The notes below the pieces were generated by a model, which did no database searches, was not told the DNA's origin, and saw nothing but the letters and a program-made list of their open reading frames with translations. A DNA stretch of 64,000 nucleotides, from assembly GCA_019637225.1 (NCBI GenBank), contig JAHBWC010000041.1, forward strand, positions 1 to 64,000. Reading direction: 5' to 3'. This DNA is from Labilithrix sp. (GTDB lineage Bacteria; Myxococcota_A; Polyangia; Polyangiales; Polyangiaceae). This document shows positions 1 through 64,000 of the stretch, in pieces (positions within the stretch are counted from its first letter, which is position 1; each line of letters starts with the position of its first letter). Made by a program: the position numbers and the translations under genes.

Positions 1-744
1 CAGCAGCAGGGCTACAGCGCGCCCCCGCCGGCGCAGCCCCCGTACGGCGCGCCTCCCCAGCAGAGCGCTTACGCGTCCGCTCCGCCGCCGATGCAGCAGC
101 ACTTCTCGGCGCCGCCGCCGCAGCAGCAGCCGCCGTTCTCGTTCGGCTCGGCGCCTCCCCCGGCGGGCGGCGCGAACTCGCAGCCGCCGATCTTCGGCGC
201 CTTCTCCTCCGCTCCGCCGCCGCAGGGCGCGTCGGCGCCGCTCGACTACCCGCCCGGCGCGTTCGATCCGAACATCCCGCCTTCTCCGGGGGCGCCGCAG
301 GGGATCCAGTACCAGACGCCCGTCCTCGTCGACGTCACGCCGCGCGGGCTCGTCGTCGAGACCGCCGGCGGCTACACCGACACGATCATCCCGCGGAACT
401 CGAAGATCCCGTGCGAGCGCACGCGCCGCTTCGCGACCGGGCGCGACATGCAGACGACCGTCCGCGTGCGCGTCGCGCAGGGAGAGAGCCCGGCGTTCCC
501 GCAGAACACCTACCTCGGTGAGGTCGAGCTCTCCGGCCTCCGCCCCGCCCCGCGCGGCGAGGTCACGGTCGCGGTCACGTTCGAGGTCGACGCGGACGGC
601 ACGCTCCGCATCCGCGCGCGCGACGTCCAGACGGGCCAGGAGGCCCGCGCTACACTGCAGCTCGTCGGCGTCGCCGACGAGTCGTCGGTCGTCATGATGA
701 TCAACCGGTTCGCCAATCAGCCGGTGGTCGGCGGCTCGTCCTGA
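1..744 (+). CDS. Hsp70/DnaK-like protein, C-terminal part (5' end outside window)
   Basis: The frame is open from the first base, so the start lies upstream; 247 residues are visible. The first ~100 residues are low-complexity Q, P, A, S, G and F. From about nt 310 the sequence matches the Hsp70 substrate-binding beta-sandwich: LVDVTPRGLVVETAGG, then IIPRNSKIPCERTRRFAT, NTYLGEVELSGLRPAPRGE and VTFEVDADGTLRIRARD, all in DnaK order. The chaperone domain is therefore clear, while the long Q/P-rich stretch before it is not a normal DnaK linker. No alpha-helical lid follows the beta domain; the protein ends about 25 residues later. The ATPase domain is presumed upstream but cannot be seen. A J-domain gene starts 49 bp downstream on the same strand, a likely co-chaperone. 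Confidence 0.85.
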   Translation, partial: QQQGYSAPPPAQPPYGAPPQQSAYASAPPPMQQHFSAPPPQQQPPFSFGSAPPPAGGANSQPPIFGAFSSAPPPQGASAPLDYPPGAFDPNIPPSPGAPQGIQYQTPVLVDVTPRGLVVETAGGYTDTIIPRNSKIPCERTRRFATGRDMQTTVRVRVAQGESPAFPQNTYLGEVELSGLRPAPRGEVTVAVTFEVDADGTLRIRARDVQTGQEARATLQLVGVADESSVVMMINRFANQPVVGGSS

Positions 745-792
745 TCGGCTTCCTAGATCCCCCCCAACCACGGACGTACTGAGGCAGACGGG

Positions 793-1356
793 ATGGACGG
801 TCTTGCGTTGAGGCAGTGGCTCGCCGCGCTCGACTCGATCTCCTACTACGACCTCTTCCGCGCGCCCCCGAAGGCGACGCACGACGAGCTTCGCGCCGCG
901 TTCCACGCGTTCGCCGAGACGTTCCACCCGGACACCCACCGGTGGCGCCATCCGAACGAGCAGGCCGCGATCGGGCGCATCTACCGGCGCGGGACCGAGG
1001 CGTGGCGCGTGCTCTCCGATCCGACGCTCCGGGCACGCTACGACGAAGCGGTCGCGAACGGGATCCTCCGCCCCGAGAACCTCGTCGTCGAGATGGACTC
1101 CCCTCGCTCGCTCGCTCCGCCTTCGGCGGCGGGCGGCGGACGGCTCATCGACAAGGTCCGCTCGCCCGGCGCGCGCCCCTTCGTGCTGCGCGCGGAGGAG
1201 CTGATGAAGAAGGGCGACCCCAAGCAGGCCAAGATCCAGCTCGTGATGGCGCTCCACATGGACAGGGGCAACGCCGCGCTCGAGGCCTTCGGCAAGCAGC
1301 TCGACGAGGCGATCGCGGCGAAGGCCGAAGAGGACAAGAAGAACTGGAAGAAGTAG
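793..1356 (+). CDS. J-domain (DnaJ-like) co-chaperone
   Basis: 187 aa. Residues ~18-80 form a J domain: SYYDLFRAP, then the invariant HPD at residues 45-47 (FHPDTH), then RRGTEAWRVLSDPTLRARYDEA, the usual helix III/IV end. The C-terminal half has no DnaJ zinc-finger or G/F region. It instead contains a Lys-rich helical stretch (AEELMKKGDPKQAKIQLVMAL) that resembles one TPR-like unit. J proteins stimulate Hsp70 ATPase through HPD, and the gene follows an Hsp70-like gene, so a dedicated partnership is inferred. The ATG at 793 leaves a 48-bp intergenic gap. Confidence 0.85.
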   Translation: MDGLALRQWLAALDSISYYDLFRAPPKATHDELRAAFHAFAETFHPDTHRWRHPNEQAAIGRIYRRGTEAWRVLSDPTLRARYDEAVANGILRPENLVVEMDSPRSLAPPSAAGGGRLIDKVRSPGARPFVLRAEELMKKGDPKQAKIQLVMALHMDRGNAALEAFGKQLDEAIAAKAEEDKKNWKK

Positions 1357-1504
1357 GCCGCGGGAATCAACCCGCGAGCTCCGCTGTCCGCACTCCCGCG
1401 AGCGGAGGCGTGCCTTGCAGACGAGGCACGGCGACCCCCTCGCGCCTGGGAGGTGTCGGTTGGCCGCTAACCCTGACTCACCCTCACGTGCTAACGTGCC
1501 GGCC

Positions 1505-2245
1505 GTGACCACGGCCAGTGCACGCAAGCGCAGCGCAGCCGGCGGAGGCGCGCTCTTCTACGCGCTGCTCGCGACGTCGACCGTCCTCGTCCTGGCGACG
1601 ATCTACGTCGTGTTCCTCCGCGCGCCGATCGAAGCGCGGATGGGGATCGTCCAGAAGATCTTCTACTTCCACGTCCCCAGCGCCTACTCGATGTACATCG
1701 GCGCGACCGCCTGCTTCGTCGGATCGGTCGGCTACCTGCTCAAGCCGTCGGACCGCTGGGACGCGCTCGCGCGCGCCGGGGCCGAGCTCTCGATCGTGAT
1801 GGGCTTCATCGTCCTCGTCACCGGGCCCCTCTGGGCGGCGAAGGCGTGGGGCTACTACTGGACCTGGGATCCGCGCCTCACCACGGCGCTCCTCTCGTGG
1901 CTCATCTACGTCGCCTACCAGGTGTTGCGCGCGTTCTCCGGCGACGGCGCGGGCGAGCGGAAGTTCGCCGCCGCGCTGGGCATCCTCGGCGCGGCCAACC
2001 TCCCCATCATCCACTTCAGCGTCCAGAAGTGGGGCGGCCAGCACCCCACCGTCGTCACGGGCAAGGGCGGCGGCCTGCAGCACCCCGACATGAAGCTCGC
2101 GTTCGCGCTCGCGATGACGGCGTTCACCGTCTTCGCGATCACGATGCTCTACGCGCGCGTGCGGCTCGAGCTCGTCAAGAGCCGCCTCGTCCGCGCCGAA
2201 GAGGACGCCATCGACCTCGGCCTCGACGACCGAGCGGAGGCATGA
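1505..2245 (+). CDS. ccmC: Cytochrome c biogenesis heme-handling protein CcmC
   Basis: About 246 aa with six predicted membrane segments. The tryptophan-rich heme-handling motif WGYYWTWDPRLT is present (CcmC/CcmF/CcsA superfamily). It is flanked by histidines in FYFHVPSAYSMY and NLPIIHFSVQKWGGQHP, matching the two external heme-ligand His of CcmC. Length fits CcmC (~245 aa). CcmC loads heme onto CcmE for cytochrome c maturation in the inner membrane. GTG at 1505 is chosen because it gives a normal short N-terminus before the first membrane segment. A TTG at 1415 with a GGAGG upstream would add 30 non-membrane residues and cannot be excluded. The stop overlaps the next start (ATGA at 2242). 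Confidence 0.85.
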   Translation: MTTASARKRSAAGGGALFYALLATSTVLVLATIYVVFLRAPIEARMGIVQKIFYFHVPSAYSMYIGATACFVGSVGYLLKPSDRWDALARAGAELSIVMGFIVLVTGPLWAAKAWGYYWTWDPRLTTALLSWLIYVAYQVLRAFSGDGAGERKFAAALGILGAANLPIIHFSVQKWGGQHPTVVTGKGGGLQHPDMKLAFALAMTAFTVFAITMLYARVRLELVKSRLVRAEEDAIDLGLDDRAEA

Positions 2246-2532
2246 TGCACACTTCGACGACTCAGCCCACCGCCGACGATCGCGCGACCGAGTTCCAGGC
2301 GGTCGACGGGACCGGCGAGCAGTTCAGCGGCTACACGCTGCTGGTCGAGGCCTACGCCGCGATCTGGCTCATCCTCTTCGTCTGGCTCGTCTTCATCTGG
2401 CGCAAGCAGGCCGACCTCGCCGCCCGCGTCGAGGGGCTCGAGGGCGCGCTCACGCGGGCCGAGCAGAAGGCCACCGCCGGCAAGAGCACGCCGAAGAAGA
2501 CCGCCGAGGCCGAAGAGGAGTCGACGGCTTGA
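2242..2532 (+). CDS. CcmD-like single-span membrane protein
   Basis: 96 aa, starting at an ATGA overlap with ccmC. One transmembrane helix (residues ~32-50, AAIWLILFVWLVFIW) follows a Tyr-rich start (GYTLLVEAYA). A charged cytoplasmic helix RKQADLAARVEGLEGAL comes next, then a Lys/Glu-rich tail. Size, topology and position directly after ccmC are those of CcmD, which holds CcmC in the heme-export complex. CcmD is poorly conserved in sequence, so the call rests on synteny and architecture. The helix is coiled-coil-like and the tail is longer than in classical CcmD (~70 aa). Confidence 0.65.
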   Translation: MMHTSTTQPTADDRATEFQAVDGTGEQFSGYTLLVEAYAAIWLILFVWLVFIWRKQADLAARVEGLEGALTRAEQKATAGKSTPKKTAEAEEESTA

Positions 2533-2666
2533 TCGGTCTGCCCGGGCCCGAGCACTTCGTCTTCATCCCCGGCGTCCTTCTCATCGGGATCACGCTCGGC
2601 TGGATGCTCGGCGCCCGCTCGGCGCGCGCGCAGATCGAGACGAAGCGCCGCCGCGCGCGCGAGTAG
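2529..2666 (+). CDS. 45-aa membrane protein downstream of ccmCD
   Basis: A TTG start overlaps the previous stop (TTGA at 2529). It encodes 45 residues: a hydrophobic helix (FVFIPGVLLIGITLGWMLG) followed by a basic tail ending KRRRARE. The overlap means translation could be coupled to the ccmD-like gene. Codon third positions are GC-rich like neighbouring genes. No family is recognised. A single-span, positive-inside microprotein of the cytochrome c maturation operon is inferred. It could be a chance ORF, but a hydrophobic helix followed by a basic anchor with exact stop-start coupling argues against that. Confidence 0.5.
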   Translation: MIGLPGPEHFVFIPGVLLIGITLGWMLGARSARAQIETKRRRARE

Positions 2667-2717
2667 CGCGACGCGGCCGTTGCCGGCGAGCGAGGGGCGC
2701 TCTACCCTCTGTCGCCC

Positions 2718-3860
2718 ATGATCGACTTCGAGCTCACCGAAGAGCAACGCGCCCTCATCGACGCCGCCCGCCGCTTCGCGCGGGAGAAGATCATCCCGGT
2801 CGCCGCCGAGGCGGATCGAAAGAGCGAGTTCCCGCGCGAGGTCTTCCACGAGGCGTGGAAGCTCGGCCTGGCGAACTGCACGCTACCGGCCGAGTACGGC
2901 GGCCCCGGGCTCTCCGACCTCGAGTCCGTCCTCGTGACCGAGGAGCTCGCCTACGGCTGCAGCGGCATCCAGACGAGCATCACGGCGAACACGCTCGGCC
3001 TGACGCCGATCAAGCTCGCCGGGAGCGAAGAGCAGAAGAAGAAGTACTTCGGCTGGCTCATGAGCGAGCCCACGTGGGTGAGCTACGCGACGACCGAGCC
3101 CGGCGCGGGCAGCGACGTCGCCGGGATGCAGACGCGCGCGGTCAAGCAGGCCGACGGCGGCTACGTGCTCAACGGCACCAAGGCGTGGATCACGAACGCG
3201 AACCTCTCGAGCTTCTACGTCATCTTCGCGACGGAGAACCCCGAGCTGAAGCACAAGGGCATCGGCGCCTTCATCGTGCACCGCGACGCCCCAGGCCTCA
3301 GCATCGGCAAGCACGAGGACAAGCTCGGTCAGCGCGCCAGCGACACGGCCCAGGTGATGCTCGACGGCGTCCACGTCCCCGCCGCGCAGGTCCTCGCGCC
3401 GCCCGGCCACGGCTTCAAGCTCGCGATGGAGACCTTCAACCAGACGCGCCCCGACATCGGCGGCATCGCGTGCGGGATCATGCGGCGCGCGCTCGACGAG
3501 AGCGTCGCTTACGCGAAGGAGCGCAAGGCCTTCGGCACGGCGATCGCGAACCACCAGCTCGTCCAGGCGATGCTCGCCGAGATGGCGATCCGCCTCCACG
3601 CGACGCGCCTGCTCGTGCACAAGGCGGCCTGGAGCCTCGACAAGGGGATCCGCGATCCGCTCACGTCCGCGTGCGCGAAGGCCTACGGGGCCGACGCGGC
3701 GATGCAGTCGGCGATCGACGCCGTGCAGGTCTTTGGCGGCAACGGCTACGTCAAGGAGTACCCCGTCGAGAAGCTCATGCGCGACGCGAAGATCCTCCAG
3801 ATCTACGAAGGCACCGCGCAGATCCAGCGCATCGTCATCGCAAAGCAGCTGCTCGCGTGA
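2718..3860 (+). CDS. Acyl-CoA dehydrogenase
   Basis: 380 aa, the usual full length. The N-terminal helical domain begins MIDFELTEEQRALIDAARRF. The FAD-binding middle domain has YATTEPGAGSDVAGMQTRA and LNGTKAWITNAN. The C-terminal domain carries QVFGGNGYVKEYPVEKLMRD and then QIYEGTAQIQR, in which E364 is the expected catalytic base of the short/medium-chain family. It catalyses alpha,beta-dehydrogenation of acyl-CoA with electron-transfer flavoprotein as acceptor. Chain-length preference cannot be told from the sequence. The stop overlaps the next GTG start (GTGA, 3857). Confidence 0.93.
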   Translation: MIDFELTEEQRALIDAARRFAREKIIPVAAEADRKSEFPREVFHEAWKLGLANCTLPAEYGGPGLSDLESVLVTEELAYGCSGIQTSITANTLGLTPIKLAGSEEQKKKYFGWLMSEPTWVSYATTEPGAGSDVAGMQTRAVKQADGGYVLNGTKAWITNANLSSFYVIFATENPELKHKGIGAFIVHRDAPGLSIGKHEDKLGQRASDTAQVMLDGVHVPAAQVLAPPGHGFKLAMETFNQTRPDIGGIACGIMRRALDESVAYAKERKAFGTAIANHQLVQAMLAEMAIRLHATRLLVHKAAWSLDKGIRDPLTSACAKAYGADAAMQSAIDAVQVFGGNGYVKEYPVEKLMRDAKILQIYEGTAQIQRIVIAKQLLA

Positions 3861-4405
3861 CAGGGCCGCGCGGGCGCGCGTTCGTCGCGCTCGTCCTCTC
3901 GCTGTCGGCTTGCTCGCTGTCGGGCTGCTCTCCGTCGCCGCGCGACGTCGTCCCCGAGTCGCGCGACGTCCGCGTGACGCCGGACGCCGGCGGCGACGCC
4001 TACGTGCACGTGGCGCGGCGCCCGCACGGCGTCGTGGCCCTCGCGGAGGCGCGGCGCATGACGGACGACGAGGCGCGCGCGATCGTCGAGCGGATCGCCG
4101 ACGAGCTCGAGCGGTGCGCGACGAGCCTCGAGGCCGAGGGGATGCTCGTGGAGGGCGCGGCGCGCGTCGTCGCCGTCGCCGGCCCGAACGGCACGCCTGC
4201 GCTCAACGTCCGGCTCGCGCCGGGCGACGCCGTCGCGCAAAACGCCCTGATTTGCCTCGTCGCTCCGGTGCGCGCGACGTCACTCCCGCCGCCGACCGCC
4301 GGCGGCACGCCTGGGCTCGCGATCGAGGCGACGTGGGGGCCCGCGCGCCCTTCGAGTCCCCCGCCCGCACCTGGCGCCGACGTGGATGCGGGTAGGCCTC
4401 TGTAG
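3857..4405 (+). CDS. Lipoprotein of unknown function
   Basis: 182 aa, starting at a GTGA overlap with the acyl-CoA dehydrogenase stop. A signal peptide with lipobox-like sites (LSAC, LSGC at residues ~17-24) predicts an outer-membrane or periplasmic lipoprotein. The mature part has one helical region (MTDDEARAIVERIADELERC) and two further Cys. It ends in a Pro/Ala/Gly-rich tail. No catalytic motif or family is recognised. Coupling to a beta-oxidation enzyme may be only transcriptional. Confidence 0.65.
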   Translation: MTGPRGRAFVALVLSLSACSLSGCSPSPRDVVPESRDVRVTPDAGGDAYVHVARRPHGVVALAEARRMTDDEARAIVERIADELERCATSLEAEGMLVEGAARVVAVAGPNGTPALNVRLAPGDAVAQNALICLVAPVRATSLPPPTAGGTPGLAIEATWGPARPSSPPPAPGADVDAGRPL

Positions 4406-4689
4406 CGAACAATTCCATCCTCGCTACAGCCCGGGCGATCCGCCAAAGTTCCGCCAGCACTGCGCTTTTACACCTGCCAGCGCTCGCGCCGATCGCCAAG
4501 CACGCGACACGACTGGGTAATCGCCGACCACGGTCCAACTTGATCCATGCGCGTGCTTTCCGCGCGGGCAACGGCCCGTTTCCGAGAGGAGCATTGTTCG
4601 GATAGGCGCCGGCGGGCACAACCCTGCTCGCGATCGTGTGCGGGGTACACGCGTTCGTGACGGCTATCGCTGAATAGCGGAGGAGCAGT
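4406..4689. other. Intergenic region, no gene seen
   Basis: 284 bp between two plus-strand genes, with lower GC than its surroundings. A 65-codon minus-strand frame exists (4424-4621) but has no ribosome site and no recognisable product. The region probably carries the promoter of the downstream metalloprotease gene; no convincing -35/-10 pair was identified. Confidence 0.4.
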
Positions 4690-6315
4690 ATGCGCGCATC
4701 GATCGGACTTGGTCTCGTCTCCATCCTCGGCCTCGTCGCCTGTGCCGCCGCCGGCGGCGACACGGCAGCCAACGTCCACGAGGACCCAGCGCCCGGAGGC
4801 GAGGTCGGCTCGTCGACCGATTCGACCGATACCGCGCCGCCGCCGGAGGCGCCTCCGGAGCCGGCGAAGCCGACCGAGGAGCCTCCGCGGCCCCTCGTCC
4901 GCGGGATCGCGATCAACGAGGTCGCGATGTTCCAGGCGGTGAAGGTGCCCGTGATGAAGGCCGGCGCGGCCGTCGACGCCTCGTCGCGCAAGGCGCCCGT
5001 CGTCGCCAAGCGCACCGGCATGCTCCGCGTGTACGTCGCGCCGGGGGCCGGCTGGAAGCCGCGCGACGTCACCGCCGAGCTCCGCCTCGTGGCCGGCGAC
5101 GGGCACAAGCTCCCCGTCGTCCGCGACACGAAGATGATCCTCGCCGACTCGAAGGAAGAAGACCCGACGTCGACGTTCAACCTCGAGATCCCGGGCGAGA
5201 GCCTCCCGGCCGGCGTGACCTACCAGGTGGCGCTCACCGCTCCGGACGGCGAGGATCCGACGCAGGCTCACGAGAGCGACAGCCGCTATCCGAAGGACGG
5301 CAGCTTCGAGTCCCTCGGCGCCGAGACGTCCGGCAAGCTCCGGGTCGTCCTCGTCCCCATCAAGTACGACGCCGACGGATCGGGACGCGTCCCGGCGGTC
5401 GGCCCGACGGAGCTCGAGCTCTACCGGAAGACGATGATGCGCCTCTACCCGACCTCCGACGTCGAGGTGAAGGCGCGCGCTCCGTACTCGTGGACGACGC
5501 AGATCTCGTCGAACGGCGGCGGCTTCTCGCAGGTGCTCCGCGCCGTCACTCAGATCCGGCAGGAAGACCAGGTCGAAAAGGACGTCTACTACTACGGCCT
5601 GCTCACGCCGCGCGACTCGATGAGCGCGTACTGCCAGGGAGGCTGCGTCACGGGGCTCAGCACCGTCGTCGACAACCCCACCGCGGCGGGCATGCGCGCG
5701 AGCGTCGGCATCGGCTTCGCCAACACGGAGTCGGCCAACACGATGGCGCACGAGATCGGTCACGCCCACGGCCGCGCCCACGCGCCGTGCGGCGGCCCGC
5801 AGGGCGTCGACCCGCGGTACCCGTACCAGGGCGGCTCGATCGGCACCTGGGGCTACGACATCTTCTCGAAGGCGCTCATCTCGCCGGCGAAGGGTCGCGA
5901 CATGATGGGCTACTGCCGCAACGAGTGGGTCAGCGACTACACGTACAACGCGCTCTTCCAGCGCGTCGCGGCGATCAGCGTCGAGAAGAAGGTCGCGAAC
6001 CCCATGTCGTCTCCGCCGTCGGCCGCGGTGAAGCAGGCCGCGCGCTACCGCGTCGCCACCGTCGGCGACGCGGGCGAGCTCGCCTGGGACGGGGACATCG
6101 ACTTCGCCTCCGAGGACGAGCTCGACGGCGCCGACGTCCGCCAGGCGACGTTCTACGCGGAGTCGGGCGCCGAGGTGACGAGCCGCGCGGCGAAGTTCTT
6201 CGCGTTCGATCACCTCCCCGGCGGGTTCGTCTTCGTCCCGAAGGACGCCGCGCTCGAAGCGGCGCGCTGGAAGGCGATCGCCGTCGAGGGCTTCGCCAAG
6301 AAGCTCGCGCGCTGA
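4690..6315 (+). CDS. Zinc metalloprotease lipoprotein (HExxHxxGRxHAPC)
   Basis: 541 aa. A strong ribosome site (GGAGG) precedes the ATG at 4690. The signal peptide ends in a lipobox (GLVAC), followed by a Glu/Pro/Thr-rich linker to residue ~75. The zinc motif is HEIGHAHGRAHAPCGG: H354 and H358 as ligands, E355 as catalytic base, and a third His within a GRxHAPC extension, the metzincin-like form of the motif. Upstream of it is a ~280-residue beta-rich region. The C-terminal ~120 residues form another beta-rich domain. It is predicted to be a secreted, membrane-anchored endopeptidase; the substrate is unknown. A hairpin follows (6382-6413). Confidence 0.8.
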   Translation: MRASIGLGLVSILGLVACAAAGGDTAANVHEDPAPGGEVGSSTDSTDTAPPPEAPPEPAKPTEEPPRPLVRGIAINEVAMFQAVKVPVMKAGAAVDASSRKAPVVAKRTGMLRVYVAPGAGWKPRDVTAELRLVAGDGHKLPVVRDTKMILADSKEEDPTSTFNLEIPGESLPAGVTYQVALTAPDGEDPTQAHESDSRYPKDGSFESLGAETSGKLRVVLVPIKYDADGSGRVPAVGPTELELYRKTMMRLYPTSDVEVKARAPYSWTTQISSNGGGFSQVLRAVTQIRQEDQVEKDVYYYGLLTPRDSMSAYCQGGCVTGLSTVVDNPTAAGMRASVGIGFANTESANTMAHEIGHAHGRAHAPCGGPQGVDPRYPYQGGSIGTWGYDIFSKALISPAKGRDMMGYCRNEWVSDYTYNALFQRVAAISVEKKVANPMSSPPSAAVKQAARYRVATVGDAGELAWDGDIDFASEDELDGADVRQATFYAESGAEVTSRAAKFFAFDHLPGGFVFVPKDAALEAARWKAIAVEGFAKKLAR

Positions 6316-6381
6316 TCCGCGCCCTCGTCCTCCGTCGCGCGCCGGTGCACGATGACCGCGCGCGACGGCGACGAGACTACG

Positions 6382-6413
6382 GCGACGAGCTCGCCTACGA
6401 GCGAGCTCGTCGC
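6382..6413. terminator. Perfect 13-bp hairpin between convergent genes
   Basis: GCGACGAGCTCGC (6382-6394), loop CTACGA, then its exact complement GCGAGCTCGTCGC (6401-6413). It lies in the 103-bp gap between the convergent genes ending at 6315 (+) and 6419 (-). No T tract follows on either strand. It is most likely a bidirectional transcription stop or RNA-end stabiliser. Confidence 0.6.
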
Positions 6414-6418
6414 GATCG

Positions 6419-7336
6419 TCAGAACGTCGTCCCGATCGAAGCGCGCCAGAAGAGGCCGCTCAGGGCGAGGCTCCGGAGGTTCGTGTTCTCGTCGCTGCCG
6501 AGGAGATCCTTCTCGTCGCGGCCTGGGTTCCCGCGGAGCGGCGCGTTCGTCGTGACCGAGTAGCCGATCTCGGGCGTCACCCAGAAGCGGACCGACCGCT
6601 TGTCCATGTGCTGCCGGGGACCGAGGAGGATCGACGCGCCGACGCTCGCGTCCGCGGAGAACGCCCAGCCCGTCGCGGAGAGCTCGTTCGGCGCGGACGG
6701 ATCCTCGACCGTCGCCATGGCCGCGACGGCGCCGGGAGAGACCTTGCCGAAGAGCGCGAGGCCCGGCGACCAGTGCCAGCGGCCCTCGATGGGCACGTAG
6801 AGGCGATGCGTCGTCAGCGACGCGTCGAAGCCGCGGACCTTGTCCGAGCGACCGCCAACGTCCCACCCGACGCCCGCGCCGAGCACGAGCTTGCCCACGG
6901 ACAAGAGCGGGTAGGTCCCGTCGATCGAGAACTGCGGGAGCACGTCGTTCGACGCGAACGTGTCGAAGCCGCGGCTCGGCACGTAGCCGATCCGGAGGCC
7001 CATGTTGATGCGGATGAGGTCATGGCGCGGAGGCCCTTCGATCGCGGCGCGATCGGCCGGCGGGCGCTCGGCCGGCGTCGGGTTCGCGTAGATGACGGCG
7101 ACCCCGGGCTCGGCCTCGCGGACGCCCGCGACGTCGCCGGTGGCCTGCGCGGAGGAAGCGCCGCGGTCCACCCCTCGGCGAGGGGCGCTCGCCTCGGCGG
7201 GCGGCGCGTCGGCGGCCTCGCCGCCTGCTGCGGGCGGCTCGGGGGCCGGCTGCGCGTACGCGGGCGACGACCACGCCGCGAGGAGCGCGAGGGAAGAAAC
7301 CGCTCGCGCGACGGTGACGAACGACGAGCGCTTCAT
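6419..7336 (-). CDS. Outer-membrane beta-barrel-like protein
   Basis: 305 aa. A signal peptide (VSSLALLAAWSSPAYAQ) is followed by ~75 residues rich in Pro, Ala, Glu and Gly. A region of alternating hydrophobic/polar strands then has aromatic ends (RINMGLRIGYVPSRGF, LVLGAGVGWDVGG, RLYVPIEGRWHW, FWVTPEIGYSV). It ends in FWRASIGTTF, a terminal Phe strand typical of outer-membrane barrels. It is the last gene of a three-gene operon with ATGA overlaps (7333-7336), after two propeller-like lipoproteins. An outer-membrane location is inferred; the ligand is unknown. Confidence 0.7.
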   Translation of the reverse strand: MKRSSFVTVARAVSSLALLAAWSSPAYAQPAPEPPAAGGEAADAPPAEASAPRRGVDRGASSAQATGDVAGVREAEPGVAVIYANPTPAERPPADRAAIEGPPRHDLIRINMGLRIGYVPSRGFDTFASNDVLPQFSIDGTYPLLSVGKLVLGAGVGWDVGGRSDKVRGFDASLTTHRLYVPIEGRWHWSPGLALFGKVSPGAVAAMATVEDPSAPNELSATGWAFSADASVGASILLGPRQHMDKRSVRFWVTPEIGYSVTTNAPLRGNPGRDEKDLLGSDENTNLRSLALSGLFWRASIGTTF

Positions 7337-8958
7337 CGCAGACCCTCCAGCATGATTCCGTAGTACGAGCGGCTCGCGGTGGTGTCGGGCGCGAGCGCGT
7401 CGAGCACCGTCGCGCCGACGCCCCCGCGCGTGTCGAGCGCGACGAGCGAGCGTCCCCCGTCGGCGCGCGCGACGTCGAAGACGGCGTCGATCGGCCGATC
7501 GAGCGGGAGCGGTATCGGGTGAAGGTTCTCGAGCGTCACCTCGGCGAGCTGCGAGCTCCCGCGCTGGAACGCCCAGAGGCGCTGGCCGTCCGGCGCGACG
7601 TGGAGCGTCGGCTGCGCGAGCGTGGTGAGCGGCGCGGCCGTCCGGCTCGCGAGGTTGAGGACGAAGAAGCCCGACCCCTGCCCCTCGAGCACCTTGAGCT
7701 CCGGCCGCGGCGGCGGGACGTCGCGCACGCGCTCGATCGAGCTCGCGAGCGAGACGACCTCGACGGTGCGGTAGTTCTTGTCGAGCGTCTTGCCGAGCGA
7801 CCAGAACGCGACGCCGCGCGAGCCGCCCGACCCGTAGAGCAGCGCCGTGTCCGCACCCGCGGCGCCGCCGACGACGTCCGTGATGAGCGACATGCGCGAG
7901 TACGGCTCCGAGAGGGGCACGTCGATCGTGATGCTCGTCGTGGGATCGACCAGCGCCGCCTTGCGCGCGGACGGTACGACCGCCGCGAGGCGGAGGCCCG
8001 CGTCCGTACGGACGAAGCGAATGTCGCCCGGGATCCCGCCCACGTCGGTCTGGTTCGGCTCCGGGAAGAAGTCGTTCAGCACCGTGTCCGGCTCCTCCGC
8101 GACCTGCGAGGGCGGCGCCGCCACGAGCGTGAACATGAAGACGCTCGTGTCGTTCTCCGCGCGGACGCCGATGCGGGCGTCGTCGTTCCGCGCCGGATCG
8201 CCGTCGTCGACGACGATCGCCGCGGGCTTCACCGCCGCCGCGCTCGTGCCGCTCGTCAGGCGCATCGTGATCTCGGGACGCCGCGGCGTCGCGCGGATGT
8301 TGTCGAGGTCGAGCAGGTGGACGTCCTGGTCGGTCTCGACGACGAGGAGACGCCGCTGCCCGCCAGGGAGCGAGAGCGGGTCGGTGAAGGTCACGCGCTG
8401 CGGGCGCCCGCCGAAGGAGCGGAGCGTACGCGGCGTCACGGCCTGGTCGGTCTCCGCGTCGAGATCGACGATGACGATCTCGTTCGGGTTCTCGACGAAC
8501 GCCGCCTGCGCCACGCCCGTCGCGGGCGCCGCGAAGAGCGCGACGTAGCGCCCGCGCGGGTCGATCGAGAAGCCGGAGTGCGGCGACTCGAGCCCGAAGC
8601 GGCGCGCGGTGCCGTCCTCGATGACCGTCAGGCTCGGCCGCTCGTTCTTGTCCTTGCGGCGCGGGACGTCCCCGGCCGCGAGGACGAACAGGCGGCGCTG
8701 GTCGGGCGAGGCCTCGGCGCGGACCGCCGCCTTGCCGACGCCGACGAAGCTCCGGTCGAGCTCCTGCCCGGCCTTCGGCGTGAGCAGCGCGACCCGGTTC
8801 GCCGCGCGATCGAGGAGCGCGACGCGGTCGACGAGCGCGAAGGCTTGCGCCTGGCTCTCGACGGGCGCGTCGTAGACGTCGGGGCGGTCGCCGCACGCGG
8901 CTCCCGCCAGGGCGAAGGCGAGCGCGAGGGACGTGACGCAGACTCTCGAAGACCTCAT
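7333..8958 (-). CDS. Beta-propeller-like lipoprotein (second gene of operon)
   Basis: 541 aa with a lipoprotein signal peptide (FALAGAACGD). The body consists of repeated segments of the form 'value, position, LLD/IVDLD', for example VALLDRAANRVALLTP, RLFVLAAGD, RGRYVALFAAP, EIVIVDLD, LLVVETDQDVHLLDLD and SLVALDTRGG. This is characteristic of WD40/YVTN-type propeller blades. No catalytic motif is visible. It starts inside the end of the preceding propeller gene (ATGA, 8955-8958) and overlaps the barrel gene downstream, so the three are probably made together. A role in surface binding or scaffolding is inferred. Confidence 0.7.
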   Translation of the reverse strand: MRSSRVCVTSLALAFALAGAACGDRPDVYDAPVESQAQAFALVDRVALLDRAANRVALLTPKAGQELDRSFVGVGKAAVRAEASPDQRRLFVLAAGDVPRRKDKNERPSLTVIEDGTARRFGLESPHSGFSIDPRGRYVALFAAPATGVAQAAFVENPNEIVIVDLDAETDQAVTPRTLRSFGGRPQRVTFTDPLSLPGGQRRLLVVETDQDVHLLDLDNIRATPRRPEITMRLTSGTSAAAVKPAAIVVDDGDPARNDDARIGVRAENDTSVFMFTLVAAPPSQVAEEPDTVLNDFFPEPNQTDVGGIPGDIRFVRTDAGLRLAAVVPSARKAALVDPTTSITIDVPLSEPYSRMSLITDVVGGAAGADTALLYGSGGSRGVAFWSLGKTLDKNYRTVEVVSLASSIERVRDVPPPRPELKVLEGQGSGFFVLNLASRTAAPLTTLAQPTLHVAPDGQRLWAFQRGSSQLAEVTLENLHPIPLPLDRPIDAVFDVARADGGRSLVALDTRGGVGATVLDALAPDTTASRSYYGIMLEGLR

Positions 8959-10505
8959 GGCTTGCTCCCGTCGACGACGCGGGAAGAGAGCTCGAATCCG
9001 GTGAGCGTCCGCGCGACGCCGCTCTCGAGATCGATGAAGGTGAGGCGGCCCTCGGGGTGCTGCTGGGCCACGAACACGCGCTTGGCGTTGGGCACCGCGC
9101 CGACGGCGATCGGCGGGCTGGCGAGCGCGTAGCGCTCGACCATGAGCTGGGGCATCCGGGCCAGGTAGGCGCCGAACACCTTGGTCGTGTCGTCGCGCTC
9201 GGCGACGATGGCGCGATCGTTGGTCGTGGCCACCGCCGTCGGCGACGCCTGGGTCGCGACGATCTTCGCCGGGAGCGTCTGACCGATCGGCACGACGCTG
9301 AAGGCCCCCGGCGAGCCGCCCGCGCCGCCCGTCTTGTCATGGAGGACGATCGCGTGCTCGGCGTCGGGCGTCGAGAAGATCCCGAGGACCGGCGAGTACA
9401 GGCGCACGGTGCGGAGCGCCGATCCCGAGCCGAGGTCGAGGATCGAGAAGCGCTCGACCGCGAGCGCGTTCGTGTAGAGCAGGGCCTTCGTTCCGCCGGG
9501 CGAGATCGCGACCGAGCCGATGGTCTCGCCGGCGACGGTCACGGACGTCACGTTGGTCGGGTTCGCGATCGGAAGGACGGCGACCTCGGCGGTCTCGCGG
9601 ACGACCGCGACGGCGCGATCGCCGGTGTCGGCGAGATCGAGGTCGGTGACCGGCCCCGTGAGCGTGACGTCGGAGCGCACGTCCGTGTCGAGGGCGACGA
9701 CGGTGATCGCGTTCGCGCCGTCACGGCGGACGAACGCGCGCTGACCGTCCTTCGTGACGAAGACGTCGCGCGTGCCCGGATCCTCGTTCGGCGTGTTCGA
9801 GATGGCGACATTCTTCGTGACCTTGGGCGGGCCCGACAGGTCGAGGATCGCGACGCCGTCTTGCGTCACCGCGTGCGCGCGCGCCTGGCCCTCGGCGAAG
9901 CCCACCGCCACCGGGCGGTAGCCCACGGCGAGGATCGTCGAGGTGCCGGCGTTGAGGTCGATCACCGTCAGGTCCTGGAAGCCCTCCGTCCGCGGAGCGC
10001 CCGCGACCTTGCGCGCGTCGGCCCAGGCGATCGCGAAGCGGCCGTCGGCGGAGAAGACCATCGTGTTGGCCTGCTTCGCCGTCTTGAAGGTCGCGGTCGT
10101 GATCCCCTGCGGCGTCGCCTTGAGGAGCGTCGCGTCCTCGGAGAGCACGTTGAGCACGAGCGTCGTGTCGACCTCTCGGTTCGGCACGCTCGCGAGGTAC
10201 GTCGGTCCGTTCCCCGCCTCGACGGTGCGGACCTGGAGCGTCGCCGCGTCGACGAGCGCGACGCGCCCGCTCTTCGGGTTCGCGATCCAGACGACGTTGC
10301 CCGTGGCGACCGGCGCCTCGTAGTCGGACTCGATCTCGCGCTCCGGCGGCGGACCGTCCTGATCGGCGCCCGGCGCTCCGCTCGGATCGCGCGACGCGTC
10401 GTCGGACGCGCCGCGCTCGAAGCTCGAGGCGAGATCGGACCCGCACGCAGTGACAAGGAACACGAGACACGGCAGGAGCACGCTGCTCCGCAGGAATCGT
10501 CTCAT
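8955..10505 (-). CDS. YVTN-type beta-propeller lipoprotein (first gene of operon)
   Basis: 516 aa from the ATG at 10505. This start places a good lipoprotein signal directly at the N-terminus (MRRFLRSSVLLPCLVFLVTACGSD); the upstream in-frame ATG at 10562 would bury it. After an Asp/Glu/Pro linker come YVTN-like blades: VVWIANPKSGRVALVDAAT, TMVFSADGRFAIAW, LTVIDLNAGTST, GVAILDLSG, RDVFVTKDGQRAFV, RVFVAQQHPEGRLTFIDLE. Such propellers usually bind proteins or polysaccharides at the cell surface. It opens the 6419-10505 operon; a TATAAT lies ~88 bp upstream. Confidence 0.75.
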   Translation of the reverse strand: MRRFLRSSVLLPCLVFLVTACGSDLASSFERGASDDASRDPSGAPGADQDGPPPEREIESDYEAPVATGNVVWIANPKSGRVALVDAATLQVRTVEAGNGPTYLASVPNREVDTTLVLNVLSEDATLLKATPQGITTATFKTAKQANTMVFSADGRFAIAWADARKVAGAPRTEGFQDLTVIDLNAGTSTILAVGYRPVAVGFAEGQARAHAVTQDGVAILDLSGPPKVTKNVAISNTPNEDPGTRDVFVTKDGQRAFVRRDGANAITVVALDTDVRSDVTLTGPVTDLDLADTGDRAVAVVRETAEVAVLPIANPTNVTSVTVAGETIGSVAISPGGTKALLYTNALAVERFSILDLGSGSALRTVRLYSPVLGIFSTPDAEHAIVLHDKTGGAGGSPGAFSVVPIGQTLPAKIVATQASPTAVATTNDRAIVAERDDTTKVFGAYLARMPQLMVERYALASPPIAVGAVPNAKRVFVAQQHPEGRLTFIDLESGVARTLTGFELSSRVVDGSKP

Positions 10506-10592
10506 CCAGGACCTCCGCGCCACGGATGAGCAACGCGCATGCCACAGGCCGCTGCGCTCCAAATTCGGGGCAAATCAGGGATTTTTACATGC

Positions 10593-10598
10593 ATTATA
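10593..10598 (-). promoter_or_regulatory. Candidate -10 element for the propeller-barrel operon
   Basis: The minus strand reads TATAAT exactly within a local AT-rich stretch (10570-10605), rare in this GC-rich sequence. It would give a leader of ~80 nt before the ATG at 10505. No -35 at 16-18 bp is convincing; a TGACAC lies ~20 bp upstream. Confidence 0.4.
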
Positions 10599-10627
10599 CA
10601 CATGCGCCCCTGGCATGCGTGTCAGTG

Positions 10628-10650
10628 CTCGGGCGCCGCCGGCGCCCGAG
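10628..10650 (-). terminator. Perfect 10-bp hairpin after the PrsW-like gene
   Basis: CTCGGGCGCC (10628-10637), loop GCC, GGCGCCCGAG (10641-10650). It lies 10 bp downstream of the minus-strand stop at 10661 and upstream of the propeller-operon promoter. No T run follows. It probably ends prsW-like transcription. Confidence 0.6.
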
Positions 10651-10660
10651 GATCGCGAGA

Positions 10661-11677
10661 TCAGCTGCCGATCCAGACGCCGCGCTGGTTTGCGATCGTG
10701 ATGTCGCGACGGAGCTCCGCTTCCTTGCGGTCGAGGTCGGGGCCGTGCTCGCCGCGGCGGCGGCGGCTCTTCACGAACGCGAGCTCCACGAGCTGCAGCT
10801 GCTTTTTCCGCCGGACGCTGAACGCCGACCAGCCCTTCGAGAAGAGGACGCCCCAGTTCTTGAAGCCGAGCGAGAAGTAGCTCGAGACGAGCTGGAGCTC
10901 GCGCGGGTGGAGCAGGTTGCCGACCTCGCCGAAGAGCTCACGCACCACGATGCTCCGATCGCGCACGACGAGCAGCGCGAGGAGCACGAAGAACAGGATG
11001 TCGATCAGCCACGAGATGAGCAGCATCAGCACGAGCCCGCCCTCGCCGAAGACCGTCGGGAGGAAGTTGTGCATGGCGTGCATCGCCATCGCGCAGCCGA
11101 AGCCGACGACGGGGGCGCCGATCTTGACGAACCAGCTCTTCGCCTCGGAGGCGATGCCGAAGCCGAGGCCCGTGCAGGCCGTGAAGGTGCAGTGCGACAG
11201 TCCGAGCAGCACCGTGCGGAGGAAGAGCAGGACGACGAAGCCGCCGAGACCGCTCGTCGCGAACTGGTTGGCGACGTAGAGGATGTCCTCGGTGAGCGTG
11301 AAGCCGAGACCGACGACGCCACCGTAGATGGCGCCGTCGAGCGGCCCGTCGAGCTCGCGGAGCCCGAGGGCGCTGATGAGCGCGATCAGCGCCACGCCGA
11401 TGCCCTTGAACGTCTCCTCGAAGACCGGCGCGAACACGGTCGCGCCGATGACGTCCATGTCCCTCGGCGACGCGTCGATGAGCGCGGTGGTGACCGACTG
11501 GGCGATGCTCGAGCTGATGCCGCCGCCGAGCGTCGCGAAGAGCGCCCCCCAGACGAACGCCGCGATGATGAGCCACCACGGCTCGGGCTCGAACCGGTCG
11601 ACCCAGCGGATGAAGACGAGGTACGTGAGCACGAGCGGCGTGACGCAGATCAAGCCGAGGATGAGGCCCACGAGCAT
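10661..11677 (-). CDS. PrsW-family intramembrane metalloprotease-like protein
   Basis: 338 aa with about eight hydrophobic segments in the first 240 residues. The family's signatures are visible: a Glu pair in APVFEETFKGIG, GLGFTLTEDILYV, and a His pair in a later helix (AMHAMHNFLPTVF). These make up the expected metal site of PrsW/CPBP-like membrane proteases. PrsW cleaves an anti-sigma factor in Bacillus; the substrate here is unknown. A basic cytoplasmic tail of ~90 residues (SVRRKKQLQL, KSRRRRGEHG) follows the membrane part and is longer than usual. It is divergent from the gamma-glutamyltransferase gene. Confidence 0.8.
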   Translation of the reverse strand: MLVGLILGLICVTPLVLTYLVFIRWVDRFEPEPWWLIIAAFVWGALFATLGGGISSSIAQSVTTALIDASPRDMDVIGATVFAPVFEETFKGIGVALIALISALGLRELDGPLDGAIYGGVVGLGFTLTEDILYVANQFATSGLGGFVVLLFLRTVLLGLSHCTFTACTGLGFGIASEAKSWFVKIGAPVVGFGCAMAMHAMHNFLPTVFGEGGLVLMLLISWLIDILFFVLLALLVVRDRSIVVRELFGEVGNLLHPRELQLVSSYFSLGFKNWGVLFSKGWSAFSVRRKKQLQLVELAFVKSRRRRGEHGPDLDRKEAELRRDITIANQRGVWIGS

Positions 11678-11785
11678 CGCTCGCTCAGGCTAGCAGACTC
11701 CTCCGCACGTGGCTCCGCGGGGCGGCCGCGCCGGAGCTCCGTCGCCGGTCGCGCGCCGGGCTCGGGTCGGTGTAGGGTGCCGACC

Positions 11786-13381
11786 GTGAGCCGAGGAGCC
11801 GTACGCGAGAGCAGCCGTCCGCCCGGGAGCACGGGCGTCGTCGCCGCCGGAGATCCCCAGACCGCAGAGGCCGGGGCCGACCTCCTCCGTGAGGGCGGCA
11901 ACGCGATCGACGCCGCCGTGGCGGCCGCCTTCGCGGCCTTCGTCTGTGAGCTGCCGCTCTGCTCGCCGCTCGGCGGCGGCGTCTGCGTCGTCGAGCGCGG
12001 CGGAGACGCGCCCGTCGCGTTCGATCTGTTCGCCCGGACGCCCGGCCTCGGCCTCCGGCCAGGGACGGCGGCGCGCGACTTCGCCGCGGTGACCGTCGAC
12101 TTCGGCGCGGCCACGCAGGTGTTCCACGTCGGCCGCGCCAGCGTGGCCGTGCCGCTCGCGCTGACGGGCCTCCTCGAGCTCCACCGCCGGTGGGGAGCGC
12201 GGCCGCTCGCGAGCGTGCTCGCTCCCGCGATCGCGCTCGGGCGAGGCGGCTACACGCTCGGCCCAGGCGTCGCCTTCGTGTTCGACATCCTCCGGCCGAT
12301 CGTGGAGCGCACCGACGCGTGCCGGCGCCTCTTCGTCGACGAAGCGGGCGCGATCGCCACGGCGGGCGCCCGGCTCGCGAACCCCGACCTCGCCTCGACG
12401 CTCGAGGCGCTCGCGCGGCGCCCGGAGGCCGTCGTCCGGGAGATCTACGACGCGCTGGCGCGCGAGATGGGCCCGGACCAGGGCGGCCTCATCACGCCGG
12501 ACGACGTCGCCGCGGCGGCGATCGCGGAGCACGCGCCCGTCGTCGTCGATCACGGCGGCTGGCGGCTCGCGACGATGCCGTCGCCGTCGACGGGCGGCGT
12601 CCTGGTCGCGCTCGGCCTTCGCCTGCTCGAGGGCGCGGGGCGCGCGCCGCGGCTCTCACGCGAGCACATGCTCTTCGTCGCGAAGGCGCAGGAGGCCATG
12701 CTCGCGGAGCGCGACGAGACGTTCGCGGAGCGCTGCGCCGATCCGGCGCTCGTGGCGGCGCTGCTCGACGACGAGCGCCTCGCGATCGCGCGGGCGCACG
12801 CGCGGAATAACCTCCTCGGCTCGACGACGCAGATCAGCGCGATCGACCGGGACGGCACGGCCGTCTCGCTCACCCTCACCAACGGCGAGGGCTCGGGGCA
12901 CGTCCTGCCGGGCACGGGGATGATCACGAACAACCTCCTCGGCGAGGAGGACCTCCACCCGCGCGGCTTCCACCGCGATCCTCCGGGGACGCCGATCGCG
13001 ACGATGATGGCGCCGACGCTGCTGTCGCGCGGCGGCGATCGCATCGCGCTCGGGAGCGGCGGCTCGAACCGCCTCCGCACGGCGATCCTGCAGGTGCTCG
13101 TCGGCCTCGTCGAGCATCGCGTCTCGGCCGCCGACGCCGTGCACGCGCCCCGCCTCCACCTCGAGATCGACGCCGCGACGAAGAAGCCGCGGATCGCGTT
13201 CGAGGCCGCCGGGCTCGCCGACGACGTCGTCCGGGCCCTCGAGAGCCGCTACCCGCCGTCGCCCGCCGTCTTCGCCGCGCCGAACCTCTATTTCGGAGGC
13301 GTCCACCTCGCGATGCGGGTCGCGGGCGAGCTCGACGGCATCGGCGACGCCCGCCGCGGCGGCGCGCGCGTCGTCGTCTGA
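11786..13381 (+). CDS. Gamma-glutamyltransferase family protein
   Basis: 531 aa from the GTG at 11786; longer in-frame extensions upstream are GC-rich noise with no family features. Ntn-hydrolase features: an N-terminal GDPQTAEAGADLLREGGNAIDAAVAA, the self-processing site GSTTQISAIDRDGTAVSLT with T347 as the presumed nucleophile, then NGEGSGHVLPGTGM and ALGSGGSNRLRTAILQVL. The family hydrolyses or transfers gamma-glutamyl groups (glutathione and related). No signal peptide is seen, unlike the periplasmic enzyme of E. coli, so a cytoplasmic location is inferred. The His usual after the TT of the processing motif is Gln here. Confidence 0.85.
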   Translation: MSRGAVRESSRPPGSTGVVAAGDPQTAEAGADLLREGGNAIDAAVAAAFAAFVCELPLCSPLGGGVCVVERGGDAPVAFDLFARTPGLGLRPGTAARDFAAVTVDFGAATQVFHVGRASVAVPLALTGLLELHRRWGARPLASVLAPAIALGRGGYTLGPGVAFVFDILRPIVERTDACRRLFVDEAGAIATAGARLANPDLASTLEALARRPEAVVREIYDALAREMGPDQGGLITPDDVAAAAIAEHAPVVVDHGGWRLATMPSPSTGGVLVALGLRLLEGAGRAPRLSREHMLFVAKAQEAMLAERDETFAERCADPALVAALLDDERLAIARAHARNNLLGSTTQISAIDRDGTAVSLTLTNGEGSGHVLPGTGMITNNLLGEEDLHPRGFHRDPPGTPIATMMAPTLLSRGGDRIALGSGGSNRLRTAILQVLVGLVEHRVSAADAVHAPRLHLEIDAATKKPRIAFEAAGLADDVVRALESRYPPSPAVFAAPNLYFGGVHLAMRVAGELDGIGDARRGGARVVV

Positions 13382-13485
13382 GATCCGCGCGCTCGCTCAC
13401 GTCGGACGCCCACGCAACGCCGGACGGGGGAGATCGCCGCGGCAGGGCGGGCGCGTTCGCTGATCGCTGCTACATTTCGCGCCGC

Positions 13486-15855
13486 ATGAACGCCTGGTGT
13501 CGGTCCGCGACGGTCGTGCTGCTCGGGTCGATCGCGGCCTGCTCGTCGTCCGGGGACGGCGCGCCCGCCGCGGAGGCCGACGCCGGCGAGCCCGCGTGCG
13601 CCGAGGGGACGCCGGGCTGCGTCGGCTGGATCTCGTGCCCGCCCGAGTTCGAGGCCGATCCGTCGGGATCGGGCTGCCGCGCGATCGTGCCCGCCGAGGC
13701 GTGCGCCGCCGGGACGATGCCGCGCCTCGGGAGCGCCGAGTGCGTTCGCGTCGGGACGACGACGTGCGCGCGTGGGTTCGAGGCCGACCCGTCCGGGTGG
13801 GGCTGCCGCGCGATCGTGCCCGCCAAGGCGTGCGCCGGCGCGACCCGCGACGCGATCGGGGCCGCGAGCTGCGCGCCGGTCGGGAGCTGCGACGCGCCCT
13901 TCCCTCCTCCGGGCGCGCTCGTCGTGAACAAGGCCTTCACCGACGCCGAGCTCGGGCCGAAGAAGTACAAGACGATCCAGGCGGCGATGCTCGCGGCGAA
14001 CGCAGGCGAAGTCGTCGCGATCGAGTCGGGGGAGTACGCCGAGGGCATCGTCGCGCGGAGCAACGTCACCGTCGCCGGCCGCTGCGCCGAGCGGGTCCGC
14101 CTCGTCGGGACGGGCCTCGACGAGCGCGGCGTCCTCGCCGCCGGCGTGAAGAACGCGGTCGTGAAGGGCGTGACGCTCTTCGATCACGACGGCGGAGCCC
14201 GCGCGACGGGCGGCGCCACGCTGACCTTGCAAGACACCGTCGTCGAGTCTCCGCGCTCCGTCGGGCTCGTCGCCTGGCAGCCGAAGAGCGTGATCCGCGC
14301 CGAGCGCGTCGTCGTCCGCAAGGTCAAGCCGGGCGCGGGCGGCGCCTCGGCGACGCCGTCGGTGAACGCGGACGAGGGCGGCACCGTCGAGCTCGTCGAC
14401 TCCGCCGTGACTTCGAGCTGGGAAGCGGGCGTCGTCGCGACCAACGCGAGCACGCCGGCCTCGCCGAGCGTGGTCAAGCTCACGCGGACCGTCATCCGCG
14501 ACACCAACCTCGACGAGCACTCGCAGGCCGGCGCGGCGGTCGTCGTCTCCGGCATCTCGCGTGGCGAGGTCACGGAGAGCGCGATCCTCGACACGCGTCG
14601 CGTCGGCGCGCTCACCGTGTTCGACGAGCCCGAGCTCACGATCGCGCGGTCCGAGATCCGCCGCACCCTCGACGACGCGAACCCCGAGGTGTCGGCGGGC
14701 GTCTACGCGTCGGGCGGCAAGATCGCGCTCGAGGACGTCTCGATCCACGACGCGGTCCAGGGCGGCCTCTTCGCGCGCGACAAGGGCGCGATCTCCGCCA
14801 AGCACTTGGTCATCCGCGGCACGAAGCCGGGCGCCGACGGCCTCTTCGGGGTGGGCGCGTGGGCCGACACCGGCGGACAGCTCGTGCTCGAGGACACGGC
14901 GATCGTCGACAACGCCTACTACGGCGTGACCGCGCTCGACGCGCCGGCGACCGCGACGCTGAAGGACGTCTTCATCCGCGGGACCGCGGCGCAGAAGGTC
15001 GACGGTGGAGGCCTCGGCCGCGGCGTCAACGTCGAGGACGGCGCGACCGTCGACCTCGACGGCGTGTCGATCGTCGACAACGACGGCGAGGGCCTCTTCG
15101 TCCGCGGAGAGACGGCCGGGGGCAAGCGCGCGCGCGCGACCGCGAAGCGCCTCCTCATCGCCGAGGGGCGCACCTTCGACAGCACGGGGGTCTTCCTCGC
15201 GAGCGGCGCCGTCGCCGACCTCGACGGCGCGCTCATCCGCGCCGCGCGCCGCGCCGGCGTCGTCGTCAGCGAGACGGTCGGAGCGAAGGGATCGCTGTCG
15301 GAGGCCAGGCTCGCGCACGTCGTCGTCCGCGACACGAGGCGCGACGGGACCCAGGCCAAGGGGGCGAAGAGCTTCGCGGTCGACGGCGTCGGCATCGGCA
15401 GCGCGGGCAAGCTCACGGTGCGCGCGAGCGCGATCGTCGACAACGTCCAGTTCGGGATCGTCGTCAGCGGCCCGCGAGGCACCCTCGCGATGGAGAACAG
15501 CGTCATCGGCGCCACGAAGATGAACGCCGACGGCTCGTTCGGCCACGGGCTCGTCGCGTTCTCCGACTCGGCGATCCTCGTCCGCGACACCGCGATCGAC
15601 GCGAACAACGTCGGGCTCCTGTTCGACGGAGCGAGCGCCGTCGTCGCCGGCTCGCGCGTCCGCGGCAACAGCGTCGGGATCCACACCCAGCACGGGAGCA
15701 CGCTCGTGACCGGCGTCGAGGCCCCCGAGGCGCCCGAGGAGGGCGTCGTCTTCGTCACGGACGACTCGCTGTTCGTCGACAACGCGAGCCGCGTCGGCGG
15801 CGGCGAGCTCCCGCTGCCGGCGAACCCGTTCGCGACCACGAAGAGCAAGAAGTAG
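13486..15855 (+). CDS. Right-handed beta-helix lipoprotein
   Basis: 789 aa. The lipoprotein signal (LLGSIAACSSS) is followed by a Cys-rich region built from two similar ~36-residue units, each containing FEADPSG-x-GCRAIVPA and spaced Cys. From residue ~150 (KKYKTIQAAMLAANAGEVVAIESGEYAEGI) the protein has the start of a pectate-lyase-like parallel beta-helix. Some 20 short coils follow (VTLFDHDGGARATGGATL, VLEDTAIVDNAYYGVT, ILVRDTAIDANNVGLLFDG). No lyase catalytic residues are evident. It is probably a surface-anchored adhesin or glycan-binding protein. A hairpin follows at 15856. Confidence 0.8.
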   Translation: MNAWCRSATVVLLGSIAACSSSGDGAPAAEADAGEPACAEGTPGCVGWISCPPEFEADPSGSGCRAIVPAEACAAGTMPRLGSAECVRVGTTTCARGFEADPSGWGCRAIVPAKACAGATRDAIGAASCAPVGSCDAPFPPPGALVVNKAFTDAELGPKKYKTIQAAMLAANAGEVVAIESGEYAEGIVARSNVTVAGRCAERVRLVGTGLDERGVLAAGVKNAVVKGVTLFDHDGGARATGGATLTLQDTVVESPRSVGLVAWQPKSVIRAERVVVRKVKPGAGGASATPSVNADEGGTVELVDSAVTSSWEAGVVATNASTPASPSVVKLTRTVIRDTNLDEHSQAGAAVVVSGISRGEVTESAILDTRRVGALTVFDEPELTIARSEIRRTLDDANPEVSAGVYASGGKIALEDVSIHDAVQGGLFARDKGAISAKHLVIRGTKPGADGLFGVGAWADTGGQLVLEDTAIVDNAYYGVTALDAPATATLKDVFIRGTAAQKVDGGGLGRGVNVEDGATVDLDGVSIVDNDGEGLFVRGETAGGKRARATAKRLLIAEGRTFDSTGVFLASGAVADLDGALIRAARRAGVVVSETVGAKGSLSEARLAHVVVRDTRRDGTQAKGAKSFAVDGVGIGSAGKLTVRASAIVDNVQFGIVVSGPRGTLAMENSVIGATKMNADGSFGHGLVAFSDSAILVRDTAIDANNVGLLFDGASAVVAGSRVRGNSVGIHTQHGSTLVTGVEAPEAPEEGVVFVTDDSLFVDNASRVGGGELPLPANPFATTKSKK

Positions 15856-15878
15856 CGGACGCGGCGGGGACGCGTCCG
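15856..15878. terminator. Hairpin between convergent genes
   Basis: CGGACGCG (15856-15863), loop GCGGGGA, CGCGTCCG (15871-15878). It begins at the base after the plus-strand stop and ends 4 bp before the minus-strand stop at 15883. A bidirectional terminator is inferred; no T tract. Confidence 0.55.
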
Positions 15879-15882
15879 GGTA

Positions 15883-16944
15883 CTAAGGCGAGTCCGGGTA
15901 GTCGCCCGAGGGAGGCAGCTTCACGTTGCCGGGCGCGAACGCGGCGGCGACGGCGACGAACGACGTGTCCCCGTCGCGGCGGTCCTGCTGGACGTAGAGG
16001 AAGGAGCTGTCGCCGAGGTCGAGGAGCGCCGGCGCGGCCTCCTTCTGGCCGACCGAATAGACCGGGACGGTCTGGCGCGCGAGCGGCCCGGATTCGCCGT
16101 AGCGCGCCGCGAAGCCGACCGCCGTCGCGCCGGACGTGTCCGTTCCCGTGTAGAGCACACGCACGTGGAAGCGCCCCGCGGGTGTGGTGCGCGTGACGAC
16201 GCATGGATCGCCGACGGCGGCGGTGTCGAACGGCGGCTTCTCGTTGGGCAGGAGGCTCCCCGGCGCGGGCGGCGGCGCCGGCACGAGCACCGGCTCGCCG
16301 CCTACGCGGGTCCACGCGACGCCGTCGGCGCTCTCCGCCTCGCCGATCGCCCGCCCGGCCGCGAAGAGCATGCGCAGGCGGCCGTCCGGCAGCGCGAACA
16401 CGCTCGGCGCGCGCGGCGCGGTCGTCTCCCACGAGCCGGGGAGCGGATCGCGCGTGAGCACCGGCCCCGGCTCCTTCCGGAACGTGAGCCCGTCCGTGGA
16501 GCGCGCCAGGCCGATCCCCTCGGCGCCTGCGTAGAAAAGCAGGATCTCCCCGCGGAAGCGGACGAGCGTAGGGCCCGAGAGCGCGCCCTCCCACGGCGCG
16601 TCCGGCTCGAGCACCGTCACGGGCTTGTGCCCGAAGTGACCGCTCGTGCCGAAGAACGTCCGCTCGTCGAGCGCGCGCGTACGCACGATCACGTCGGCCT
16701 CGTCGACGCGCGCGACGGCGTAGAGCAAGGTCGACTCGCCGTCGCGGAGGACCGCAGGCTCGCGGTAGAGCGCCCGCGCGTCGTCGAGCACGAACGGCGC
16801 CACGCCCTTGACCTCCTCGGGCTCGAGCTTGCGGAACGGCCCGACCCCGGCGGTCGGCAGGTTCCGGTCCCCTTCCCCCTCGGCGCCCGTCGTCGCGCAC
16901 GCCGCGACCAAGGCGAGGCCCGCGAGCCGCCCGAGCGCCTTCAT
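15883..16944 (-). CDS. Lipoprotein with five-bladed-propeller (GH43-like) repeats
   Basis: 353 aa. The lipobox is LALVAAC. The body has repeats of the glycosidase-propeller type: YREPAVLRDGESTLLYAVAR, GPTLVRFRGEILLFYAGAE, GIGLARSTDGLTFRKE, PSVFALPDGRLRMLFAAGR and AIGEAESADGVAWTRVGG. These alternate 'observed value' strands with 'SxDGxxW/F' turns as in GH43/GH32-like folds. The acidic triad was not confirmed, so enzyme activity is unproven. It starts in an ATGA overlap with the FadL-like gene upstream and is the last gene of that operon. Confidence 0.65.
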   Translation of the reverse strand: MKALGRLAGLALVAACATTGAEGEGDRNLPTAGVGPFRKLEPEEVKGVAPFVLDDARALYREPAVLRDGESTLLYAVARVDEADVIVRTRALDERTFFGTSGHFGHKPVTVLEPDAPWEGALSGPTLVRFRGEILLFYAGAEGIGLARSTDGLTFRKEPGPVLTRDPLPGSWETTAPRAPSVFALPDGRLRMLFAAGRAIGEAESADGVAWTRVGGEPVLVPAPPPAPGSLLPNEKPPFDTAAVGDPCVVTRTTPAGRFHVRVLYTGTDTSGATAVGFAARYGESGPLARQTVPVYSVGQKEAAPALLDLGDSSFLYVQQDRRDGDTSFVAVAAAFAPGNVKLPPSGDYPDSP

Positions 16945-18341
16945 CGCGTCACCGCCTTCGCCGTCGCGTCGTCCCGTCTCTTGTCGAACGCGAAGCCCGC
17001 GGTGATCCCGACGTTGAGGATCGAGCCGCCGGCCGTGTAGTCGCCGACGTAGTCCGCCGCGCTCGCCTTCCGCGTCGTCTCGGTCGACAGGCGGCTCACC
17101 TGGACGTGACCGTCGATCGTGAGCGTCCCCGGCAGCTCCGGGAGCAGGTCCTGGAAGGCTCCTCCGACGCCGAGCGAGAGCGAGTGCCGATCGCGATCGA
17201 CGTAGTTCGTGAGCCCGCTCTGCGCGGCGATCGGGCTCTTCGCGAGCTCGTAGCCCGCGCGGAGGAAGCCCTTCGCACTCTTCTCGCCGAGCGCGTGCCA
17301 CTCGAGGCCGACGCGCGGGACGATGCGATCGTACATCTTGAGCGACTCGACGCGCGTGGGGGCCGGCGTCGTCGGCGGCGTCACGGTCGAGGGCCATCCG
17401 CTCGGCGGCGGCGGGATCTCGAGGACGGCGTCGAGCTTCGCGACCGGGGCGACGTAGGCGCTCCAGTTGATCCAGGTCGCGTCGAGCGTCGTCTTGAGCC
17501 GGTCGGTCACCGCCCAAGAGCCGCCGAGGACGGCCTGCTGCGGGAGGAAGTTGTTGATGCTGCGCGTGTGCAGATCGTAGAGCGCGGTCGTCAGGCCGGA
17601 GATGTCGCCGAAGAGGTGCGCCGTCAGGTCGAGCGCGAGCTGGAACTCGCCGCGGTACACGGCCGCGAGGGCGACGCGCTCGCCCAGCGCGACGCGCACG
17701 CCCGCCTGCGGGTAGCGGACGGCCGTGAGGTCCGCGTCGACCTCGTGGCGCAGCTTCGAGTCGTCGGGGCGGAAGACGTTCGCGCTGCCGCTGATGTCGA
17801 GGCGCCCGCGCGTCGACGACATGAACGACAGGCCTCCGCCGATCCAGAGCCAGGGCGTCGGCTCGATGGCGAGGTTCGCCGCGAGGAAGAGGCGCTGGTT
17901 TCGGTTGTCGTAGAGCTCCCAGCGCGGCTGCTCCTGCCGGAGCGCGCGGACGCGCGAGATGCGGTCGTCCGGCAGGTGGACGGCGACGCCGAACGCGAAC
18001 GGGATCCCGAGGAACGTGCCGGGGGCGACGAACCCGGCGTTCATGCCCTTGACCGCATCGACGCCGTTGTCGCGTCCGTTCATCGCGAGGGCATGCTCGG
18101 CGCGGAAGTAGCCGATGCCGATCTCGAGGCCACGCGAGCGCGCGAGCGCCGCCGGGTTGTAGTAGTTCGCCGCGAAGCCGCGCGTCTCGGCCGCGACGGC
18201 GCCGCCCATGGCGGTCTCGCGCGAGCCGAAGCCGAACGTGTCGGGCGGGTTGGCGTGCGCGGGCGGGGCCGCCGCCAGCAGCGCGAGGCCGCCGAGCGCG
18301 GCGGCCGCGGAGCGACGGAGGACGGACGAGCCGCGCGCCAT
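16941..18341 (-). CDS. FadL/OmpP1-like outer-membrane protein (second copy)
   Basis: 466 aa. The signal peptide ends AAPPAHA. The mature N-terminus NPPDTFGFGSRETAMGGAVAAETRGFAANYYNPAALAR is the FadL hatch-type start (G-R-AMGGA, then A-YYNPAAL). Long barrel strands follow, e.g. ERVALAAVYRGEFQLALDL and LKTTLDATWINWSAY (the family's W-x-x-WS motif). It ends in NVGITAGFAFDKRRDD plus a short tail. FadL proteins carry hydrophobic compounds across the outer membrane. The start overlaps the stop of the paralogue upstream by one base (TGATG, 18341). Confidence 0.8.
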   Translation of the reverse strand: MARGSSVLRRSAAAALGGLALLAAAPPAHANPPDTFGFGSRETAMGGAVAAETRGFAANYYNPAALARSRGLEIGIGYFRAEHALAMNGRDNGVDAVKGMNAGFVAPGTFLGIPFAFGVAVHLPDDRISRVRALRQEQPRWELYDNRNQRLFLAANLAIEPTPWLWIGGGLSFMSSTRGRLDISGSANVFRPDDSKLRHEVDADLTAVRYPQAGVRVALGERVALAAVYRGEFQLALDLTAHLFGDISGLTTALYDLHTRSINNFLPQQAVLGGSWAVTDRLKTTLDATWINWSAYVAPVAKLDAVLEIPPPPSGWPSTVTPPTTPAPTRVESLKMYDRIVPRVGLEWHALGEKSAKGFLRAGYELAKSPIAAQSGLTNYVDRDRHSLSLGVGGAFQDLLPELPGTLTIDGHVQVSRLSTETTRKASAADYVGDYTAGGSILNVGITAGFAFDKRRDDATAKAVTR

Positions 18342-19672
18342 CAGAACTTCACCCCGGCGGTGAGCCCGAAGACCTTCATGTGCCCCGACGCCTCGCCCCG
18401 CGAGAGCACCGTCCCGGCGCCGTCGCTCGAGGTGATCGTCCGCGGCAGGAGCAGGTGGTACTGCATGAAGAGATCGAGATCGATCGGCGGGAGCGGCCGG
18501 TCGAGCGACAGCCCCACGCCGGTCGTGACGGCGACGCGCGTCGAGTCGAAGTAGCGCGTCGGCACCGTGATGACGCTCTTCGACGGGACGTCGAACGCCT
18601 CCGACGCGGGGACCGCGGGCGGGAGCGCGGACGTCTCGACGAACCCACCGCCGCGCCCGCGGAGGACGACGCCCGGCGCGAGCTCGAAGCCCTGCTCGGC
18701 GCCGATGCGCACGGCGGCCGTGTCGCGCCACTCGACACGCGGCGGGAGAAGCCCGCACGCCCCTGCCCCGCCCTCGCTGCAGGCGATCGTCGGCTCGAGG
18801 ACGCCGGGGAACGCGCTCCACTGCTTGTAGACGAGCTGGACCGCGAGCACGTTGAGCGCGTCGACGCGCGCGACCTCGACGACCCCCTGGCTCGGGTCGT
18901 ACTGCGCGAGGCCGGAGATGTTGAGCAGCGGGATCGCGATCGACGAGAGCTTGGTCCCGTCGACGACGACCTGGAAGCGCGCGTCGAGCGTGCCCCGGTA
19001 GGTGAGGCCGACGCGGACCTTCGAGTCGCCGGGGACATCCCACGTGATCCCGAAGGCCGGCGCGTAGGTCGCCACGAGCTGGTTCTCGACCCGGGTGCCG
19101 ACGCGGCCGGTGACATCCGTCGCGGCGACCACAGTGCCGACGATCTCCGCGAGCGCCGCGAAGCCGACGCCGGCGCGGATGCCGTAGGCGATGTCGGCGC
19201 CGAGGCCACCCCGGATCGCGAGCGACTGCGCGCGATCGCCGAGGAGCGGGAACTGCGTGGTCTCGGGGTAGAGGACGCGCCCGCGGACGATCACGTCCGT
19301 CGGCGTGTAGAACGCGAGGGCGATGCCGACGCGATCGCGCAGCTTGCCGCCGAACGGGAGCGGAATGTCCGCCCCGATGACGATCCCCTTCGCGGGCTGC
19401 GTCGGCGCCCGGCCAGGGAGCCCCTCGCCCACGGCGTCGAGCGCGAACACCGCGCCGCCGTAGCCGAGCGTCAGCTTGTTCCGCCGGATGGTCGAGGCGA
19501 GCGCGGGGTTGTGCCAGGCCGACTCGTAGCCGGTCGCGTGCGCGGCGCCCGTGGCCCCCATCGCGCTCGTCCGACCGCCGTAGCCGAAGAGGTCCTCGGG
19601 TGAGGCCTCGGCGCTCGGCTCGAGCGCGAACCAGCCGGCGGCCGCGAAGGCGAGCGCGAGGACCCGTCGCAT
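18341..19672 (-). CDS. FadL/OmpP1-like outer-membrane protein (first copy)
   Basis: 443 aa from the ATG at 19672, which puts the signal peptide first (MRRVLALAFAAAGWF). The mature start SPEDLFGYGGRTSAMGATGAAHATGYESAWHNPAL parallels the hatch of its neighbour (GYGGRTSAMG, then A-WHNPAL). Barrel strands include VRVGLTYRGTLDARFQVVVDG and VQLVYKQWSAF. It ends in the Phe-terminal strand MKVFGLTAGVKF. It is divergent in sequence from the second copy, so the tandem pair is old or specialised. First gene of a three-gene operon; the ligand is unknown. Confidence 0.8.
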   Translation of the reverse strand: MRRVLALAFAAAGWFALEPSAEASPEDLFGYGGRTSAMGATGAAHATGYESAWHNPALASTIRRNKLTLGYGGAVFALDAVGEGLPGRAPTQPAKGIVIGADIPLPFGGKLRDRVGIALAFYTPTDVIVRGRVLYPETTQFPLLGDRAQSLAIRGGLGADIAYGIRAGVGFAALAEIVGTVVAATDVTGRVGTRVENQLVATYAPAFGITWDVPGDSKVRVGLTYRGTLDARFQVVVDGTKLSSIAIPLLNISGLAQYDPSQGVVEVARVDALNVLAVQLVYKQWSAFPGVLEPTIACSEGGAGACGLLPPRVEWRDTAAVRIGAEQGFELAPGVVLRGRGGGFVETSALPPAVPASEAFDVPSKSVITVPTRYFDSTRVAVTTGVGLSLDRPLPPIDLDLFMQYHLLLPRTITSSDGAGTVLSRGEASGHMKVFGLTAGVKF

Positions 19673-19784
19673 CACGCGCGGGCATATCACGCTTTCCGCG
19701 GGCCGTGGCGCCGGGACGAGCCGAGGAGGACGTCGAGCACGGCGAAGGCGTCCTCGAGGGGGCGCGACTCGCGAGCCGAAGCCG

Positions 19785-20960
19785 TCAGCCGCGGGCGGCG
19801 AGCTGCCCGCAGGCGGCGTCGACGTCGGCGCCGCCGCTGTAGCGTCGGTGCGAGAACACGCCTCGATCGCGGAGGGCGTCGCGGAACGCCTGCTCGCGGT
19901 CGCCGTCGGCGCGCGCGAAGGGATCGCCCGCGCCGTCCGCCGCCGGACCGATCGCGTTGTACGGGATGATGCTGAGGCGCGGCGAGCGCCCGGTCGCGTC
20001 GCGGAACCGCGCGACGCGGTCCGCGAGCGCGTGCGCGTGCTCGACGCCGTCGTTGACGCCCGCGAGCAGCGTCACCGCCCACATCGGCGCGAGGCCCGTG
20101 AGCGACGCGTGCTCGCAGGCGGCCGCGATCGCCTCGTCGAGCGAGTGCGATCGCTCGATCGGCATCAGGTGCCTGCGCGTGTCGGCCAGAGCCGAGCCGA
20201 TCGACATGCCGAGCCGCACCTTCGGGGCCTCCCGCGCGAGCCGGCGGATCCCGGACGGGAGGCCGGAGGTGCACACCGTGATCGCGCGCGCGTCGATGGC
20301 GAGGGCGCTCGGATCGCTCATCACGTCGATCGCGGCGAGCACCCGATCGAGGTTCGCCATCGGCTCGCCCATGCCCTGGAAGACGACGCCGTGGACGCGC
20401 TCGCTCGACGACGCCCTCCCGCCGCCTTCGAGCCCGCGCCGGACGACGCGCACCTGCTCGACGATCTCCCAGGTCTCGAGGTTCCGGAGGAGCCCGAGCC
20501 GCCCGGTGGCGCAGAAGGCGCACGCGAGCGCGCAGCCGACCTGCGAGCTCACGCACACCGAGAAGCGGCCGCTCCGCTCGAGCGGGATGCGCACGGTCTC
20601 GACGACGTGACCGTCGGCGGTCGTGAGCGCGTACTTCACGAACGGATCGATCCGGCTGGCGCGCGTCTCCTTGACCTCGAGCTCGGGCACCCACCCCGCG
20701 ACCGCAACCGCCTCGCGCGATCCGCGGCGTACGCCGGAGCTCGGCGTCCTCGGGTCCTCGTCGCGGTGGACCTGGGCGACCACCCGCCGCGCCTCCTCGA
20801 GCGTGACGGCGGGCACGGCGCGCGCGAGCTCGGCCGGCGTGACGCCCTGCAGAGCGATGCGGCGGAGCCCCGCCTCGCTCGCGGTCTCTCCGAGCGCGGG
20901 CCGGGACGTACGGCCCGAGCTGGCGGATCGGTCGTGCACGCGGTTGCCATAGCACGGCAC
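19785..20960 (-). CDS. RlmN-like radical SAM rRNA/tRNA methyltransferase (divergent)
   Basis: 391 aa. Radical-SAM cluster Cys are in VGCALACAFCATG (C143, C147, C150). RlmN has two methyl-transfer Cys; both are matched here, in SVCVSSQVGC (C136) and DVDAACGQL (C384). VVFQGMGEPMANLD is the GxGEP motif. RlmN makes 2-methyladenosine in 23S rRNA (and some tRNAs). Divergence: the usual SLHA segment reads MSIGSALADTRRHLMP, and an insert GLEGGGRASSS lies before the GEP motif. It could be a second, specialised RlmN/Cfr-family enzyme. The gene is divergent from tatB with 34 bp between starts. Confidence 0.75.
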   Translation of the reverse strand: MPCYGNRVHDRSASSGRTSRPALGETASEAGLRRIALQGVTPAELARAVPAVTLEEARRVVAQVHRDEDPRTPSSGVRRGSREAVAVAGWVPELEVKETRASRIDPFVKYALTTADGHVVETVRIPLERSGRFSVCVSSQVGCALACAFCATGRLGLLRNLETWEIVEQVRVVRRGLEGGGRASSSERVHGVVFQGMGEPMANLDRVLAAIDVMSDPSALAIDARAITVCTSGLPSGIRRLAREAPKVRLGMSIGSALADTRRHLMPIERSHSLDEAIAAACEHASLTGLAPMWAVTLLAGVNDGVEHAHALADRVARFRDATGRSPRLSIIPYNAIGPAADGAGDPFARADGDREQAFRDALRDRGVFSHRRYSGGADVDAACGQLAARG

Positions 20961-20994
20961 TCGAAAATGGCAGTCGTGCTACCGTGCTTCCACC

Positions 20995-21819
20995 GTGTTC
21001 GGCTTCAGCTTCTCGGAGCTCGTCGTGGTGGTGATCGTGGCGCTCGTCGTCATGGGCCCCAAGGACTTGCCGAAGATGCTTCGGCGCGTCGGCCAGTGGG
21101 CCGGCAAGATCCGACGCGCCGCCGCGGACTTGCGCGCGCAGTCCGGCATCGACGACGCCCTCCGATCCGAGGGCCTCTCCGACGACATCGCCGAGATCCG
21201 CAAGCTCGCGCGGGGCGAGCTCGACGCGGTCCAGCGCGCCGCCCGCGTGGAAGACGACTACGCCGCGACGCGTGGGGCCGCGGCGGACAGCTACTCCCGT
21301 CGCAACGACGACTTCTACGTGGTCCGCGACCGCGAGTACCCGCGTGACGGCGCCGACGCCTACGGTGCCCTGCCCGACAACGCGATCGTGTACGTCGAGA
21401 CGCTCCCGCGGAGCATCCACGCGCGCGATCCTCTCTACCTCCTCGGCGACGCCGACGCGGAGCTCCCGGCCGAGCCCGAGAAGCCCGCCGACGACGGCGC
21501 CGCCGGCCCGACCTTGATCGGCGGCATGGGCCTCCCGGTCCCCTGGGAGCCGCCGGACGCGGACGACGCGGGCGCCGACGCCGACGCGACCGGGCCGTCC
21601 GACGACGCCGGCGCGACCGGGCCGTCCGATGACGCCGGCGCGACCGGGCCGTCCGATGACGCCTCCGGCAGGACCGAGCCGTCCGACGACGCCTCGCCCG
21701 CGACGGGCGCGAGCCCGACCTCGATCGGCCTCGGACCGGCCGCGGCCGCAGAGGGCGCCGACGACGCGGACGCGAGGTCGAGCGACGAGCCCGAGACGGC
21801 CGCGGAGGCTCGCAGCTGA
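20995..21819 (+). CDS. tatB: Sec-independent translocase subunit TatB (TatA/B family)
   Basis: 274 aa, GTG start. The N-terminal helix FSELVVVVIVALVVMGPKDLPKMLRRVG has the hinge GPKDLP and amphipathic helix of TatA/B. It is followed by KIRRAAADLRAQSGI. The Glu in FSELV favours TatB over TatA, but the two cannot be cleanly separated here. The tail (~200 residues) is unusually long and acidic, with a 9-residue tandem repeat (GATGPSDDA). TatB with TatC binds twin-arginine signal peptides. The stop overlaps the tatC start by one base. A Tat-type substrate is encoded at 48579. Confidence 0.85.
   Translation: MFGFSFSELVVVVIVALVVMGPKDLPKMLRRVGQWAGKIRRAAADLRAQSGIDDALRSEGLSDDIAEIRKLARGELDAVQRAARVEDDYAATRGAAADSYSRRNDDFYVVRDREYPRDGADAYGALPDNAIVYVETLPRSIHARDPLYLLGDADAELPAEPEKPADDGAAGPTLIGGMGLPVPWEPPDADDAGADADATGPSDDAGATGPSDDAGATGPSDDASGRTEPSDDASPATGASPTSIGLGPAAAAEGADDADARSSDEPETAAEARS
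21586..21666 (+). repeat. 27-bp tandem repeat, three units, inside tatB
   Basis: Three near-identical 27-bp units (21586-21612, 21613-21639, 21640-21666), each encoding ATGPSDDAG or a close variant in the same frame. A degenerate fourth unit follows. Differences are single bases (GAC/GAT). The repeat is in-frame, so copy changes would alter only tail length. Confidence 0.85.
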
Positions 21820-22652
21820 TGTCGACCGAGACGGAGGAGGAGCTCTCGCACGTGGACCCCGAGTCCGACGTGAAGATGACCATCTGGGAGCACATCGGCG
21901 AGCTCCGCAAGCGCCTCTCGCGCGCCGCGCTCGCCCTCGTGGCCGGCGCCGTCGTCTGCTGGACGTTCCGCGAGCAGCTCCTCGGCTGGGTCACCGCGCC
22001 GTACGCCGCCGCCTGGCGCGAGCGCTTCCCCGACCTCGTGAAGGCGGGCCAGTCGCCGGAGCTCCAGACGCTCGCGCCCGCGGACGCCTTCGTCAACTAC
22101 ATGCAGCTCGCGCTCGTCGGCGGCGTCATCATCGCGGCGCCCGTCATCTTCTACCAGCTCTGGGCGTTCATCAGCCCGGGCCTTTATTCGCGCGAGAAGC
22201 GCTACATCGTCCCGTTCGTCGTCTTCTCGACGACGCTGTTCCTCTCGGGCATCGCGTTCGCGTACTACGTCGCGCTTCCGTTCAGCTTCCCGTTCTTCTT
22301 CTCGCTGCTCGGATCGGTCGGCGGCGACTCCGGCATCGTCCTGACGTCGAAGCCGACGATGGAGTACTACCTCGACTTCGCGGAGCACATGCTGCTCGCG
22401 TTCGGGTTCGTCTTCGAGCTGCCGCTGTTCATCGGGTTCATGGCGCTCGCCGGCATCGTCACGCCTCAGCAGCTCGTGAAGTTCAGCCGCTACGCGATCG
22501 TCGGCGCCTTCGTCGTCGGCGCGTTCGTCACGCCGGGCCCCGAGATCTCGAGCCAGATCGCCGTCTCGAGCGCGCTCATCGGGCTCTACTTCCTGAGCGT
22601 CGGTCTCGCCTTCCTCATCTACCGGAAGAAGAAGACGAGCGCCGACGCGTAG
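21819..22652 (+). CDS. tatC: Sec-independent translocase TatC
   Basis: 277 aa, six membrane helices. Conserved cytoplasmic N-terminus IWEHIGELRKRLSRA; first periplasmic-loop region around ADAFVNYMQLALVGG; FYQLWAFISPGLYSREKRY is the TatC F-QxWxFxxPGLyxxE motif. AYYVALPFSFPFFF and FELPLFIGFMALAGIV follow. TatC is the receptor for twin-arginine signal peptides in the inner membrane. Translation is probably coupled to tatB (TGATG). A double-hairpin element begins at the base after the stop. Confidence 0.95.
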   Translation: MSTETEEELSHVDPESDVKMTIWEHIGELRKRLSRAALALVAGAVVCWTFREQLLGWVTAPYAAAWRERFPDLVKAGQSPELQTLAPADAFVNYMQLALVGGVIIAAPVIFYQLWAFISPGLYSREKRYIVPFVVFSTTLFLSGIAFAYYVALPFSFPFFFSLLGSVGGDSGIVLTSKPTMEYYLDFAEHMLLAFGFVFELPLFIGFMALAGIVTPQQLVKFSRYAIVGAFVVGAFVTPGPEISSQIAVSSALIGLYFLSVGLAFLIYRKKKTSADA

Positions 22653-22718
22653 CGAGCCGTCCGAGAATCGGACGCTTCGGGGAGCTCGAGGGGCGAAACC
22701 CGGGTGAAACCCCTCGAG
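22653..22718 (+). repeat. Double-hairpin intergenic element, copy 1 (after tatC)
   Basis: It begins directly after the tatC stop. Hairpin 1: CGTCCGA, loop GAA, TCGGACG (22658-22674). Spacer CTTCGGGGAG. Hairpin 2: CTCGAGGGG (22685-22693), 16-nt loop containing ACCCGGGT, CCCCTCGAG (22710-22718), followed by AAAAG. The same design with the same flanking bases recurs at 41375-41429. It lies between convergent genes and may act as terminator. Confidence 0.8.
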
Positions 22719-22728
22719 AAAAGAACGC

Positions 22729-24615
22729 TCAGGGCGCCGCCGCGCTCGGGTCCTCCGGCGCGGGCGTCGCGGCGGTCCGCGTGTCGAAGAAGTGCGGCTG
22801 CATCCGCACCGCCATCTGGTCGAACGCCCGGAGGAGCATGACCGCGTAGACGCGGCCGTCGGCCCCCGCGTCGGGCGCGCCGGAGGGCGGCGGCAGGAGG
22901 GTCTCGAAGACGGGATCGTCCGGCAGCGCCTCGAACGGGAAGCTCTCCGGAGGCTCCACCTTCGTCGCGAAGGCCAGCACCCGCGCCTCCCCAGGCACCT
23001 GCACCGTGAGATCGAAGCGCACGAAGACGCCGAGGTACCGGCGCCGCGAGTCGCGAGCCACGTAGGTCGTGCCCGCCCATCCGAGCTCGTAGTCGATCAC
23101 GATCGTGGGCGCCGCGACCTCGGCGAGCGGCTTCGTCCCCGGGATCGCGGCGGGCGCGTCGATCGGCTCGCCCAAGCGAAGCGCGAGGACGTCGGCCGGG
23201 AAGATCGCCCGGAAGGTGCGCTGCAGGCCGACGACGAGCGCCTTCTCGCGCCGCGAGGCGTCGTCGCCTCCGAGGTGCCCCGAGACCTCGGCGTTGCCGC
23301 CCGCCGCGGGGCCGTCGTCGTCGAGCAGCCCCTTCGCGAGCAGCCCGTCGGCGGCGGCGAGCGACGCGGCGCTGCGCCGTCGGAACCGGACGTCGATCGG
23401 CGCGGCGCCTTCTTCCGCGTAGGCGAGCAGGGCCTCGACGACCGGGACGACGCTCTTGTCGGCGACGTTCGCGCGCTTCTGGAAGTCTCCGCGGGTCTCG
23501 CGGTAAAGATCGCGGATCTTCGCGTTCGCGGCGGGGACGTCGCGCGCGTTCGGCCAGCGCGCGACGAGCGCGCGGAGGCCCGAGACGGTGCTCTCGCGGG
23601 CGAACTCCGCGTGGATCGCCTCACCGAGCGCGGCGCGAGCGTCGGCCTCGGCGCTCGTGCCCGGATGGGTCGCGAGGAAGTGCTCGATCGCGGCGGCCCG
23701 CGCCGCGCCGTCCGGCGCCCTCGTCGCGTCGGCGAGGCGCGCGCGCGGCAGGAGGTCGGCCTGGGCCTCGGCCGCGCGGAGCCCGCCGCCCGCGACGTAC
23801 GCCTCGATCGGCGCGACCTCGGGACGAGCCCGGAGCCGCGAGAACGCCCAGACGTCGCTTTGCCAGTTCCGCACGCGCCATGCCCCGACGCCCAGCGTGA
23901 GGCCCGCGATGACGGTGATCGCCCAGATCGAGCGCGTCCACACCGGGCGGCCGCGCGCGAGCAGACCGTGATCGCTCGCGGGCTCGAAGTTGCGCGCGCG
24001 CGCGTCGGCGAAGGGATCGAGCGAGGTCAGCTCGCCGAGGGCGCCTCGATGGATCGCGGCCGCGAGGTTCTCGCGCGCCTTCTGCACCGCCGCGAGCTGC
24101 GTGTCCGCGGCGTACCGTCCGCGCGCCTCGAAGACGAACGACTTCGTCGGGAAGATGAGCCAGAGCGAGGAGTGCGTGTACTTCCCGCGCTCGCTGTGGT
24201 GCACCGGATCGAGCGACATGAGCTCGGAGAGCGAGTAGAGCTCGAGCTGACGCGTCCGTGCGTCGACCAGGTCGAGCGGGAAGACGTAGACGCCCGGCGC
24301 GAACGGGAGCGAGCCGCGAAGGGCGCGCCGGCGCGCGAGCATCGAGAGCGCGAGCCCGAGCGCCGCGCTCGCCGCGACGTAGCCGCCGAGGAGCCTCCGG
24401 TCCTGCACGGCCGCCTCGACGGCCCCGAACCGAAAGGCCGCGAGCGCGGCGAGGCTGCCGATCGCGACCGCGAGCAGGAGGTACCACGCGAGCGGGCTCC
24501 GTTGCCTCGAGACGCGCTGGCAGATCGGACGCGACGCCGGCGCGTCGGACAGGAGCGAGCGAACGAATCGCTCGCGGGTCGTCCGTGGAAGGTCGTTGAA
24601 GTCGATCGAGCGCAC
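22729..24615 (-). CDS. Large membrane-anchored protein of unknown function
   Basis: 628 aa, GTG start. Two membrane helices lie near the N-terminus (WYLLLAVAIGSLAALAAF at ~44-61 and GYVAASAALGLALSML at ~78-93), and a third near residue 234 (IWAITVIAGLTLGVGAW). Between them is a cytoplasmic segment with a beta-rich 'LFPLDLVDARTRQLELYSLSEL'-type stretch. The C-terminal ~370 residues are helical and Ala-rich (possible TPR-like region, HFLATHPGTSAEADARAALGEA). A beta domain follows (TIVIDYELGWAGTTYVARD). No family is recognised. It lies 55 bp downstream of rsfS. Confidence 0.65.
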   Translation of the reverse strand: MRSIDFNDLPRTTRERFVRSLLSDAPASRPICQRVSRQRSPLAWYLLLAVAIGSLAALAAFRFGAVEAAVQDRRLLGGYVAASAALGLALSMLARRRALRGSLPFAPGVYVFPLDLVDARTRQLELYSLSELMSLDPVHHSERGKYTHSSLWLIFPTKSFVFEARGRYAADTQLAAVQKARENLAAAIHRGALGELTSLDPFADARARNFEPASDHGLLARGRPVWTRSIWAITVIAGLTLGVGAWRVRNWQSDVWAFSRLRARPEVAPIEAYVAGGGLRAAEAQADLLPRARLADATRAPDGAARAAAIEHFLATHPGTSAEADARAALGEAIHAEFARESTVSGLRALVARWPNARDVPAANAKIRDLYRETRGDFQKRANVADKSVVPVVEALLAYAEEGAAPIDVRFRRRSAASLAAADGLLAKGLLDDDGPAAGGNAEVSGHLGGDDASRREKALVVGLQRTFRAIFPADVLALRLGEPIDAPAAIPGTKPLAEVAAPTIVIDYELGWAGTTYVARDSRRRYLGVFVRFDLTVQVPGEARVLAFATKVEPPESFPFEALPDDPVFETLLPPPSGAPDAGADGRVYAVMLLRAFDQMAVRMQPHFFDTRTAATPAPEDPSAAAP

Positions 24616-24670
24616 GCGGGAGGCGGTCAGCCTCGCACGACTCGACCCCTGGCTCTAGAAGATCGCCGCC

Positions 24671-25357
24671 TCAGGCCCTGGGCTCGGAGAGCGGCACCGG
24701 GACGCGGCGCGCGTCCATCCAGAGTCCGTCGATGTCGTAGGCGGCGCGCGCGTCGTCCTGGAAGACGTGGACGACGACGTCGCCGAAGTCCATCAGCACC
24801 CAGCTCGCGTGCGGCAACCCCTCGACGGCGATCGCGCGCTTGTTGCGCTTGCGGAGCGCCTCTTCGATCGCCGCGGAGAGCGCCGTCACGTGACGGTCGC
24901 TGCGCCCGGACATGAGGACGAGGAAGTCCGCGTAGTCGACGCGACCCGCCACGTCGATCACCTCGAGGCCCGAGGCCTTCTTCTCGATGGCGGCGACGGC
25001 GATGAGGACCGCGACCTCGCGCGCCTCGTCGCTCGCGGTGCTCACGCCGGCCGGGACGCGCGAGGCGGCGCTCGCCGAACGTCCGTCGGTCGGCGCGGGC
25101 GGCTTGGCCTTCCGCGGACCTTCCTTGAAGGCGCCCTTCGAGGCGAGCCCGCCCTTCGGGAGCGCGCCCTTGGCGCCTGCGCCTTGCCGCGCGCGCGGCG
25201 GGCGAGCGCGCTCTCGCGCTTCGCCCTCGGGCCGGTCGGCGCTGCGGGGCAGCTTGGTCGGAGCGTCGCGCTTCGGAGGCCGCGCGGCAGCTCCTCCGTG
25301 CGACGAGCGGATCAACGGGCGGTCTTGTCCTCGTGCGGGACGTTTGTTCGCGGCCAA
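24671..25357 (-). CDS. rsfS: Ribosomal silencing factor RsfS with basic N-terminal extension
   Basis: 228 aa. The last ~120 residues are RsfS (Iojap/DUF143): AIEKKASGLEVIDVAGRVDY, ADFLVLMSGRSDRHVTALS, GLPHASWVLMDFGDVVVHVF and YDIDGLW. RsfS binds ribosomal protein L14 (uL14) and blocks subunit joining in starvation. The preceding ~105 residues are rich in Arg, Lys, Ala, Pro and Gly and absent from typical RsfS (~105-120 aa). The TTG at 25357 is chosen because GAGGAG lies 6 bp upstream; an internal GTG near the domain start is the alternative. It is downstream of proA; the usual nadD is missing between them. Confidence 0.8.
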   Translation of the reverse strand: MAANKRPARGQDRPLIRSSHGGAAARPPKRDAPTKLPRSADRPEGEARERARPPRARQGAGAKGALPKGGLASKGAFKEGPRKAKPPAPTDGRSASAASRVPAGVSTASDEAREVAVLIAVAAIEKKASGLEVIDVAGRVDYADFLVLMSGRSDRHVTALSAAIEEALRKRNKRAIAVEGLPHASWVLMDFGDVVVHVFQDDARAAYDIDGLWMDARRVPVPLSEPRA

Positions 25358-25482
25358 GCGGTCTCCTCGTGTGGGGGGATCGTCGACCGAGCGAGGTGCC
25401 GCGTCAAACGCGAAACGCGCGGGTACGGTCTTTCTTCCGGCGCGGCCGCGCCCACGCCTCTCGGGAGGCGGACCGCGACGCC

Positions 25483-26742
25483 TCAGCCGCGGGTCTGACC
25501 CCCGCCGTCCACGACCCACTTCATCGTGGTCAACGACTCGAGGCCCATCGGGCCGCGCCAGTGGAGGCGGCTCGTCGCGATGCCGATCTCCGCGCCCAGG
25601 CCGAGCTCGCCGCCGTCGTGGAAGCGCGTCGACGCGTTCACCACGACGCACGCCGCGTCGACCTCGCGACGCCAGCGCTCGGCGTGCTCGGCGTCACGGG
25701 TGAGGATCGCCTCGGTGTGACCCGAGCCGTAATCGGCGACGTGCGCGAGCGCGCCGTCGAGGCCGTCGACCACGCGCACCGCGAGCACGGTGTCGAGGAA
25801 CTCGCGGCCCCAGTCGTCGTCCGTCGCGGCCTTCGCCTCCGGGACGAGCGCGCGCGTCCGGTCGCAGCCGCGGAGCTCGCATCCGGCGGCGAGGAGCGCA
25901 CGCGCGACGGGCACGAGGAGGCGCTCCGCCTCGGCCGCGTCGACGAGCAGGCACTCGAGCGCGTTGCACACGCCGGGACGGCTCATCTTCGCGTTCAGGA
26001 CGATCTTGGCCGCGAGCTCGACGTCGGCGCCGGCGTCGAGGAAGAGGTGGCAGACGCCCTTGTAGTGCTGGACCACGGGCACCCGCGCGTTCTCCGTCAC
26101 GAACCGGATGAGCGCCTCGCCGCCGCGCGGGATCGCGAGGTCGACGAGCCCGGCCTGCGCGACGAGCGCGCGGACGGCCTCGCGATCCGTGAACGGCAGG
26201 ACCTGGACCGCGGCGCGCGGGAAGCCGGTCGACTCGAGCGCGTCGCCGATCACGCGCGCGAGCGCGGCGTTCGAGTGCTCCGCCTCCGATCCGCCGCGCA
26301 GCACGATGGCGTCGCCGGCCTTGAGCGCGAGCGCGCTCGCCTCGACCGTCACGTTCGGCCGGGCCTCGTAGATCATCGCGATCACGCCGAGCGGGACGCG
26401 CACCCGCGTGACGTCGATGCCGCTCGGGCGGCGCGTCCGCGAGACCACCTCGCCGACCGGATCGGGCAGGTCGGCGACCTCGCGCACGCTCCGCGCCATC
26501 GCGGCGACGCGCGCCTCGTCGAGCATGAGCCGGTCGAGCATGGCGCCCTTCGTGCCCTTCGCGCGCGCGGCGTCGAGATCGCGACGGTTCGCCTCGAGCA
26601 CCGCCGCCGAGCTCGCGTCGATCCCGGCGGCGATCGCCGCGAGCACCGCGTTCTTGTCCTTCGACGTCCGCGGCGCCAGCGCGCGCGCCGCCCGGCGGGC
26701 CGCCAAGCACGCCTCGCGCACCTTTTCGTCGAGCGAGCTCAT
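25483..26742 (-). CDS. proA: Gamma-glutamyl phosphate reductase
   Basis: 419 aa from the ATG at 26742, the normal ProA length. An aldehyde-dehydrogenase fold with ProA signatures: RVPLGVIAMIYEARPNVTVE, LKAGDAIVLRGGSEAEHSN, LAIPRGGEALIRFV, NAKMSRPGVCNALE (catalytic Cys in PGVCNALE) and GLGAEIGIATSRLHWRGPMG. It makes glutamate-5-semialdehyde from gamma-glutamyl phosphate with NADPH in proline synthesis. proB is not adjacent. rsfS follows 125 bp downstream on the same strand. Confidence 0.95.
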   Translation of the reverse strand: MSSLDEKVREACLAARRAARALAPRTSKDKNAVLAAIAAGIDASSAAVLEANRRDLDAARAKGTKGAMLDRLMLDEARVAAMARSVREVADLPDPVGEVVSRTRRPSGIDVTRVRVPLGVIAMIYEARPNVTVEASALALKAGDAIVLRGGSEAEHSNAALARVIGDALESTGFPRAAVQVLPFTDREAVRALVAQAGLVDLAIPRGGEALIRFVTENARVPVVQHYKGVCHLFLDAGADVELAAKIVLNAKMSRPGVCNALECLLVDAAEAERLLVPVARALLAAGCELRGCDRTRALVPEAKAATDDDWGREFLDTVLAVRVVDGLDGALAHVADYGSGHTEAILTRDAEHAERWRREVDAACVVVNASTRFHDGGELGLGAEIGIATSRLHWRGPMGLESLTTMKWVVDGGGQTRG

Positions 26743-26839
26743 CGCCGCCAACCTATCAGTGGCGCGCGGCGGGGGCGACCTCGTCCGCGCGGGACACGCC
26801 GCGCGGACAGACAAGCTCGAGCGCGGGCGAGACGCCGCG

Positions 26840-27541
26840 TCAGAACCCGATGGCGAGGTGCGCGCCCGTCAGCGCGTAGGCGCGGAGATCCTTCACCTCG
26901 TCGTCGACGGGGCCGACGATACCCCCGGTGACGCTCGCGCCGACGCGCACGTCGGCGTCCTCGAGGCCGAGCGCGTATTCGATCGCGAAGCGACCGGTGC
27001 CTACGCCGGCGAAGCCGCTCTTCGCGTCCGGGCGGCTCACGTGGAGAAAGCCCGCGCCCATCCCGATGACGGGGTGGATCGGCCCGCGCTTGTGCAGGTC
27101 GAGCGTGATCTCGCCCGAGTAGTGGCCGACGCTGTCGCCGGTCGGCCGGCTCGAGCCGCTCTCGTTCTTGCCCTCGCCGCGGAGCCACGACGCCGCGAGG
27201 CGGCCGCCCACCGACCCGGTGCCGAAGTCGGCGCCGAGGCCGACGCCGAAGCCGAAGCCCTTTCCCGAGGTGATGCCGGTCGGACCGAGCGTGAGGCGAA
27301 ACGGAGACCGGCGCGCCTCGGGCTCCCGTGCGATGAAGCCGTCGTCGGCGACGACGCCGAGCGTCCGGCGGTCGTCCTGGCTCGAGCTCGCCACCGGCTG
27401 GTCCGGCGGCGGCTCGGAGAAGCGCTGGCCGTCACCCACCGTCACTGTGGCGTCGTCCGCCCTCGCCTCGCGCCCGAGCCCCGTCAAGACGCCGATCGCC
27501 ACCACCACCCCGAGAGCCGCCTTCTTGCCGTCGTGTGCCAT
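26840..27541 (-). CDS. Secreted/outer-membrane beta-barrel-like protein
   Basis: 233 aa from the ATG at 27541, which starts a signal peptide (KAALGVVVAIGVLTGLGREARA). After a polar linker, alternating strands with Gly-rich turns follow (LTLGPTGITSGKGFGFGVGLGADFG, GRLAASWLRGEG, IHPVIGMGAGFLHVS, GRFAIEYALGL). It ends in ALTGAHLAIGF with terminal Phe. It resembles small outer-membrane barrel proteins without a recognised family. It is divergent from the TPR gene at 27730. Confidence 0.65.
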   Translation of the reverse strand: MAHDGKKAALGVVVAIGVLTGLGREARADDATVTVGDGQRFSEPPPDQPVASSSQDDRRTLGVVADDGFIAREPEARRSPFRLTLGPTGITSGKGFGFGVGLGADFGTGSVGGRLAASWLRGEGKNESGSSRPTGDSVGHYSGEITLDLHKRGPIHPVIGMGAGFLHVSRPDAKSGFAGVGTGRFAIEYALGLEDADVRVGASVTGGIVGPVDDEVKDLRAYALTGAHLAIGF

Positions 27542-27729
27542 CGGACATCCCAACGGAGCCGCCCGGACGGGCTTACACCCCTCGAAGGCGCCGGGCCCCC
27601 GCCTGCGACGATCGGCCCCGAGTATGGAGGCGCCCCGGCAGGCGTCATGGTATGCCCCGCGATCTCGATGACCTACGACACGCGCGAAGCGACCGAAGAG
27701 CCGAAAATGTGCGCTATTCTTCCAAGCGC

Positions 27730-28572
27730 ATGAGGCGCGGGTCCTGGGTACCGCTCTTTTGCCTGGCCGCGGCGACGGTGTCGCTGCCGGTCCTCGCACA
27801 GCCACGTCCGGCCGGTCCGACGTCCGAGACGGCCCCGCAGACCGAGGACCAGCGCAAGGCGCAGGACCACTTCCATCGCGCGCGTGAGCTGTACCAGGCC
27901 GGAAAGTACAGCGAGGCGATCGCCGAGCTCGAGGTGGCGCGCGGCCTCGACCCGAAGGCGAAGGACCTCGTCCTGAACCTCGGGATCGTGCACGAAAGGC
28001 TCGGCAAGTACGACGAGGCCATCGGCCATCTCAGGAGCTACCTCGAGATGGACGGCGTGACGCCGGCGGAGCGCGCGCGCGCCGAGGGGATGATCAAGCG
28101 CATCGAGGGCGCGAAGGACGCGGCGCCCGCGCCGACCGTCGCCCCCACCGCCACGGCCCCGACGACGGCGCCTCCCCCGACGAGCGCGCCGAGCGCGGAG
28201 CCTCCTCCGCGAGGGCGCGTCGACGCCTTGACGGTCGCCGCGGGCGCGGTCGCGGTCGTCGGCCTCGGAGTCGGAGCCGGCGTCGGCATCTACGCGCTCG
28301 GCGCGCGGCCGGCCGAAGGCTTCGTGACGGGCCGCGACGGGAGCTACGCGACGCTGCAGCAGAAGACCAACGACGCGCACACGGCGGCGATCATCGCCGA
28401 CGTCAGCCTCGGCGTCGGCGTCGTCGCGACGCTCGTGACCGCCTGGCTCTACTTCGGCCGCACGAAGGCGCCCGCGAGCGCGCCGGAGGCGGCGTCGCGC
28501 GCGGCTCGCTTCTCGGTGACGCCCGCGCCCGCGAGGGCCGGCGGCGCCGTCTTGCTCGGTGGTGCGTTCTGA
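27730..28572 (+). CDS. TPR protein with two C-terminal membrane spans (envelope module A)
   Basis: 280 aa from the ATG at 27730, which gives a clean signal peptide (PLFCLAAATVSLPVLAQ). TPR units occupy residues ~38-120 (AQDHFHRARELYQAGKYSEAIAELEVARGL; LVLNLGIVHERLGKYDEAIGHL). A Pro/Thr/Ala linker leads to a Gly-rich membrane segment (AVAVVGLGVGAGVGIYALG). A short loop and a second segment follow (IIADVSLGVGVVATLVTAWLYF). The protein ends in GGAVLLGGAF. The same build occurs at 31336-32475 and 57974-59026. It overlaps the next lipoprotein gene by one base (TGATG). Confidence 0.75.
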   Translation: MRRGSWVPLFCLAAATVSLPVLAQPRPAGPTSETAPQTEDQRKAQDHFHRARELYQAGKYSEAIAELEVARGLDPKAKDLVLNLGIVHERLGKYDEAIGHLRSYLEMDGVTPAERARAEGMIKRIEGAKDAAPAPTVAPTATAPTTAPPPTSAPSAEPPPRGRVDALTVAAGAVAVVGLGVGAGVGIYALGARPAEGFVTGRDGSYATLQQKTNDAHTAAIIADVSLGVGVVATLVTAWLYFGRTKAPASAPEAASRAARFSVTPAPARAGGAVLLGGAF

Positions 28573-29696
28573 TGCTCTCGCTCCGTGTTCGCCGGACGCT
28601 CTTCGCGACCGCCGTGACGGTGGTGCTCGTCGGCTGCTCGCTCATCGTCCCGAGCGAGGTCCCCGCGTACCGCTGCACCGGCGAAGATCCTTCGTCGTGC
28701 CCGTCCGGCACGGTCTGCGACACGGCCTCGCTCACGTGCGTCTCTCCGTCCGCCCTCCCCGAGGCGGGCGCGGACGACGACGACGACGACGCAGCCGGCG
28801 ACGCGAGCCCCGACCGCGACGGCCCGAGCGGGCCCTCTCCCATCGGCGGCGACTGCGTGGTCGACGGCGACTGCGCGGCCGGCCTGCTCTGCGGGACGAG
28901 CACCATCCTGACGACGCAGATCGTCCCCGCGAACTCGAAGCCGATCTGCACGAAGCCGTGCTGCGCCTCGACCGATTGTCCGAGCGGCTTCGTCTGCCAC
29001 GCCGCGGCGACGGGCGGGAACTACTGCGTCTCGGCGGCAAGGGCCGACCGCACGCTCCCGCCGTCGGGCGGCAAGGCCGTGGGCCAGACGTGCGCGAGCC
29101 CGTCGGAGTGCCGCTTCGGCCTCTGCACGGGCCGCTGCCAGAACGACGCCTCGAAGTTCTGCGACAAGGCCGAGGACTGCGGCGGCGGCGAGTGCATGAA
29201 CCGCCGCTGTTCCGACAGCTGCTGCGAGGCCTCGCAGTGCACGAGCGGGAGCACGTGCCGCGTGATGACCGTCGCCACGCACATCGTCTGGGCGTGCGGC
29301 ACGGCGAACGCGGGCGGAAAAGAGCTCGACGCGTCGTGCGTGCAGAACAGCGAGTGCCGGAACGACAACTGCGTCTTCGGCACCTTCCCCGCGAAGCGCT
29401 GCACGCCGCCCTGCTGCAGCTCCTCCGACTGCACAGCGCTCGGGTTCACGAACAACGTCTGCGCGTACGGCTCGAACGGCAACGACCGCATCAAGTGGTG
29501 CTTCGAGCCGAACCCCACCGGCGCGGCGATCGGCGCGACGTGCAGCAGCGACACCGACTGCCTGTCGCGCTATTGCGACAGCGAGCTCCGCAAGTGCCTG
29601 AACGTCTGCTGCACCGATAGCGACTGCGCGAACGACGAGACGTGCCGCCCGTCGCCCGTGGGGACGCCCTATCTCCGCTGCGTGAAGGATCGGTAG
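28572..29696 (+). CDS. Cys-rich lipoprotein (module A partner)
   Basis: 374 aa. The lipobox VVLVGC is followed by SLIVPSEVP, then an acidic spacer (six consecutive Asp). At least four repeats of the pattern CC-x4-C-x6-10-C occur (CCASTDCPSGFVC, CCEASQCTSGSTC, CCSSSDCTALGFTNNVC, CCTDSDCANDETC). They suggest small disulfide-bonded domains in an extracytoplasmic setting. No enzyme motif is seen. It is translationally coupled to the TPR protein upstream. Its mature start (C-x-LIV) resembles that of the lipoprotein at 31073, which also sits beside a TPR/PEGA gene. Confidence 0.75.
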   Translation: MLSLRVRRTLFATAVTVVLVGCSLIVPSEVPAYRCTGEDPSSCPSGTVCDTASLTCVSPSALPEAGADDDDDDAAGDASPDRDGPSGPSPIGGDCVVDGDCAAGLLCGTSTILTTQIVPANSKPICTKPCCASTDCPSGFVCHAAATGGNYCVSAARADRTLPPSGGKAVGQTCASPSECRFGLCTGRCQNDASKFCDKAEDCGGGECMNRRCSDSCCEASQCTSGSTCRVMTVATHIVWACGTANAGGKELDASCVQNSECRNDNCVFGTFPAKRCTPPCCSSSDCTALGFTNNVCAYGSNGNDRIKWCFEPNPTGAAIGATCSSDTDCLSRYCDSELRKCLNVCCTDSDCANDETCRPSPVGTPYLRCVKDR

Positions 29697-29714
29697 CTGC
29701 TATCCAAGGGAGCC

Positions 29715-31046
29715 ATGGGGCTCTCCGCGACCTTCCGTTGCTTCCGCGGCTGCGACGGCAGCTACCCGCTCACCCAGGCGATCTACCGCTGCCCGAAGTG
29801 CGACGGCCTCCTCACCGTCGCGCACGACATGGCCGCGCTGGCGGAGACGAGCGGCGAGGAGTGGCGGCGCCTCTTCGATCGCCGCTGGTCGGCCACGAGC
29901 CCGTCCGGCGTCTGGAGCAAGCGCGAGTGGATCGCCCCGGAGGTGCCCGAGGAGGCGATCGTCACGACCGGCGAAGGGATGACGCCGCTCGTGTCGTCGG
30001 CGCGCGCGGCCGGTCCCGTGCGCCGGCTCGCGAGCGAGCTCGGCTTCGGCGAGCTCCTGATCAAGCAGTGCGGCACGACCCACACGGGCTCGTTCAAGGA
30101 CCTCGGGATGACCGTGCTCGTCAGCGTGGTCAACCACGCCGTGCGGTCCGGCGCGCTCGACGTCCGGGCGATCGCCTGCGCGAGCACCGGCGACACGTCG
30201 GCCGCGCTCGCCGCGTACGGAGCGGCCGCGGGGCTGCCGGTCGTGGTCCTCCTCCCGCGCGGAATGGTGAGCGTGGGGCAGCTCGTCCAGCCGCTCTCCC
30301 ACGGCGCGCGCGTCCTCGCGCTCGAGACCGACTTCGACGGCTGCATGCGCGTGGTGCGCGAGCTCGCCGCGCGCGGCCTGGTCTACCTGGCGAACTCGAT
30401 GAACCCGCTCCGCATCGAGGGCCAGAAGACCGTCGCGATCGAGATCGCCCAGCAGCTCGGCTGGCAGGCCCCGGACTGGATCGTCATCCCGAGCGGGAAC
30501 CTGGGCAACGCGGCGGCGCTCTGGGCGGGCTTCTCGATGGCGAGAGACCTCGGCGTCATCGACCGGCTCCCGCGCCTCTGCATCGCGCAGGCGGAGAACG
30601 CCAACCCGATGTACCTCGCCTTCCAGGCCGGCGTTCGGGGCGAAGTCCCGGCGGTCGTCGCCAGGCCGACGCAGGCGAGCGCGATCCGCATCGGCAACCC
30701 GGTGAGCGCGCCGCGCGCGATGGCGGCGCTCGAGGCGATGGGTGGCGTCGTCGAGCAGGCGAGCGAGACCGAGCTCGCCGACGCCTGCGCGCGGGCGGAT
30801 CGCTCGGGGCTCTACGCGGATCCTCACACCGGCGTCGCGATCGCGTGCGCGAAGAAACTACGCGCACGCGGGACGATCGGCGCCGCCGAGCGCGTGGTCG
30901 TCGTGTCGACGGCGAGCGCCCTCAAGTTCACCGAGTTCAAGCTCGGCTACCACGAGCGCACGCTGCCGGACATCGACGCGGCGCTGGCGAACGCGCCCAT
31001 CCCGCTCCCGGCGGACGTCGACGAGGTGGCGAAGCACCTCGTCTGA
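29715..31046 (+). CDS. thrC: Threonine synthase
   Basis: 443 aa. An N-terminal zinc-ribbon (C9, C13, C26, C29 in CFRGC and CPKC) precedes the PLP fold. PLP Lys is K128 in CGTTHTGSFKDLGM. ACASTGDTSAALAAYGA is the phosphate-binding Ser/Thr loop, and WIVIPSGNLGNAAALWAGF and VVVSTASALKFTEFKLGYH follow. It converts O-phosphohomoserine to threonine. The archaeal-type Zn-ribbon form is common in deltaproteobacteria. It begins 18 bp after the Cys-rich lipoprotein gene, though a functional link is doubtful. Confidence 0.93.
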   Translation: MGLSATFRCFRGCDGSYPLTQAIYRCPKCDGLLTVAHDMAALAETSGEEWRRLFDRRWSATSPSGVWSKREWIAPEVPEEAIVTTGEGMTPLVSSARAAGPVRRLASELGFGELLIKQCGTTHTGSFKDLGMTVLVSVVNHAVRSGALDVRAIACASTGDTSAALAAYGAAAGLPVVVLLPRGMVSVGQLVQPLSHGARVLALETDFDGCMRVVRELAARGLVYLANSMNPLRIEGQKTVAIEIAQQLGWQAPDWIVIPSGNLGNAAALWAGFSMARDLGVIDRLPRLCIAQAENANPMYLAFQAGVRGEVPAVVARPTQASAIRIGNPVSAPRAMAALEAMGGVVEQASETELADACARADRSGLYADPHTGVAIACAKKLRARGTIGAAERVVVVSTASALKFTEFKLGYHERTLPDIDAALANAPIPLPADVDEVAKHLV

Positions 31047-31072
31047 GCGTCCGCGGCGCGCGTCGCCCGAGA

Positions 31073-31324
31073 CTACTGGGCGTCGGCGGCGTCGGCTTCG
31101 TCCGAGGCGTCGCCCTCGGGCTCGCCCGCGTCCGCGTCGTCCGAGGCGTCGACCTCTTCCACCGGGCCGGTGTCGGCCACGTTGGCGTCGGGGACCGAAG
31201 CTTCGTTGGTCTCGGCCGGGATCTTCGTGCGATCGAAGTCGACGATGAGCTCGCAGCCGGCGACGAGCGTGGCCGCGACGATGCTGAGGAGGACGAGGCC
31301 CTTCTGGATCTTGCTGATCTTCAT
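31073..31324 (-). CDS. Small acidic lipoprotein (module B partner)
   Basis: 83 aa. The signal ends in LVAGC and the mature protein begins ELIVDFDRTKIPAETNEA. An Asp/Glu/Ala-rich tail follows (DASDDADAGEPEGDAS). No globular domain fits in 60 residues, so it is probably a surface or tethering lipoprotein. It starts 11 bp after the TPR/PEGA gene stop and is likely co-transcribed with it. The C-x-LIV start is shared with the lipoprotein at 28572. Confidence 0.7.
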   Translation of the reverse strand: MKISKIQKGLVLLSIVAATLVAGCELIVDFDRTKIPAETNEASVPDANVADTGPVEEVDASDDADAGEPEGDASDEADAADAQ

Positions 31325-31335
31325 GGTCGGGACTC

Positions 31336-32475
31336 TCAGAACTTGATGACCGTGCCGAAGCCGCCGCCCGTGGGCGAGACATAAGGCGCGGGGATGACGG
31401 TGACGTTCTTCTTCTTCGGCTTGGACGCGGCCACCTTCGGCTCCGCGGCCTTCGCCGTCGAGGGTGCGTCGTTCGAGAGGAAGAGCACGGCGCTGGTGAC
31501 GCCGAAGGTGATCGCGATGCCGAACATCATGTCGGCGACGAGCGCGTTGTTCTCGCCGTCGTCCGCTCGCTTCGTCGTCGGGTTCGTCTTGAAGTCGCTC
31601 GACTGGTTGAGCGCCTTGATGCCGAAGCCCGTGCCCACGCCGGCCGCGACGATCGCGACGGCGCCCGTGACGTAAGCCGGAACCTTGCTCCGCGGCTCCG
31701 GCGGCGGCGGCGGGGGCTGCGGCGGCGGGGGCGCCGGCTGCTCGGCGACCACCGGCGGCGGCGGCGGGGGCGGCGGCTCCTTCTTCACGAGCTCCGCGGT
31801 GACGTCCTGCTTCGAGGCGAAGGCGACGTCGATCTCCTTCGTCGTGTTCTCGAAGCCCTCGGCGCCGATGAGCAGCGTGTGCTTGCCGGGCGCGAGCTCG
31901 ATCTCGACGGGGGTGACCTTGTCGTGCGGCGTCTGCGCGGTGTCGATCACGATCGACGCGCCCGGGGGCGTCGTCTCGATCTTCACCTTGCCGGGCATCG
32001 CCTTGATGGCCTCGACGCGCTTCGTCGCCTCCTCCACCTGGTCTTTCATCTTCGGCGGGTTGTCGGCGATGAACTTCTCGTAAGCCGTGACCGCCTCCGG
32101 GTAGCTCTGGAGGTTGTCGTGGCTGAGCGCGATGTAGCGCTGGGTCGCCGGATCGGCCTTCGCGGCGAGCGAGGCCTCGAAATCGGCGAGCGCGCCGGCG
32201 TAGTCGTTCGCCTTGAACTTCTTCTCGCCGGCGTTGAAGAGGCCCTTCGCGTCACCGGGCTTCGGCGCGGCGGGAGCCGCGGGCTTCGCGGGGGCGGCGG
32301 CCGGCTTCGCGGCGGGAGCAGCCGGCTTCGCGGCGGGAGCGGCGGGCTTGGCGGGCGCTGCAGGCTTGTCAGCGGGCTGCGCGGCGGCAGGAGCGGCGAG
32401 CGTGAGGCTCAAGGACGAGGCCAGAGCGAACGCGACGGTGGTCGCGACGACTCTGGATTTCCCGAGGATGATCAT
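31336..32475 (-). CDS. TPR-PEGA protein with two C-terminal membrane spans (module B)
   Basis: 379 aa. The signal peptide is followed by a histone-H1-like AKPAAPAAKPAA repeat (~residues 35-70) and TPR units (AKGLFNAGEKKFKANDYAGALADFEASL...). A PEGA domain comes next (KVKIETTPPGASIVIDTAQTP, then VEIELAPGKHTLLIGAEGFE). A Pro-run leads to a membrane segment (AYVTGAVAIVAAGVGTGFGIKAL) and a second one (MMFGIAITFGVTSAVLFL). It ends GGGFGTVIKF. PEGA domains are found on bacterial cell-surface proteins; the role here is unknown. Partner lipoprotein follows 11 bp downstream. Confidence 0.78.
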   Translation of the reverse strand: MIILGKSRVVATTVAFALASSLSLTLAAPAAAQPADKPAAPAKPAAPAAKPAAPAAKPAAAPAKPAAPAAPKPGDAKGLFNAGEKKFKANDYAGALADFEASLAAKADPATQRYIALSHDNLQSYPEAVTAYEKFIADNPPKMKDQVEEATKRVEAIKAMPGKVKIETTPPGASIVIDTAQTPHDKVTPVEIELAPGKHTLLIGAEGFENTTKEIDVAFASKQDVTAELVKKEPPPPPPPPVVAEQPAPPPPQPPPPPPEPRSKVPAYVTGAVAIVAAGVGTGFGIKALNQSSDFKTNPTTKRADDGENNALVADMMFGIAITFGVTSAVLFLSNDAPSTAKAAEPKVAASKPKKKNVTVIPAPYVSPTGGGFGTVIKF

Positions 32476-32639
32476 AGCGCCGGACGTTACACCAACTCTC
32501 GCCCGCTCGGGCTAGCTTTCACACGCGTCACAGGAGCGTTACCAAGGGCCCACGGCCCGCCGCGCGCCTCCCCACGCAACGGAGGCCGCTAACCCCTCGC
32601 TTCCGCTCGATTCTCTCACGTGGCGTCGGTCCGCATCCC

Positions 32640-33641
32640 ATGCGCGCGATCTCCGTCCTCCTTCCCTACCGCGACGCCGCAGCCACGCTCGGCGAAGCGG
32701 CGTCGAGCGTCCTCGCCGACATGGGCGCCGACGACGAGCTCGTCCTCGTCGACGACGGCTCGCGCGACGACGGCCCCGTCATCGCGGCGGCCCTCGCGCG
32801 AGCCGATCGGCGCGTGGTCGGCGTGGCCTCGGGAGGCGTCGGGATCGCCCGCGCGCTCACGTACGGCCTCGCCGCCTGCCGCGGCGCGTGGATCGCGCGG
32901 ATGGACGCCGACGACGTCTCGCTCCCCGGACGCCTCGCCGCCGAGCGCGAGCTGCTCGCGTCCGATCCGTCGCTCGGCGCGGTCGCCACGCAGGTCGAGC
33001 TCTTCGGCGACCACGTGGGCGACGGCGTCCGTCGCTACGTCGACTGGCAGAACGGGCTCGTGTCGGCCGCCGACCACGCGCGCTCGATCTTCGTCGAGTC
33101 CCCCGTCTGTCATCCGTCGACGATGATCCGCCGCGCGGCGCTCGACGCCGCGGGCGGCTTCCTCGACGGCGAGTTCGCCGAGGACTACGACCTCTGGCTC
33201 CGCCTCGTCGAGGCCGGCTGGGGGATCGCGAAGGTGCCGCGCGTGCTCTTCCGCTGGCGGATCCACGGCCGCAACACGACGTGGACCGATCCGCGGCTCT
33301 CGTTCGACGCGCTCCGGCGGCTTCGCGCGCGCCACCTCGCGCGTCGGATCGATCGCGCGTTCGGCGTCTGGGGCGCGGGCGCCGCAGGGCGGAGGCTCGC
33401 GCGCGAGCTCTCGGCGAACGGCGCGGACGTGTCGTTCTTCATCGACATCGACCCGCTCAAGATCGGCCGAACGCGGCGCGGCGCGCCGATCCTCGGCGTC
33501 GACGACGGCCTCGCCCGCGCGCGCGCCGGAGGAGCGCTCGTCATCGTCGCGGTCGCCGTCTTCGGAGCGCGCGACCTCGTGCGCGCTCAGCTCGCCGAGC
33601 GCGGCTTCGTCGAGGGCGAGGACTTCATCTGCGCCGCGTGA
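32640..33641 (+). CDS. Family 2 glycosyltransferase fused to a Rossmann-like domain
   Basis: 333 aa. Residues 1-~225 are GT2: ISVLLPYRDAAATLGEAASS, DDELVLVDDGSRDDG, the DxD-like MDADD in WIARMDADDVSLP, HPSTMIRRAAL and the acceptor-side ED in GEFAEDYDLWLRL. After residue ~238 a nucleotide-fold begins: AFGVWGAGAAGRRLARELSA, then VSFFIDIDPLKIG, RRGAPILGVDD and ALVIVAVAVFGARDLV. This resembles the C-terminal domain of sugar C-methyltransferases/PglD-like proteins. It likely transfers a sugar in polysaccharide or glycolipid synthesis. No other glycan genes are adjacent. Confidence 0.85.
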   Translation: MRAISVLLPYRDAAATLGEAASSVLADMGADDELVLVDDGSRDDGPVIAAALARADRRVVGVASGGVGIARALTYGLAACRGAWIARMDADDVSLPGRLAAERELLASDPSLGAVATQVELFGDHVGDGVRRYVDWQNGLVSAADHARSIFVESPVCHPSTMIRRAALDAAGGFLDGEFAEDYDLWLRLVEAGWGIAKVPRVLFRWRIHGRNTTWTDPRLSFDALRRLRARHLARRIDRAFGVWGAGAAGRRLARELSANGADVSFFIDIDPLKIGRTRRGAPILGVDDGLARARAGGALVIVAVAVFGARDLVRAQLAERGFVEGEDFICAA

Positions 33642-33660
33642 GCGGCACCGTCGGCGACCT

Positions 33661-34365
33661 CTACCCGCGCTGGCCGCAGGCGCGGTTGGCGGGCACGGCC
33701 TCGTGGATCTTCCCGGGCGGCGGGAGGTCCAAGCTGTTCATCAGCGCGACGAACGACTCGACCGTCATCTTCTGGCCGAGCCGCGGGTTGAGCCGCTTCT
33801 CCTCCCCCACCGTCGAGACGGTGAAGCCCCGGTAGTCGTGCGCCGGGTAGACCAGCGTGTCGTCGGGCAGCGAGAAGAGCTTGTCGTGAACCGAGCGCCA
33901 GAGCGTCGTCGCGTCGCCCTCCTGGAAGTCGGTGCGACCGCAGCCGCGCACGAGCAGCGCGTCCCCCGTGAGGACGCGGAGCGGCTCGCCCTCGCAGGCG
34001 ATCACGAAGCTCATGCATCCGTTCGTGTGTCCGGGCGTCGCGAGCGCCGTGATCGCCACGCCGCCCACGCCCGCGACGTAGCCGTCCTTCATCTCGACGT
34101 CGGCGCAGGGCGCCCCGCCCGCCGACGAGACGTGCGTCGTCGCCGACGTCCGCTCGCGGAGCTTGCCGGCTCCGGTCACGTGATCGGCGTGGACGTGGGT
34201 GTCGAAGACGCTGACGAGGCGACACCCGAGCTCGCCGATGAGCGCGAGGTCGCGCTCGACGTGCTCGACGACGGGGTCGACGAGCGCGGCCTCACCCGTC
34301 TTTTCGTCGGCGACGAGGTACGTGTACGTCGAGGACTCCTTGTCGAAGAGCTGTCGGAAGATCAT
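33661..34365 (-). CDS. Persulfide dioxygenase-like metallo-beta-lactamase-fold hydrolase (ETHE1 type)
   Basis: 234 aa. The metal motif is THVHADHVTG (H57, H59, D61, H62), then H113 in ATPGHTNGC, and a later His in YPAHDYRGF. The ETHE1-type start (MIFRQLFDKESSTYTYLV) and LLVRGCGRTDFQEGD are typical of the glutathione persulfide dioxygenases, which oxidise GSSH to sulfite. A generic glyoxalase-II-like hydrolase is the alternative. Its start overlaps the stop of the epimerase gene (34362-34365), so the two form an operon. Confidence 0.82.
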   Translation of the reverse strand: MIFRQLFDKESSTYTYLVADEKTGEAALVDPVVEHVERDLALIGELGCRLVSVFDTHVHADHVTGAGKLRERTSATTHVSSAGGAPCADVEMKDGYVAGVGGVAITALATPGHTNGCMSFVIACEGEPLRVLTGDALLVRGCGRTDFQEGDATTLWRSVHDKLFSLPDDTLVYPAHDYRGFTVSTVGEEKRLNPRLGQKMTVESFVALMNSLDLPPPGKIHEAVPANRACGQRG

Positions 34366-34805
34366 ACGGCCCCCGACGCCTCTTCCGGCTCCGCGTGCCC
34401 TTCGGACGGCTCGACGAGCTCGACGAGCACGCCGCCCGTGGCCTTGGGGTGGAGGAACGCCACCTTGTGACCGCGCGCGCCCGTCCGCGGCGTCTCGTCG
34501 ACGAGCGGCACCCCGAGCGCCTTCAGCGTCGCGAGCGCGGCCTCGATGCCCTCGACCTCGATGGCGATGTGGTGGAGCCCGGGTCCCTTCTTCTCCAGGA
34601 ACTTCACGAGCCCGTCGTTGCCCTTCGGAGAGATGAGCTCGAGGCTCGTCTCTCCAATCGGCAGGAGGGTCGCCTCCGTCTTCTGCGATGCGACGACCTC
34701 GCGCACCTCCGGCTCGAGCCCGAGCACCTGCTTGTACCTGGCGATGGCCTCGTCCGTGTCAGGGACGCAGATGGCCACGTGGTCGATCTTCTTGATCCTG
34801 AGCAT
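34362..34805 (-). CDS. mce: Methylmalonyl-CoA epimerase
   Basis: 147 aa, full family length. A vicinal-oxygen-chelate (glyoxalase) fold: KIDHVAICVPDTDEAIARY with the first metal His (H9 in DHVAI), then LELISPKGND, GLHHIAIEV with another His, and VAFLHPKATGGVLVELVEP with the last His/Glu. It interconverts (R)- and (S)-methylmalonyl-CoA in propionate metabolism. It is the first gene of a two-gene operon with the ETHE1-like protein. A general VOC-family enzyme is possible but the length and motif spacing fit Mce. Confidence 0.85.
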   Translation of the reverse strand: MLRIKKIDHVAICVPDTDEAIARYKQVLGLEPEVREVVASQKTEATLLPIGETSLELISPKGNDGLVKFLEKKGPGLHHIAIEVEGIEAALATLKALGVPLVDETPRTGARGHKVAFLHPKATGGVLVELVEPSEGHAEPEEASGAV

Positions 34806-34890
34806 GCGTCATCCTTGCCGCGCACCCGAGGCGCTCTGGAGAACGTAGCTCGATACTCCGCTCTCCGAGAGCATGCTAGAGTCCGCGGCC

Positions 34891-35529
34891 ATGAAGCGCC
34901 CCGCCGCTGTTTTCCTCGTCGCCGCCGGTTGTCTCCTCGCCCTGGTCTCCAGCACCGGGTGCAGCTCGAGCCTCGCGCAGCCCTTCGAAGGAATGAAGAG
35001 CCAGCCCGTCACGGTGCACCGCCTCCTCGACTTCGAGCAGCCGGCGGCGCAGGCCGGCGCCGCGCCGGGCGGAATCCAGCTCCCGCCGCAGATCCAGCAG
35101 TGGCTGAACGGCGCCGGCGCCCTCCTGCCGCCCGGGCTCATCCCGCCGGGCCTGCTCCCCGGCACGACCCCGCCGCCCGCCGAGAACGTGCAGCGCTTCT
35201 ACAACTTCCGCATCGTCGGGACGACGTCGGTGACCGACAACAAGACGCGCGAGGAGATCCTCGAGCTGTTCGGCAAGGAGTCGAACTTCCAGAACCCGCG
35301 TCAGTCGTGCATGTACGCCGAGTTCGGCTTCCAGATCGGGCAGCCGATGCCGGGCGGGACCGTCCAGGGCGCGCCGAACCCGAACGCGCCGGCGGACATC
35401 CTCGTCTCGCTCTCCTGCGAGACCGTCCAGATGTTCAACCACGGCTGGCCGTACGGCACGAAGACGGGCCTCACGCCCGAGGCGAGCCAGAAGATCCACG
35501 CCATCGTCCGCAAGACGTTCGGCGGCTGA
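34891..35529 (+). CDS. Lipoprotein of unknown function
   Basis: 212 aa from the ATG at 34891, just before a signal peptide (VFLVAAGCLLALVSSTGCSS, lipobox SSTGC). A Pro/Gly-rich middle (PPQIQQWLNGAGALLPPGLIPPGLLPG) is followed by a compact domain (VQRFYNFRIVGTTSVTDNKTREEILELFGKE) with two Cys. It ends KIHAIVRKTFGG. No known family is recognised. It is 48 bp upstream of plsB on the same strand, so co-transcription is possible. Confidence 0.65.
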   Translation: MKRPAAVFLVAAGCLLALVSSTGCSSSLAQPFEGMKSQPVTVHRLLDFEQPAAQAGAAPGGIQLPPQIQQWLNGAGALLPPGLIPPGLLPGTTPPPAENVQRFYNFRIVGTTSVTDNKTREEILELFGKESNFQNPRQSCMYAEFGFQIGQPMPGGTVQGAPNPNAPADILVSLSCETVQMFNHGWPYGTKTGLTPEASQKIHAIVRKTFGG

Positions 35530-35577
35530 GCATCTCACTCGAGCGCCGGGAGAGCGCCGGGGGACCGGAGGCCCGTC

Positions 35578-38361
35578 ATGGGAAGCGGTAGTCTCTCCTC
35601 GTACGAGCCGAATCCCGCGCTGGCGTGGATCTACAGCCGGTTCTTCGAGCACATCGAGGTCGACGAGGCGTGGGCGCGGCAGGTCCGCGAGGCCGAGGCG
35701 CGCGGCACCGTCGTCTACGTGCTCCGCAACCTCTCGTTCGTCGACTTCCTCGCGCTCGACTACCTGACGAAGAAAGAAGCGCTCCCGCGCGTCCGCTTCG
35801 CCAACGACCTCGGGCTCTGGGTGCTCGAGCCGGCGATGACCCGACGCGGGCTGCTCGCGTCGCTCCTTCCGCGGACCGAGGCCGACGACGTGGGGCGCCT
35901 CCGTCGCGCCCTCGACGAAGGCGCGTCGGCGGCCCTCTTCCTGAAGAGGCCGCCTTCGATCCTCGAGCCCCCCGCGCGGGTCCGGCGACGCGGAGGCGCG
36001 GCGCGCGCGATCCCGACGCGCGGCAAGACCGAGGGCGACACCTTCCTCCGCGCCGTGCTCGAGGCGCAGCGCGCGTCGAAGACCCCGATCCTGCTCGTCC
36101 CGCAGGTGTTCGTCTGGACGCGGAGCCCCGACGAACGAAAGCAGAACGTCGTCGACTCGCTCTTCGGACCGCGCGAGTGGCCGGGCAAGATCCGCACGGT
36201 GACGCAGTTCTTGATGAACTGGCGTTACGTCACCCTCCGCGCCGGCGAGCCGGTCGATCTACAGGAGTTCCTCGCGACCGAGGCGCGGCCCGACGACGGC
36301 GGCAGGAGCCCGGGCGACGACGTGCTCGTCCGCCGCCTCACGTACACGCTCCTCCGGCGCCTCGAGCGCGAGCGCCAGGCCGTCGTCGGGCCGACGAAGA
36401 AGCCGGCCGACCGCCTGCGCGACCAGGTCGTCCGCAGCCCTCGCCTGCAGAAGGTCATCCGCGACATGGCCGGCGAGGGCGAGACCGAGCGACGCGTGCT
36501 CGGCTGGCGCGCGCTGTCGATGGTCCGCGAGCTCGAGACCGAGGTCGACCCGAACGCGCTCCGCGCGATGGACGCGGCCTTCGACGCCACGGTCGCGCGC
36601 ATGTACAGCGCCTTCGAGATCGACCACGACGGCATCGAGCGGATCCGCGCGGCCTCGAAGGACGGAACGCTCGTCCTCTTGCCGAGCCACAAGTCGCACG
36701 TCGACTACATCATCCTCACGCACCTCTTCATGCACGCGAACATGCCCGTGCCGCTCGTCGCGGCGGGCGACAACCTCGCGTTCTTCCCGCTCGGGCCGAT
36801 CCTCCGGCGCGGCGGCGCGTTCTTCATCCGCCGGAGCTTCCGCGGCGACCGCCTCTACGGCGCGGTCGTCGACGCTTACATGCGCCGGCTCATCATCGAC
36901 GGCTGGCCGCTCGAGTTCTTCCTCGAAGGCGCGCGCTCGCGCACCGGCAAGCTCCTGCCGCCGAAGCTCGGCCTGCTCTCGATCGTGGTCGACGCCGTGC
37001 TCGGCGCCGCCGAGTCCGCCGGCGCCGGCCCCGCCCGAAAGGTCTACTTCTGCCCGATCTCGATCGGCTACGAGCGCGTCGTCGAGGAGCGCGAGTACGT
37101 CCGCGAGCTCAGCGGCGGCGAGAAGCGGAAGGAAGACGTGCGCGGCCTCGTGGCCGCCGCCGAGACCGCGCTCGGCCGCTACGGACGGCTCAACGTGCAG
37201 TTCGGCGAGCTGCTCACGATCGACGGCGTCATGTCCGAGCTCGGCGAGAGCCAGCGCGCGCTCACGCCCGCGCGGCGCCGCGCGCTCGTCACCCGCCTCG
37301 CCTACCGCGTGATGAACGAGATCAACCGCGTCACGGCGATCACGCCGAGCGCGCTGGTCTCCGCCGCGCTCCTCACGCACGGGCGCCGCGGCATCCCGCA
37401 CGCGGACCTCATCGCCGCCTGCGAGCGGCTCGCGCGGATCCTCCACGGGTACGACGCGCGGTTCACCCCCTCGCTCCTCGTGTCCGTCGACGCGGGCGGG
37501 CCGGCGCTCCCGCCCGCGCCTCCGCGGCACGACGGCCGCGCGAACGGGACGCCTCAGGCTGCGAAGCCCTTCCTCCGCCACGGCGCGATCCGCGAGGCGT
37601 GCGAGCTCCTCCACCGCGCCGGTCACGTCGAGACGCACCAGCCCGGGATCCCGGTGGGAGAGCGCCGGGAGCGCCCGCGTCCCGGACCGGAGGCCGTGTA
37701 CGTCGTCCCCGACGTCGCGCGCCTCTCGCTCGACATCGCGAAGAACCTGATGGTGCACTTCTTCGTGACGCGCGCGATGATCGCGACGCCGCTCCACGCG
37801 ATCGCTCCGCAGGGCGTCACGCGCGCGCTCCTTCGCGAGCGCGCGCAGGCGCTGTCGCGGCTCTTCAAGTACGAGTTCCAGTTCCGCGCCGACGCGACCT
37901 TCGAGACGATCTTCGCCGAGACGGTCGACGCGCTGCTCGCCGACGGCGAGATCGAGTCCGATCCGCCGGGACGCGCCGCGAGCCCCGACGCGTTCCTCCG
38001 CCTCGCGCCCGGCGGCGAGGGCCGCGAGCGGGCGCTCCTCCACGTCCGCATGATCCAGAGCTTCGTCGAGGGCTATCGCGTGGCGGCGCGAACCTGCGCC
38101 GCGCTCCTCAAGGGCCCGCTGGCGCCCAAGGACCTCGCAAAGCGCGCGATCGGCATCGGCGAGCGCATGTTCCTCGCCGGCGAGATCGCCTGCCGCGAGG
38201 CGGTCAGCCGACCCGTGATCGACAACGCGTTCCTCGCGTTCGTCGATCAGGGCTACCTCGGGCGGACCGACGGCAAGTACGCCCTCCCGGAGAGCTACGC
38301 CAGCGCCGACGCCGTCCGCGTCATCGAGGGACGCATCGCGAGCTACCTCGCGCCGCCCTGA
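35578..38361 (+). CDS. plsB: Glycerol-3-phosphate acyltransferase (PlsB type)
   Basis: 927 aa, longer than the ~807 of E. coli PlsB. The N-terminal domain has the family's RGTVVYVLRNLSFVDFLAL. The acyltransferase motifs follow: HKSHVDYI (H371-D376, HX4D), GAFFIRRSF, LEFFLEGARSRTGKLLPPK (block III) and VYFCPISIGYERV (block IV). It acylates sn-glycerol-3-phosphate at position 1 on the inner membrane, the first step of phospholipid synthesis. The extra length is partly an insert at ~120-200 and partly a long C-terminal region. A GGAGG ribosome site precedes the start. Confidence 0.93.
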   Translation: MGSGSLSSYEPNPALAWIYSRFFEHIEVDEAWARQVREAEARGTVVYVLRNLSFVDFLALDYLTKKEALPRVRFANDLGLWVLEPAMTRRGLLASLLPRTEADDVGRLRRALDEGASAALFLKRPPSILEPPARVRRRGGAARAIPTRGKTEGDTFLRAVLEAQRASKTPILLVPQVFVWTRSPDERKQNVVDSLFGPREWPGKIRTVTQFLMNWRYVTLRAGEPVDLQEFLATEARPDDGGRSPGDDVLVRRLTYTLLRRLERERQAVVGPTKKPADRLRDQVVRSPRLQKVIRDMAGEGETERRVLGWRALSMVRELETEVDPNALRAMDAAFDATVARMYSAFEIDHDGIERIRAASKDGTLVLLPSHKSHVDYIILTHLFMHANMPVPLVAAGDNLAFFPLGPILRRGGAFFIRRSFRGDRLYGAVVDAYMRRLIIDGWPLEFFLEGARSRTGKLLPPKLGLLSIVVDAVLGAAESAGAGPARKVYFCPISIGYERVVEEREYVRELSGGEKRKEDVRGLVAAAETALGRYGRLNVQFGELLTIDGVMSELGESQRALTPARRRALVTRLAYRVMNEINRVTAITPSALVSAALLTHGRRGIPHADLIAACERLARILHGYDARFTPSLLVSVDAGGPALPPAPPRHDGRANGTPQAAKPFLRHGAIREACELLHRAGHVETHQPGIPVGERRERPRPGPEAVYVVPDVARLSLDIAKNLMVHFFVTRAMIATPLHAIAPQGVTRALLRERAQALSRLFKYEFQFRADATFETIFAETVDALLADGEIESDPPGRAASPDAFLRLAPGGEGRERALLHVRMIQSFVEGYRVAARTCAALLKGPLAPKDLAKRAIGIGERMFLAGEIACREAVSRPVIDNAFLAFVDQGYLGRTDGKYALPESYASADAVRVIEGRIASYLAPP

Positions 38362-38395
38362 CGCGCTCGACGCGCTCGCCGCGCGGCCGGCGTCG

Positions 38396-38632
38396 CTACG
38401 CCGTCTTGCGTGCGTCGCGGACGATCGCGTCGAGCTCGTCGACGAGGCTGGCGGCCATCGCGCGGACGATGCGGGTCGAGTGAGCGCCGTTGGCGCCGCC
38501 CATCCCCGCGGCGGTGGACGAGGTGTCCTCGAGGAGCTCCTCGACCTCGCGAGCGAGACGGAGCGCGCGCGCCAGCGCCGGTTCGTCTTCTTCTGTGCGG
38601 CTGTAGACGAGCTGAGGTCCCTCGAGCGCCAT
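38396..38632 (-). CDS. Small conserved-looking protein of unknown function
   Basis: 78 aa. The ATG at 38632 is preceded at 4 bp by GGAGG, a strong ribosome site. The protein is helical and charged (LARALRLAREVEELLEDTSS; STRIVRAMAASLVDELDAIVRDARKTA) with no signal or membrane segment. It is convergent with plsB (34 bp between ends). No family is recognised; a small cytoplasmic helical protein is all that can be said. Confidence 0.5.
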   Translation of the reverse strand: MALEGPQLVYSRTEEDEPALARALRLAREVEELLEDTSSTAAGMGGANGAHSTRIVRAMAASLVDELDAIVRDARKTA

Positions 38633-38881
38633 GACTCCCTCCGTTCCGCGGCCGGCTCGCGTCGAACGAGCCTCGCGGGCGACGGTCTACCCCCATCCGC
38701 CCCTCGTGCAACCCGCGATGAGGCTGTTCGGACCGATTTCGCGCGCCGCGCGTCCCCTTCGCGCCCGCGGAGGCACCGCGCCCAGGGGGCGGCCCGACGC
38801 GGGCCGTGTGGCCGAGCTCACCGGCGCGGCGAGATCGCGATGAGTTTCGGGGTGTCGGGCGTTTTCGGGTAGAACCTCATC

Positions 38882-39778
38882 GTGAGCTCTCGACGCATCC
38901 TCGGGCTCGCGGCGGCCCTCCTCCTCGCCGGCGGGTGCGCGCGGGCGCCCTCCCCGCTGGCACCGCAGTTCGCGGGCTCGATCGGGATGCCGCACCGAGG
39001 CGTCCTGACGGCGTCCACCGAGCTGCCCGCCGAAGGCGAAGGTTACAAGTGGCTCCGCCAGGACGATCGCCACCACGGGCTCCCGCGCTTCGTGAAGGCG
39101 ATCGAGCGCGCCGCGGGCACCGTCGCGCGCGAGCGGCCGGGCGCCGTCCTCGGCGTCGGCGACCTCTCCACACGTACCGGCGGCCAGCTCCTGCCCCACC
39201 TCTCGCACAGGACAGGGCGCGACGCCGACCTCCTCCTCTACGTGACGACGCTCGACGGCGCCCCCGTCGAGAGCCCCGGGTTCATCCACGTCGGCAACGA
39301 CGGCCTCGCGTGGGACGACAAGGGCAAGCGGTTCCTCCGCTTCGACGTCGAGCGGACCTGGCTCCTCGTCAAGACGCTGGTCGAGGATCCCGACGCGCGC
39401 ATCCAGTGGATCTTCGCCCACCGCAACGTCGAGGCGTTGCTCGTCGAGTGGGCGCGCGCCCGCGGCGAGCACGGCGACACGATCGTGCGCGCGATGGACG
39501 TGATGCTCCAGCCCCGTCCGGGCGGCCCGCACGACGACCACGTCCACATCCGCACGGCGTGCTCTCCCGCGGAGCTCGTGGCGGGCTGCGAGCACACGGG
39601 CCCCTCCCGGCCGTGGATCGAGGCGCTCGACCGGAGCGCGCGCGACGCCTCGTCGGACTGGGAGCTCGTCGACGCCCTCTTCCGGCCCTTCGGCGCCACG
39701 CAAGCCGCCCACGAGACGACGGTGAGCGTCGCTCCTCCTCCCCCGACCGCCGATGCGAGCACCCCAGCGCTCCGCTGA
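38882..39778 (+). CDS. MepA-like murein endopeptidase lipoprotein
   Basis: 298 aa, GTG start. The signal peptide ends in a lipobox (LLLAGGC). The LAS-peptidase zinc site of MepA (M74) is matched: SHRTGRDADL (H109, D116) and the final DDHVHIR His; GVGDLSTRTGGQLLPHLSHRTG is the family's core. WIFAHRNVEALLVEWA follows. MepA cuts D-Ala-meso-DAP cross-links in peptidoglycan. A ~60-residue Ser/Pro-rich end follows the catalytic domain. It overlaps the next methyltransferase gene by 26 bp. Confidence 0.85.
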   Translation: MSSRRILGLAAALLLAGGCARAPSPLAPQFAGSIGMPHRGVLTASTELPAEGEGYKWLRQDDRHHGLPRFVKAIERAAGTVARERPGAVLGVGDLSTRTGGQLLPHLSHRTGRDADLLLYVTTLDGAPVESPGFIHVGNDGLAWDDKGKRFLRFDVERTWLLVKTLVEDPDARIQWIFAHRNVEALLVEWARARGEHGDTIVRAMDVMLQPRPGGPHDDHVHIRTACSPAELVAGCEHTGPSRPWIEALDRSARDASSDWELVDALFRPFGATQAAHETTVSVAPPPPTADASTPALR

Positions 39779-40679
39779 GGCGCGCGCGCCGCGTCCCGCC
39801 AACCTGCTCGTCCACGGCGACGCCAAGGACCTCGGCGCCTTCGTCGCCGCCGGCAGCGCCGACCTCGCCTACCTCGATCCGCCCTTCAAGGTGGAGAAGG
39901 CGTTCGGGGCGCGCTTGACCCGCGGCGCGTCGCGCGCGCGCGGGCCGATCGCCTACGACGACACGTGGCCGTCGCTCGAGGCCTACCTCGCGTGGCTCGA
40001 GGAGCGCCTCGCCGTCGTCCGTGAAGCGCTCTCGCCGCGAGGGACGATGTGGCTCCACCTCGATCAGCGCGCCGTCCACGAGGCGAAGGGCGTCTGCGAT
40101 CGCGTGTTCGGCGCGCGGCGCTTCCGGGGCGAGGTCGTGTGGGTGCCGGGCAACGGGAGCAAGAGCAAGACCGGCCCCGGCATGAGCCACCAGACGCTCC
40201 TGCTCTACGCGCGCGGGCCCGATCCGATCTGGAACGGCAAGGACCCTTCCCTCCGTGCGCCCTTCGCGGCGACGAGCCTCGACTTCCACTTCAAGAGCGT
40301 CGACGCCGACGGACGGCGGTACCGCGATCGCGTCGTCGGCGACAAGACCTACCGCTACTACGCCGACGAGGGGCGCGCGCTCGGGAGCGTGTGGACCGAC
40401 TGCCCGTCGATGGCCGCGAACACGCCGCTCCGCGCGGAGACGACGGGCTACCCGACGCAGAAGCCGCTGAAGCTCCTCGATCGCATCGTCCGCGCGACGA
40501 GCGACATCGGCTCGCTCGTCGTCGATCCGTTCTGCGGCTCGGGGACGACGCTGGTGGCCGCGGCGGCGATCGATCGCCGCTTTGCCGGCTGTGACGTCGG
40601 CGAGCTCGCGATCCAGACCTCGCAGCGCCGCCTCGACGCCGGCGGAATCGCGTACCGCGCGCGCCGAGCGACGCCGTGA
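39753..40679 (+). CDS. Orphan site-specific DNA methyltransferase (amino-group, beta-type)
   Basis: 308 aa. The catalytic motif is DPPF (residues 42-45, YLDPPFKVEKAF) near the N-terminus and the AdoMet motif DPFCGSGTTLVAAAAIDR near the C-terminus. That order (IV before I) marks the beta class of N6-adenine/N4-cytosine methyltransferases. YPTQKPLKLLDRIVRAT is also typical. DPPF rather than SPP(Y/W) favours N6-adenine, but target base is not certain. No restriction endonuclease gene is adjacent, so it is an orphan enzyme, possibly regulatory. The start lies inside the mepA-like gene. Confidence 0.85.
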   Translation: MRAPQRSAEARAPRPANLLVHGDAKDLGAFVAAGSADLAYLDPPFKVEKAFGARLTRGASRARGPIAYDDTWPSLEAYLAWLEERLAVVREALSPRGTMWLHLDQRAVHEAKGVCDRVFGARRFRGEVVWVPGNGSKSKTGPGMSHQTLLLYARGPDPIWNGKDPSLRAPFAATSLDFHFKSVDADGRRYRDRVVGDKTYRYYADEGRALGSVWTDCPSMAANTPLRAETTGYPTQKPLKLLDRIVRATSDIGSLVVDPFCGSGTTLVAAAAIDRRFAGCDVGELAIQTSQRRLDAGGIAYRARRATP

Positions 40680-40786
40680 CGATCGGTCGACGCAAAGGAG
40701 GCTCGACCGAAGGGACGTCGGGCGAGCAGGCCGGCGCCGAGGAGGATCCGGCGGAGGCGCGTGGGCCGTGCGACACTGGCCCGGCG

Positions 40787-41365
40787 ATGTCCGACGCGCC
40801 TCCTCCTCAGCTGTTCCCGCTCTTTCTTCGCCTCGCGGGCAAGGACGTCCTCGTCGTCGGCGCGGGCGCAGTCGCCGAGCGCAAGATCCAGGACCTCGTC
40901 GAGAGCGGCGCCGCCGTGCGGGTGGTCGCGCTCACGGCGACCGCCGCCGTGGAGAGGCTCGCGGCGGACGGCGCGATCGCGCTCTCGCGCCGCGCGTTCG
41001 ACGAGTCCGACGTCGACGGGGCGTGGCTCGTCGTCGCCGCCACGACCGATCCGGCGGTGCAGGCACGCGCGTGCTCCCGCGCCGCAGCGGGGCGCGTGCT
41101 CGCGCTCGCCGTCGACGATCCGCCGAACGGCTCCGCCTACTCCGCGAGCGTCATCCGCCGTGGCCCCTTCACGATCGCGATCTCGTCGTCGGGAGAGGCC
41201 CCCGCCCTGTCGCGCCTTCTCCGCGAGGTGCTCGAGCAAGCGCTCCCGGCGGACGACTGGATCGAGGCCGCGCGCGCGCTCCGCGAGCGCTGGCGCCGCG
41301 ACGGCGCCCCGATGGCCTCGCGCTTCGCCGACCTCGTGCGCGCCTTCAAGGCGCGGGCCGACTGA
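40787..41365 (+). CDS. Precorrin-2 dehydrogenase / siroheme-synthase N-terminal domain protein
   Basis: 192 aa from the ATG at 40787; an in-frame ATG at 40676 would add a low-complexity, non-family extension. The NAD-binding motif is VVGAGAVAERKIQDLVESGAAVRVVA, the start typical of CysG-B/Met8/SirC. WLVVAATTDPAVQARACSRA and YSASVIRRGPFTIAISSSGEAPALSRLLREVLE complete the fold. It oxidises precorrin-2 to sirohydrochlorin for siroheme. With the uroporphyrinogen methyltransferase at 42205 it supplies the cofactor for the sulfite reductase at 46100. Whether it also chelates iron is not known. Confidence 0.88.
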   Translation: MSDAPPPQLFPLFLRLAGKDVLVVGAGAVAERKIQDLVESGAAVRVVALTATAAVERLAADGAIALSRRAFDESDVDGAWLVVAATTDPAVQARACSRAAAGRVLALAVDDPPNGSAYSASVIRRGPFTIAISSSGEAPALSRLLREVLEQALPADDWIEAARALRERWRRDGAPMASRFADLVRAFKARAD

Positions 41366-41374
41366 CCGCGCCTT

Positions 41375-41429
41375 CTCGAGGGGGTTCACCCCTCGAGCTC
41401 CCCGAATCGTCCAACTCTCGGACGGCTCG
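41375..41429 (-). repeat. Double-hairpin intergenic element, copy 2
   Basis: Read on the minus strand it starts directly after the stop of the 41430-42044 gene: CGAGCCGTCCGAGAGTTGGA, then CGATTCGGGGAG. Hairpin 1 is CGTCCGA-GAG-TTGGACG with one G-U pair. Hairpin 2 is CTCGAGGGG-TGAAC-CCCCTCGAG (41375-41397). It matches copy 1 (22653-22718) apart from loops and two or three bases. It also lies between convergent genes. Confidence 0.8.
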
Positions 41430-42044
41430 TCACTCCTCGAAGAGCGAGACGCGCCAGAACTGCTGCTTGCCGTCCTTCGACTTGACCTCGACGTAGTACG
41501 GCTGGTCCCTGCGGAGCGGGATCGACACGCCCGGCTGCGTGATGTCGACCGGCGCCGAGCCGTCCGTCTCGACGAGCACCTTCACGTTGCCCGCGTACTG
41601 GACGAAGAACGACTTGGTCGACGCGTCGGCGATCGTGAAGGTGACGAAGTCGCTCTCGCCGCCGTCGACGATGTCCGTACGGATGACGCCGCAGCGGGTG
41701 GGCCGGAGCGGGTTGGCCTCCTCGCGGGTGTCGTTCGGCTCCTCCTCGAGCTCACCGCCGACGACGCACGGGATGCCGCCCTCGAAGTCTTCACCGCCGT
41801 CGAGGACGTTCGGCGCCCCGGCGTCGTAGAGCTTCGCGTCGGTGCCGGTGTCCGCCGGGCCGGTGTCGCGCGGGTTGCCGGCGTCGACCTCGCCGCCGCT
41901 GTCCCTCTCGCCGGCGCCCGTGTCCGTGCCGGCGTCCGTCTGGACGACGTCCTGATCGTCGGAGCCACCGCAGGCGGCCCAGACTGCGGCAGCCGAGACG
42001 ACGGAGATCGTGAAGAGGACGCGAGCGAGCTGACCCTTACGCAT
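41430..42044 (-). CDS. Lipoprotein with PPC-like C-terminal domain
   Basis: 204 aa. The signal ends AAAVWAACGGS. Residues ~28-80 are Asp/Thr/Gly-rich. The second half opens with EEEPNDTREEANPL and continues GGESDFVTFTIADAS and YYVEVKSKDGKQQFWRVSLF. E-EPN(D/N)T followed by D-D-F-x-F is the pattern of bacterial pre-peptidase C-terminal (PPC) domains, usually found on secreted enzymes. Here it is the only folded part, so it is probably a surface protein rather than a protease. Single gene; the repeat element follows its stop. Confidence 0.7.
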   Translation of the reverse strand: MRKGQLARVLFTISVVSAAAVWAACGGSDDQDVVQTDAGTDTGAGERDSGGEVDAGNPRDTGPADTGTDAKLYDAGAPNVLDGGEDFEGGIPCVVGGELEEEPNDTREEANPLRPTRCGVIRTDIVDGGESDFVTFTIADASTKSFFVQYAGNVKVLVETDGSAPVDITQPGVSIPLRRDQPYYVEVKSKDGKQQFWRVSLFEE

Positions 42045-42204
42045 GAAACGAAGGATTGCACGAGACGGGCCCGTTGGCCCAGTCTCCTCGACACGCCCTT
42101 TTCTCGGGCGATTCGACGGCCGCTCCTCGAGGTCGGTCGCGCGGCCGGAGGCTGAGCCGCGTCACCGGCGATCCACGCACCCGCCCCGATGCGGTCTCGA
42201 GCCA

Positions 42205-43026
42205 TCAACCGCGCCGGACGTGGCGGAGCGGGCGCGGCGGCGCGATCGCCGCCGGCGCCGACGGCGCGACGCGACGCGCGACGACCTCTCCGACGATGAC
42301 GAGCGCCGGCGTCGGCAGGTCCGCCGCCGCGACCGCGTCGGCGATCGTCGCGAGGTCCGCGACCACCTCCCGCTGATCGGGGAGCGTCGCGCGCGACACG
42401 ACGGCGACCGGCGTGCTCGGCGCGCGGCCGTCCTCGACGAGGCGACGCGCCGTCTCGCGCAGCGTCGCGATGCCCATGTACAGGACGACCGTGCCCTCGG
42501 GCGGCACACGCCGCGCGAGCGACTCGACCTCGTGCTCGCCGGTCCCGGCGCGGCCGCGGAGGTGCGCGGTCGCGAACGTCACGCTCGACGCCGCGTCGCG
42601 ATGCGTGAGCGGGATCCCCGCGCTCGCCGCGGCGCCGAGCGCGGCGCTGACGCCCGGCACCACCTCGAACGGGATCCTGAGCGCCGCGAGCTCGGCGGCC
42701 TCCTCGCCTCCTCGCCCGAAGATCATCGGATCGCCGCCCTTGAGGCGAACGACGTCGAGTCCGGCGAGCGCCCGCTCGAGCACGGTCGGATGGATCGACG
42801 GCGCGTTCGGGCATGTGCCCCTCCGCCGCCCGACGGCGATCCGCTCTGCCTCCGGCGGGATCAAGGCGAGGATCTCCGATCCGACGAGCTCGTCGTACGC
42901 GACGACGCGCGCGCCGGTCAGGATCCGATGGGCGCGCAGCGTGAGGAGCTCGGGATCGCCGGGCCCGGCTCCGACGAGGAAGACCCGCCCGCGCGGGGCG
43001 CTCCGGGCGATCGCTCCGTCGATCAC
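42205..43026 (-). CDS. cobA: Uroporphyrinogen-III C-methyltransferase
   Basis: 273 aa from a GTG at 43026 that overlaps the permease stop (GTGA). The tetrapyrrole-methylase signatures are VFLVGAGPGDPELLTLRAHRIL at the N-terminus and DVVRLKGGDPMIFGRGGEE. Also FEVVPGVSAALGAAASAGIPLTHR and VVLYMGIA. It makes precorrin-2 from uroporphyrinogen III with two SAM, feeding siroheme. Being the third gene of the ABC-transporter operon links it to sulfite reductase cofactor supply rather than to cobalamin. Confidence 0.92.
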   Translation of the reverse strand: MIDGAIARSAPRGRVFLVGAGPGDPELLTLRAHRILTGARVVAYDELVGSEILALIPPEAERIAVGRRRGTCPNAPSIHPTVLERALAGLDVVRLKGGDPMIFGRGGEEAAELAALRIPFEVVPGVSAALGAAASAGIPLTHRDAASSVTFATAHLRGRAGTGEHEVESLARRVPPEGTVVLYMGIATLRETARRLVEDGRAPSTPVAVVSRATLPDQREVVADLATIADAVAAADLPTPALVIVGEVVARRVAPSAPAAIAPPRPLRHVRRG

Positions 43027-43775
43027 GGCACAGCCGTCCCCCAGCGGCGCGCGACGAGGCGCTCGACCGGACCGAAGAGGACGCGCTCGCTCGCCCGGCT
43101 GAGCAGGACGATGACGACGACGACGCCGAGGACGAGCGCCGTGTCGGCGAGATCGCGCCCGGTCTCGAGGAGCTGGCCGAGGCCGCCGGAGACGAACAAG
43201 AGCTCGCCCGCCATCAGCGAGCGGAGCGCGAAGGTGAAGCCCATCTTGGCGCCCGTCACGATTCCGGGCAGCGCCGCCGCCAAAAGGACGCGGAAGAGCA
43301 GCGTCGGGCCCGTCGCGCCCATCGTGCGCGCCGCGCGCTCGATCGTCGGGGGGAGCTGGCGCACCGCGCTCTCGGTCGCGAGCGTCACGGGGAGCGCCGC
43401 GCCGAGGACGATGACGACCTGGATCGCTGCCTCGGAGAGCCCGAACCACACGATGGCGAGCGGCAGCCAGCAGATCGACGGGACGCTCGAGAGACCGAGG
43501 AGGAGCGGGCCGAGAGCGCGCTTGACGGAGGGCACCCGCGCGAGCACGAGCCCGAGCGGGACGCCGATCGCCAGGGCGATCGCGTAGCCGACCACGAGCC
43601 GGATCGCGCTGACGAGCACCGCCCGCCCGAGGGTGCCCTGGGCCGTCGCGCTCGCGAGCGCGCGGGCGACCTCGATCGGTCCAGGGAAGAGCGTGCTCTT
43701 CGCCGCTTCAGATGCCGCGGCCCAGATGGCGACGAGGATCGCCGCCGTCAGGCCCGCTCGAGCTACCCCACGCAC
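43023..43775 (-). CDS. ABC transporter permease, sulfonate/nitrate/taurine family
   Basis: 250 aa with six membrane segments. Conserved coupling region: ERAARTMGATGPTLLFRVLLAAALPGIVTGAKMGFTFA (EAA loop, SsuC/TauC/NrtB type). The family start SAIRLVVGYAIALAIGVPLGLVLARV is present. With the ATPase upstream and the substrate-binding protein at 48579 it makes a complete importer, placed in a sulfur locus. Sulfate-ester or sulfonate import is inferred; sulfate is possible. The start lies 68 bp inside the ATPase gene, an unusually long overlap; a later start (e.g. within the first hydrophobic stretch) is possible. Confidence 0.85.
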   Translation of the reverse strand: MRGVARAGLTAAILVAIWAAASEAAKSTLFPGPIEVARALASATAQGTLGRAVLVSAIRLVVGYAIALAIGVPLGLVLARVPSVKRALGPLLLGLSSVPSICWLPLAIVWFGLSEAAIQVVIVLGAALPVTLATESAVRQLPPTIERAARTMGATGPTLLFRVLLAAALPGIVTGAKMGFTFALRSLMAGELLFVSGGLGQLLETGRDLADTALVLGVVVVIVLLSRASERVLFGPVERLVARRWGTAVP

Positions 43776-44685
43776 CGTCCGCCTCCTCTCGCGCCACCTT
43801 GTCGACCTCGGCCCGGATCTCGTCGGCGATCCGCTGCGCGATGCGGACGGCCTGCACGTCTTCGACGCTCGCGCCGCCGAGCGCCGTACGCGTCCCGCCG
43901 AGCGCTCCGCGCCTCGGGCGCGGCAAGTCCACGTGGACCTCGCCGATCACGCGGCCCGGCCGCGTCCCGATCAGGACGACGCGGTCGCCGAGACGGACCG
44001 CCTCGTCGATCGCGTGCGTGACGAACACCATCGTCGTGCGCGACGCGCGGACGATGCGCTCGACCTCGCCCTGGAGGAGCTCGCGCATCTGCCCGTCGAG
44101 CGCGGCGAACGGCTCGTCGAACAGGATCATCCGCGGGCGCGTCGCGAGCGCCCTCGCGATCGCACCGCGCTGGCGCATTCCCCCCGAGAGCTCGTGGGGG
44201 AACGAAGCGCGGAAGCGTGACAGGTGGACCAGCCGGAGCAGCTCGTCGACGCGCTCGGCGCGCGCGGCCGGCGCGACGCCCGCGACCTCGAGGGGGAACG
44301 CGATGTTCTTCTCCAGCGTGAGCCACGGAAAGAGCGCCGCGTCCTGGAAGACGACGGCGCGCTCCGGCCCCGGGCCGCTCACGGGCACGCCGTCGAAGAG
44401 CACGCGACCCCGCGTCGGTCGCACGAGACCGGCGAGCAGGTTCAGTATCGTGGATTTTCCTCCGCCCGACGGACCGACCAGGCAGAGCGCCTCGCCGGGC
44501 GCGACGTCGATCGAGACGTCCTCGAGGACCGTGGCGCCGTCGTACTCGAGGCTCACGCCCTCGAGCGCTGCGCTCGCTCCGGCGGCGCCAGGCGCCGGTC
44601 TCCGCTCCACGGCGCGCGCGGCGGGCGCCGCCGCGGGCTCGGGCTCCGCGAGGGCCGCCCCGATCCACTTCGTGGTCGCGAACAC
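43708..44685 (-). CDS. ABC transporter ATP-binding protein, sulfonate/nitrate/taurine family
   Basis: 325 aa from the GTG at 44685. Walker [10 protein letters not shown] (71-79), Q-loop [23 protein letters not shown], signature [16 protein letters not shown], Walker [14 protein letters not shown]-loop [10 protein letters not shown]. This Q-loop region is typical of SsuB/TauB/NrtD. About 38 Ala/Pro-rich residues precede the ATPase domain. The C-terminus extends ~60 residues past the core and overlaps the permease gene. The GTG lies 7 nt downstream of a TATGAT -10, so the mRNA may be leaderless. First gene of ABC operon. Confidence 0.87.
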
Positions 44686-44691
44686 GCGTTC

Positions 44692-44720
44692 ATCATAGTA
44701 GACAAACGCGTCCTCGACAA
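44692..44720 (-). promoter_or_regulatory. Promoter with shared motif upstream of the ABC operon
   Basis: Minus strand: -35-like TTGTCG (44720-44715), 17-bp spacer, -10-like TATGAT (44697-44692). The bases TTGTCTACTATGATG (44705-44691) match TGTCTACTATAATG at 45420-45407 with one difference. The predicted start point falls at the ATPase GTG (44685). A site for the adjacent XRE-cupin regulator is inferred. Confidence 0.6.
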
Positions 44721-44735
44721 GGGCGACGGCCCCGC

Positions 44736-45410
44736 TCAGCGCTCGTAGAGGATCACGTTGTGGTAGCGGGCCTCGGAGGAGCCGGCGTTCTCGTAGGCGT
44801 GCGGCCGGTCGGCCGGGAACGCGACGCTGTCGCCCGCCATCAGGTCGAGCTGCTCGCCCTCGACGTGGAGCCTCAGCGATCCCGACAGCACGACGAGGAA
44901 CTCGTGGGTGCCGGGGGCGTGAGGCTCCGAGGTGTGCGTCGCGCGCGCCGACAGACGCAGCTCGTACATCTCGACGAGCGCCGACGCGCCGGCCGGCGTG
45001 AGCGGGCGGCTCTCGAGCTTGCCGTCGAGCGAGCGCAGCACCTGGGCGTCGCCCCGCCGGAGCACGCTGATGCCCGTCCTCGGCTGCCCGAGCAGGTCGG
45101 CGAACGGGACGCCGAGACCGACGGCGATCTTCCAGAGGAGGCCCACCGTGGGGTTCGTCTTGCACGTCTCGACCTGCGACAGCGCGGCGCGGCTCACGCC
45201 GGACGCCCGCGCGAGATCGTCGAGCGACATCCCGCGGAGCTTCCGCTTGTGGCGCAGGTTCTCGGCCACCCGGCGAGCGAGCTCTGCCGCTCCGACGTCG
45301 TCCCCAAGCGCGACCGCGCCGCGCTCCGGCGCGGCGGCCCCCTTCGCGGAAGCGTTCTCCTTCGACGATCGTCCCAGATTGCGCTTGCGTCCCGCCACCG
45401 TTCTCTCCAT
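44736..45410 (-). CDS. XRE-family regulator with C-terminal cupin domain
   Basis: 224 aa from ATG 45410 (a GTG at 45422 or one at 45398 are alternatives; a TATAAT overlaps this start, which favours the downstream GTG). Residues ~48-108 are an XRE helix-turn-helix ([33 protein letters not shown]). Residues ~145-222 form a cupin ([49 protein letters not shown]). XRE-cupin proteins such as E. coli SutR (YdcN) control sulfur use; others control polyamines or betaine. Its place between the cysC operon and the ABC operon makes a sulfur regulator likely. The effector of the cupin is unknown. Confidence 0.87.
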
Positions 45411-45421
45411 TATAGTAGACA
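45407..45421. promoter_or_regulatory. Shared motif in the 21-bp regulator/cysC divergent gap
   Basis: Minus strand TGTCTACTATAATGG, with TATAAT at 45414-45409 for the regulator; on the plus strand the same bases read TATAGTAGACA, with a TATAGT at 45411-45416 that could serve cysC. The gap between the annotated starts is 21 bp, so the element must overlap the promoter or start codons of both genes. The second copy lies at 44691-44704. Confidence 0.6.
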
Positions 45422-45431
45422 CGTGCTTGCT

Positions 45432-46031
45432 ATGACGAACTCATCCAGCAGGGCCACGGTAACACGACCCGATCGAGGCGTCGTCGTGTGGTTCACCGGC
45501 CTCTCCGGAGCCGGCAAGACGACGATCGCGAGCGCCGTCGCCTCCGAGCTCGTCGCGGCCGGCAAGCGCGTCGAGGTCCTCGACGGCGACGTCGTGCGGA
45601 CGCACCTGTCGAAGGGCCTCGGGTTCTCGCGCGAGGACCGGGACATCAACGTGGCGCGGATCGCGTTCGTCGCCCACCTGCTCGCGCGCAACGGCGTCTT
45701 CGTCCTCGTGGCCGCGGTCTCGCCCTACCGGCAGACGCGCGAAGCGGCGCGCGCCACGATCGGCGACTTCGTCGAGGTCCACGTCGCGCCTCCGCTCGAC
45801 GCGTGCGTCGCGCGCGACACCAAGGGCCTCTACAAGAAGGCGCTCGCCGGGGAGATCCCGCAGTTCACCGGCGTGAGCGACCCGTACGAGGAGCCGATCG
45901 ATCCGGAGCTCACGCTCGACACGAGCGCGATCGACGTCGCCACCGGCGTCGAGCGCGTCCTCGCGAAGCTCGTCGAGCTCCGCTTCCTCGAGCGCGAACG
46001 CGCCCCCTCCGAGGCTCGCAGCCGCGCCTGA
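45432..46031 (+). CDS. cysC: Adenylylsulfate kinase
   Basis: 199 aa from the ATG at 45432; longer upstream frames run antisense through the regulator. P-loop [37 protein letters not shown] is the APS-binding motif. [14 protein letters not shown] and [24 protein letters not shown] complete the family. It phosphorylates APS to PAPS. The next genes encode sulfite reductase and a [4Fe-4S] CysH that uses APS, so PAPS may serve sulfotransferases instead. The ATP sulfurylase genes are not in the window. Confidence 0.93.
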
Positions 46032-46099
46032 GGGCGCCTCACCCACACGCCCCGCGCGGGCGCCGCCCCAGACCGAACACCGGACGAGAACGGACCACG

Positions 46100-47848
46100 A
46101 TGACCACCAGCACCCTGCCGCGCTTCTCCGACCCACGCGACGTCGACGAGTTCGTCGCCAAGCTCGAGGGCTTCGAGCGCGGCGAGATCGGCCCCGACGA
46201 GTTCCGGGCGTTCCGGCTCGTCCGCGGCGTCTACGGCCAGCGCCAAGAGGGCCGGCAGATGATCCGGGTCAAGATCCCGTTCGGGCGGCTCGACGACGTC
46301 GGCCTCGAGGCGCTCGCCGACGTCGCCGACCGCTGGTCGCGCGGCTTCGGACACGTCACGACCCGCCAGAACGTGCAGCTCCACTTCGTCGACATGGCGA
46401 ACGTCGAGGCGCTGATGCACCGCCTCGACGAGGCCGGGCTCACGACGCGCGAGGCCTGCGGCAACTCCGTCCGCTCGGTCACGGCGTGCGAGCTCGCCGA
46501 GGTGTGCGCGAGCGCGCCGTTCGACGCGACGCCGTACGCCGAGGCGGTCACGCGCCAGTTCCTCCGGCACCCGCTCGCGGCGAGCCTGCCGCGCAAATTC
46601 AAGATCGCCTTCAGCGGGTGCGCGAACGACTGCGCGAAGGCGGCCATCCACGACCTCGGCTTCATCGCCGAGGTCCGCGAAGGCCAGAAGGGCTTCCGCG
46701 TCGTCGCCGGCGGCGGCCTGTCGTCGTCGCCGAGGAACGCCCTCGTCCTGCACGACTGGGCGCACGCGTCGGAGATCGGCCGGATCGGCGAGGCGATCGT
46801 CCGGCTCTTTCACCGGCTCGGCAACCGCGACAACCGCGCCCGCGCGCGGATGAAGTACGTCCTCAAGAAGCTCGGCGACGACGGCTTCCGCGCCAAGTAC
46901 GCCGAGATCCGCGCGGAGGTCGACGCCGAGGCCGCGGGCGAGCTCACCCTCCCCGTCCCGTACGCCGGCACGCCGGCGGCGCCCGTGCTGAGCGACGCCG
47001 ACGCCCGGCGGACGCCCGCGTACCTGGCGTGGCGCGCAGCCTCCGTCGTGGCGCAGAAGGCGGACCCAGAAGCTCCGTCCGACGGCGCGTCCGACGACGG
47101 CTACGTCGCCGTCTACGTGCGGCTCTTGCTCGGCGACATCACGAGCGCGCAGATGCGCGCCCTCGGGAAGATCGCCCGCGAGCTCGGCGACGGCACCGTC
47201 CGCCTCACGATCGATCAGAACATCCTCGTCCCCTGGATCGACAAGCGGTCGCTCCCCGCCCTCTTCGCGCGCCTCTCCGCCGTCGAGCTCGCGCGGCTCG
47301 ATCTCCACACCGCGCGCGACGTGACGAGCTGCCAGGGCGCCGACACGTGCAACCTCGCCGTCACGTCGTCGCGCGCCGTCGCGAAGGCGATCGGGGACAA
47401 GCTCGAGGCCGAGGGGATCGGCGCCGAGGGAGACGCCGCGAGGACGCTCATCAAGGTCAGCGGGTGCCCGAACTCGTGCGGGCAGCACCACATCGCCGAC
47501 CTCGGCTTCCACGGCGGCGCGAAGACCGTCGCCGGCCAGGCCGTCCCGGTCTACCAGCTTCACCTCGGCGGAGGCGTCGACGCTCGCGGCGCGCGCTTCG
47601 GCCGCCAGGTCGTGAAGATCGTCGCGCGGCGCGTCCCGGACGCGGTCGTCGCGCTCCTCCGGCTCTACGACGCCGAGCGCGCCGCCGACGAGACGCCGGC
47701 CGCGTTCTTCGAGCGCGTCGACGGCAAGCGCGTCGTCGCGGCGCTCGGAGACCTCGTCACCGCGCCTCCGCGCGACGACGAGGGCGCGGACGTCGGCGAG
47801 ACGTCCGGCTTCCTCGTCCAGACCGGCGCCGGGGAGTGTGCTGCGTGA
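46100..47848 (+). CDS. Siroheme [4Fe-4S] sulfite/nitrite reductase
   Basis: 582 aa. C-terminal half has the siroheme/[4Fe-4S] cysteines: TSCQGADTCNLA (C411, C417) and VSGCPNSCGQHH (C456, C460). The N-terminal half also has RQNVQLHFVD and GNSVRSVTAC. Length is near ferredoxin-dependent NirA/Sir; no flavoprotein gene is adjacent. Oddly the N-half keeps matching Cys (C120, C130; C174, C178 in SGCANDC) where plant-type enzymes have none. The sulfur neighbourhood favours sulfite over nitrite. It reduces sulfite to sulfide by six electrons. Stop overlaps cysH start (GTGA). Confidence 0.88.
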   Translation: MTTSTLPRFSDPRDVDEFVAKLEGFERGEIGPDEFRAFRLVRGVYGQRQEGRQMIRVKIPFGRLDDVGLEALADVADRWSRGFGHVTTRQNVQLHFVDMANVEALMHRLDEAGLTTREACGNSVRSVTACELAEVCASAPFDATPYAEAVTRQFLRHPLAASLPRKFKIAFSGCANDCAKAAIHDLGFIAEVREGQKGFRVVAGGGLSSSPRNALVLHDWAHASEIGRIGEAIVRLFHRLGNRDNRARARMKYVLKKLGDDGFRAKYAEIRAEVDAEAAGELTLPVPYAGTPAAPVLSDADARRTPAYLAWRAASVVAQKADPEAPSDGASDDGYVAVYVRLLLGDITSAQMRALGKIARELGDGTVRLTIDQNILVPWIDKRSLPALFARLSAVELARLDLHTARDVTSCQGADTCNLAVTSSRAVAKAIGDKLEAEGIGAEGDAARTLIKVSGCPNSCGQHHIADLGFHGGAKTVAGQAVPVYQLHLGGGVDARGARFGRQVVKIVARRVPDAVVALLRLYDAERAADETPAAFFERVDGKRVVAALGDLVTAPPRDDEGADVGETSGFLVQTGAGECAA

Positions 47849-48582
47849 ACGCGGAGCGCGGCGACAGGGAGGCGTCGGAGCTCGACGCCGACCTCGCGCT
47901 CGCCAGCGCGCGCCTCGAGCGCGCGACGCCCGCCGAGCGCCTCGCCTTCGCCGTCGAGCGGTTCGGCGACGATCTCCTCTTCACGTCGTCGTTCGGCGCG
48001 CAGAGCGGCGTCCTCCTCCACCTGTGGAGCGAGGTCGCCCGGGGCCTGCCCGTCGTCTTCATCGACACGGGCTTTCTCTTCGCCGAGACGCTCGCCTACC
48101 GCGACGCCCTCGCGGACAAGCTCGGGCTCACCGTCCGCGTGCTCCGCCCGGAAATCCCGAACGCCGAGTTCGTCGCGCGCTGGGGCGACGACGTCCAGGC
48201 GCGCGATCCGGACTTCTGCTGCGGCCTCAACAAGGTCCTTCCGCTCGCGCCGCTCCGCGACGCGGCCCGCGCCTGGGTCTCGGGTCTCCGGCGCGATCAG
48301 AGCCGCGCGCGCGAGGGCGTTGGGATCCTCGAGCGCGACGGTCACCTCGTGCGCGTGCACCCGCTCGCGACCCTCACGAAGGCCGACGTCGCGCGCTACC
48401 TCGCCGACCACGGCATCCCCGAGCATCCGCTCGTCGCGAGGCGCTACCTCTCGATCGGCTGCGCGCCCTGTACGCGCGCAGTCGCCGACGGCGAGGACGA
48501 GCGCGCGGGCCGCTGGGCGTGGTCGAACAAGACCGAGTGCGGCCTCCACGCGCGGCCGCCCGGACACGAGCCGGGGCGATGA
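47845..48582 (+). CDS. cysH: [4Fe-4S]-type adenylylsulfate (APS) reductase
   Basis: 245 aa, GTG start overlapping the reductase stop. The CysH core is LLFTSSFGAQSGVLLHLW (PP-loop) and VVFIDTGFLFAETLAYRD. Cluster Cys are in DFCCGLNKVLPL and SIGCAPCTRAV, and ECGLH carries the catalytic Cys. The CC...CxxC set marks the APS-using, cluster-binding form rather than the PAPS-specific E. coli form. It makes sulfite and AMP from APS. The sequence places it in assimilation together with the sulfite reductase upstream. It overlaps the substrate-binding protein gene (ATGA). Confidence 0.92.
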   Translation: MNAERGDREASELDADLALASARLERATPAERLAFAVERFGDDLLFTSSFGAQSGVLLHLWSEVARGLPVVFIDTGFLFAETLAYRDALADKLGLTVRVLRPEIPNAEFVARWGDDVQARDPDFCCGLNKVLPLAPLRDAARAWVSGLRRDQSRAREGVGILERDGHLVRVHPLATLTKADVARYLADHGIPEHPLVARRYLSIGCAPCTRAVADGEDERAGRWAWSNKTECGLHARPPGHEPGR

Positions 48583-49571
48583 CGATCGCGATCGGGCGGC
48601 GCGCGCTCCTCGGCGGGCTCGCCGGCGCCGTCGCGGCCGGCGCCGCCGTGAGCGCCGTCGCCCGTCGCCGCTCGAGCGGCGAGCGCGTCTTCCGCGTGGG
48701 CGTCATGTCGAACCTCACGCACGCGCCCATGCTCGCGGGCCTCGGCTCCGGCCGCATCGCGCTGGCCCTCGCGCCGGCGCGCGTCGAGACGCGCGTCTTC
48801 CGCGCGGGCCCGCGCGTGACCGAGGCGCTCATCGGCGGCGCCATCGAGGCCGGCACGGCCGGCCCCGCCGCCGTCGTCGTGCACCACGCGCGGCACGCGC
48901 GCGGCGGGAGAGGAGGCCTCCGCGTGCTCTCCGGCGCGTGCTCCGGCGGCGCGTCGCTCATCGTCACCCGAGCGAGCGGGATCGCGCGCGCCGCCGATCT
49001 CCGCGGCAAGCGCCTCGCGGTCACGCAGATCGGCACCACGCAGGACGTCGCGCTCCGCTCGTTCCTCCGCGACGCGGGGCTCCGCGAAGCCGCGGCCGGA
49101 GGAGACGTCACGGTCCTCGCGATCGCGGGCGCGACGATCCTCGAGCAGATGAGGCGCGGCGATCTCCACGGCGCCTGGCTCCCCGAGCCGTGGGCGACGC
49201 GGATCGTCGGCGACCTCTCGGCCGTGCGCCTCGTCGACGAGCGCGACCTCTGGCCGGGCCGGCGCTTCGCCACCGCGGTGCTCACGACGCGCGCGGCGGA
49301 CGCCGCCGACCCGCTCATGGTCCGCCTCTCGCGCGCGCTCGACGACGAGGTGGCCCGCGCGCTCGACGATCCGCGGGCGACGCTCGCGGAGGCGCACGCC
49401 GAGCTGACGCGGCACGTCGGCAACCCCGGCGCGTTCGGCGTGTTCGAGGAGGCGGCGCGTTTCGTGGACTTCACGGCGGATCCGCTCCGCGCGTCGATCG
49501 AGCGCTTCGGCGACGCCGCGGCCGCCCTCGGGCTCTGCCCGCCGCGGCCCTCGGACGGCCTGTTCGCCTGA
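48579..49571 (+). CDS. ABC transporter substrate-binding protein (Tat-type signal)
   Basis: 330 aa, ATGA overlap with cysH. The N-terminus TIAIGRRALLGGLAGAVAAGA is a twin-arginine signal. The body is NMT1/SsuA-like: VGVMSNLTHAPMLAGLGSG, ETRVFRAGPRVTEALIGGAIEAGTAGPAA, SLIVTRASGIARAADLRGKRLAVTQIGTTQDVALR and GDLHGAWLPEPWATRIV. It presumably serves the ATPase and permease encoded on the opposite strand. The ligand is a sulfur oxyanion or organosulfonate by context. TatB/TatC are encoded at 20995-22652. Confidence 0.88.
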   Translation: MTIAIGRRALLGGLAGAVAAGAAVSAVARRRSSGERVFRVGVMSNLTHAPMLAGLGSGRIALALAPARVETRVFRAGPRVTEALIGGAIEAGTAGPAAVVVHHARHARGGRGGLRVLSGACSGGASLIVTRASGIARAADLRGKRLAVTQIGTTQDVALRSFLRDAGLREAAAGGDVTVLAIAGATILEQMRRGDLHGAWLPEPWATRIVGDLSAVRLVDERDLWPGRRFATAVLTTRAADAADPLMVRLSRALDDEVARALDDPRATLAEAHAELTRHVGNPGAFGVFEEAARFVDFTADPLRASIERFGDAAAALGLCPPRPSDGLFA

Positions 49572-49595
49572 CGCCCAGGACTGTACCCTCGTGCC

Positions 49596-50825
49596 GTGGG
49601 GCGCGTCGCCAGCCAGGAAGGCCTTCGTCCGGGGACGGTCCTCGCCGGCAAGGTCCGCGTCGAGCGCTTCGTCGGGCAAGGCTCGATGGGCGTCGTCTAC
49701 GAAGCCGTCGATCTCGCGCACCAGCGCCGCGTCGCGGTGAAGCTGATGGCGCCGGAGCGCGCCCAGGACCCCGACGCCCGCACGCGCTTCCTCCGCGAGG
49801 CGCGCGCTGCCTCCAGCCTCTCGAGCGAGCACGTCACGCGGCTCTTCGACGTGGGCGAGCTCTTCGATGGCACCCCGTTCCTCGTCATGGAGTTCCTCGT
49901 GGGCGGGACGCTCGAGCATGTGCTCCTCCGTGACGGCCCGCCCCAGGTCGACGTCGCGCTCGACTGGGTGCTCCAGGCGCTCGACGGCGTGGCCGAGGCC
50001 CACCGCGCCGGTTTCGTCCACCGCGACCTCAAGCCGGAGAACCTGTTCCTCTGCGAACGCCCCGGCGAGCCGCCGATCGTCAAGGTCCTCGACTTCGGCA
50101 CGGTGAAGGACCTGACCTCGAAGGCGACCAAGCTCACGCGCACCGGCTCGACGATGGGATCGCCCGCGTACATGCCGCCGGAGCAGGTGCGCGCAGAGGA
50201 GATCGATCAGCGCGCCGACGTCTGGGCGATGGGCGTGACCCTCTACGAGCTGCTCAGCGGGCAGCTCCCCTTCCTGGGCGCGTCGGTGATGCAGACGCTC
50301 GCGGCGATCCTCCGCGACGCCCCCATCCCGCTGCGCGCGCACTGCCCCGACGCGCCGCCCGAGCTCGACGCGATCGTGATGCGCGCGCTCTCGAAGGACC
50401 CCGCGCTCCGCTACCCGTCCGCGAACGAGCTCCTCGCCGCCCTCGCGAGCGTGCGCGCGCAGATGCCCCGCACGACGCGCGTGACGAGGACGGTCAACAT
50501 GGGGCGGAACCTCCACATTCCGCGGCCCGACGAGTTCGCCGACACGACCGAGATGGAGGGTCTGCCGGGCGTCGACTCGCGCGGCGTGGGTCGCGCCGGC
50601 GTGAACGCCCGCGGTCCGGGCGCCGCGTCCCCGAACGGCGCGACGGCGCGAAGCCGCCCGCACGTGGTGCTCCTCCTCGTCGCGCTCGGAGCCGCGCTCG
50701 TCATCGGCGTCGTCGGAGGCGTCGTCCTCACGCGCGATCGCGCGCCGGCGCCCGCGCCGGAGCTCTCCGCGCCCGCGCCGCCTTCGCACGCGCCGCCCCC
50801 GCAACCGCCGCGCGCCCACCCCTGA
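49596..50825 (+). CDS. Membrane-anchored serine/threonine protein kinase (1)
   Basis: 409 aa, GTG start. Kinase domain: GQGSMGVVYEA (Gly loop), VAVKL (K49), HRDLKPEN (H142, D144), DFG (166-168), GSPAYMPPEQVR (activation-loop APE-like), DVWAMGVTLYELLSG. All catalytic residues are intact. A Pro/Gly-rich juxtamembrane region precedes one membrane helix (~355-376, VVLLLVALGAALVIGVVGGVVL). The extracytoplasmic part is only ~33 Pro/Ala-rich residues, so it carries no obvious sensor domain. Eukaryotic-type kinases are numerous in myxobacteria. Downstream lies the IS66 remnant. Confidence 0.92.
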   Translation: MGRVASQEGLRPGTVLAGKVRVERFVGQGSMGVVYEAVDLAHQRRVAVKLMAPERAQDPDARTRFLREARAASSLSSEHVTRLFDVGELFDGTPFLVMEFLVGGTLEHVLLRDGPPQVDVALDWVLQALDGVAEAHRAGFVHRDLKPENLFLCERPGEPPIVKVLDFGTVKDLTSKATKLTRTGSTMGSPAYMPPEQVRAEEIDQRADVWAMGVTLYELLSGQLPFLGASVMQTLAAILRDAPIPLRAHCPDAPPELDAIVMRALSKDPALRYPSANELLAALASVRAQMPRTTRVTRTVNMGRNLHIPRPDEFADTTEMEGLPGVDSRGVGRAGVNARGPGAASPNGATARSRPHVVLLLVALGAALVIGVVGGVVLTRDRAPAPAPELSAPAPPSHAPPPQPPRAHP

Positions 50826-50831
50826 GGGCGG

Positions 50832-51134
50832 TCAGCTCGGCGCGCCCGGCGCAGCCGACGCGTCGGCGAGCAGCTGCTTCCAGTGAAGCCCGTCGATGCC
50901 ACCGAGGAGGTCGGCCGCGCGCTCGATGAAGGTGACGAGCGAGCTCATCGCGAGGGGCACGCCGCGTTCGGCGAGGTCGCGACGGATGCGGTCGAGCGGC
51001 GTGAGCAGCCAGCACGTCTGGCAGACGAGCCACGCGAGCCAGTCGCATGTGACCTTCGAACGCTCGTAAGGCGCGGGGAGCGAGCGAAGCGTGGTGCGCG
51101 CACCGCGTAGCTTGAGGGTCCGTCGCCGGTCCCT
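50832..51134 (-). mobile_element. IS66-family transposase remnant
   Basis: A ~100-codon open frame on the minus strand with no start codon or ribosome site, opening after a TGA (51135-51137) and ending at a TGA (50832). Its translation includes VTCDWLAWLVCQTCWLLTPL, DRIRRDLAERGVPLAMSSLV and TFIERAADLL. These match the IS66 TnpC segment around the 'rVTCxWxAWLV...LdRlRRDLAxRGvPmAmStL' region. The catalytic DDE core is missing. No terminal repeats were found. It adjoins (11 bp) the lower-GC block 51146-54429. Confidence 0.7.
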
Positions 51135-51145
51135 TCAGCGTCGCG

Positions 51146-52204
51146 TCACCAAGCCGCCGCTTCTGCAGCGCTCACAGTACGGACGAGGCGGAATCCAACG
51201 CTGGGGCTGAAGGCGTTCTTTCGAGGGAGCGTCGCAACAACAGTAAGGGTCTGGTACGCGAGCCGAAGAATGGGTGGAGTTCCGTTGAACGCCCCGCCAC
51301 TGATCACGAAGTGCCCCGACTGGTCGAGTACTGCTTGCGGATCGATCTGCGGACCGAAGCCGACGGTATCGGTCTCCGGGACAGATGCAGTCAGCTCCAT
51401 CACATTCCCCATGATGTCGAAGAGCCCCCATGGATTCGGCTTCTTTAAACCGACGGGATGTGTCTCGTTGTCGGAGTTGGCGCAGTACCAAGCCGCTTCC
51501 GTCAGATGATCGATAGCGATACAGCTCTCGCTTGAAGGCTCAAATCGTCCAGAATAGAATGTTGTCGTCGTTCCAGCCCGAGCCACATATTCGAACTCGA
51601 CCGAGGTAGGAAGACGATATCCGTCGCACTGGTAGTAGGATGGCGTTGTCTGCCGGTAGCCCGTGCACTCGAAGTCCTCGCCCACACGGCCTGAGCAACC
51701 GAGTAGTTCGACGCAAGGTTGGAGTCCCTCTCGTCTCGACTTCTCGTTTGCGAACGCGACGGCTTCGTGCCATGTAAGCCTCGTCGCAGGACACGACGGT
51801 TCGGAGCAGGTCCGAGCGCCGTCGAATCCTCTCTCTAACTCCGGCGCAGGTGGCTGGATGCGATAGCCAACGGAAGTCCACTCCGCGTGCGTCACCTCGT
51901 GGTGACCGACGAGCAAGGGGTGCGTTAGTGTAACTTCGCGTTGCTCTTCCGAGTACCGGCCGCGCCACGGTTCGTCCTTCGGCGAGCCGCGAACGTAGCA
52001 TCCAGCGGGGATGAGGCACATCCCGTCATGACAGCGCGGTGTAACGGTGGGATGACTGCAGGTATTTTGCTGTTCGATTGACTTTCCTCCGTCGGATACT
52101 TCGACCGCGCCACTCGGTGGATGAAGTCTCTTGCTGCAAGATAGTGTGCAGGTGAGAAGTACTACGGCGCCTATCGAGGACAAGACGCTAAAGGTTCGTG
52201 CCAT
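51146..52204 (-). CDS. SUMF1-fold (formylglycine-generating-enzyme-like) lipoprotein
   Basis: 352 aa from the ATG at 52204, which begins a signal peptide with lipobox TLSC. SUMF1/FGE features: CLIPAGCYVRGS, HHEVTHAEWTSVG, TRLTWHEAVAFANEKSRREG, YRLPTSVEFEYVARAG, PNPWGLFDIMGNVMELTA, HFVISGGAF, SVGFRLVR. The paired catalytic Cys of real FGE are replaced (end reads GFRLVR, not GFRC), so sulfatase activation is unlikely; a binding role is inferred. Three Cys in the middle probably form disulfides. GC is clearly lower than the surroundings. It overlaps the metalloprotease gene by 17 bp. Confidence 0.78.
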   Translation of the reverse strand: MARTFSVLSSIGAVVLLTCTLSCSKRLHPPSGAVEVSDGGKSIEQQNTCSHPTVTPRCHDGMCLIPAGCYVRGSPKDEPWRGRYSEEQREVTLTHPLLVGHHEVTHAEWTSVGYRIQPPAPELERGFDGARTCSEPSCPATRLTWHEAVAFANEKSRREGLQPCVELLGCSGRVGEDFECTGYRQTTPSYYQCDGYRLPTSVEFEYVARAGTTTTFYSGRFEPSSESCIAIDHLTEAAWYCANSDNETHPVGLKKPNPWGLFDIMGNVMELTASVPETDTVGFGPQIDPQAVLDQSGHFVISGGAFNGTPPILRLAYQTLTVVATLPRKNAFSPSVGFRLVRTVSAAEAAAW

Positions 52205-54320
52205 TAGTTCCCGCCTGCTGATCGAATCTGTTGAACTTAGCGCTGCCAAGCGCCAAGTTCGTCTGGGCCCTGGCGCGAATATTCGGCCACGTAAAGCTTC
52301 CGCTCACACTTCCAAGGATCGCGAAGATCTCGGAGAGCGAAAGATTGGCCGTATTGACCTTGCCATTGATCGCCCAGAGAAACGTCAGCCAGTCGTACTC
52401 GCTCGACACGTCGGCGGCCGGACAGAACTTGCGCACCCAGCCCGTGGTCTGGCCGTAAAACGAGTCGTAGGCCGGCATGCCGGTGTTAATCGGAACCGGC
52501 GGTGCGACCCCATACGGAGCCGGAACAGGCACGCCGTTCACATAGAATGTCGCGAAACGACGCACATCCTTGTAGTAGGTAAAGCGTGCGTCCGAGTCTT
52601 TGTTGTTCATGATGCGAGTCGCGAAGAAGTGAGCGAATCCCTCCGCTTGCGCGCTCTTAACGTTGTGCCTCGACTGGAGACAATGTTTTCGATTGCCGTC
52701 CCGAACGTGGTCGCAGGAGCAGTTTCCCAACCCGATGTCAGCGAATCCTCCACTTCCGGGCCCACCGGCCGCAGCCATCTGTACGGAGTGCCCGAGCTCG
52801 TGCCCGACCACGTAGGCGTCCTGAGTCGAGTGAACCGATGTCGGACGGAGGGTGCCAGTATTCGGGTCCACCGCTAGATTCTGACCAAAAAATGCATCAT
52901 TCGCGTCCGCACAAGCCTCACCGCAGAGTATTTGTCCCGACGGCAACGCATAGTGAAACTCGGGAAAGTTGCAGCAGCCTGTCTCCGTGTGGAGGTTCAA
53001 CGGGGGGGCGCTGCCATTGCCCAAACCATCGTCCCCCATCCGAAGGAGGCGCGCGAGGACTGAGGCGACACGGAGGACGTGTTGGTCCGCGACGGTGCTC
53101 GCGTGGACGTTGGCCGCGCCGATCGGCATCCCGGTCGTCGGCGACGACGCGATGACGACCTGCGCGATGAAGGTCCGCGCCGGCGTCAGGCGGAGCTGTC
53201 GTGAGAGTGAATAGTAGATCCCGTCGAACTGGGCCCATCGCTCGAACGACGATGTCGAGACTTCGATCCTAGCATTCTGCGGGCAATACCTCACGGCGGC
53301 CGGCGTGCAGCCGCTAGCGTTGAGACGCCCGCTCCAGCGCAGGGCACCGCTCTCGTAGATCGCGGCGTTCGCGTAGGCAGCAGGATAGTTGGTAAGCACG
53401 GCGTCCTCCGCGGGGACGTTCGTGGGCGCGCCGACGCCGAGATCACGGTAGCCCGTCGGCCGTAGCGAGATGCAGGTTGGCGTCGTCACCGGATAGGTTG
53501 CGCCGGGACAGTACGGTAGCGGGCCTGGATCGACCGGCGGGATGATGAAGCTCTGCGCCGCCGCGCCCCCAGCCGATGGCGTCGCGAGGTCACCCTCGCG
53601 CGACATGCTGTCACCGATGTCTTCCTCGTCCTCGACGAGGGCTCCCGTGCCGACGTTCCCGTCGGCACTGACCGCCGCCTTCGAAGCCAGCCGCCGCGCC
53701 TTCCGAGTAAGCACGTCGGCTGGGCTCTCGTCGAGAGGCACGCCATCCAACTTGCCGCGGCGGCCGCCGAGCTGCGCCAGCTGGGCATCCCGCTCTGCCG
53801 CCGAGACCGCCCCCTTGTTCCAGGGGCTCGTGCGGCGCCCGAGCGACGCGAGGCGCACGAGCTCGCCATCCTCGTCGGAGGCGAACGCACGGGCCCCGTC
53901 CCGCGAAAACGAGAGGAAGAGGAGTCGCGCGGGAATCCGCTGCGTGAAACCATCGCGCGTATAGCGCGCTTCCGCCGTCACACGTGCGAGCGTACCCCAG
54001 GGCACGATAGGACTCGAGGCGGGCGCCCACGACAGCACCCGACGCTCGCGTGCTGCAAGAACGATCTTGCCCAGCGACCGCGTGCGGTGCACGCCGAGGC
54101 CATCGAGCTGGAGCACGATCTCGGTGTCGACTTCGGCGTCTTCGTTGTTCTGGACCTCGAGCGCGTACGTGCTCGCCCCGCCTCGCTCCGCGAGCACACC
54201 GTCGATCTTCCAACCGAGGGTCACCGTGGACGAGCTCGCGGACGACGGCGTCGGGTCCTCCGTCGGGTGCGTCGAGCCCCCCGCGGAGCGCCGCTTGGAC
54301 CTCGTCCTTGTTGCCATCAC
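52188..54320 (-). CDS. HExxH zinc metallopeptidase, main frame of a frameshifted gene
   Basis: 710 aa in the main frame from the ATG at 54320. The zinc site is VVGHELGHSVQ with a likely third ligand in SAQAEGFAHFFATR. Before it are a beta-rich N-terminal domain (VTLGWKIDGVLAERGG, TYALEVQNNEDAEVDTEIVL) and a Cys-containing middle (FHYALPSGQILCGEACADANDAF). As annotated it lacks a signal peptide. A lipoprotein signal lies directly upstream in another frame (54277-54429), and removal of one G from a six-G run would join them into 746 aa. Lower GC than neighbours, especially 52188-53230. Adjacent to the SUMF1-fold lipoprotein gene. Confidence 0.75.
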   Translation of the reverse strand: MMATRTRSKRRSAGGSTHPTEDPTPSSASSSTVTLGWKIDGVLAERGGASTYALEVQNNEDAEVDTEIVLQLDGLGVHRTRSLGKIVLAARERRVLSWAPASSPIVPWGTLARVTAEARYTRDGFTQRIPARLLFLSFSRDGARAFASDEDGELVRLASLGRRTSPWNKGAVSAAERDAQLAQLGGRRGKLDGVPLDESPADVLTRKARRLASKAAVSADGNVGTGALVEDEEDIGDSMSREGDLATPSAGGAAAQSFIIPPVDPGPLPYCPGATYPVTTPTCISLRPTGYRDLGVGAPTNVPAEDAVLTNYPAAYANAAIYESGALRWSGRLNASGCTPAAVRYCPQNARIEVSTSSFERWAQFDGIYYSLSRQLRLTPARTFIAQVVIASSPTTGMPIGAANVHASTVADQHVLRVASVLARLLRMGDDGLGNGSAPPLNLHTETGCCNFPEFHYALPSGQILCGEACADANDAFFGQNLAVDPNTGTLRPTSVHSTQDAYVVGHELGHSVQMAAAGGPGSGGFADIGLGNCSCDHVRDGNRKHCLQSRHNVKSAQAEGFAHFFATRIMNNKDSDARFTYYKDVRRFATFYVNGVPVPAPYGVAPPVPINTGMPAYDSFYGQTTGWVRKFCPAADVSSEYDWLTFLWAINGKVNTANLSLSEIFAILGSVSGSFTWPNIRARAQTNLALGSAKFNRFDQQAGTNGTNL

Positions 54321-54429
54321 TGTCCTCGTTCACCGGGCCCGTGGCGCAGCCTCCGAGAGCCCAGAACGAGGCGATCACCAGTACCGCGACCGCCAGCGTG
54401 GCGCGCGCCGTGCTCCTCATCAAACTCAT
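54277..54429 (-). pseudogene. Out-of-frame lipoprotein signal peptide of the metallopeptidase
   Basis: From 54429 (ATG) the minus strand encodes ATLAVAVLVIASFWALGGC, a classic lipoprotein signal, then ATGPVNEDSDGNKDEVQAAL. The frame passes the six-G run (54282-54277) and then becomes poor sequence. The +1 frame after the run continues GGSTHPTEDPTPSS and the metallopeptidase. One base too many in the run, by mutation, phase variation or sequencing error, explains the split. Confidence 0.7.
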
Positions 54430-54962
54430 CGTTCCCCCGCGTCGGAGAGTCGTCGGCTCACGCCCTCCGGATGTCAGATAGTCCCGAAAACCCCGACACG
54501 ACGTCTTTGGGCCTTAGGAGGCACCGCAGGCCCGTCCGAGCCGCCGCCGCGTCCCATGAACGCAGCGGACGTCACGCTGACACGGAAGGCCGACCTCGTC
54601 GATCACGAAATACACGATCCGCGCTAATTAGCCGGATAACGAACGCGTACTGGACCGCTTGGCTACATCTCGGCCTACTGTCCGTGAGGGTCGCTCGCGG
54701 TCCACGTGAGGAGTTTCACTCCTTGTGCAACGTGCGATGCGGTGTTCGGCGCACGAGTCGCGCAGACGAGGTCATCGACCGTGCTCCTCTCGACGAGGCT
54801 CGCGCGGGTCGGCGGCGAGGCGCTCAGCGGGTCTCGCACGGCGTCGTCTCCACCTGTTGCGCCTCGGTATGGGGCGCTTCGAGGGTATCGGCACCCGGAA
54901 GGCCTCGGCATGCCCGCCTCGCATCGAGCTCGCCTACCCGAGTAGCGGCCTTTCACGCTCTC
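54430..54962. other. 533-bp region without a supported gene
   Basis: Both strands were read. Frames such as 54675-54956 (-) and 54706-54945 (+) have no ribosome site, signal or recognisable motif. A locally AT-rich spot lies at 54610-54640. GC is below the window average, as in the neighbouring 51.1-54.4 kb block, so this may be the degraded flank of a transferred segment. No IS ends or tRNA were seen. Confidence 0.4.
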
Positions 54963-56384
54963 TCAGCTCGACGCCGGCGCCGCCGCGTCGGCGAGCGGCG
55001 CCCTCTCCGCGACGCGCGCGGAGGGCGCGCTCGCGAGCCAGGCGTCGAGATCCGCAAGCGCCCGATCCGCCATCGCCTGGTAGCGCTCGCGCTTTCGCAG
55101 CTTCGCGTCCGCCGGCGGCGGGATGCACGCCCAGGTGATGTTCGACGGCTGGAACCGGTCCGTCTCGCGCGCCAGGTGCGTCCGGATCCCGCCGAGCGCC
55201 GTGGTCTCCGGCGGAGGCGTCACGGACTCGCCGCGGAGCGCCTGCGCGAGCAAGACCGCGCAGACGAGGCCGCCGGCGCAGCTCTCGACGTAGCCCTCGA
55301 CGCCGGTGATCTGCCCGGCGAGAAAGACGTTCGGGAGCGCCTTGAGCTGCATGCGCTCGTCGAGCATCCTCGGCGCGTCGACGAACGTGTTTCGGTGCAC
55401 GCTGCCGAAGCGCAGGATCTCGACCTCCTCGAGCCCCGGGATCATCCGGAAGACGCGCGACTGGTCGCCGTACGTCATGCGCGTCTGGAAGCCGACGAGG
55501 TTGTAGGCGGTCATCGCCTGGTCCTCCGGCCGGAGCTGCACGACCGCGTAGGGCCGACGTCCCGTGCGCGGATCGGTGAGACCGACCGGCTTCATCGGGC
55601 CGAAGGCGAGCGTGCGCTCGCCGCGCGATGCCATGACCTCGATCGGCAGACAGCCCTCGAAGTACCGCACGTCCTCGAACGCCCTCGCCTCGACCTTCTG
55701 CGCCTCGACGATCGCGCGGACGAACGCGAAGTACGCGTCCTTCTCGAACGGACAGTTCACGTAGGCCTCGTCGCCGGTCGCGGCGGCGTCGCGCACGCCG
55801 TTCGACTCCGTGGGATCGCCCTCCGCGCCCTTGCCCCAGCGCGACTGCTTGAAGACCTTCGACCAGTCGATCGAGTCCGCGCTGATGATCGGCGCGATCG
55901 CGTCGTAGTACGCGAGGTGGGACGCGCCGACGACGCGCGCGAGATCGGTCGCGAGGGCGTCGCCCGTGAGCGGGCCGGTCGCGAGGATCACGGGCTGGTT
56001 CGCCGACGCCTCCGGGATGCGCTCCACGATCTCGTGGCGAATGTGGATCCGCGGGTGGCTCGAGATCCGCGCGGTGACCGTCGCGGCGAAGAGATCGCGA
56101 TCGACCGCGAGCGCCCCGCCGGCCGGCACGCGCGCGACCGCGGCGGCCTCCATGACGAGAGAGCCGGCGCGCCGGAGCTCCTCCTTCAGGAGACCGACCG
56201 CGTTGACGAGGGCAGCGCCGCGCATCGAGTTCGAGCAGACCAGCTCGCACAGGCTGTCCGTGTTCTGCGCCGGCGTTCGAGCCTTCGGCTTCTGCTCGAC
56301 GAGCTCGACGTCGATCCCGCGCTCCGCGAGCTGGAAGGCCGCCTCGCACCCCGCGAGGCCGGCGCCTACTACAATCACCTTCAT
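54963..56384 (-). CDS. trmFO: Folate-dependent tRNA (uracil-5-)-methyltransferase TrmFO
   Basis: 473 aa from the ATG at 56384. FAD-binding start [24 protein letters not shown], then [10 protein letters not shown] (catalytic-Cys region), [77 protein letters not shown] and [16 protein letters not shown]: the standard TrmFO block order (family ~435-470 aa). It makes m5U54 in the T-loop of tRNA with methylenetetrahydrofolate and FAD. The downstream end is 530 bp from the metallopeptidase gene. It is divergent from kinase 2. Confidence 0.95.
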
Positions 56385-56472
56385 AGGATTACGAACGGGT
56401 CTACCCACGGCGGTTCGGGGCGTCCAGCCGAGAAGCGGACGAGGCGCCGGATCGTGTTACTCTCCGGAGCGC

Positions 56473-57921
56473 ATGACGATGGCCCGCGTCAAGCCCGGCG
56501 ATGTGCTTGGCGGCAAGTACAAGGTCGAGCGCGTCCTCGGCGTGGGCGGAATGGGCGTCGTCGTGGCGGCCAAGCACGTCGACCTCGGTCAGCGGGTCGC
56601 CTTGAAGTTCATGCTCAAGGAGGCGATGGCGGATCCCTCCCACGCGGAGCGGTTTCTCCGCGAGGCCAAGTCCGCGGTCCAGCTGAAGAGCCTCCACACC
56701 GCGCGCGTGCTCGACGTCGGTCGCCTCAAGAACGACGAGCCGTTCATGGTCATGGAGTACCTCGACGGTCGCGACCTCGACGCCGAGCTCCAGGCGCGCG
56801 GCCCGCTCCCGCCGCAAGTCGCGGTCGACTACATCCTGCAGGCGAGCGAGGCGCTCGCCGAGGCGCACGGCCTCGGGATGATCCACCGTGACGTGAAGTT
56901 GAAGAACCTGTTTCTCACAGCCGGCGTCGACGGCCGCCCGCTCGTGAAGATGCTCGACTTCGGCCTCGCGAAGACGCTCGGCGCGCACGGCGACGTCTCG
57001 CTCACGGCGACGAACTCGGTCTTCGGATCGCCGCAGTACATGTCGCCGGAGCAGATGCGCTCCGCCAAGGACGTGGACGTCCGGAGCGACATCTGGTCGA
57101 TCGGCGTCTGCCTCTACGAGCTGCTCACCGGTCGCGTCCCGTTCGACGCGCAGGGCGTCGCGGAGATCTGCGCGATGGTCCTGAAGGATCCGGTGCCGCC
57201 ACCCTCGCAGTTCGTGCAGGGCCTGCCGAGCGATCTCGAGGCCGCCGTCCTCCGGTGCCTCGAGAAGGACGTGACACGCCGGTTCCAGTCGGTGGCCGAG
57301 CTCGCGTTCGCGCTCCAGAGCTACGCCTCGGACGAGGCCTCCGCGCGCCGCATCCTGCACGTGATGCAGACCGTGCAGAAGGCCGACCACGCGACGATCG
57401 TCACGAGCGGCCAGAGCGACCTCGAGGGCGGCGCGAAGACGATGAACGCGTGGGACTCGGGCATGCCGGCGCGCAGGCCGACGCCCCTCCTGACGCGTCC
57501 GCAGCTCGTCGGCGCGTTCGTCGGCGTCGCGTTGCTCGGGATCGTCGGCGCGGGCGGCATCACGCTCGCCGTTCGGAAGCGCAACGCGCGCGCCGTGCCC
57601 ACGGCGCTGGTCGCGGAGTCGCCGGCGCCCTCGGCGGCGACCGACCCTCCTTCGACGGCGCCCGGCGCGCCCGGCGCGAGCCCCGTCCCGGAGCCCCCGA
57701 GCGCTCCCGACGCGCCGGCCGCCGACTCGAGCGAGCCTCACGCGGCGGCGTCGTCGGGCCCCAGCTCCCCGATCGCCTCGGGCACCTCGACCGCGAAGCC
57801 CGTCGCGACGGCCGGCGCCCGCCCGAGGACACCTCACGCGCCGGCGACGGCCAAGGCGACGGCCTCGCCTTCGGCCACGCCGCCGAAGAAGAGCCCGGGC
57901 GGCGGCGCCGAGTACATGTAG
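56473..57921 (+). CDS. Membrane-anchored serine/threonine protein kinase (2)
   Basis: 482 aa from the ATG at 56473. GVGGMGVVVAAKHV Gly loop, VALKF (K44), HRDVKLKN (H138, D140, K142; the usual Pro after Lys is Leu), DFGLAK (D162), GSPQYMSPEQMR, DIWSIGVCLYELLTG. Catalytic residues are present. A membrane helix lies at ~340-360 (LVGAFVGVALLGIVGAGGITLAV) followed by a ~120-residue Pro/Ala/Ser/Thr-rich outside tail. It is 52 bp upstream of the TPR/PEGA gene at 57974, so these are probably one operon. Confidence 0.92.
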   Translation: MTMARVKPGDVLGGKYKVERVLGVGGMGVVVAAKHVDLGQRVALKFMLKEAMADPSHAERFLREAKSAVQLKSLHTARVLDVGRLKNDEPFMVMEYLDGRDLDAELQARGPLPPQVAVDYILQASEALAEAHGLGMIHRDVKLKNLFLTAGVDGRPLVKMLDFGLAKTLGAHGDVSLTATNSVFGSPQYMSPEQMRSAKDVDVRSDIWSIGVCLYELLTGRVPFDAQGVAEICAMVLKDPVPPPSQFVQGLPSDLEAAVLRCLEKDVTRRFQSVAELAFALQSYASDEASARRILHVMQTVQKADHATIVTSGQSDLEGGAKTMNAWDSGMPARRPTPLLTRPQLVGAFVGVALLGIVGAGGITLAVRKRNARAVPTALVAESPAPSAATDPPSTAPGAPGASPVPEPPSAPDAPAADSSEPHAAASSGPSSPIASGTSTAKPVATAGARPRTPHAPATAKATASPSATPPKKSPGGGAEYM

Positions 57922-57973
57922 CGCGCGCCGCGCCCGCAACTTGTTCCACACGTCCGTTTCGAATTCGACGACA

Positions 57974-59026
57974 ATGGCCGCGATGCGTCGTGGCATCGCC
58001 CTTGGTCCTGCCTTCGCGGCCCTGCTCTGCTTCGTCTCCATCGCGCCGGACGCGCGGGCGCAGGCCGACGTGGCCCGCCAGCACTTCGAGGCGGGCAAGA
58101 AGCTGCGCGATCAGGGCGACTGCGCCGGGGCGATCCCCGAGTTCAACGTCAGCCTCGCCGCCGACAAGTCGGTCGGCGCTCTCTACAACCTCGGCTACTG
58201 CCACGAGCAGCTCGGGCAGCGGCAGCAGGCCTACGACGCCTACAAGCAGGCGCAGCAGCTCGCGAGCGCGAGGAAGGACGACCGCCTCCGCGAGGTCAGC
58301 GGAGCGCTCGCCGGGCTCCTCGAGACCCCTCACATCCGCCTCGTCCTCCCGCAGCCGCTCCCGGACGGGATCGAGATCCGCGTCGACGGCGAGCTCGTAC
58401 CCGCGAGCGTGTACTCGGCCGAGACCGTCATCTTCACGAAGGACGCGCAGAGCCACACGGTCACGGTCACCGCCCCCGGCTACGAGGACCGCAACGAGGT
58501 CGTCGCGACGAAGCACGTCAAGCCGATCGAGCTCCGTCCCAAGCCCACCGCGACCGAGCCCGACCCTCCGCCTCCACCTCCGACCCCCACCGTCGAGGCC
58601 GGCGGATGGACCTGGCAGCACTGGTCCGGCCTCGGCGCCACCGCGGCCGGCGTCGGACTTCTCGCCGTCGGCAGCGTGATGTTCATCTCCTACGTCCTCG
58701 ACGAGAGCAGCCTCTACGACCGGTACCAGACCGCGAAGAAGTGCCCGCGCGCGCCCGAAGACACGAAGCTCTGCGCCGTGGCGAGCGAGCAGGCCACGCG
58801 CGACGATCTGCGCGGGCAGTACGATCAGAACGAGCGCGACGTCCGCGACAAGGCGCCGGTCATCCTCGGCACGGCGATCGGCGGCGCCGTGCTGATCGGC
58901 GGCGGCCTCCTTCTCTACCTCACCGCCCCCCGAGGGCGCGCGAGCGACGCGACCACCGGCGGCCTCCAGGTCCTGCCCATCCTCGGGCAGACGACCCAGG
59001 GAGCGGCCCTCACGGGCACGTTCTAA
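57974..59026 (+). CDS. TPR-PEGA-like protein with two membrane spans (module C)
   Basis: 350 aa from the ATG at 57974 (57983 is the alternative). Signal peptide FAALLCFVSIAPDARA; TPR units (ARQHFEAGKKLRDQGDCAGAIPEFNVSL; ALYNLGYCHEQLGQRQQAYDAYKQA). A PEGA-like stretch follows (LPDGIEIRVDGELVPASVYSAETVIF... VTVTAPGYEDRNEV). After a Pro-run are two Gly-rich membrane segments (GLGATAAGVGLLAVGSVMFI; ILGTAIGGAVLIGGGLLLYL). It ends GAALTGTF. Same build as 27730 and 31336. It follows a kinase rather than a lipoprotein gene. Confidence 0.75.
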   Translation: MAAMRRGIALGPAFAALLCFVSIAPDARAQADVARQHFEAGKKLRDQGDCAGAIPEFNVSLAADKSVGALYNLGYCHEQLGQRQQAYDAYKQAQQLASARKDDRLREVSGALAGLLETPHIRLVLPQPLPDGIEIRVDGELVPASVYSAETVIFTKDAQSHTVTVTAPGYEDRNEVVATKHVKPIELRPKPTATEPDPPPPPPTPTVEAGGWTWQHWSGLGATAAGVGLLAVGSVMFISYVLDESSLYDRYQTAKKCPRAPEDTKLCAVASEQATRDDLRGQYDQNERDVRDKAPVILGTAIGGAVLIGGGLLLYLTAPRGRASDATTGGLQVLPILGQTTQGAALTGTF

Positions 59027-59051
59027 CGCGCGTCCGCGCGATCGCGGCGGC

Positions 59052-61217
59052 TCAGACGCGCTCGACGGCGACGACGCCCTGCACCTTCTGCAGGGCCTTC
59101 ATCACGTTCTTCAGCTGCGTGAGGTCCGAGCAGACGAACGTGAAGACGTTGACGGCCTTGCCGTCGTCGCCCGCGCGGCAGTTGGCCTCGCTGATGTTGA
59201 TCGCCATGTGGCTGAACGTGTGACCGACGGTCGCGAGGATGCCGGGGCGGTTCGCGGTGACGACGCGGAGCTGAACGGCCCGGTTGATCTTCGCCTTCGA
59301 GTCCCACGTGATCTCGACGCGGCGCTCGGGATCGGTGTCGAACGCCTTGGGGCAGCCGCGGCGGTGGATCGTGACGCCGCGACCGCGCGTGATGAAGCCG
59401 AGGATGTCGTCGCCCGGGAGCGGGTTACAGCACTTGGCGTAGCGGACGAGGACGTCGTCGATGCCGTTGAGGCGGATGCCGCCGTCGTCGCCCTTGATGA
59501 CCTTGCGGACGAAGCCGGCGATGCGCCCCTCGCGGAGCTGCTCGGGCGGGATGCTCTCCTTGCCGTCGATCGAGGGCGGCGCCAGCACCTCGAGAACGTC
59601 CTTCGGATCGATCTTGCCGTAGCCGATGCCGATGAACAGCTCGTCGACGTTGCCGATCGACAGGACCTCGAGCACCTTGCGGAGCTCGTTGTCGTTCCGG
59701 AGGAGCTTCGTCAGCGAGACGGTCGCCTTCTGGAACTCACGCTCGAGCAGCTCGCGCCCGAGGCGGAGGGACTTTTCGCGCTGCTCGGTGCGGAGGTAGT
59801 TGCGGATCTTCGCGCGGGCGCGCGTCGTGACGACGAAGTCGAGCCAGTCCTTGCTCGGCTGCTGGTTCGTGTTCGTCACGACCTCGATGACGTCGCCGTT
59901 GCGGAGCTTGTAGCGGAGCGGCTCGAGCTTGCCGTTCACGCGGGCGCCGGTGATGTGCTCACCGAGCTGCGAGTGGATCGCGAACGCGAAGTCCACCGGG
60001 GTCGAGCCGCGCGGGAAGACGCGCACCTCGCCCTTGGGGGTGAAGACGTAGACCTCGTCCTGGAAGAGGTCGACCTTCACGCCCTCGAGGAACTCGGCCG
60101 GATCCTTGAGGTCCTTCTGCCACTCCATCAGCTGGCGCAGCCAGCCGAACTTCTGCGCGTCGCTCTCGGCGATGCCGCCGCCGTGCTTGTCCTTGTACTT
60201 CCAGTGGGCGGCGATGCCGCGCTCCGCGACGCGGTGCATGTCGTGCGTGCGGATCTGGATCTCGATGCGCTCGCGCCCGGGCCCGATGACCGTCGTGTGG
60301 AGCGACTGGTACATGTTCGGCTTCGGCAGCGCGATGTAGTCCTTGAAGCGCCCCGGCACGGGGGTCCACTTCGAGTGGATGACGCCGAGCGCCGCGTAGC
60401 AGTCGCTCACGCTCTCGACGAGGACGCGGAACGCGATGATGTCGTGGATCTGATCCACCGACGAGTCGTTCGCCTTCATCTTGCGCCAGATCGAGTAGAG
60501 GTGCTTCGCGCGACCGGTGACGTCGGCGGCGAACCCCTGCTCGGCGAGGCGGCTCGAGAGCGTCTTCGACACCTCGAGGATGTACTTGTCGCGCTCCTTC
60601 TTGGTCTTCTGGACGCCGTCCTTGACCTCGGAGTAGCCCTCGGGCTCGAGCCAGCGGAACGACAGGTCCTCGAGCTCGCTCTTGAAGGCCTGGATGCCGA
60701 GGCGGTTCGCGAGCGGCGCGTAGATCTCGAGCGTCTCGCGCGCGATGCGCTCCTGCGCCTCGGGCTTCATGTGCTCGAGCGTCCGCATGTTGTCGACGCG
60801 ATCGCAGAGCTTGATGAGCAAGACGCGGATGTCCCGCGCCATCGCGACGACCATCTTGCGGAAGTTCTCCGCCTGGCGGTCTTCCTTCGAGGTGAAGTTG
60901 ATCTTGCCGAGCTTGGTGACGCCGTCGACGAGCGAGGCGATCTCCCCGCCGAACTCGCGCTCGATGTCCTTCGTCGTCGCGAGCGTGTCCTCGACGACGT
61001 CGTGGAGCAGCCCGGCGCAGACGCTCGCCGTGTCGAGGCGGAGCTCGGTGATGATCCCGGCCACCGAGGCGGGATGGATGAAGTAGGGGTCGCCCGACTT
61101 TCGCTTCTGCCCCGTGTGGGCTTTCTCGCTGAAGTCGTAGGCCCGCTTGAGCAGATCGGCGTCGGCCGCGGGCTGGTACGCGCGGACGCGGTCGATGAGA
61201 TCCGAGGACTCGATCAT
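59052..61217 (-). CDS. Bifunctional (p)ppGpp synthetase/hydrolase, RelA/SpoT family
   Basis: 721 aa from the ATG at 61217. HD hydrolase domain with HDVVED (H72, D73, E76, D77) intact. Synthetase domain with PVPGRFKDYIALPKPNMYQS: R290-F-K-D293 is the RxKD form of bifunctional enzymes. A TGS domain (VYVFTPKGEVRVFPRG) is followed by a helical region and a C-terminal ACT domain (TANRPGILATVGHTFSHMA). It makes and degrades ppGpp in the stringent response, linked to starvation-induced development in myxobacteria. It is divergent from kinase 3. Confidence 0.95.
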   Translation of the reverse strand: MIESSDLIDRVRAYQPAADADLLKRAYDFSEKAHTGQKRKSGDPYFIHPASVAGIITELRLDTASVCAGLLHDVVEDTLATTKDIEREFGGEIASLVDGVTKLGKINFTSKEDRQAENFRKMVVAMARDIRVLLIKLCDRVDNMRTLEHMKPEAQERIARETLEIYAPLANRLGIQAFKSELEDLSFRWLEPEGYSEVKDGVQKTKKERDKYILEVSKTLSSRLAEQGFAADVTGRAKHLYSIWRKMKANDSSVDQIHDIIAFRVLVESVSDCYAALGVIHSKWTPVPGRFKDYIALPKPNMYQSLHTTVIGPGRERIEIQIRTHDMHRVAERGIAAHWKYKDKHGGGIAESDAQKFGWLRQLMEWQKDLKDPAEFLEGVKVDLFQDEVYVFTPKGEVRVFPRGSTPVDFAFAIHSQLGEHITGARVNGKLEPLRYKLRNGDVIEVVTNTNQQPSKDWLDFVVTTRARAKIRNYLRTEQREKSLRLGRELLEREFQKATVSLTKLLRNDNELRKVLEVLSIGNVDELFIGIGYGKIDPKDVLEVLAPPSIDGKESIPPEQLREGRIAGFVRKVIKGDDGGIRLNGIDDVLVRYAKCCNPLPGDDILGFITRGRGVTIHRRGCPKAFDTDPERRVEITWDSKAKINRAVQLRVVTANRPGILATVGHTFSHMAINISEANCRAGDDGKAVNVFTFVCSDLTQLKNVMKALQKVQGVVAVERV

Positions 61218-61447
61218 GAGCAAGCTAGGGGTTCTTCGACCTTCGGGGGACGTGAACGGCCAGAGAAAAACCCTGGTTTCGAAGGTAACACCCCCCAAAA
61301 AGCCGGGCAACGTCGCCGCAGATCTCGGCCGTTCCCCCTGCGGTTTCCGTCCCCGCGCCCGCCGCCGCCGCCGGACGCGCGCGTTTCGACCTCGATCGCG
61401 ATCTGGCCTGATCTGGCACGACCGGCCCGCTGGTAGGCTGGGGGGAC

Positions 61448-63385
61448 GTGCCTCTCGCCACGCCTCCGACCCCCGCAAGCGATGAAGGAACGGGTGGAGC
61501 CGGCGCTTCCCCCGGCGCCTCGGCGTCGCTGGCGGGCAAGACGGTCGAACGCTACGTGCTCGAGGCGCTCATCGGCCGAGGTGGGATGGGCGAGGTCTAC
61601 CGGGCCGTCGACACCCGCCTCAAGCGCAAGGTCGCGCTCAAGGTCCTCCGTCCCGACAAGGATCGGCCGGACGCGGTCGACAGGCTCTTCCGTGAGGCTC
61701 GCGCCGCCGCGGCGCTGACCCATCCGAACACCGTCGCGATCCACGATCTTGGCGAGAGCGACGGCCTCTTCTTCATCGTGATGGAGCTAGTGAACGGCAT
61801 GCCGCTGCTCGCCTACGTCGGCGACGAGCGCGTCCCGCTCGCGCAGAAGCTCCGCTGGTGCGCCGACGTCGCGCGGGCGCTCGTCTGCGCGCACAAGGCC
61901 GGCGTCATCCACCGCGACGTGAAGCCCTCCAACGTCATGGTGTCCGAGGACGACGTCGCGAAGGTGCTCGACTTCGGCCTCGCGAAGCCGATCGAACCGA
62001 AGAGCTTCGACTTCCACACGCAGGTCGGGCAGGTCGTCGGCACCGTGCGCTACATGGCCCCCGAGCAGCTCGCGGGAGCGGAGGCCGACGCGCGGAGCGA
62101 CCAGTTCGCCTTCGGCGTGACCGCCTACGAGCTGCTCTCGGGGAAGTACCCGGGCGGCCATCCGCTCGGGATCCCGGAGCCGCTCGACGCGCTCGTCGCC
62201 GGCCTCCCGAAGGACGGCGCCCTCGTCATCGCGCGCACGATGAGGCGAGCGCCGGACGAGCGCTTCCCGTCGATGACCGACGTGCTGACGGCGCTCGAGG
62301 ACGTCGCGAACCAGCGGCCCGTGCGCGTTTCCTTGCCCGGACGTGCAGAGGACGCCGCGGCGAACACGCCCGCGGGCCAGGCGCCCGGCGCGTCACGGCG
62401 CGCGAACCGGCCGTCGATCCCCGACACGGTCCGCGATCCCGGCGCGAGCCCGACGCCGTCGGACGTGACGCGGACCGTCGATCCGCCGCCCGGCGTCGGC
62501 GTCTTGCTCCCCGACCGCGCCGACGTCCCGCTCGCGCTCGACGCGACCCTGCCGGGCAGCGAGGCGCTCGGCGCGCGGCGCGCGGCGCACGCACGCGCGC
62601 ACGAAGCCGCGCGGACGCTGCTCTCGCGCAAGGCGCCGTCGGGCCTCATCCGACTCGTCGACGACTTCGCGACCACCACCGAGAGGATGCAGGCGCGCGC
62701 GCGTCCGAACAGCGGACCACCGACCCTCGCCTCCCCCTCGCCTCTCGCGGGCGCGGCCTCACCGCCGGACGCGGCCTCGCCGGGCGCGGCCTCGCCACCG
62801 GGCGCGGCCTCGCCGCTCGGTGCCGCCGCTTCGCCGGGCGCGGCCTCGCCAGCGGGCGCCGCTTCGCCGCTCGCGATCGCTTCGTCGCCGCCGCTCGCGG
62901 CCGCGACCGGAGTCGGCACATTGCCCGCCCCTCCGCGGGATGCGTCGCCTGGAGCGACGAAGAGCCGGATCGTAGCCGTCGCGATCGCCGCCGTCGCGGT
63001 GATCGGCCTCGCGACCTTCGCCGGGACGTACCTCGCCGCGCGCCAAGCCCCGATCGAGCGCGCGGACGAGAGGCCCGCGGTCGACGCCGCGGCGCCGTCC
63101 GCGCGCGCGACGACGCCGTCGCTCGCGGACGAGGCGCCCGCCGAGATCGTCGCCGTGACTCCGCCGCTCGAGCCCGCGCCGTGCGTCCGACTCCGCGAGG
63201 CGAGGGAGACCAAGCGTCCCGCCGCCGTCCTCAAGGCCCTGGAGACCCAGTGCAGGAACGCGGGCGGTACGCCGCCCGGCGCGCCGACGGGGGGGAGCGC
63301 CCCGACGCCGCGCCCGACCGCGACCCCACGACCGACCGCGCCGCCAGCGCCGACGCCGGCCGTCGACTTCCAGCAACTGCGCTGA
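61448..63385 (+). CDS. Membrane-anchored serine/threonine protein kinase (3)
   Basis: 645 aa, GTG start 230 bp from rel. Gly loop GRGGMGEVYRA, VALKV (K65), HRDVKPSN (H155, D157), DFGLAK, GTVRYMAPEQLAGAE. All catalytic residues are present. A long intracellular linker (residues ~290-505) holds GAASPPDAASPGAASPPGAA-type Ala/Ser/Pro repeats. A membrane helix at ~515-536 (IVAVAIAAVAVIGLATFAGTYLAA) leaves ~110 Pro/Thr-rich residues outside with two Cys. hemW starts 11 bp downstream. Confidence 0.92.
   Translation: MPLATPPTPASDEGTGGAGASPGASASLAGKTVERYVLEALIGRGGMGEVYRAVDTRLKRKVALKVLRPDKDRPDAVDRLFREARAAAALTHPNTVAIHDLGESDGLFFIVMELVNGMPLLAYVGDERVPLAQKLRWCADVARALVCAHKAGVIHRDVKPSNVMVSEDDVAKVLDFGLAKPIEPKSFDFHTQVGQVVGTVRYMAPEQLAGAEADARSDQFAFGVTAYELLSGKYPGGHPLGIPEPLDALVAGLPKDGALVIARTMRRAPDERFPSMTDVLTALEDVANQRPVRVSLPGRAEDAAANTPAGQAPGASRRANRPSIPDTVRDPGASPTPSDVTRTVDPPPGVGVLLPDRADVPLALDATLPGSEALGARRAAHARAHEAARTLLSRKAPSGLIRLVDDFATTTERMQARARPNSGPPTLASPSPLAGAASPPDAASPGAASPPGAASPLGAAASPGAASPAGAASPLAIASSPPLAAATGVGTLPAPPRDASPGATKSRIVAVAIAAVAVIGLATFAGTYLAARQAPIERADERPAVDAAAPSARATTPSLADEAPAEIVAVTPPLEPAPCVRLREARETKRPAAVLKALETQCRNAGGTPPGAPTGGSAPTPRPTATPRPTAPPAPTPAVDFQQLR
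62745..62880 (+). repeat. Degenerate short repeat in kinase 3 linker
   Basis: About eight imperfect copies of a 12-18 bp unit around GCGGCCTCGCCG, encoding (G/D)AASP variants. Unit spacing differs, so slippage has been active. All copies remain in frame with the kinase. Confidence 0.7.
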
Positions 63386-63396
63386 CCGAGAGAGTC

Positions 63397-64000
63397 GTGG
63401 CGTCCATCTACATCCACTTTCCCTGGTGCCTCGCGAAGTGCCCGTATTGCGACTTCGTCAGCTACGCGACGACGCGCGACGACATCGATCACACGGGCTA
63501 CGCCGACGCCGTCATTCGCGAGGCCGAGGCGCGCGCGCGCTGCCTCGAGAGCGACGGGCCGCGGCGCGTCTCGAGCGTCTTCTTCGGCGGAGGGACGCCG
63601 AGCCTCTGGGACCCGCGTGAGCTCGGCCGGGTTCTCAAGCGTCTTCGTGGGCTGTTCACGGTCGACGCGGACGCCGAGATCAGCGTGGAGTGCAACCCGA
63701 CCTCGCTCGACCGTGACCGGGCGCGGGCGCTCGTCGACGCGGGCGCCAACCGGCTGTCGATCGGGACGCAGTCGCTCCGCCAGGAGCAGCTCCGCTTCCT
63801 CGGGAGGTTGCACGATCCGGCCGGCGCGCAGGCGGCCGTCGCCGCGGCGATCGAGGTCGGCGTGCCGCGCGTGTCGACCGACCTCATCTTCGGGCTGCCC
63901 GGCCAGACGCCCGAGGACGCGCGCGAGCAGGCCGAGGCGCTCGCCGACGCGGGGCTTCGTCACCTCTCCTGCTACCAGCTCACGATCGAGCCGGGGACGC
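63397..64000 (+). CDS. hemW: HemW-like radical SAM heme chaperone (3' end outside window)
   Basis: GTG start at 63397, 11 bp after kinase 3; 201 residues are visible. ASIYIHFPWCLAKCPYCDF carries the radical-SAM Cys (C11, C15, C18). FGGGTPSLWDP, SVECNPTSLD, NRLSIGTQSLRQEQLRFLGR, DLIFGLPGQTPEDA and YQLTIEPGT are the HemW/HemN-like block order. HemW binds heme and passes it to respiratory proteins, while the coproporphyrinogen oxidase HemN has a longer N-terminus. The lack of that extension favours HemW. Confidence 0.9.
   Translation, partial: MASIYIHFPWCLAKCPYCDFVSYATTRDDIDHTGYADAVIREAEARARCLESDGPRRVSSVFFGGGTPSLWDPRELGRVLKRLRGLFTVDADAEISVECNPTSLDRDRARALVDAGANRLSIGTQSLRQEQLRFLGRLHDPAGAQAAVAAAIEVGVPRVSTDLIFGLPGQTPEDAREQAEALADAGLRHLSCYQLTIEPGT

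Follow-up and report, generated by a model that had tools for sequence, protein, structure and literature searches.

The DNA analysed here, referred to as the window, is a stretch of 64,000 nucleotides from Labilithrix sp. (contig JAHBWC010000041.1, positions 1 to 64,000). It contains a SutR-like regulator gene of the XRE (HTH_3) and Cupin_2 type at 44736..45398 on the minus strand. Behind the regulator an operon on the same strand encodes an ABC transporter ATPase (43708..44685), an ABC permease (43023..43775) and the uroporphyrinogen-III C-methyltransferase of siroheme synthesis (cobA / cysG C-terminal, 42205..43026). The methyltransferase passes its NCBIfam cut-off. The ATPase resembles SsuB, TauB, NtrD and SaoA and the permease resembles SsuC, TauC and SaoP, with all NCBIfam models below cut-off for both. 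The divergent operon on the plus strand consists of cysC for adenylylsulfate kinase (45432..46031), sir for a nitrite/sulfite reductase hemoprotein (46100..47848), cysH for phosphoadenylylsulfate reductase (47839..48582) and a gene for an SsuA-like substrate-binding protein (48579..49571). CysC and CysH pass the cut-offs, the reductase passes in Pfam with its NCBIfam models below cut-off, and the binding protein stays below the NCBIfam cut-off. Sulfite reductase uses siroheme. A gene of the siroheme synthase N-terminal type (TIGR01470, above cut-off) is found at 40676-41365 on the plus strand.

The likely start codon of the regulator gene is GTG 45398, with ATG 45410 and GTG 45422 as alternatives. 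GTG 45398 appears the likelier one because a Shine-Dalgarno-like GGAG[A/G] is seen by eye 4-5 nt before this start, here and in close relatives. With this start the gap to the ATG of the divergent cysC (45432) measures 33 bp; ATG 45410 is the start behind a gap of 21 bp. The deduced protein carries an N-terminal XRE/HTH_3 domain (50.7 bits) and a C-terminal Cupin_2 domain (55.9 bits), both above the Pfam cut-off, and shares this arrangement with the SutR family. Its predicted structure shows helices at residues 45-111 and strands at 150-225 (mean pLDDT 72.5, moderate confidence). Among the NCBIfam models PRK08154 matched best, followed by PuuR, both below cut-off, and no SutR model was among the matches. 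Since a LysR domain is absent among the Pfam matches, the protein is not assigned to the CysB/Cbl (LysR-type) regulators. The cupin residues H168, E174 and H208 (228-aa numbering) are invariant in an alignment of 11 sequences and make a plausible metal triad for a cupin.

A preliminary description of this DNA had reported a word that occurs twice on the minus strand around the regulator. The first copy, TTGTCTACTATGATG, was found exactly as described at 44705-44691, where the ABC-cobA operon begins. The second copy, TGTCTACTATAATG, is also present, at 45421-45408 and thereby one base off the reported 45420-45407. It lies between the regulator and cysC, as had been said, but not wholly inside the 21-bp gap to which it had been assigned, for it covers ATG 45410. 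The -10-like hexamers noted for the copies, TATGAT or TATAAT, were found as well. Beyond this earlier reading, both repeated words proved to be parts of a 14-bp palindrome with the half-sites TYYRYTA and TARYRRA, located at 44689-44702 and 45406-45419, so that the regulator gene (44736..45398) is indeed placed between the two. Putative operator 1 (44689..44702, minus strand) is the imperfect palindrome TCTACTATGATGAA with 1 mismatch at the start of the ABC-permease-cobA operon. Putative operator 2 (45406..45419, without strand assignment) reads TCCATTATAGTAGA, or TCTACTATAATGGA on the minus strand, and shows 0 mismatches to the consensus TYYRYTATARYRRA. It lies between the divergent regulator and cysC genes, and the site is conserved upstream of orthologues.

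The repetition was compared with shuffled sequences. With up to 3 mismatches TGTCTACTATRATG matched the window twice, both times exactly, against 0.32 expected (sd 0.53), and 3 of 100 shuffles reached this count. The two palindromes are the only window sites within 1 mismatch of TYYRYTATARYRRA, with 0.025 expected from 40 dinucleotide shuffles; with up to 2 mismatches 4 window sites were found against 1.3 expected from dinucleotide shuffles. Near the siroheme synthase gene the window scan revealed no operator-like site with up to 2 mismatches. The own genome (8.2 Mb, 83% complete) contains 3 exact copies of the word, among them the two of the window, and 0 of its backward control. The third exact copy is located on contig C137, 17 bp upstream of a rhodanese gene, which possesses a second, more symmetric copy approximately 60 bp from the exact one. 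A chance recurrence of the word was rejected on the basis of the shuffles, the backward control of the own genome and the order-wide densities given below.

Conservation of the motif beside orthologues of the regulator was looked for and found. The DNA upstream of 60 regulator orthologues of the order was aligned together with that of the window, giving 61 loci. Orthologue grade was a chosen cut-off of bits >=187, to which G119 was added; it yielded 63 matches including the window's own, and 60 of the 62 others were used, with G015, G163 and the partial G119 left out. The alignment shows the repeated word to be a portion of the palindrome. A first consensus, TYYAYTATARTRRA, matched 13 of the 61 regulator loci within 1 mismatch and the wider consensus TYYRYTATARYRRA matched 23, each compared with 0.05 expected from shuffling. 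Within 2 mismatches of TYYRYTATARYRRA the count rose to 34/61 versus 0.55 expected, and 27/61 loci had no palindrome at this level. In close relatives the palindrome is seen by eye at a fixed spot directly 5' of the GTG, TTG or ATG start of the regulator, with a GGAGG-like sequence 4-5 nt ahead of this start. A Walker A motif follows the regulator in 25 loci, and the region from the regulator stop to this motif was searched for a site at the ABC gene. Such a site was present within 1 mismatch in 9 and within 2 mismatches in 16 of the 25 loci (counts without shuffle baseline), and within 1 mismatch in all 7 same-genus loci with an ABC gene, the window included. Perfect palindromes exist, for instance TCCACTATAGTGGA at locus L058 and TCCGTTATAACGGA on contig C134 of the own genome. 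One contig, L213 (JAHBZF010000030.1), is labelled Pseudolabrys sp. and encodes a regulator 77% identical to that of the window, as does a Labilithrix MAG with a similar isolate code (L214); L213 is probably misbinned.

The two sites coincide with presumed expression signals. A putative -10 element, TATGAT (44692..44697, minus strand), lies inside operator 1 at 17 bp from a putative -35 element, TTGTCG (44715..44720, minus strand), and the GTG start of the ABC gene follows 6 nt later, which would make the transcript near-leaderless. Among 20 loci listed for the ABC gene, 11 have a TTGnnn element at 16-17 bp from the -10, counted at the most favourable of three spacings and without shuffle baseline. 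At the regulator gene GGAG directly follows TATAAT, which suggests that its transcript either starts further upstream or is nearly leaderless. Either way, operator 2 comes to lie over the promoter or the first codons of the regulator.

The motif was also encountered upstream of sulfur genes in related genomes, namely rhodanese, rhodanese-MoeB and cysD genes and a porin/sulfate-binding-protein operon. When 34 genomes were scanned with TYYAYTATRRTRRA, 39 rows representing 23 distinct sites came from 13 of them, compared with 8 rows for the backward control. Of the 23 genomes that have an orthologue 12 contained a site, of the 10 that lack it none did, and a further site-bearing genome was G005 (72% complete, no orthologue found). 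Eighteen of the 23 distinct sites belong to the regulator, to the ABC gene behind it or to a clear sulfur gene; 2 stand at weaker candidates and 3 at none. When the 10 sites at the regulator, the ABC gene and the own contig C137 are subtracted, 8 of 13 stand at a clear sulfur gene, 2 at weak ones and 3 at none. The clear cases are cysD in G127 and G042, rhodanese-MoeB in G001 and G083, rhodanese in G003 and G004 (two sites), and the porin and sulfate-binding-protein operon in G037. The weaker ones are an ExtH-like lipoprotein of G006, below the family cut-offs, and, in G005, a TauD-superfamily gene that comes nearest to the models for trimethylaminoethylphosphonate and gamma-butyrobetaine dioxygenases, likewise below cut-off. 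No evident sulfur gene was found at the sites G042:C26, G037:C19:70133 and G150. By eye, the flank of the second of these (locus L137) resembles that of the sulfate-operon site 10.7 kb away; it is near a kdpABC-like cluster and looks like a duplicated control region.

Profile R1 was made from 31 sites and trained on sites from most of the genomes later searched with it. Every one of 8 same-genus genomes gave between 2 and 9 rows, and G002, G008 and G010, all without orthologue, gave 0. The profile revealed additional sites at the ABC gene of G003 and at genes for a PspE-like rhodanese (G009), a DUF2325 protein (G006), a TauD-superfamily protein and a fatty-acid desaturase (both G004), and a secreted protein that is uncharacterised (G003, G009, G005). 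G082 has a perfect site that stops 5 bp short of the start of the same TauD-superfamily gene. Genes for DUF2325 proteins adjoin the operator in three genomes (L009:5513-5893, L137:4104-4448 and L234:1532-1834), where they are located behind a rhodanese gene, divergent from the porin/sulfate-binding operon, or alone. The uncharacterised secreted protein has about 420 aa (L245:1500-2771, L226, L239 and L258:658-1905), and the L245 copy is without Pfam match. In L245 and L226 a GTG immediately before the operator could serve as the start of its frame; at the corresponding place L258 has a 2-mismatch version of the operator.

For two gene families, sites were counted according to whether the genome has an orthologue of the regulator. 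A site within 1 mismatch was present at rhodanese-MoeB in 13 of 22 genomes with orthologue (10 of them perfect) and in 0 of 7 without, G005 (perfect) being set aside; this count is not blind, as TYYRYTATARYRRA had been widened after the rhodanese-MoeB sites were known. Within 2 mismatches the numbers were 14/22 versus 1/7 for rhodanese-MoeB (Fisher 0.031) and 15/23 versus 0/4 for cysD genes (Fisher 0.028), and since the genomes are related, both tests overstate independence. At 8/22 rhodanese-MoeB and 8/23 cysD genes of genomes with orthologue no site within 2 mismatches was observed. In the own genome rhodanese-MoeB has the perfect site TCCGTTATAACGGA and cysD carries TTCGTTATCGTGAA with 1 mismatch. 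Sulfate-binding-protein genes showed no association within 300 bp upstream at up to 2 mismatches (1/6 with orthologue, 1/2 without); in the operon of G037 the site sits further upstream than 300 bp, before the porin gene. A 1-mismatch match in G002, a genome without orthologue, lies inside a coding frame and was taken as chance.

An order-wide scan for perfect sites covered 183 genomes, most of which had not been used in setting the consensus. The 62 genomes with an orthologue contained 102 perfect sites in 476 Mb (0.215/Mb), the 61 genomes with other XRE-cupin matches only contained 121 in 567 Mb (0.213/Mb), and the 60 genomes without XRE-cupin match contained 13 in 313 Mb (0.042/Mb). An orthologue thus goes along with a roughly fivefold higher density of the site, as compared with genomes in which no XRE-cupin relative was found. 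The backward control (21, 47 and 45 counts in the same order of groups) follows the opposite trend, with 0.044/Mb in genomes with orthologue and 0.144/Mb in those without XRE-cupin match. No perfect site was found in 27 of the 62 genomes with orthologue, including the same-genus G011, and 9 of the 60 genomes without XRE-cupin match carry one; among these is the same-genus G010, whose rhodanese-MoeB gene has a 2-mismatch site in addition. The equal density in genomes with the other clade means that the site tracks the XRE-cupin family rather than the clade of the regulator alone. On contig G096:C205, where two XRE-cupin genes reside, 8 perfect operator sites were counted among the matches listed (8298-36701).

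In view of the hexamers, the repeated word might be only a sigma70-like -10 element beside a Shine-Dalgarno sequence, so that the promoters look alike without any shared operator. TATAAT or TATGAT in each copy and the TTGnnn element in 11/20 ABC loci do render the word partly promoter-like. However, the conserved word reaches both arms of the dyad, which a -10 box does not require, perfect palindromes occur (L058 and the own contig C134), and a fivefold higher density in the presence of the regulator is unlike a common promoter element. A pure promoter repeat was rejected because the arms are kept and the presence of the site follows the regulator, and we consider this explanation very unlikely.

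More weight, though still on the unlikely side, is given to a binding of the sites wholly or partly by a paralogous XRE-cupin protein, which is encoded on contig C26 of the own genome and is about 44% identical to the regulator, or by both proteins. SutR of E. coli matches the regulator and this paralogue almost equally (103.7 and 101.6 bits), and the second XRE-cupin clade is equally enriched in sites (0.213/Mb), so that not every site need belong to the regulator of the window. Against the paralogue stands that in 4 of 9 paralogue loci the 400 bp preceding the HTH codons contain a palindrome of different centre, TCCGCTTTAGCGGA-like, and that the perfect TATA-centred site occurred in 0 of 9 in the same region. 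Moreover, the orthologue is the sole XRE-cupin match in G111 and G112, TTCAGTATAATGRA stands ahead of it there, and sites 1 and 2 of the window flank the regulator itself. An activating or dual function of the regulator at sulfur genes is doubtful. The RefSeq label of E. coli SutR is dual regulator, and some rhodanese-MoeB sites end 38-68 bp before the start codon, a possible activating position. In contrast, the site overlies or directly adjoins the presumed -10 element or the start codon of the ABC gene, of the regulator gene and of some rhodanese genes, a placement typical of repression. The geometry of the sites therefore favours a repressor.

The paralogues show features of their own. Those at L250, L252, L253 and L256 are preceded by the palindromes TCCGCTTTAGCGGA / TCCGTTTTAGCGGA, which have the arms of the operator but a different centre. 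Two paralogues, L255:3271-4221 (G007:C330) and L259:3377-4351 (G037:C52), are fusions of an N-terminal rhodanese domain with HTH_3 and Cupin_2, all three domains above the Pfam cut-offs. The fusions suggest that the signal may be sulfane sulfur.

The sites with their symmetry and conservation, the context of neighbouring genes and the kinship to SutR are seen in the sequence; from these we infer binding, repression and an effector in the following model. A dimer of the XRE-cupin regulator would bind the 14-bp palindrome via its HTH domain. Since the centre of the palindrome (TATARY/TATRRT) is placed on the -10 or start-codon region of many targets, its occupation by the protein would most likely prevent transcription. 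Operator 2 would control the regulator and cysC-sir-cysH-ssuA jointly, its palindromy allowing a single site to act on both divergent genes, and operator 1 would control the ABC-permease-cobA operon. A sulfur metabolite in the cupin pocket might tune the binding, with the genes opening during sulfur shortage. The wider regulon may include rhodanese, rhodanese-MoeB, cysDN, the porin/sulfate-binding-protein operon and the TauD-superfamily gene. The regulator is probably a SutR-family repressor that acts, in Labilithrix-like Polyangiales, on its own gene and on sulfur acquisition and assimilation, with an operator that overlaps the -10 region. The common control of regulator, importer and cysC-sir-cysH-ssuA proposed in the preliminary description gains support from the conservation of the site beside many orthologues and at the ABC gene, and from the same palindrome before other sulfur genes, and the sites before sulfur-uptake and sulfate-reduction genes of related soil bacteria suggest a common sulfur-supply switch.

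A further-reaching and rather improbable proposal is that sulfate assimilation of the Polyangiales in general would be governed by a SutR-type XRE-cupin repressor and not by a CysB-type activator, that one 14-bp site would serve as operator and as core of two divergent short-leader promoters, and that the signal would be sulfane sulfur (persulfide). The double role of the site is proposed because a -10-like element is present on both strands, and the persulfide signal because rhodaneses recur as targets and because in two genomes the paralogues carry a fused rhodanese domain.

A strict full-text literature search retrieved no paper on an XRE-cupin regulator of sulfate assimilation and none on a myxobacterial sulfate-assimilation regulon; a looser search matched some. 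The putative operator and its gene set make sulfur control in Polyangiales testable. Beyond the preliminary description, the sites were recognised as dyads, the regulator was related to SutR and a larger set of genes was found, and the poorly described DUF2325, ~420-aa secreted and TauD-superfamily dioxygenase proteins are tied to the same putative operator.

Among proteins of known structure the best PDB match of the regulator is the HTH_3-family protein 1y9q of Vibrio cholerae, by sequence (85 bits) as well as by fold (Foldseek E 7e-16). The overall domain arrangement of 1y9q differs (TM 0.36 by query length, moderate-confidence model). The cupin domain matches that of 6b8w with a TM of 0.84 by target length (predicted model). 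PuuR, the putrescine-related XRE-cupin protein of E. coli, has the same two-domain architecture by alignment across both parts, but it shares 23% identity with the regulator and its gene context is polyamine use. PuuR and SutR were the E. coli XRE-cupins compared, and the regulator is closer to SutR (117 bits) than to PuuR (50 bits).

SutR (YdcN) of E. coli K-12 has the same HTH and cupin architecture and is 37% identical over both domains. In the passages of PMC8464067 and PMC6094552 that refer to Yamamoto 2015, SutR is cited as a sulfur-utilization regulator, and in the former the ChIP-exo motif of YdcN is reported to be palindromic. The sutR gene is divergent from its neighbour ydcO, and its own upstream region has a palindrome with a CGTTATAACG core; the K-12 sutR-ydcO gap contains TCCGTTATAACGCA and TGCGTTATAGCGTA. 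This palindrome is nearly identical to that of the order. Both regulators thus share a TATA-centred palindrome upstream of their own gene (45406-45419 in the window), and the putative targets of the window regulator, as judged by gene context only, are sulfur-utilization genes. Eight further homologues were picked from a plasmid collection, out of 40 rows among 170 matching records, and their upstream regions were compared with the consensus of the order without shuffle baseline. Imperfect palindromes of the TGCGYTAT type precede the Vibrio, Alteromonas and Aeromonas homologues, with 2, 2 and 3 mismatches to this consensus, and that of Cupriavidus has TGCACTATAACGAA with 1 mismatch. The Peribacillus and Peptoclostridium homologues show 2-mismatch matches in AT-rich DNA, and the Peribacillus upstream region holds another, perfect palindrome as well. 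The motif is absent upstream of the Priestia (3 mismatches) and Microvirga (5 mismatches) homologues. With the SutR-type palindrome extended across phyla, a single binding motif may aid the annotation of SutR-family regulons.

The two regulators also differ. The arms of the palindrome are mostly TCY or TTC in Polyangiales and TCC/TGC in gammaproteobacteria. In the tree the clade of the window regulator is sister to the paralogue clade, and SutR groups with other gammaproteobacterial and Bacillota homologues (long branches flagged). Because SutR stands outside both clades, the regulator is a member of the SutR family and not an orthologue of SutR, and neither the tree nor the near-tie with the paralogue indicates a one-to-one relationship. 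The window regulator sits inside a cysC-sir-cysH / ABC cluster, with its putative operator before core assimilation genes.
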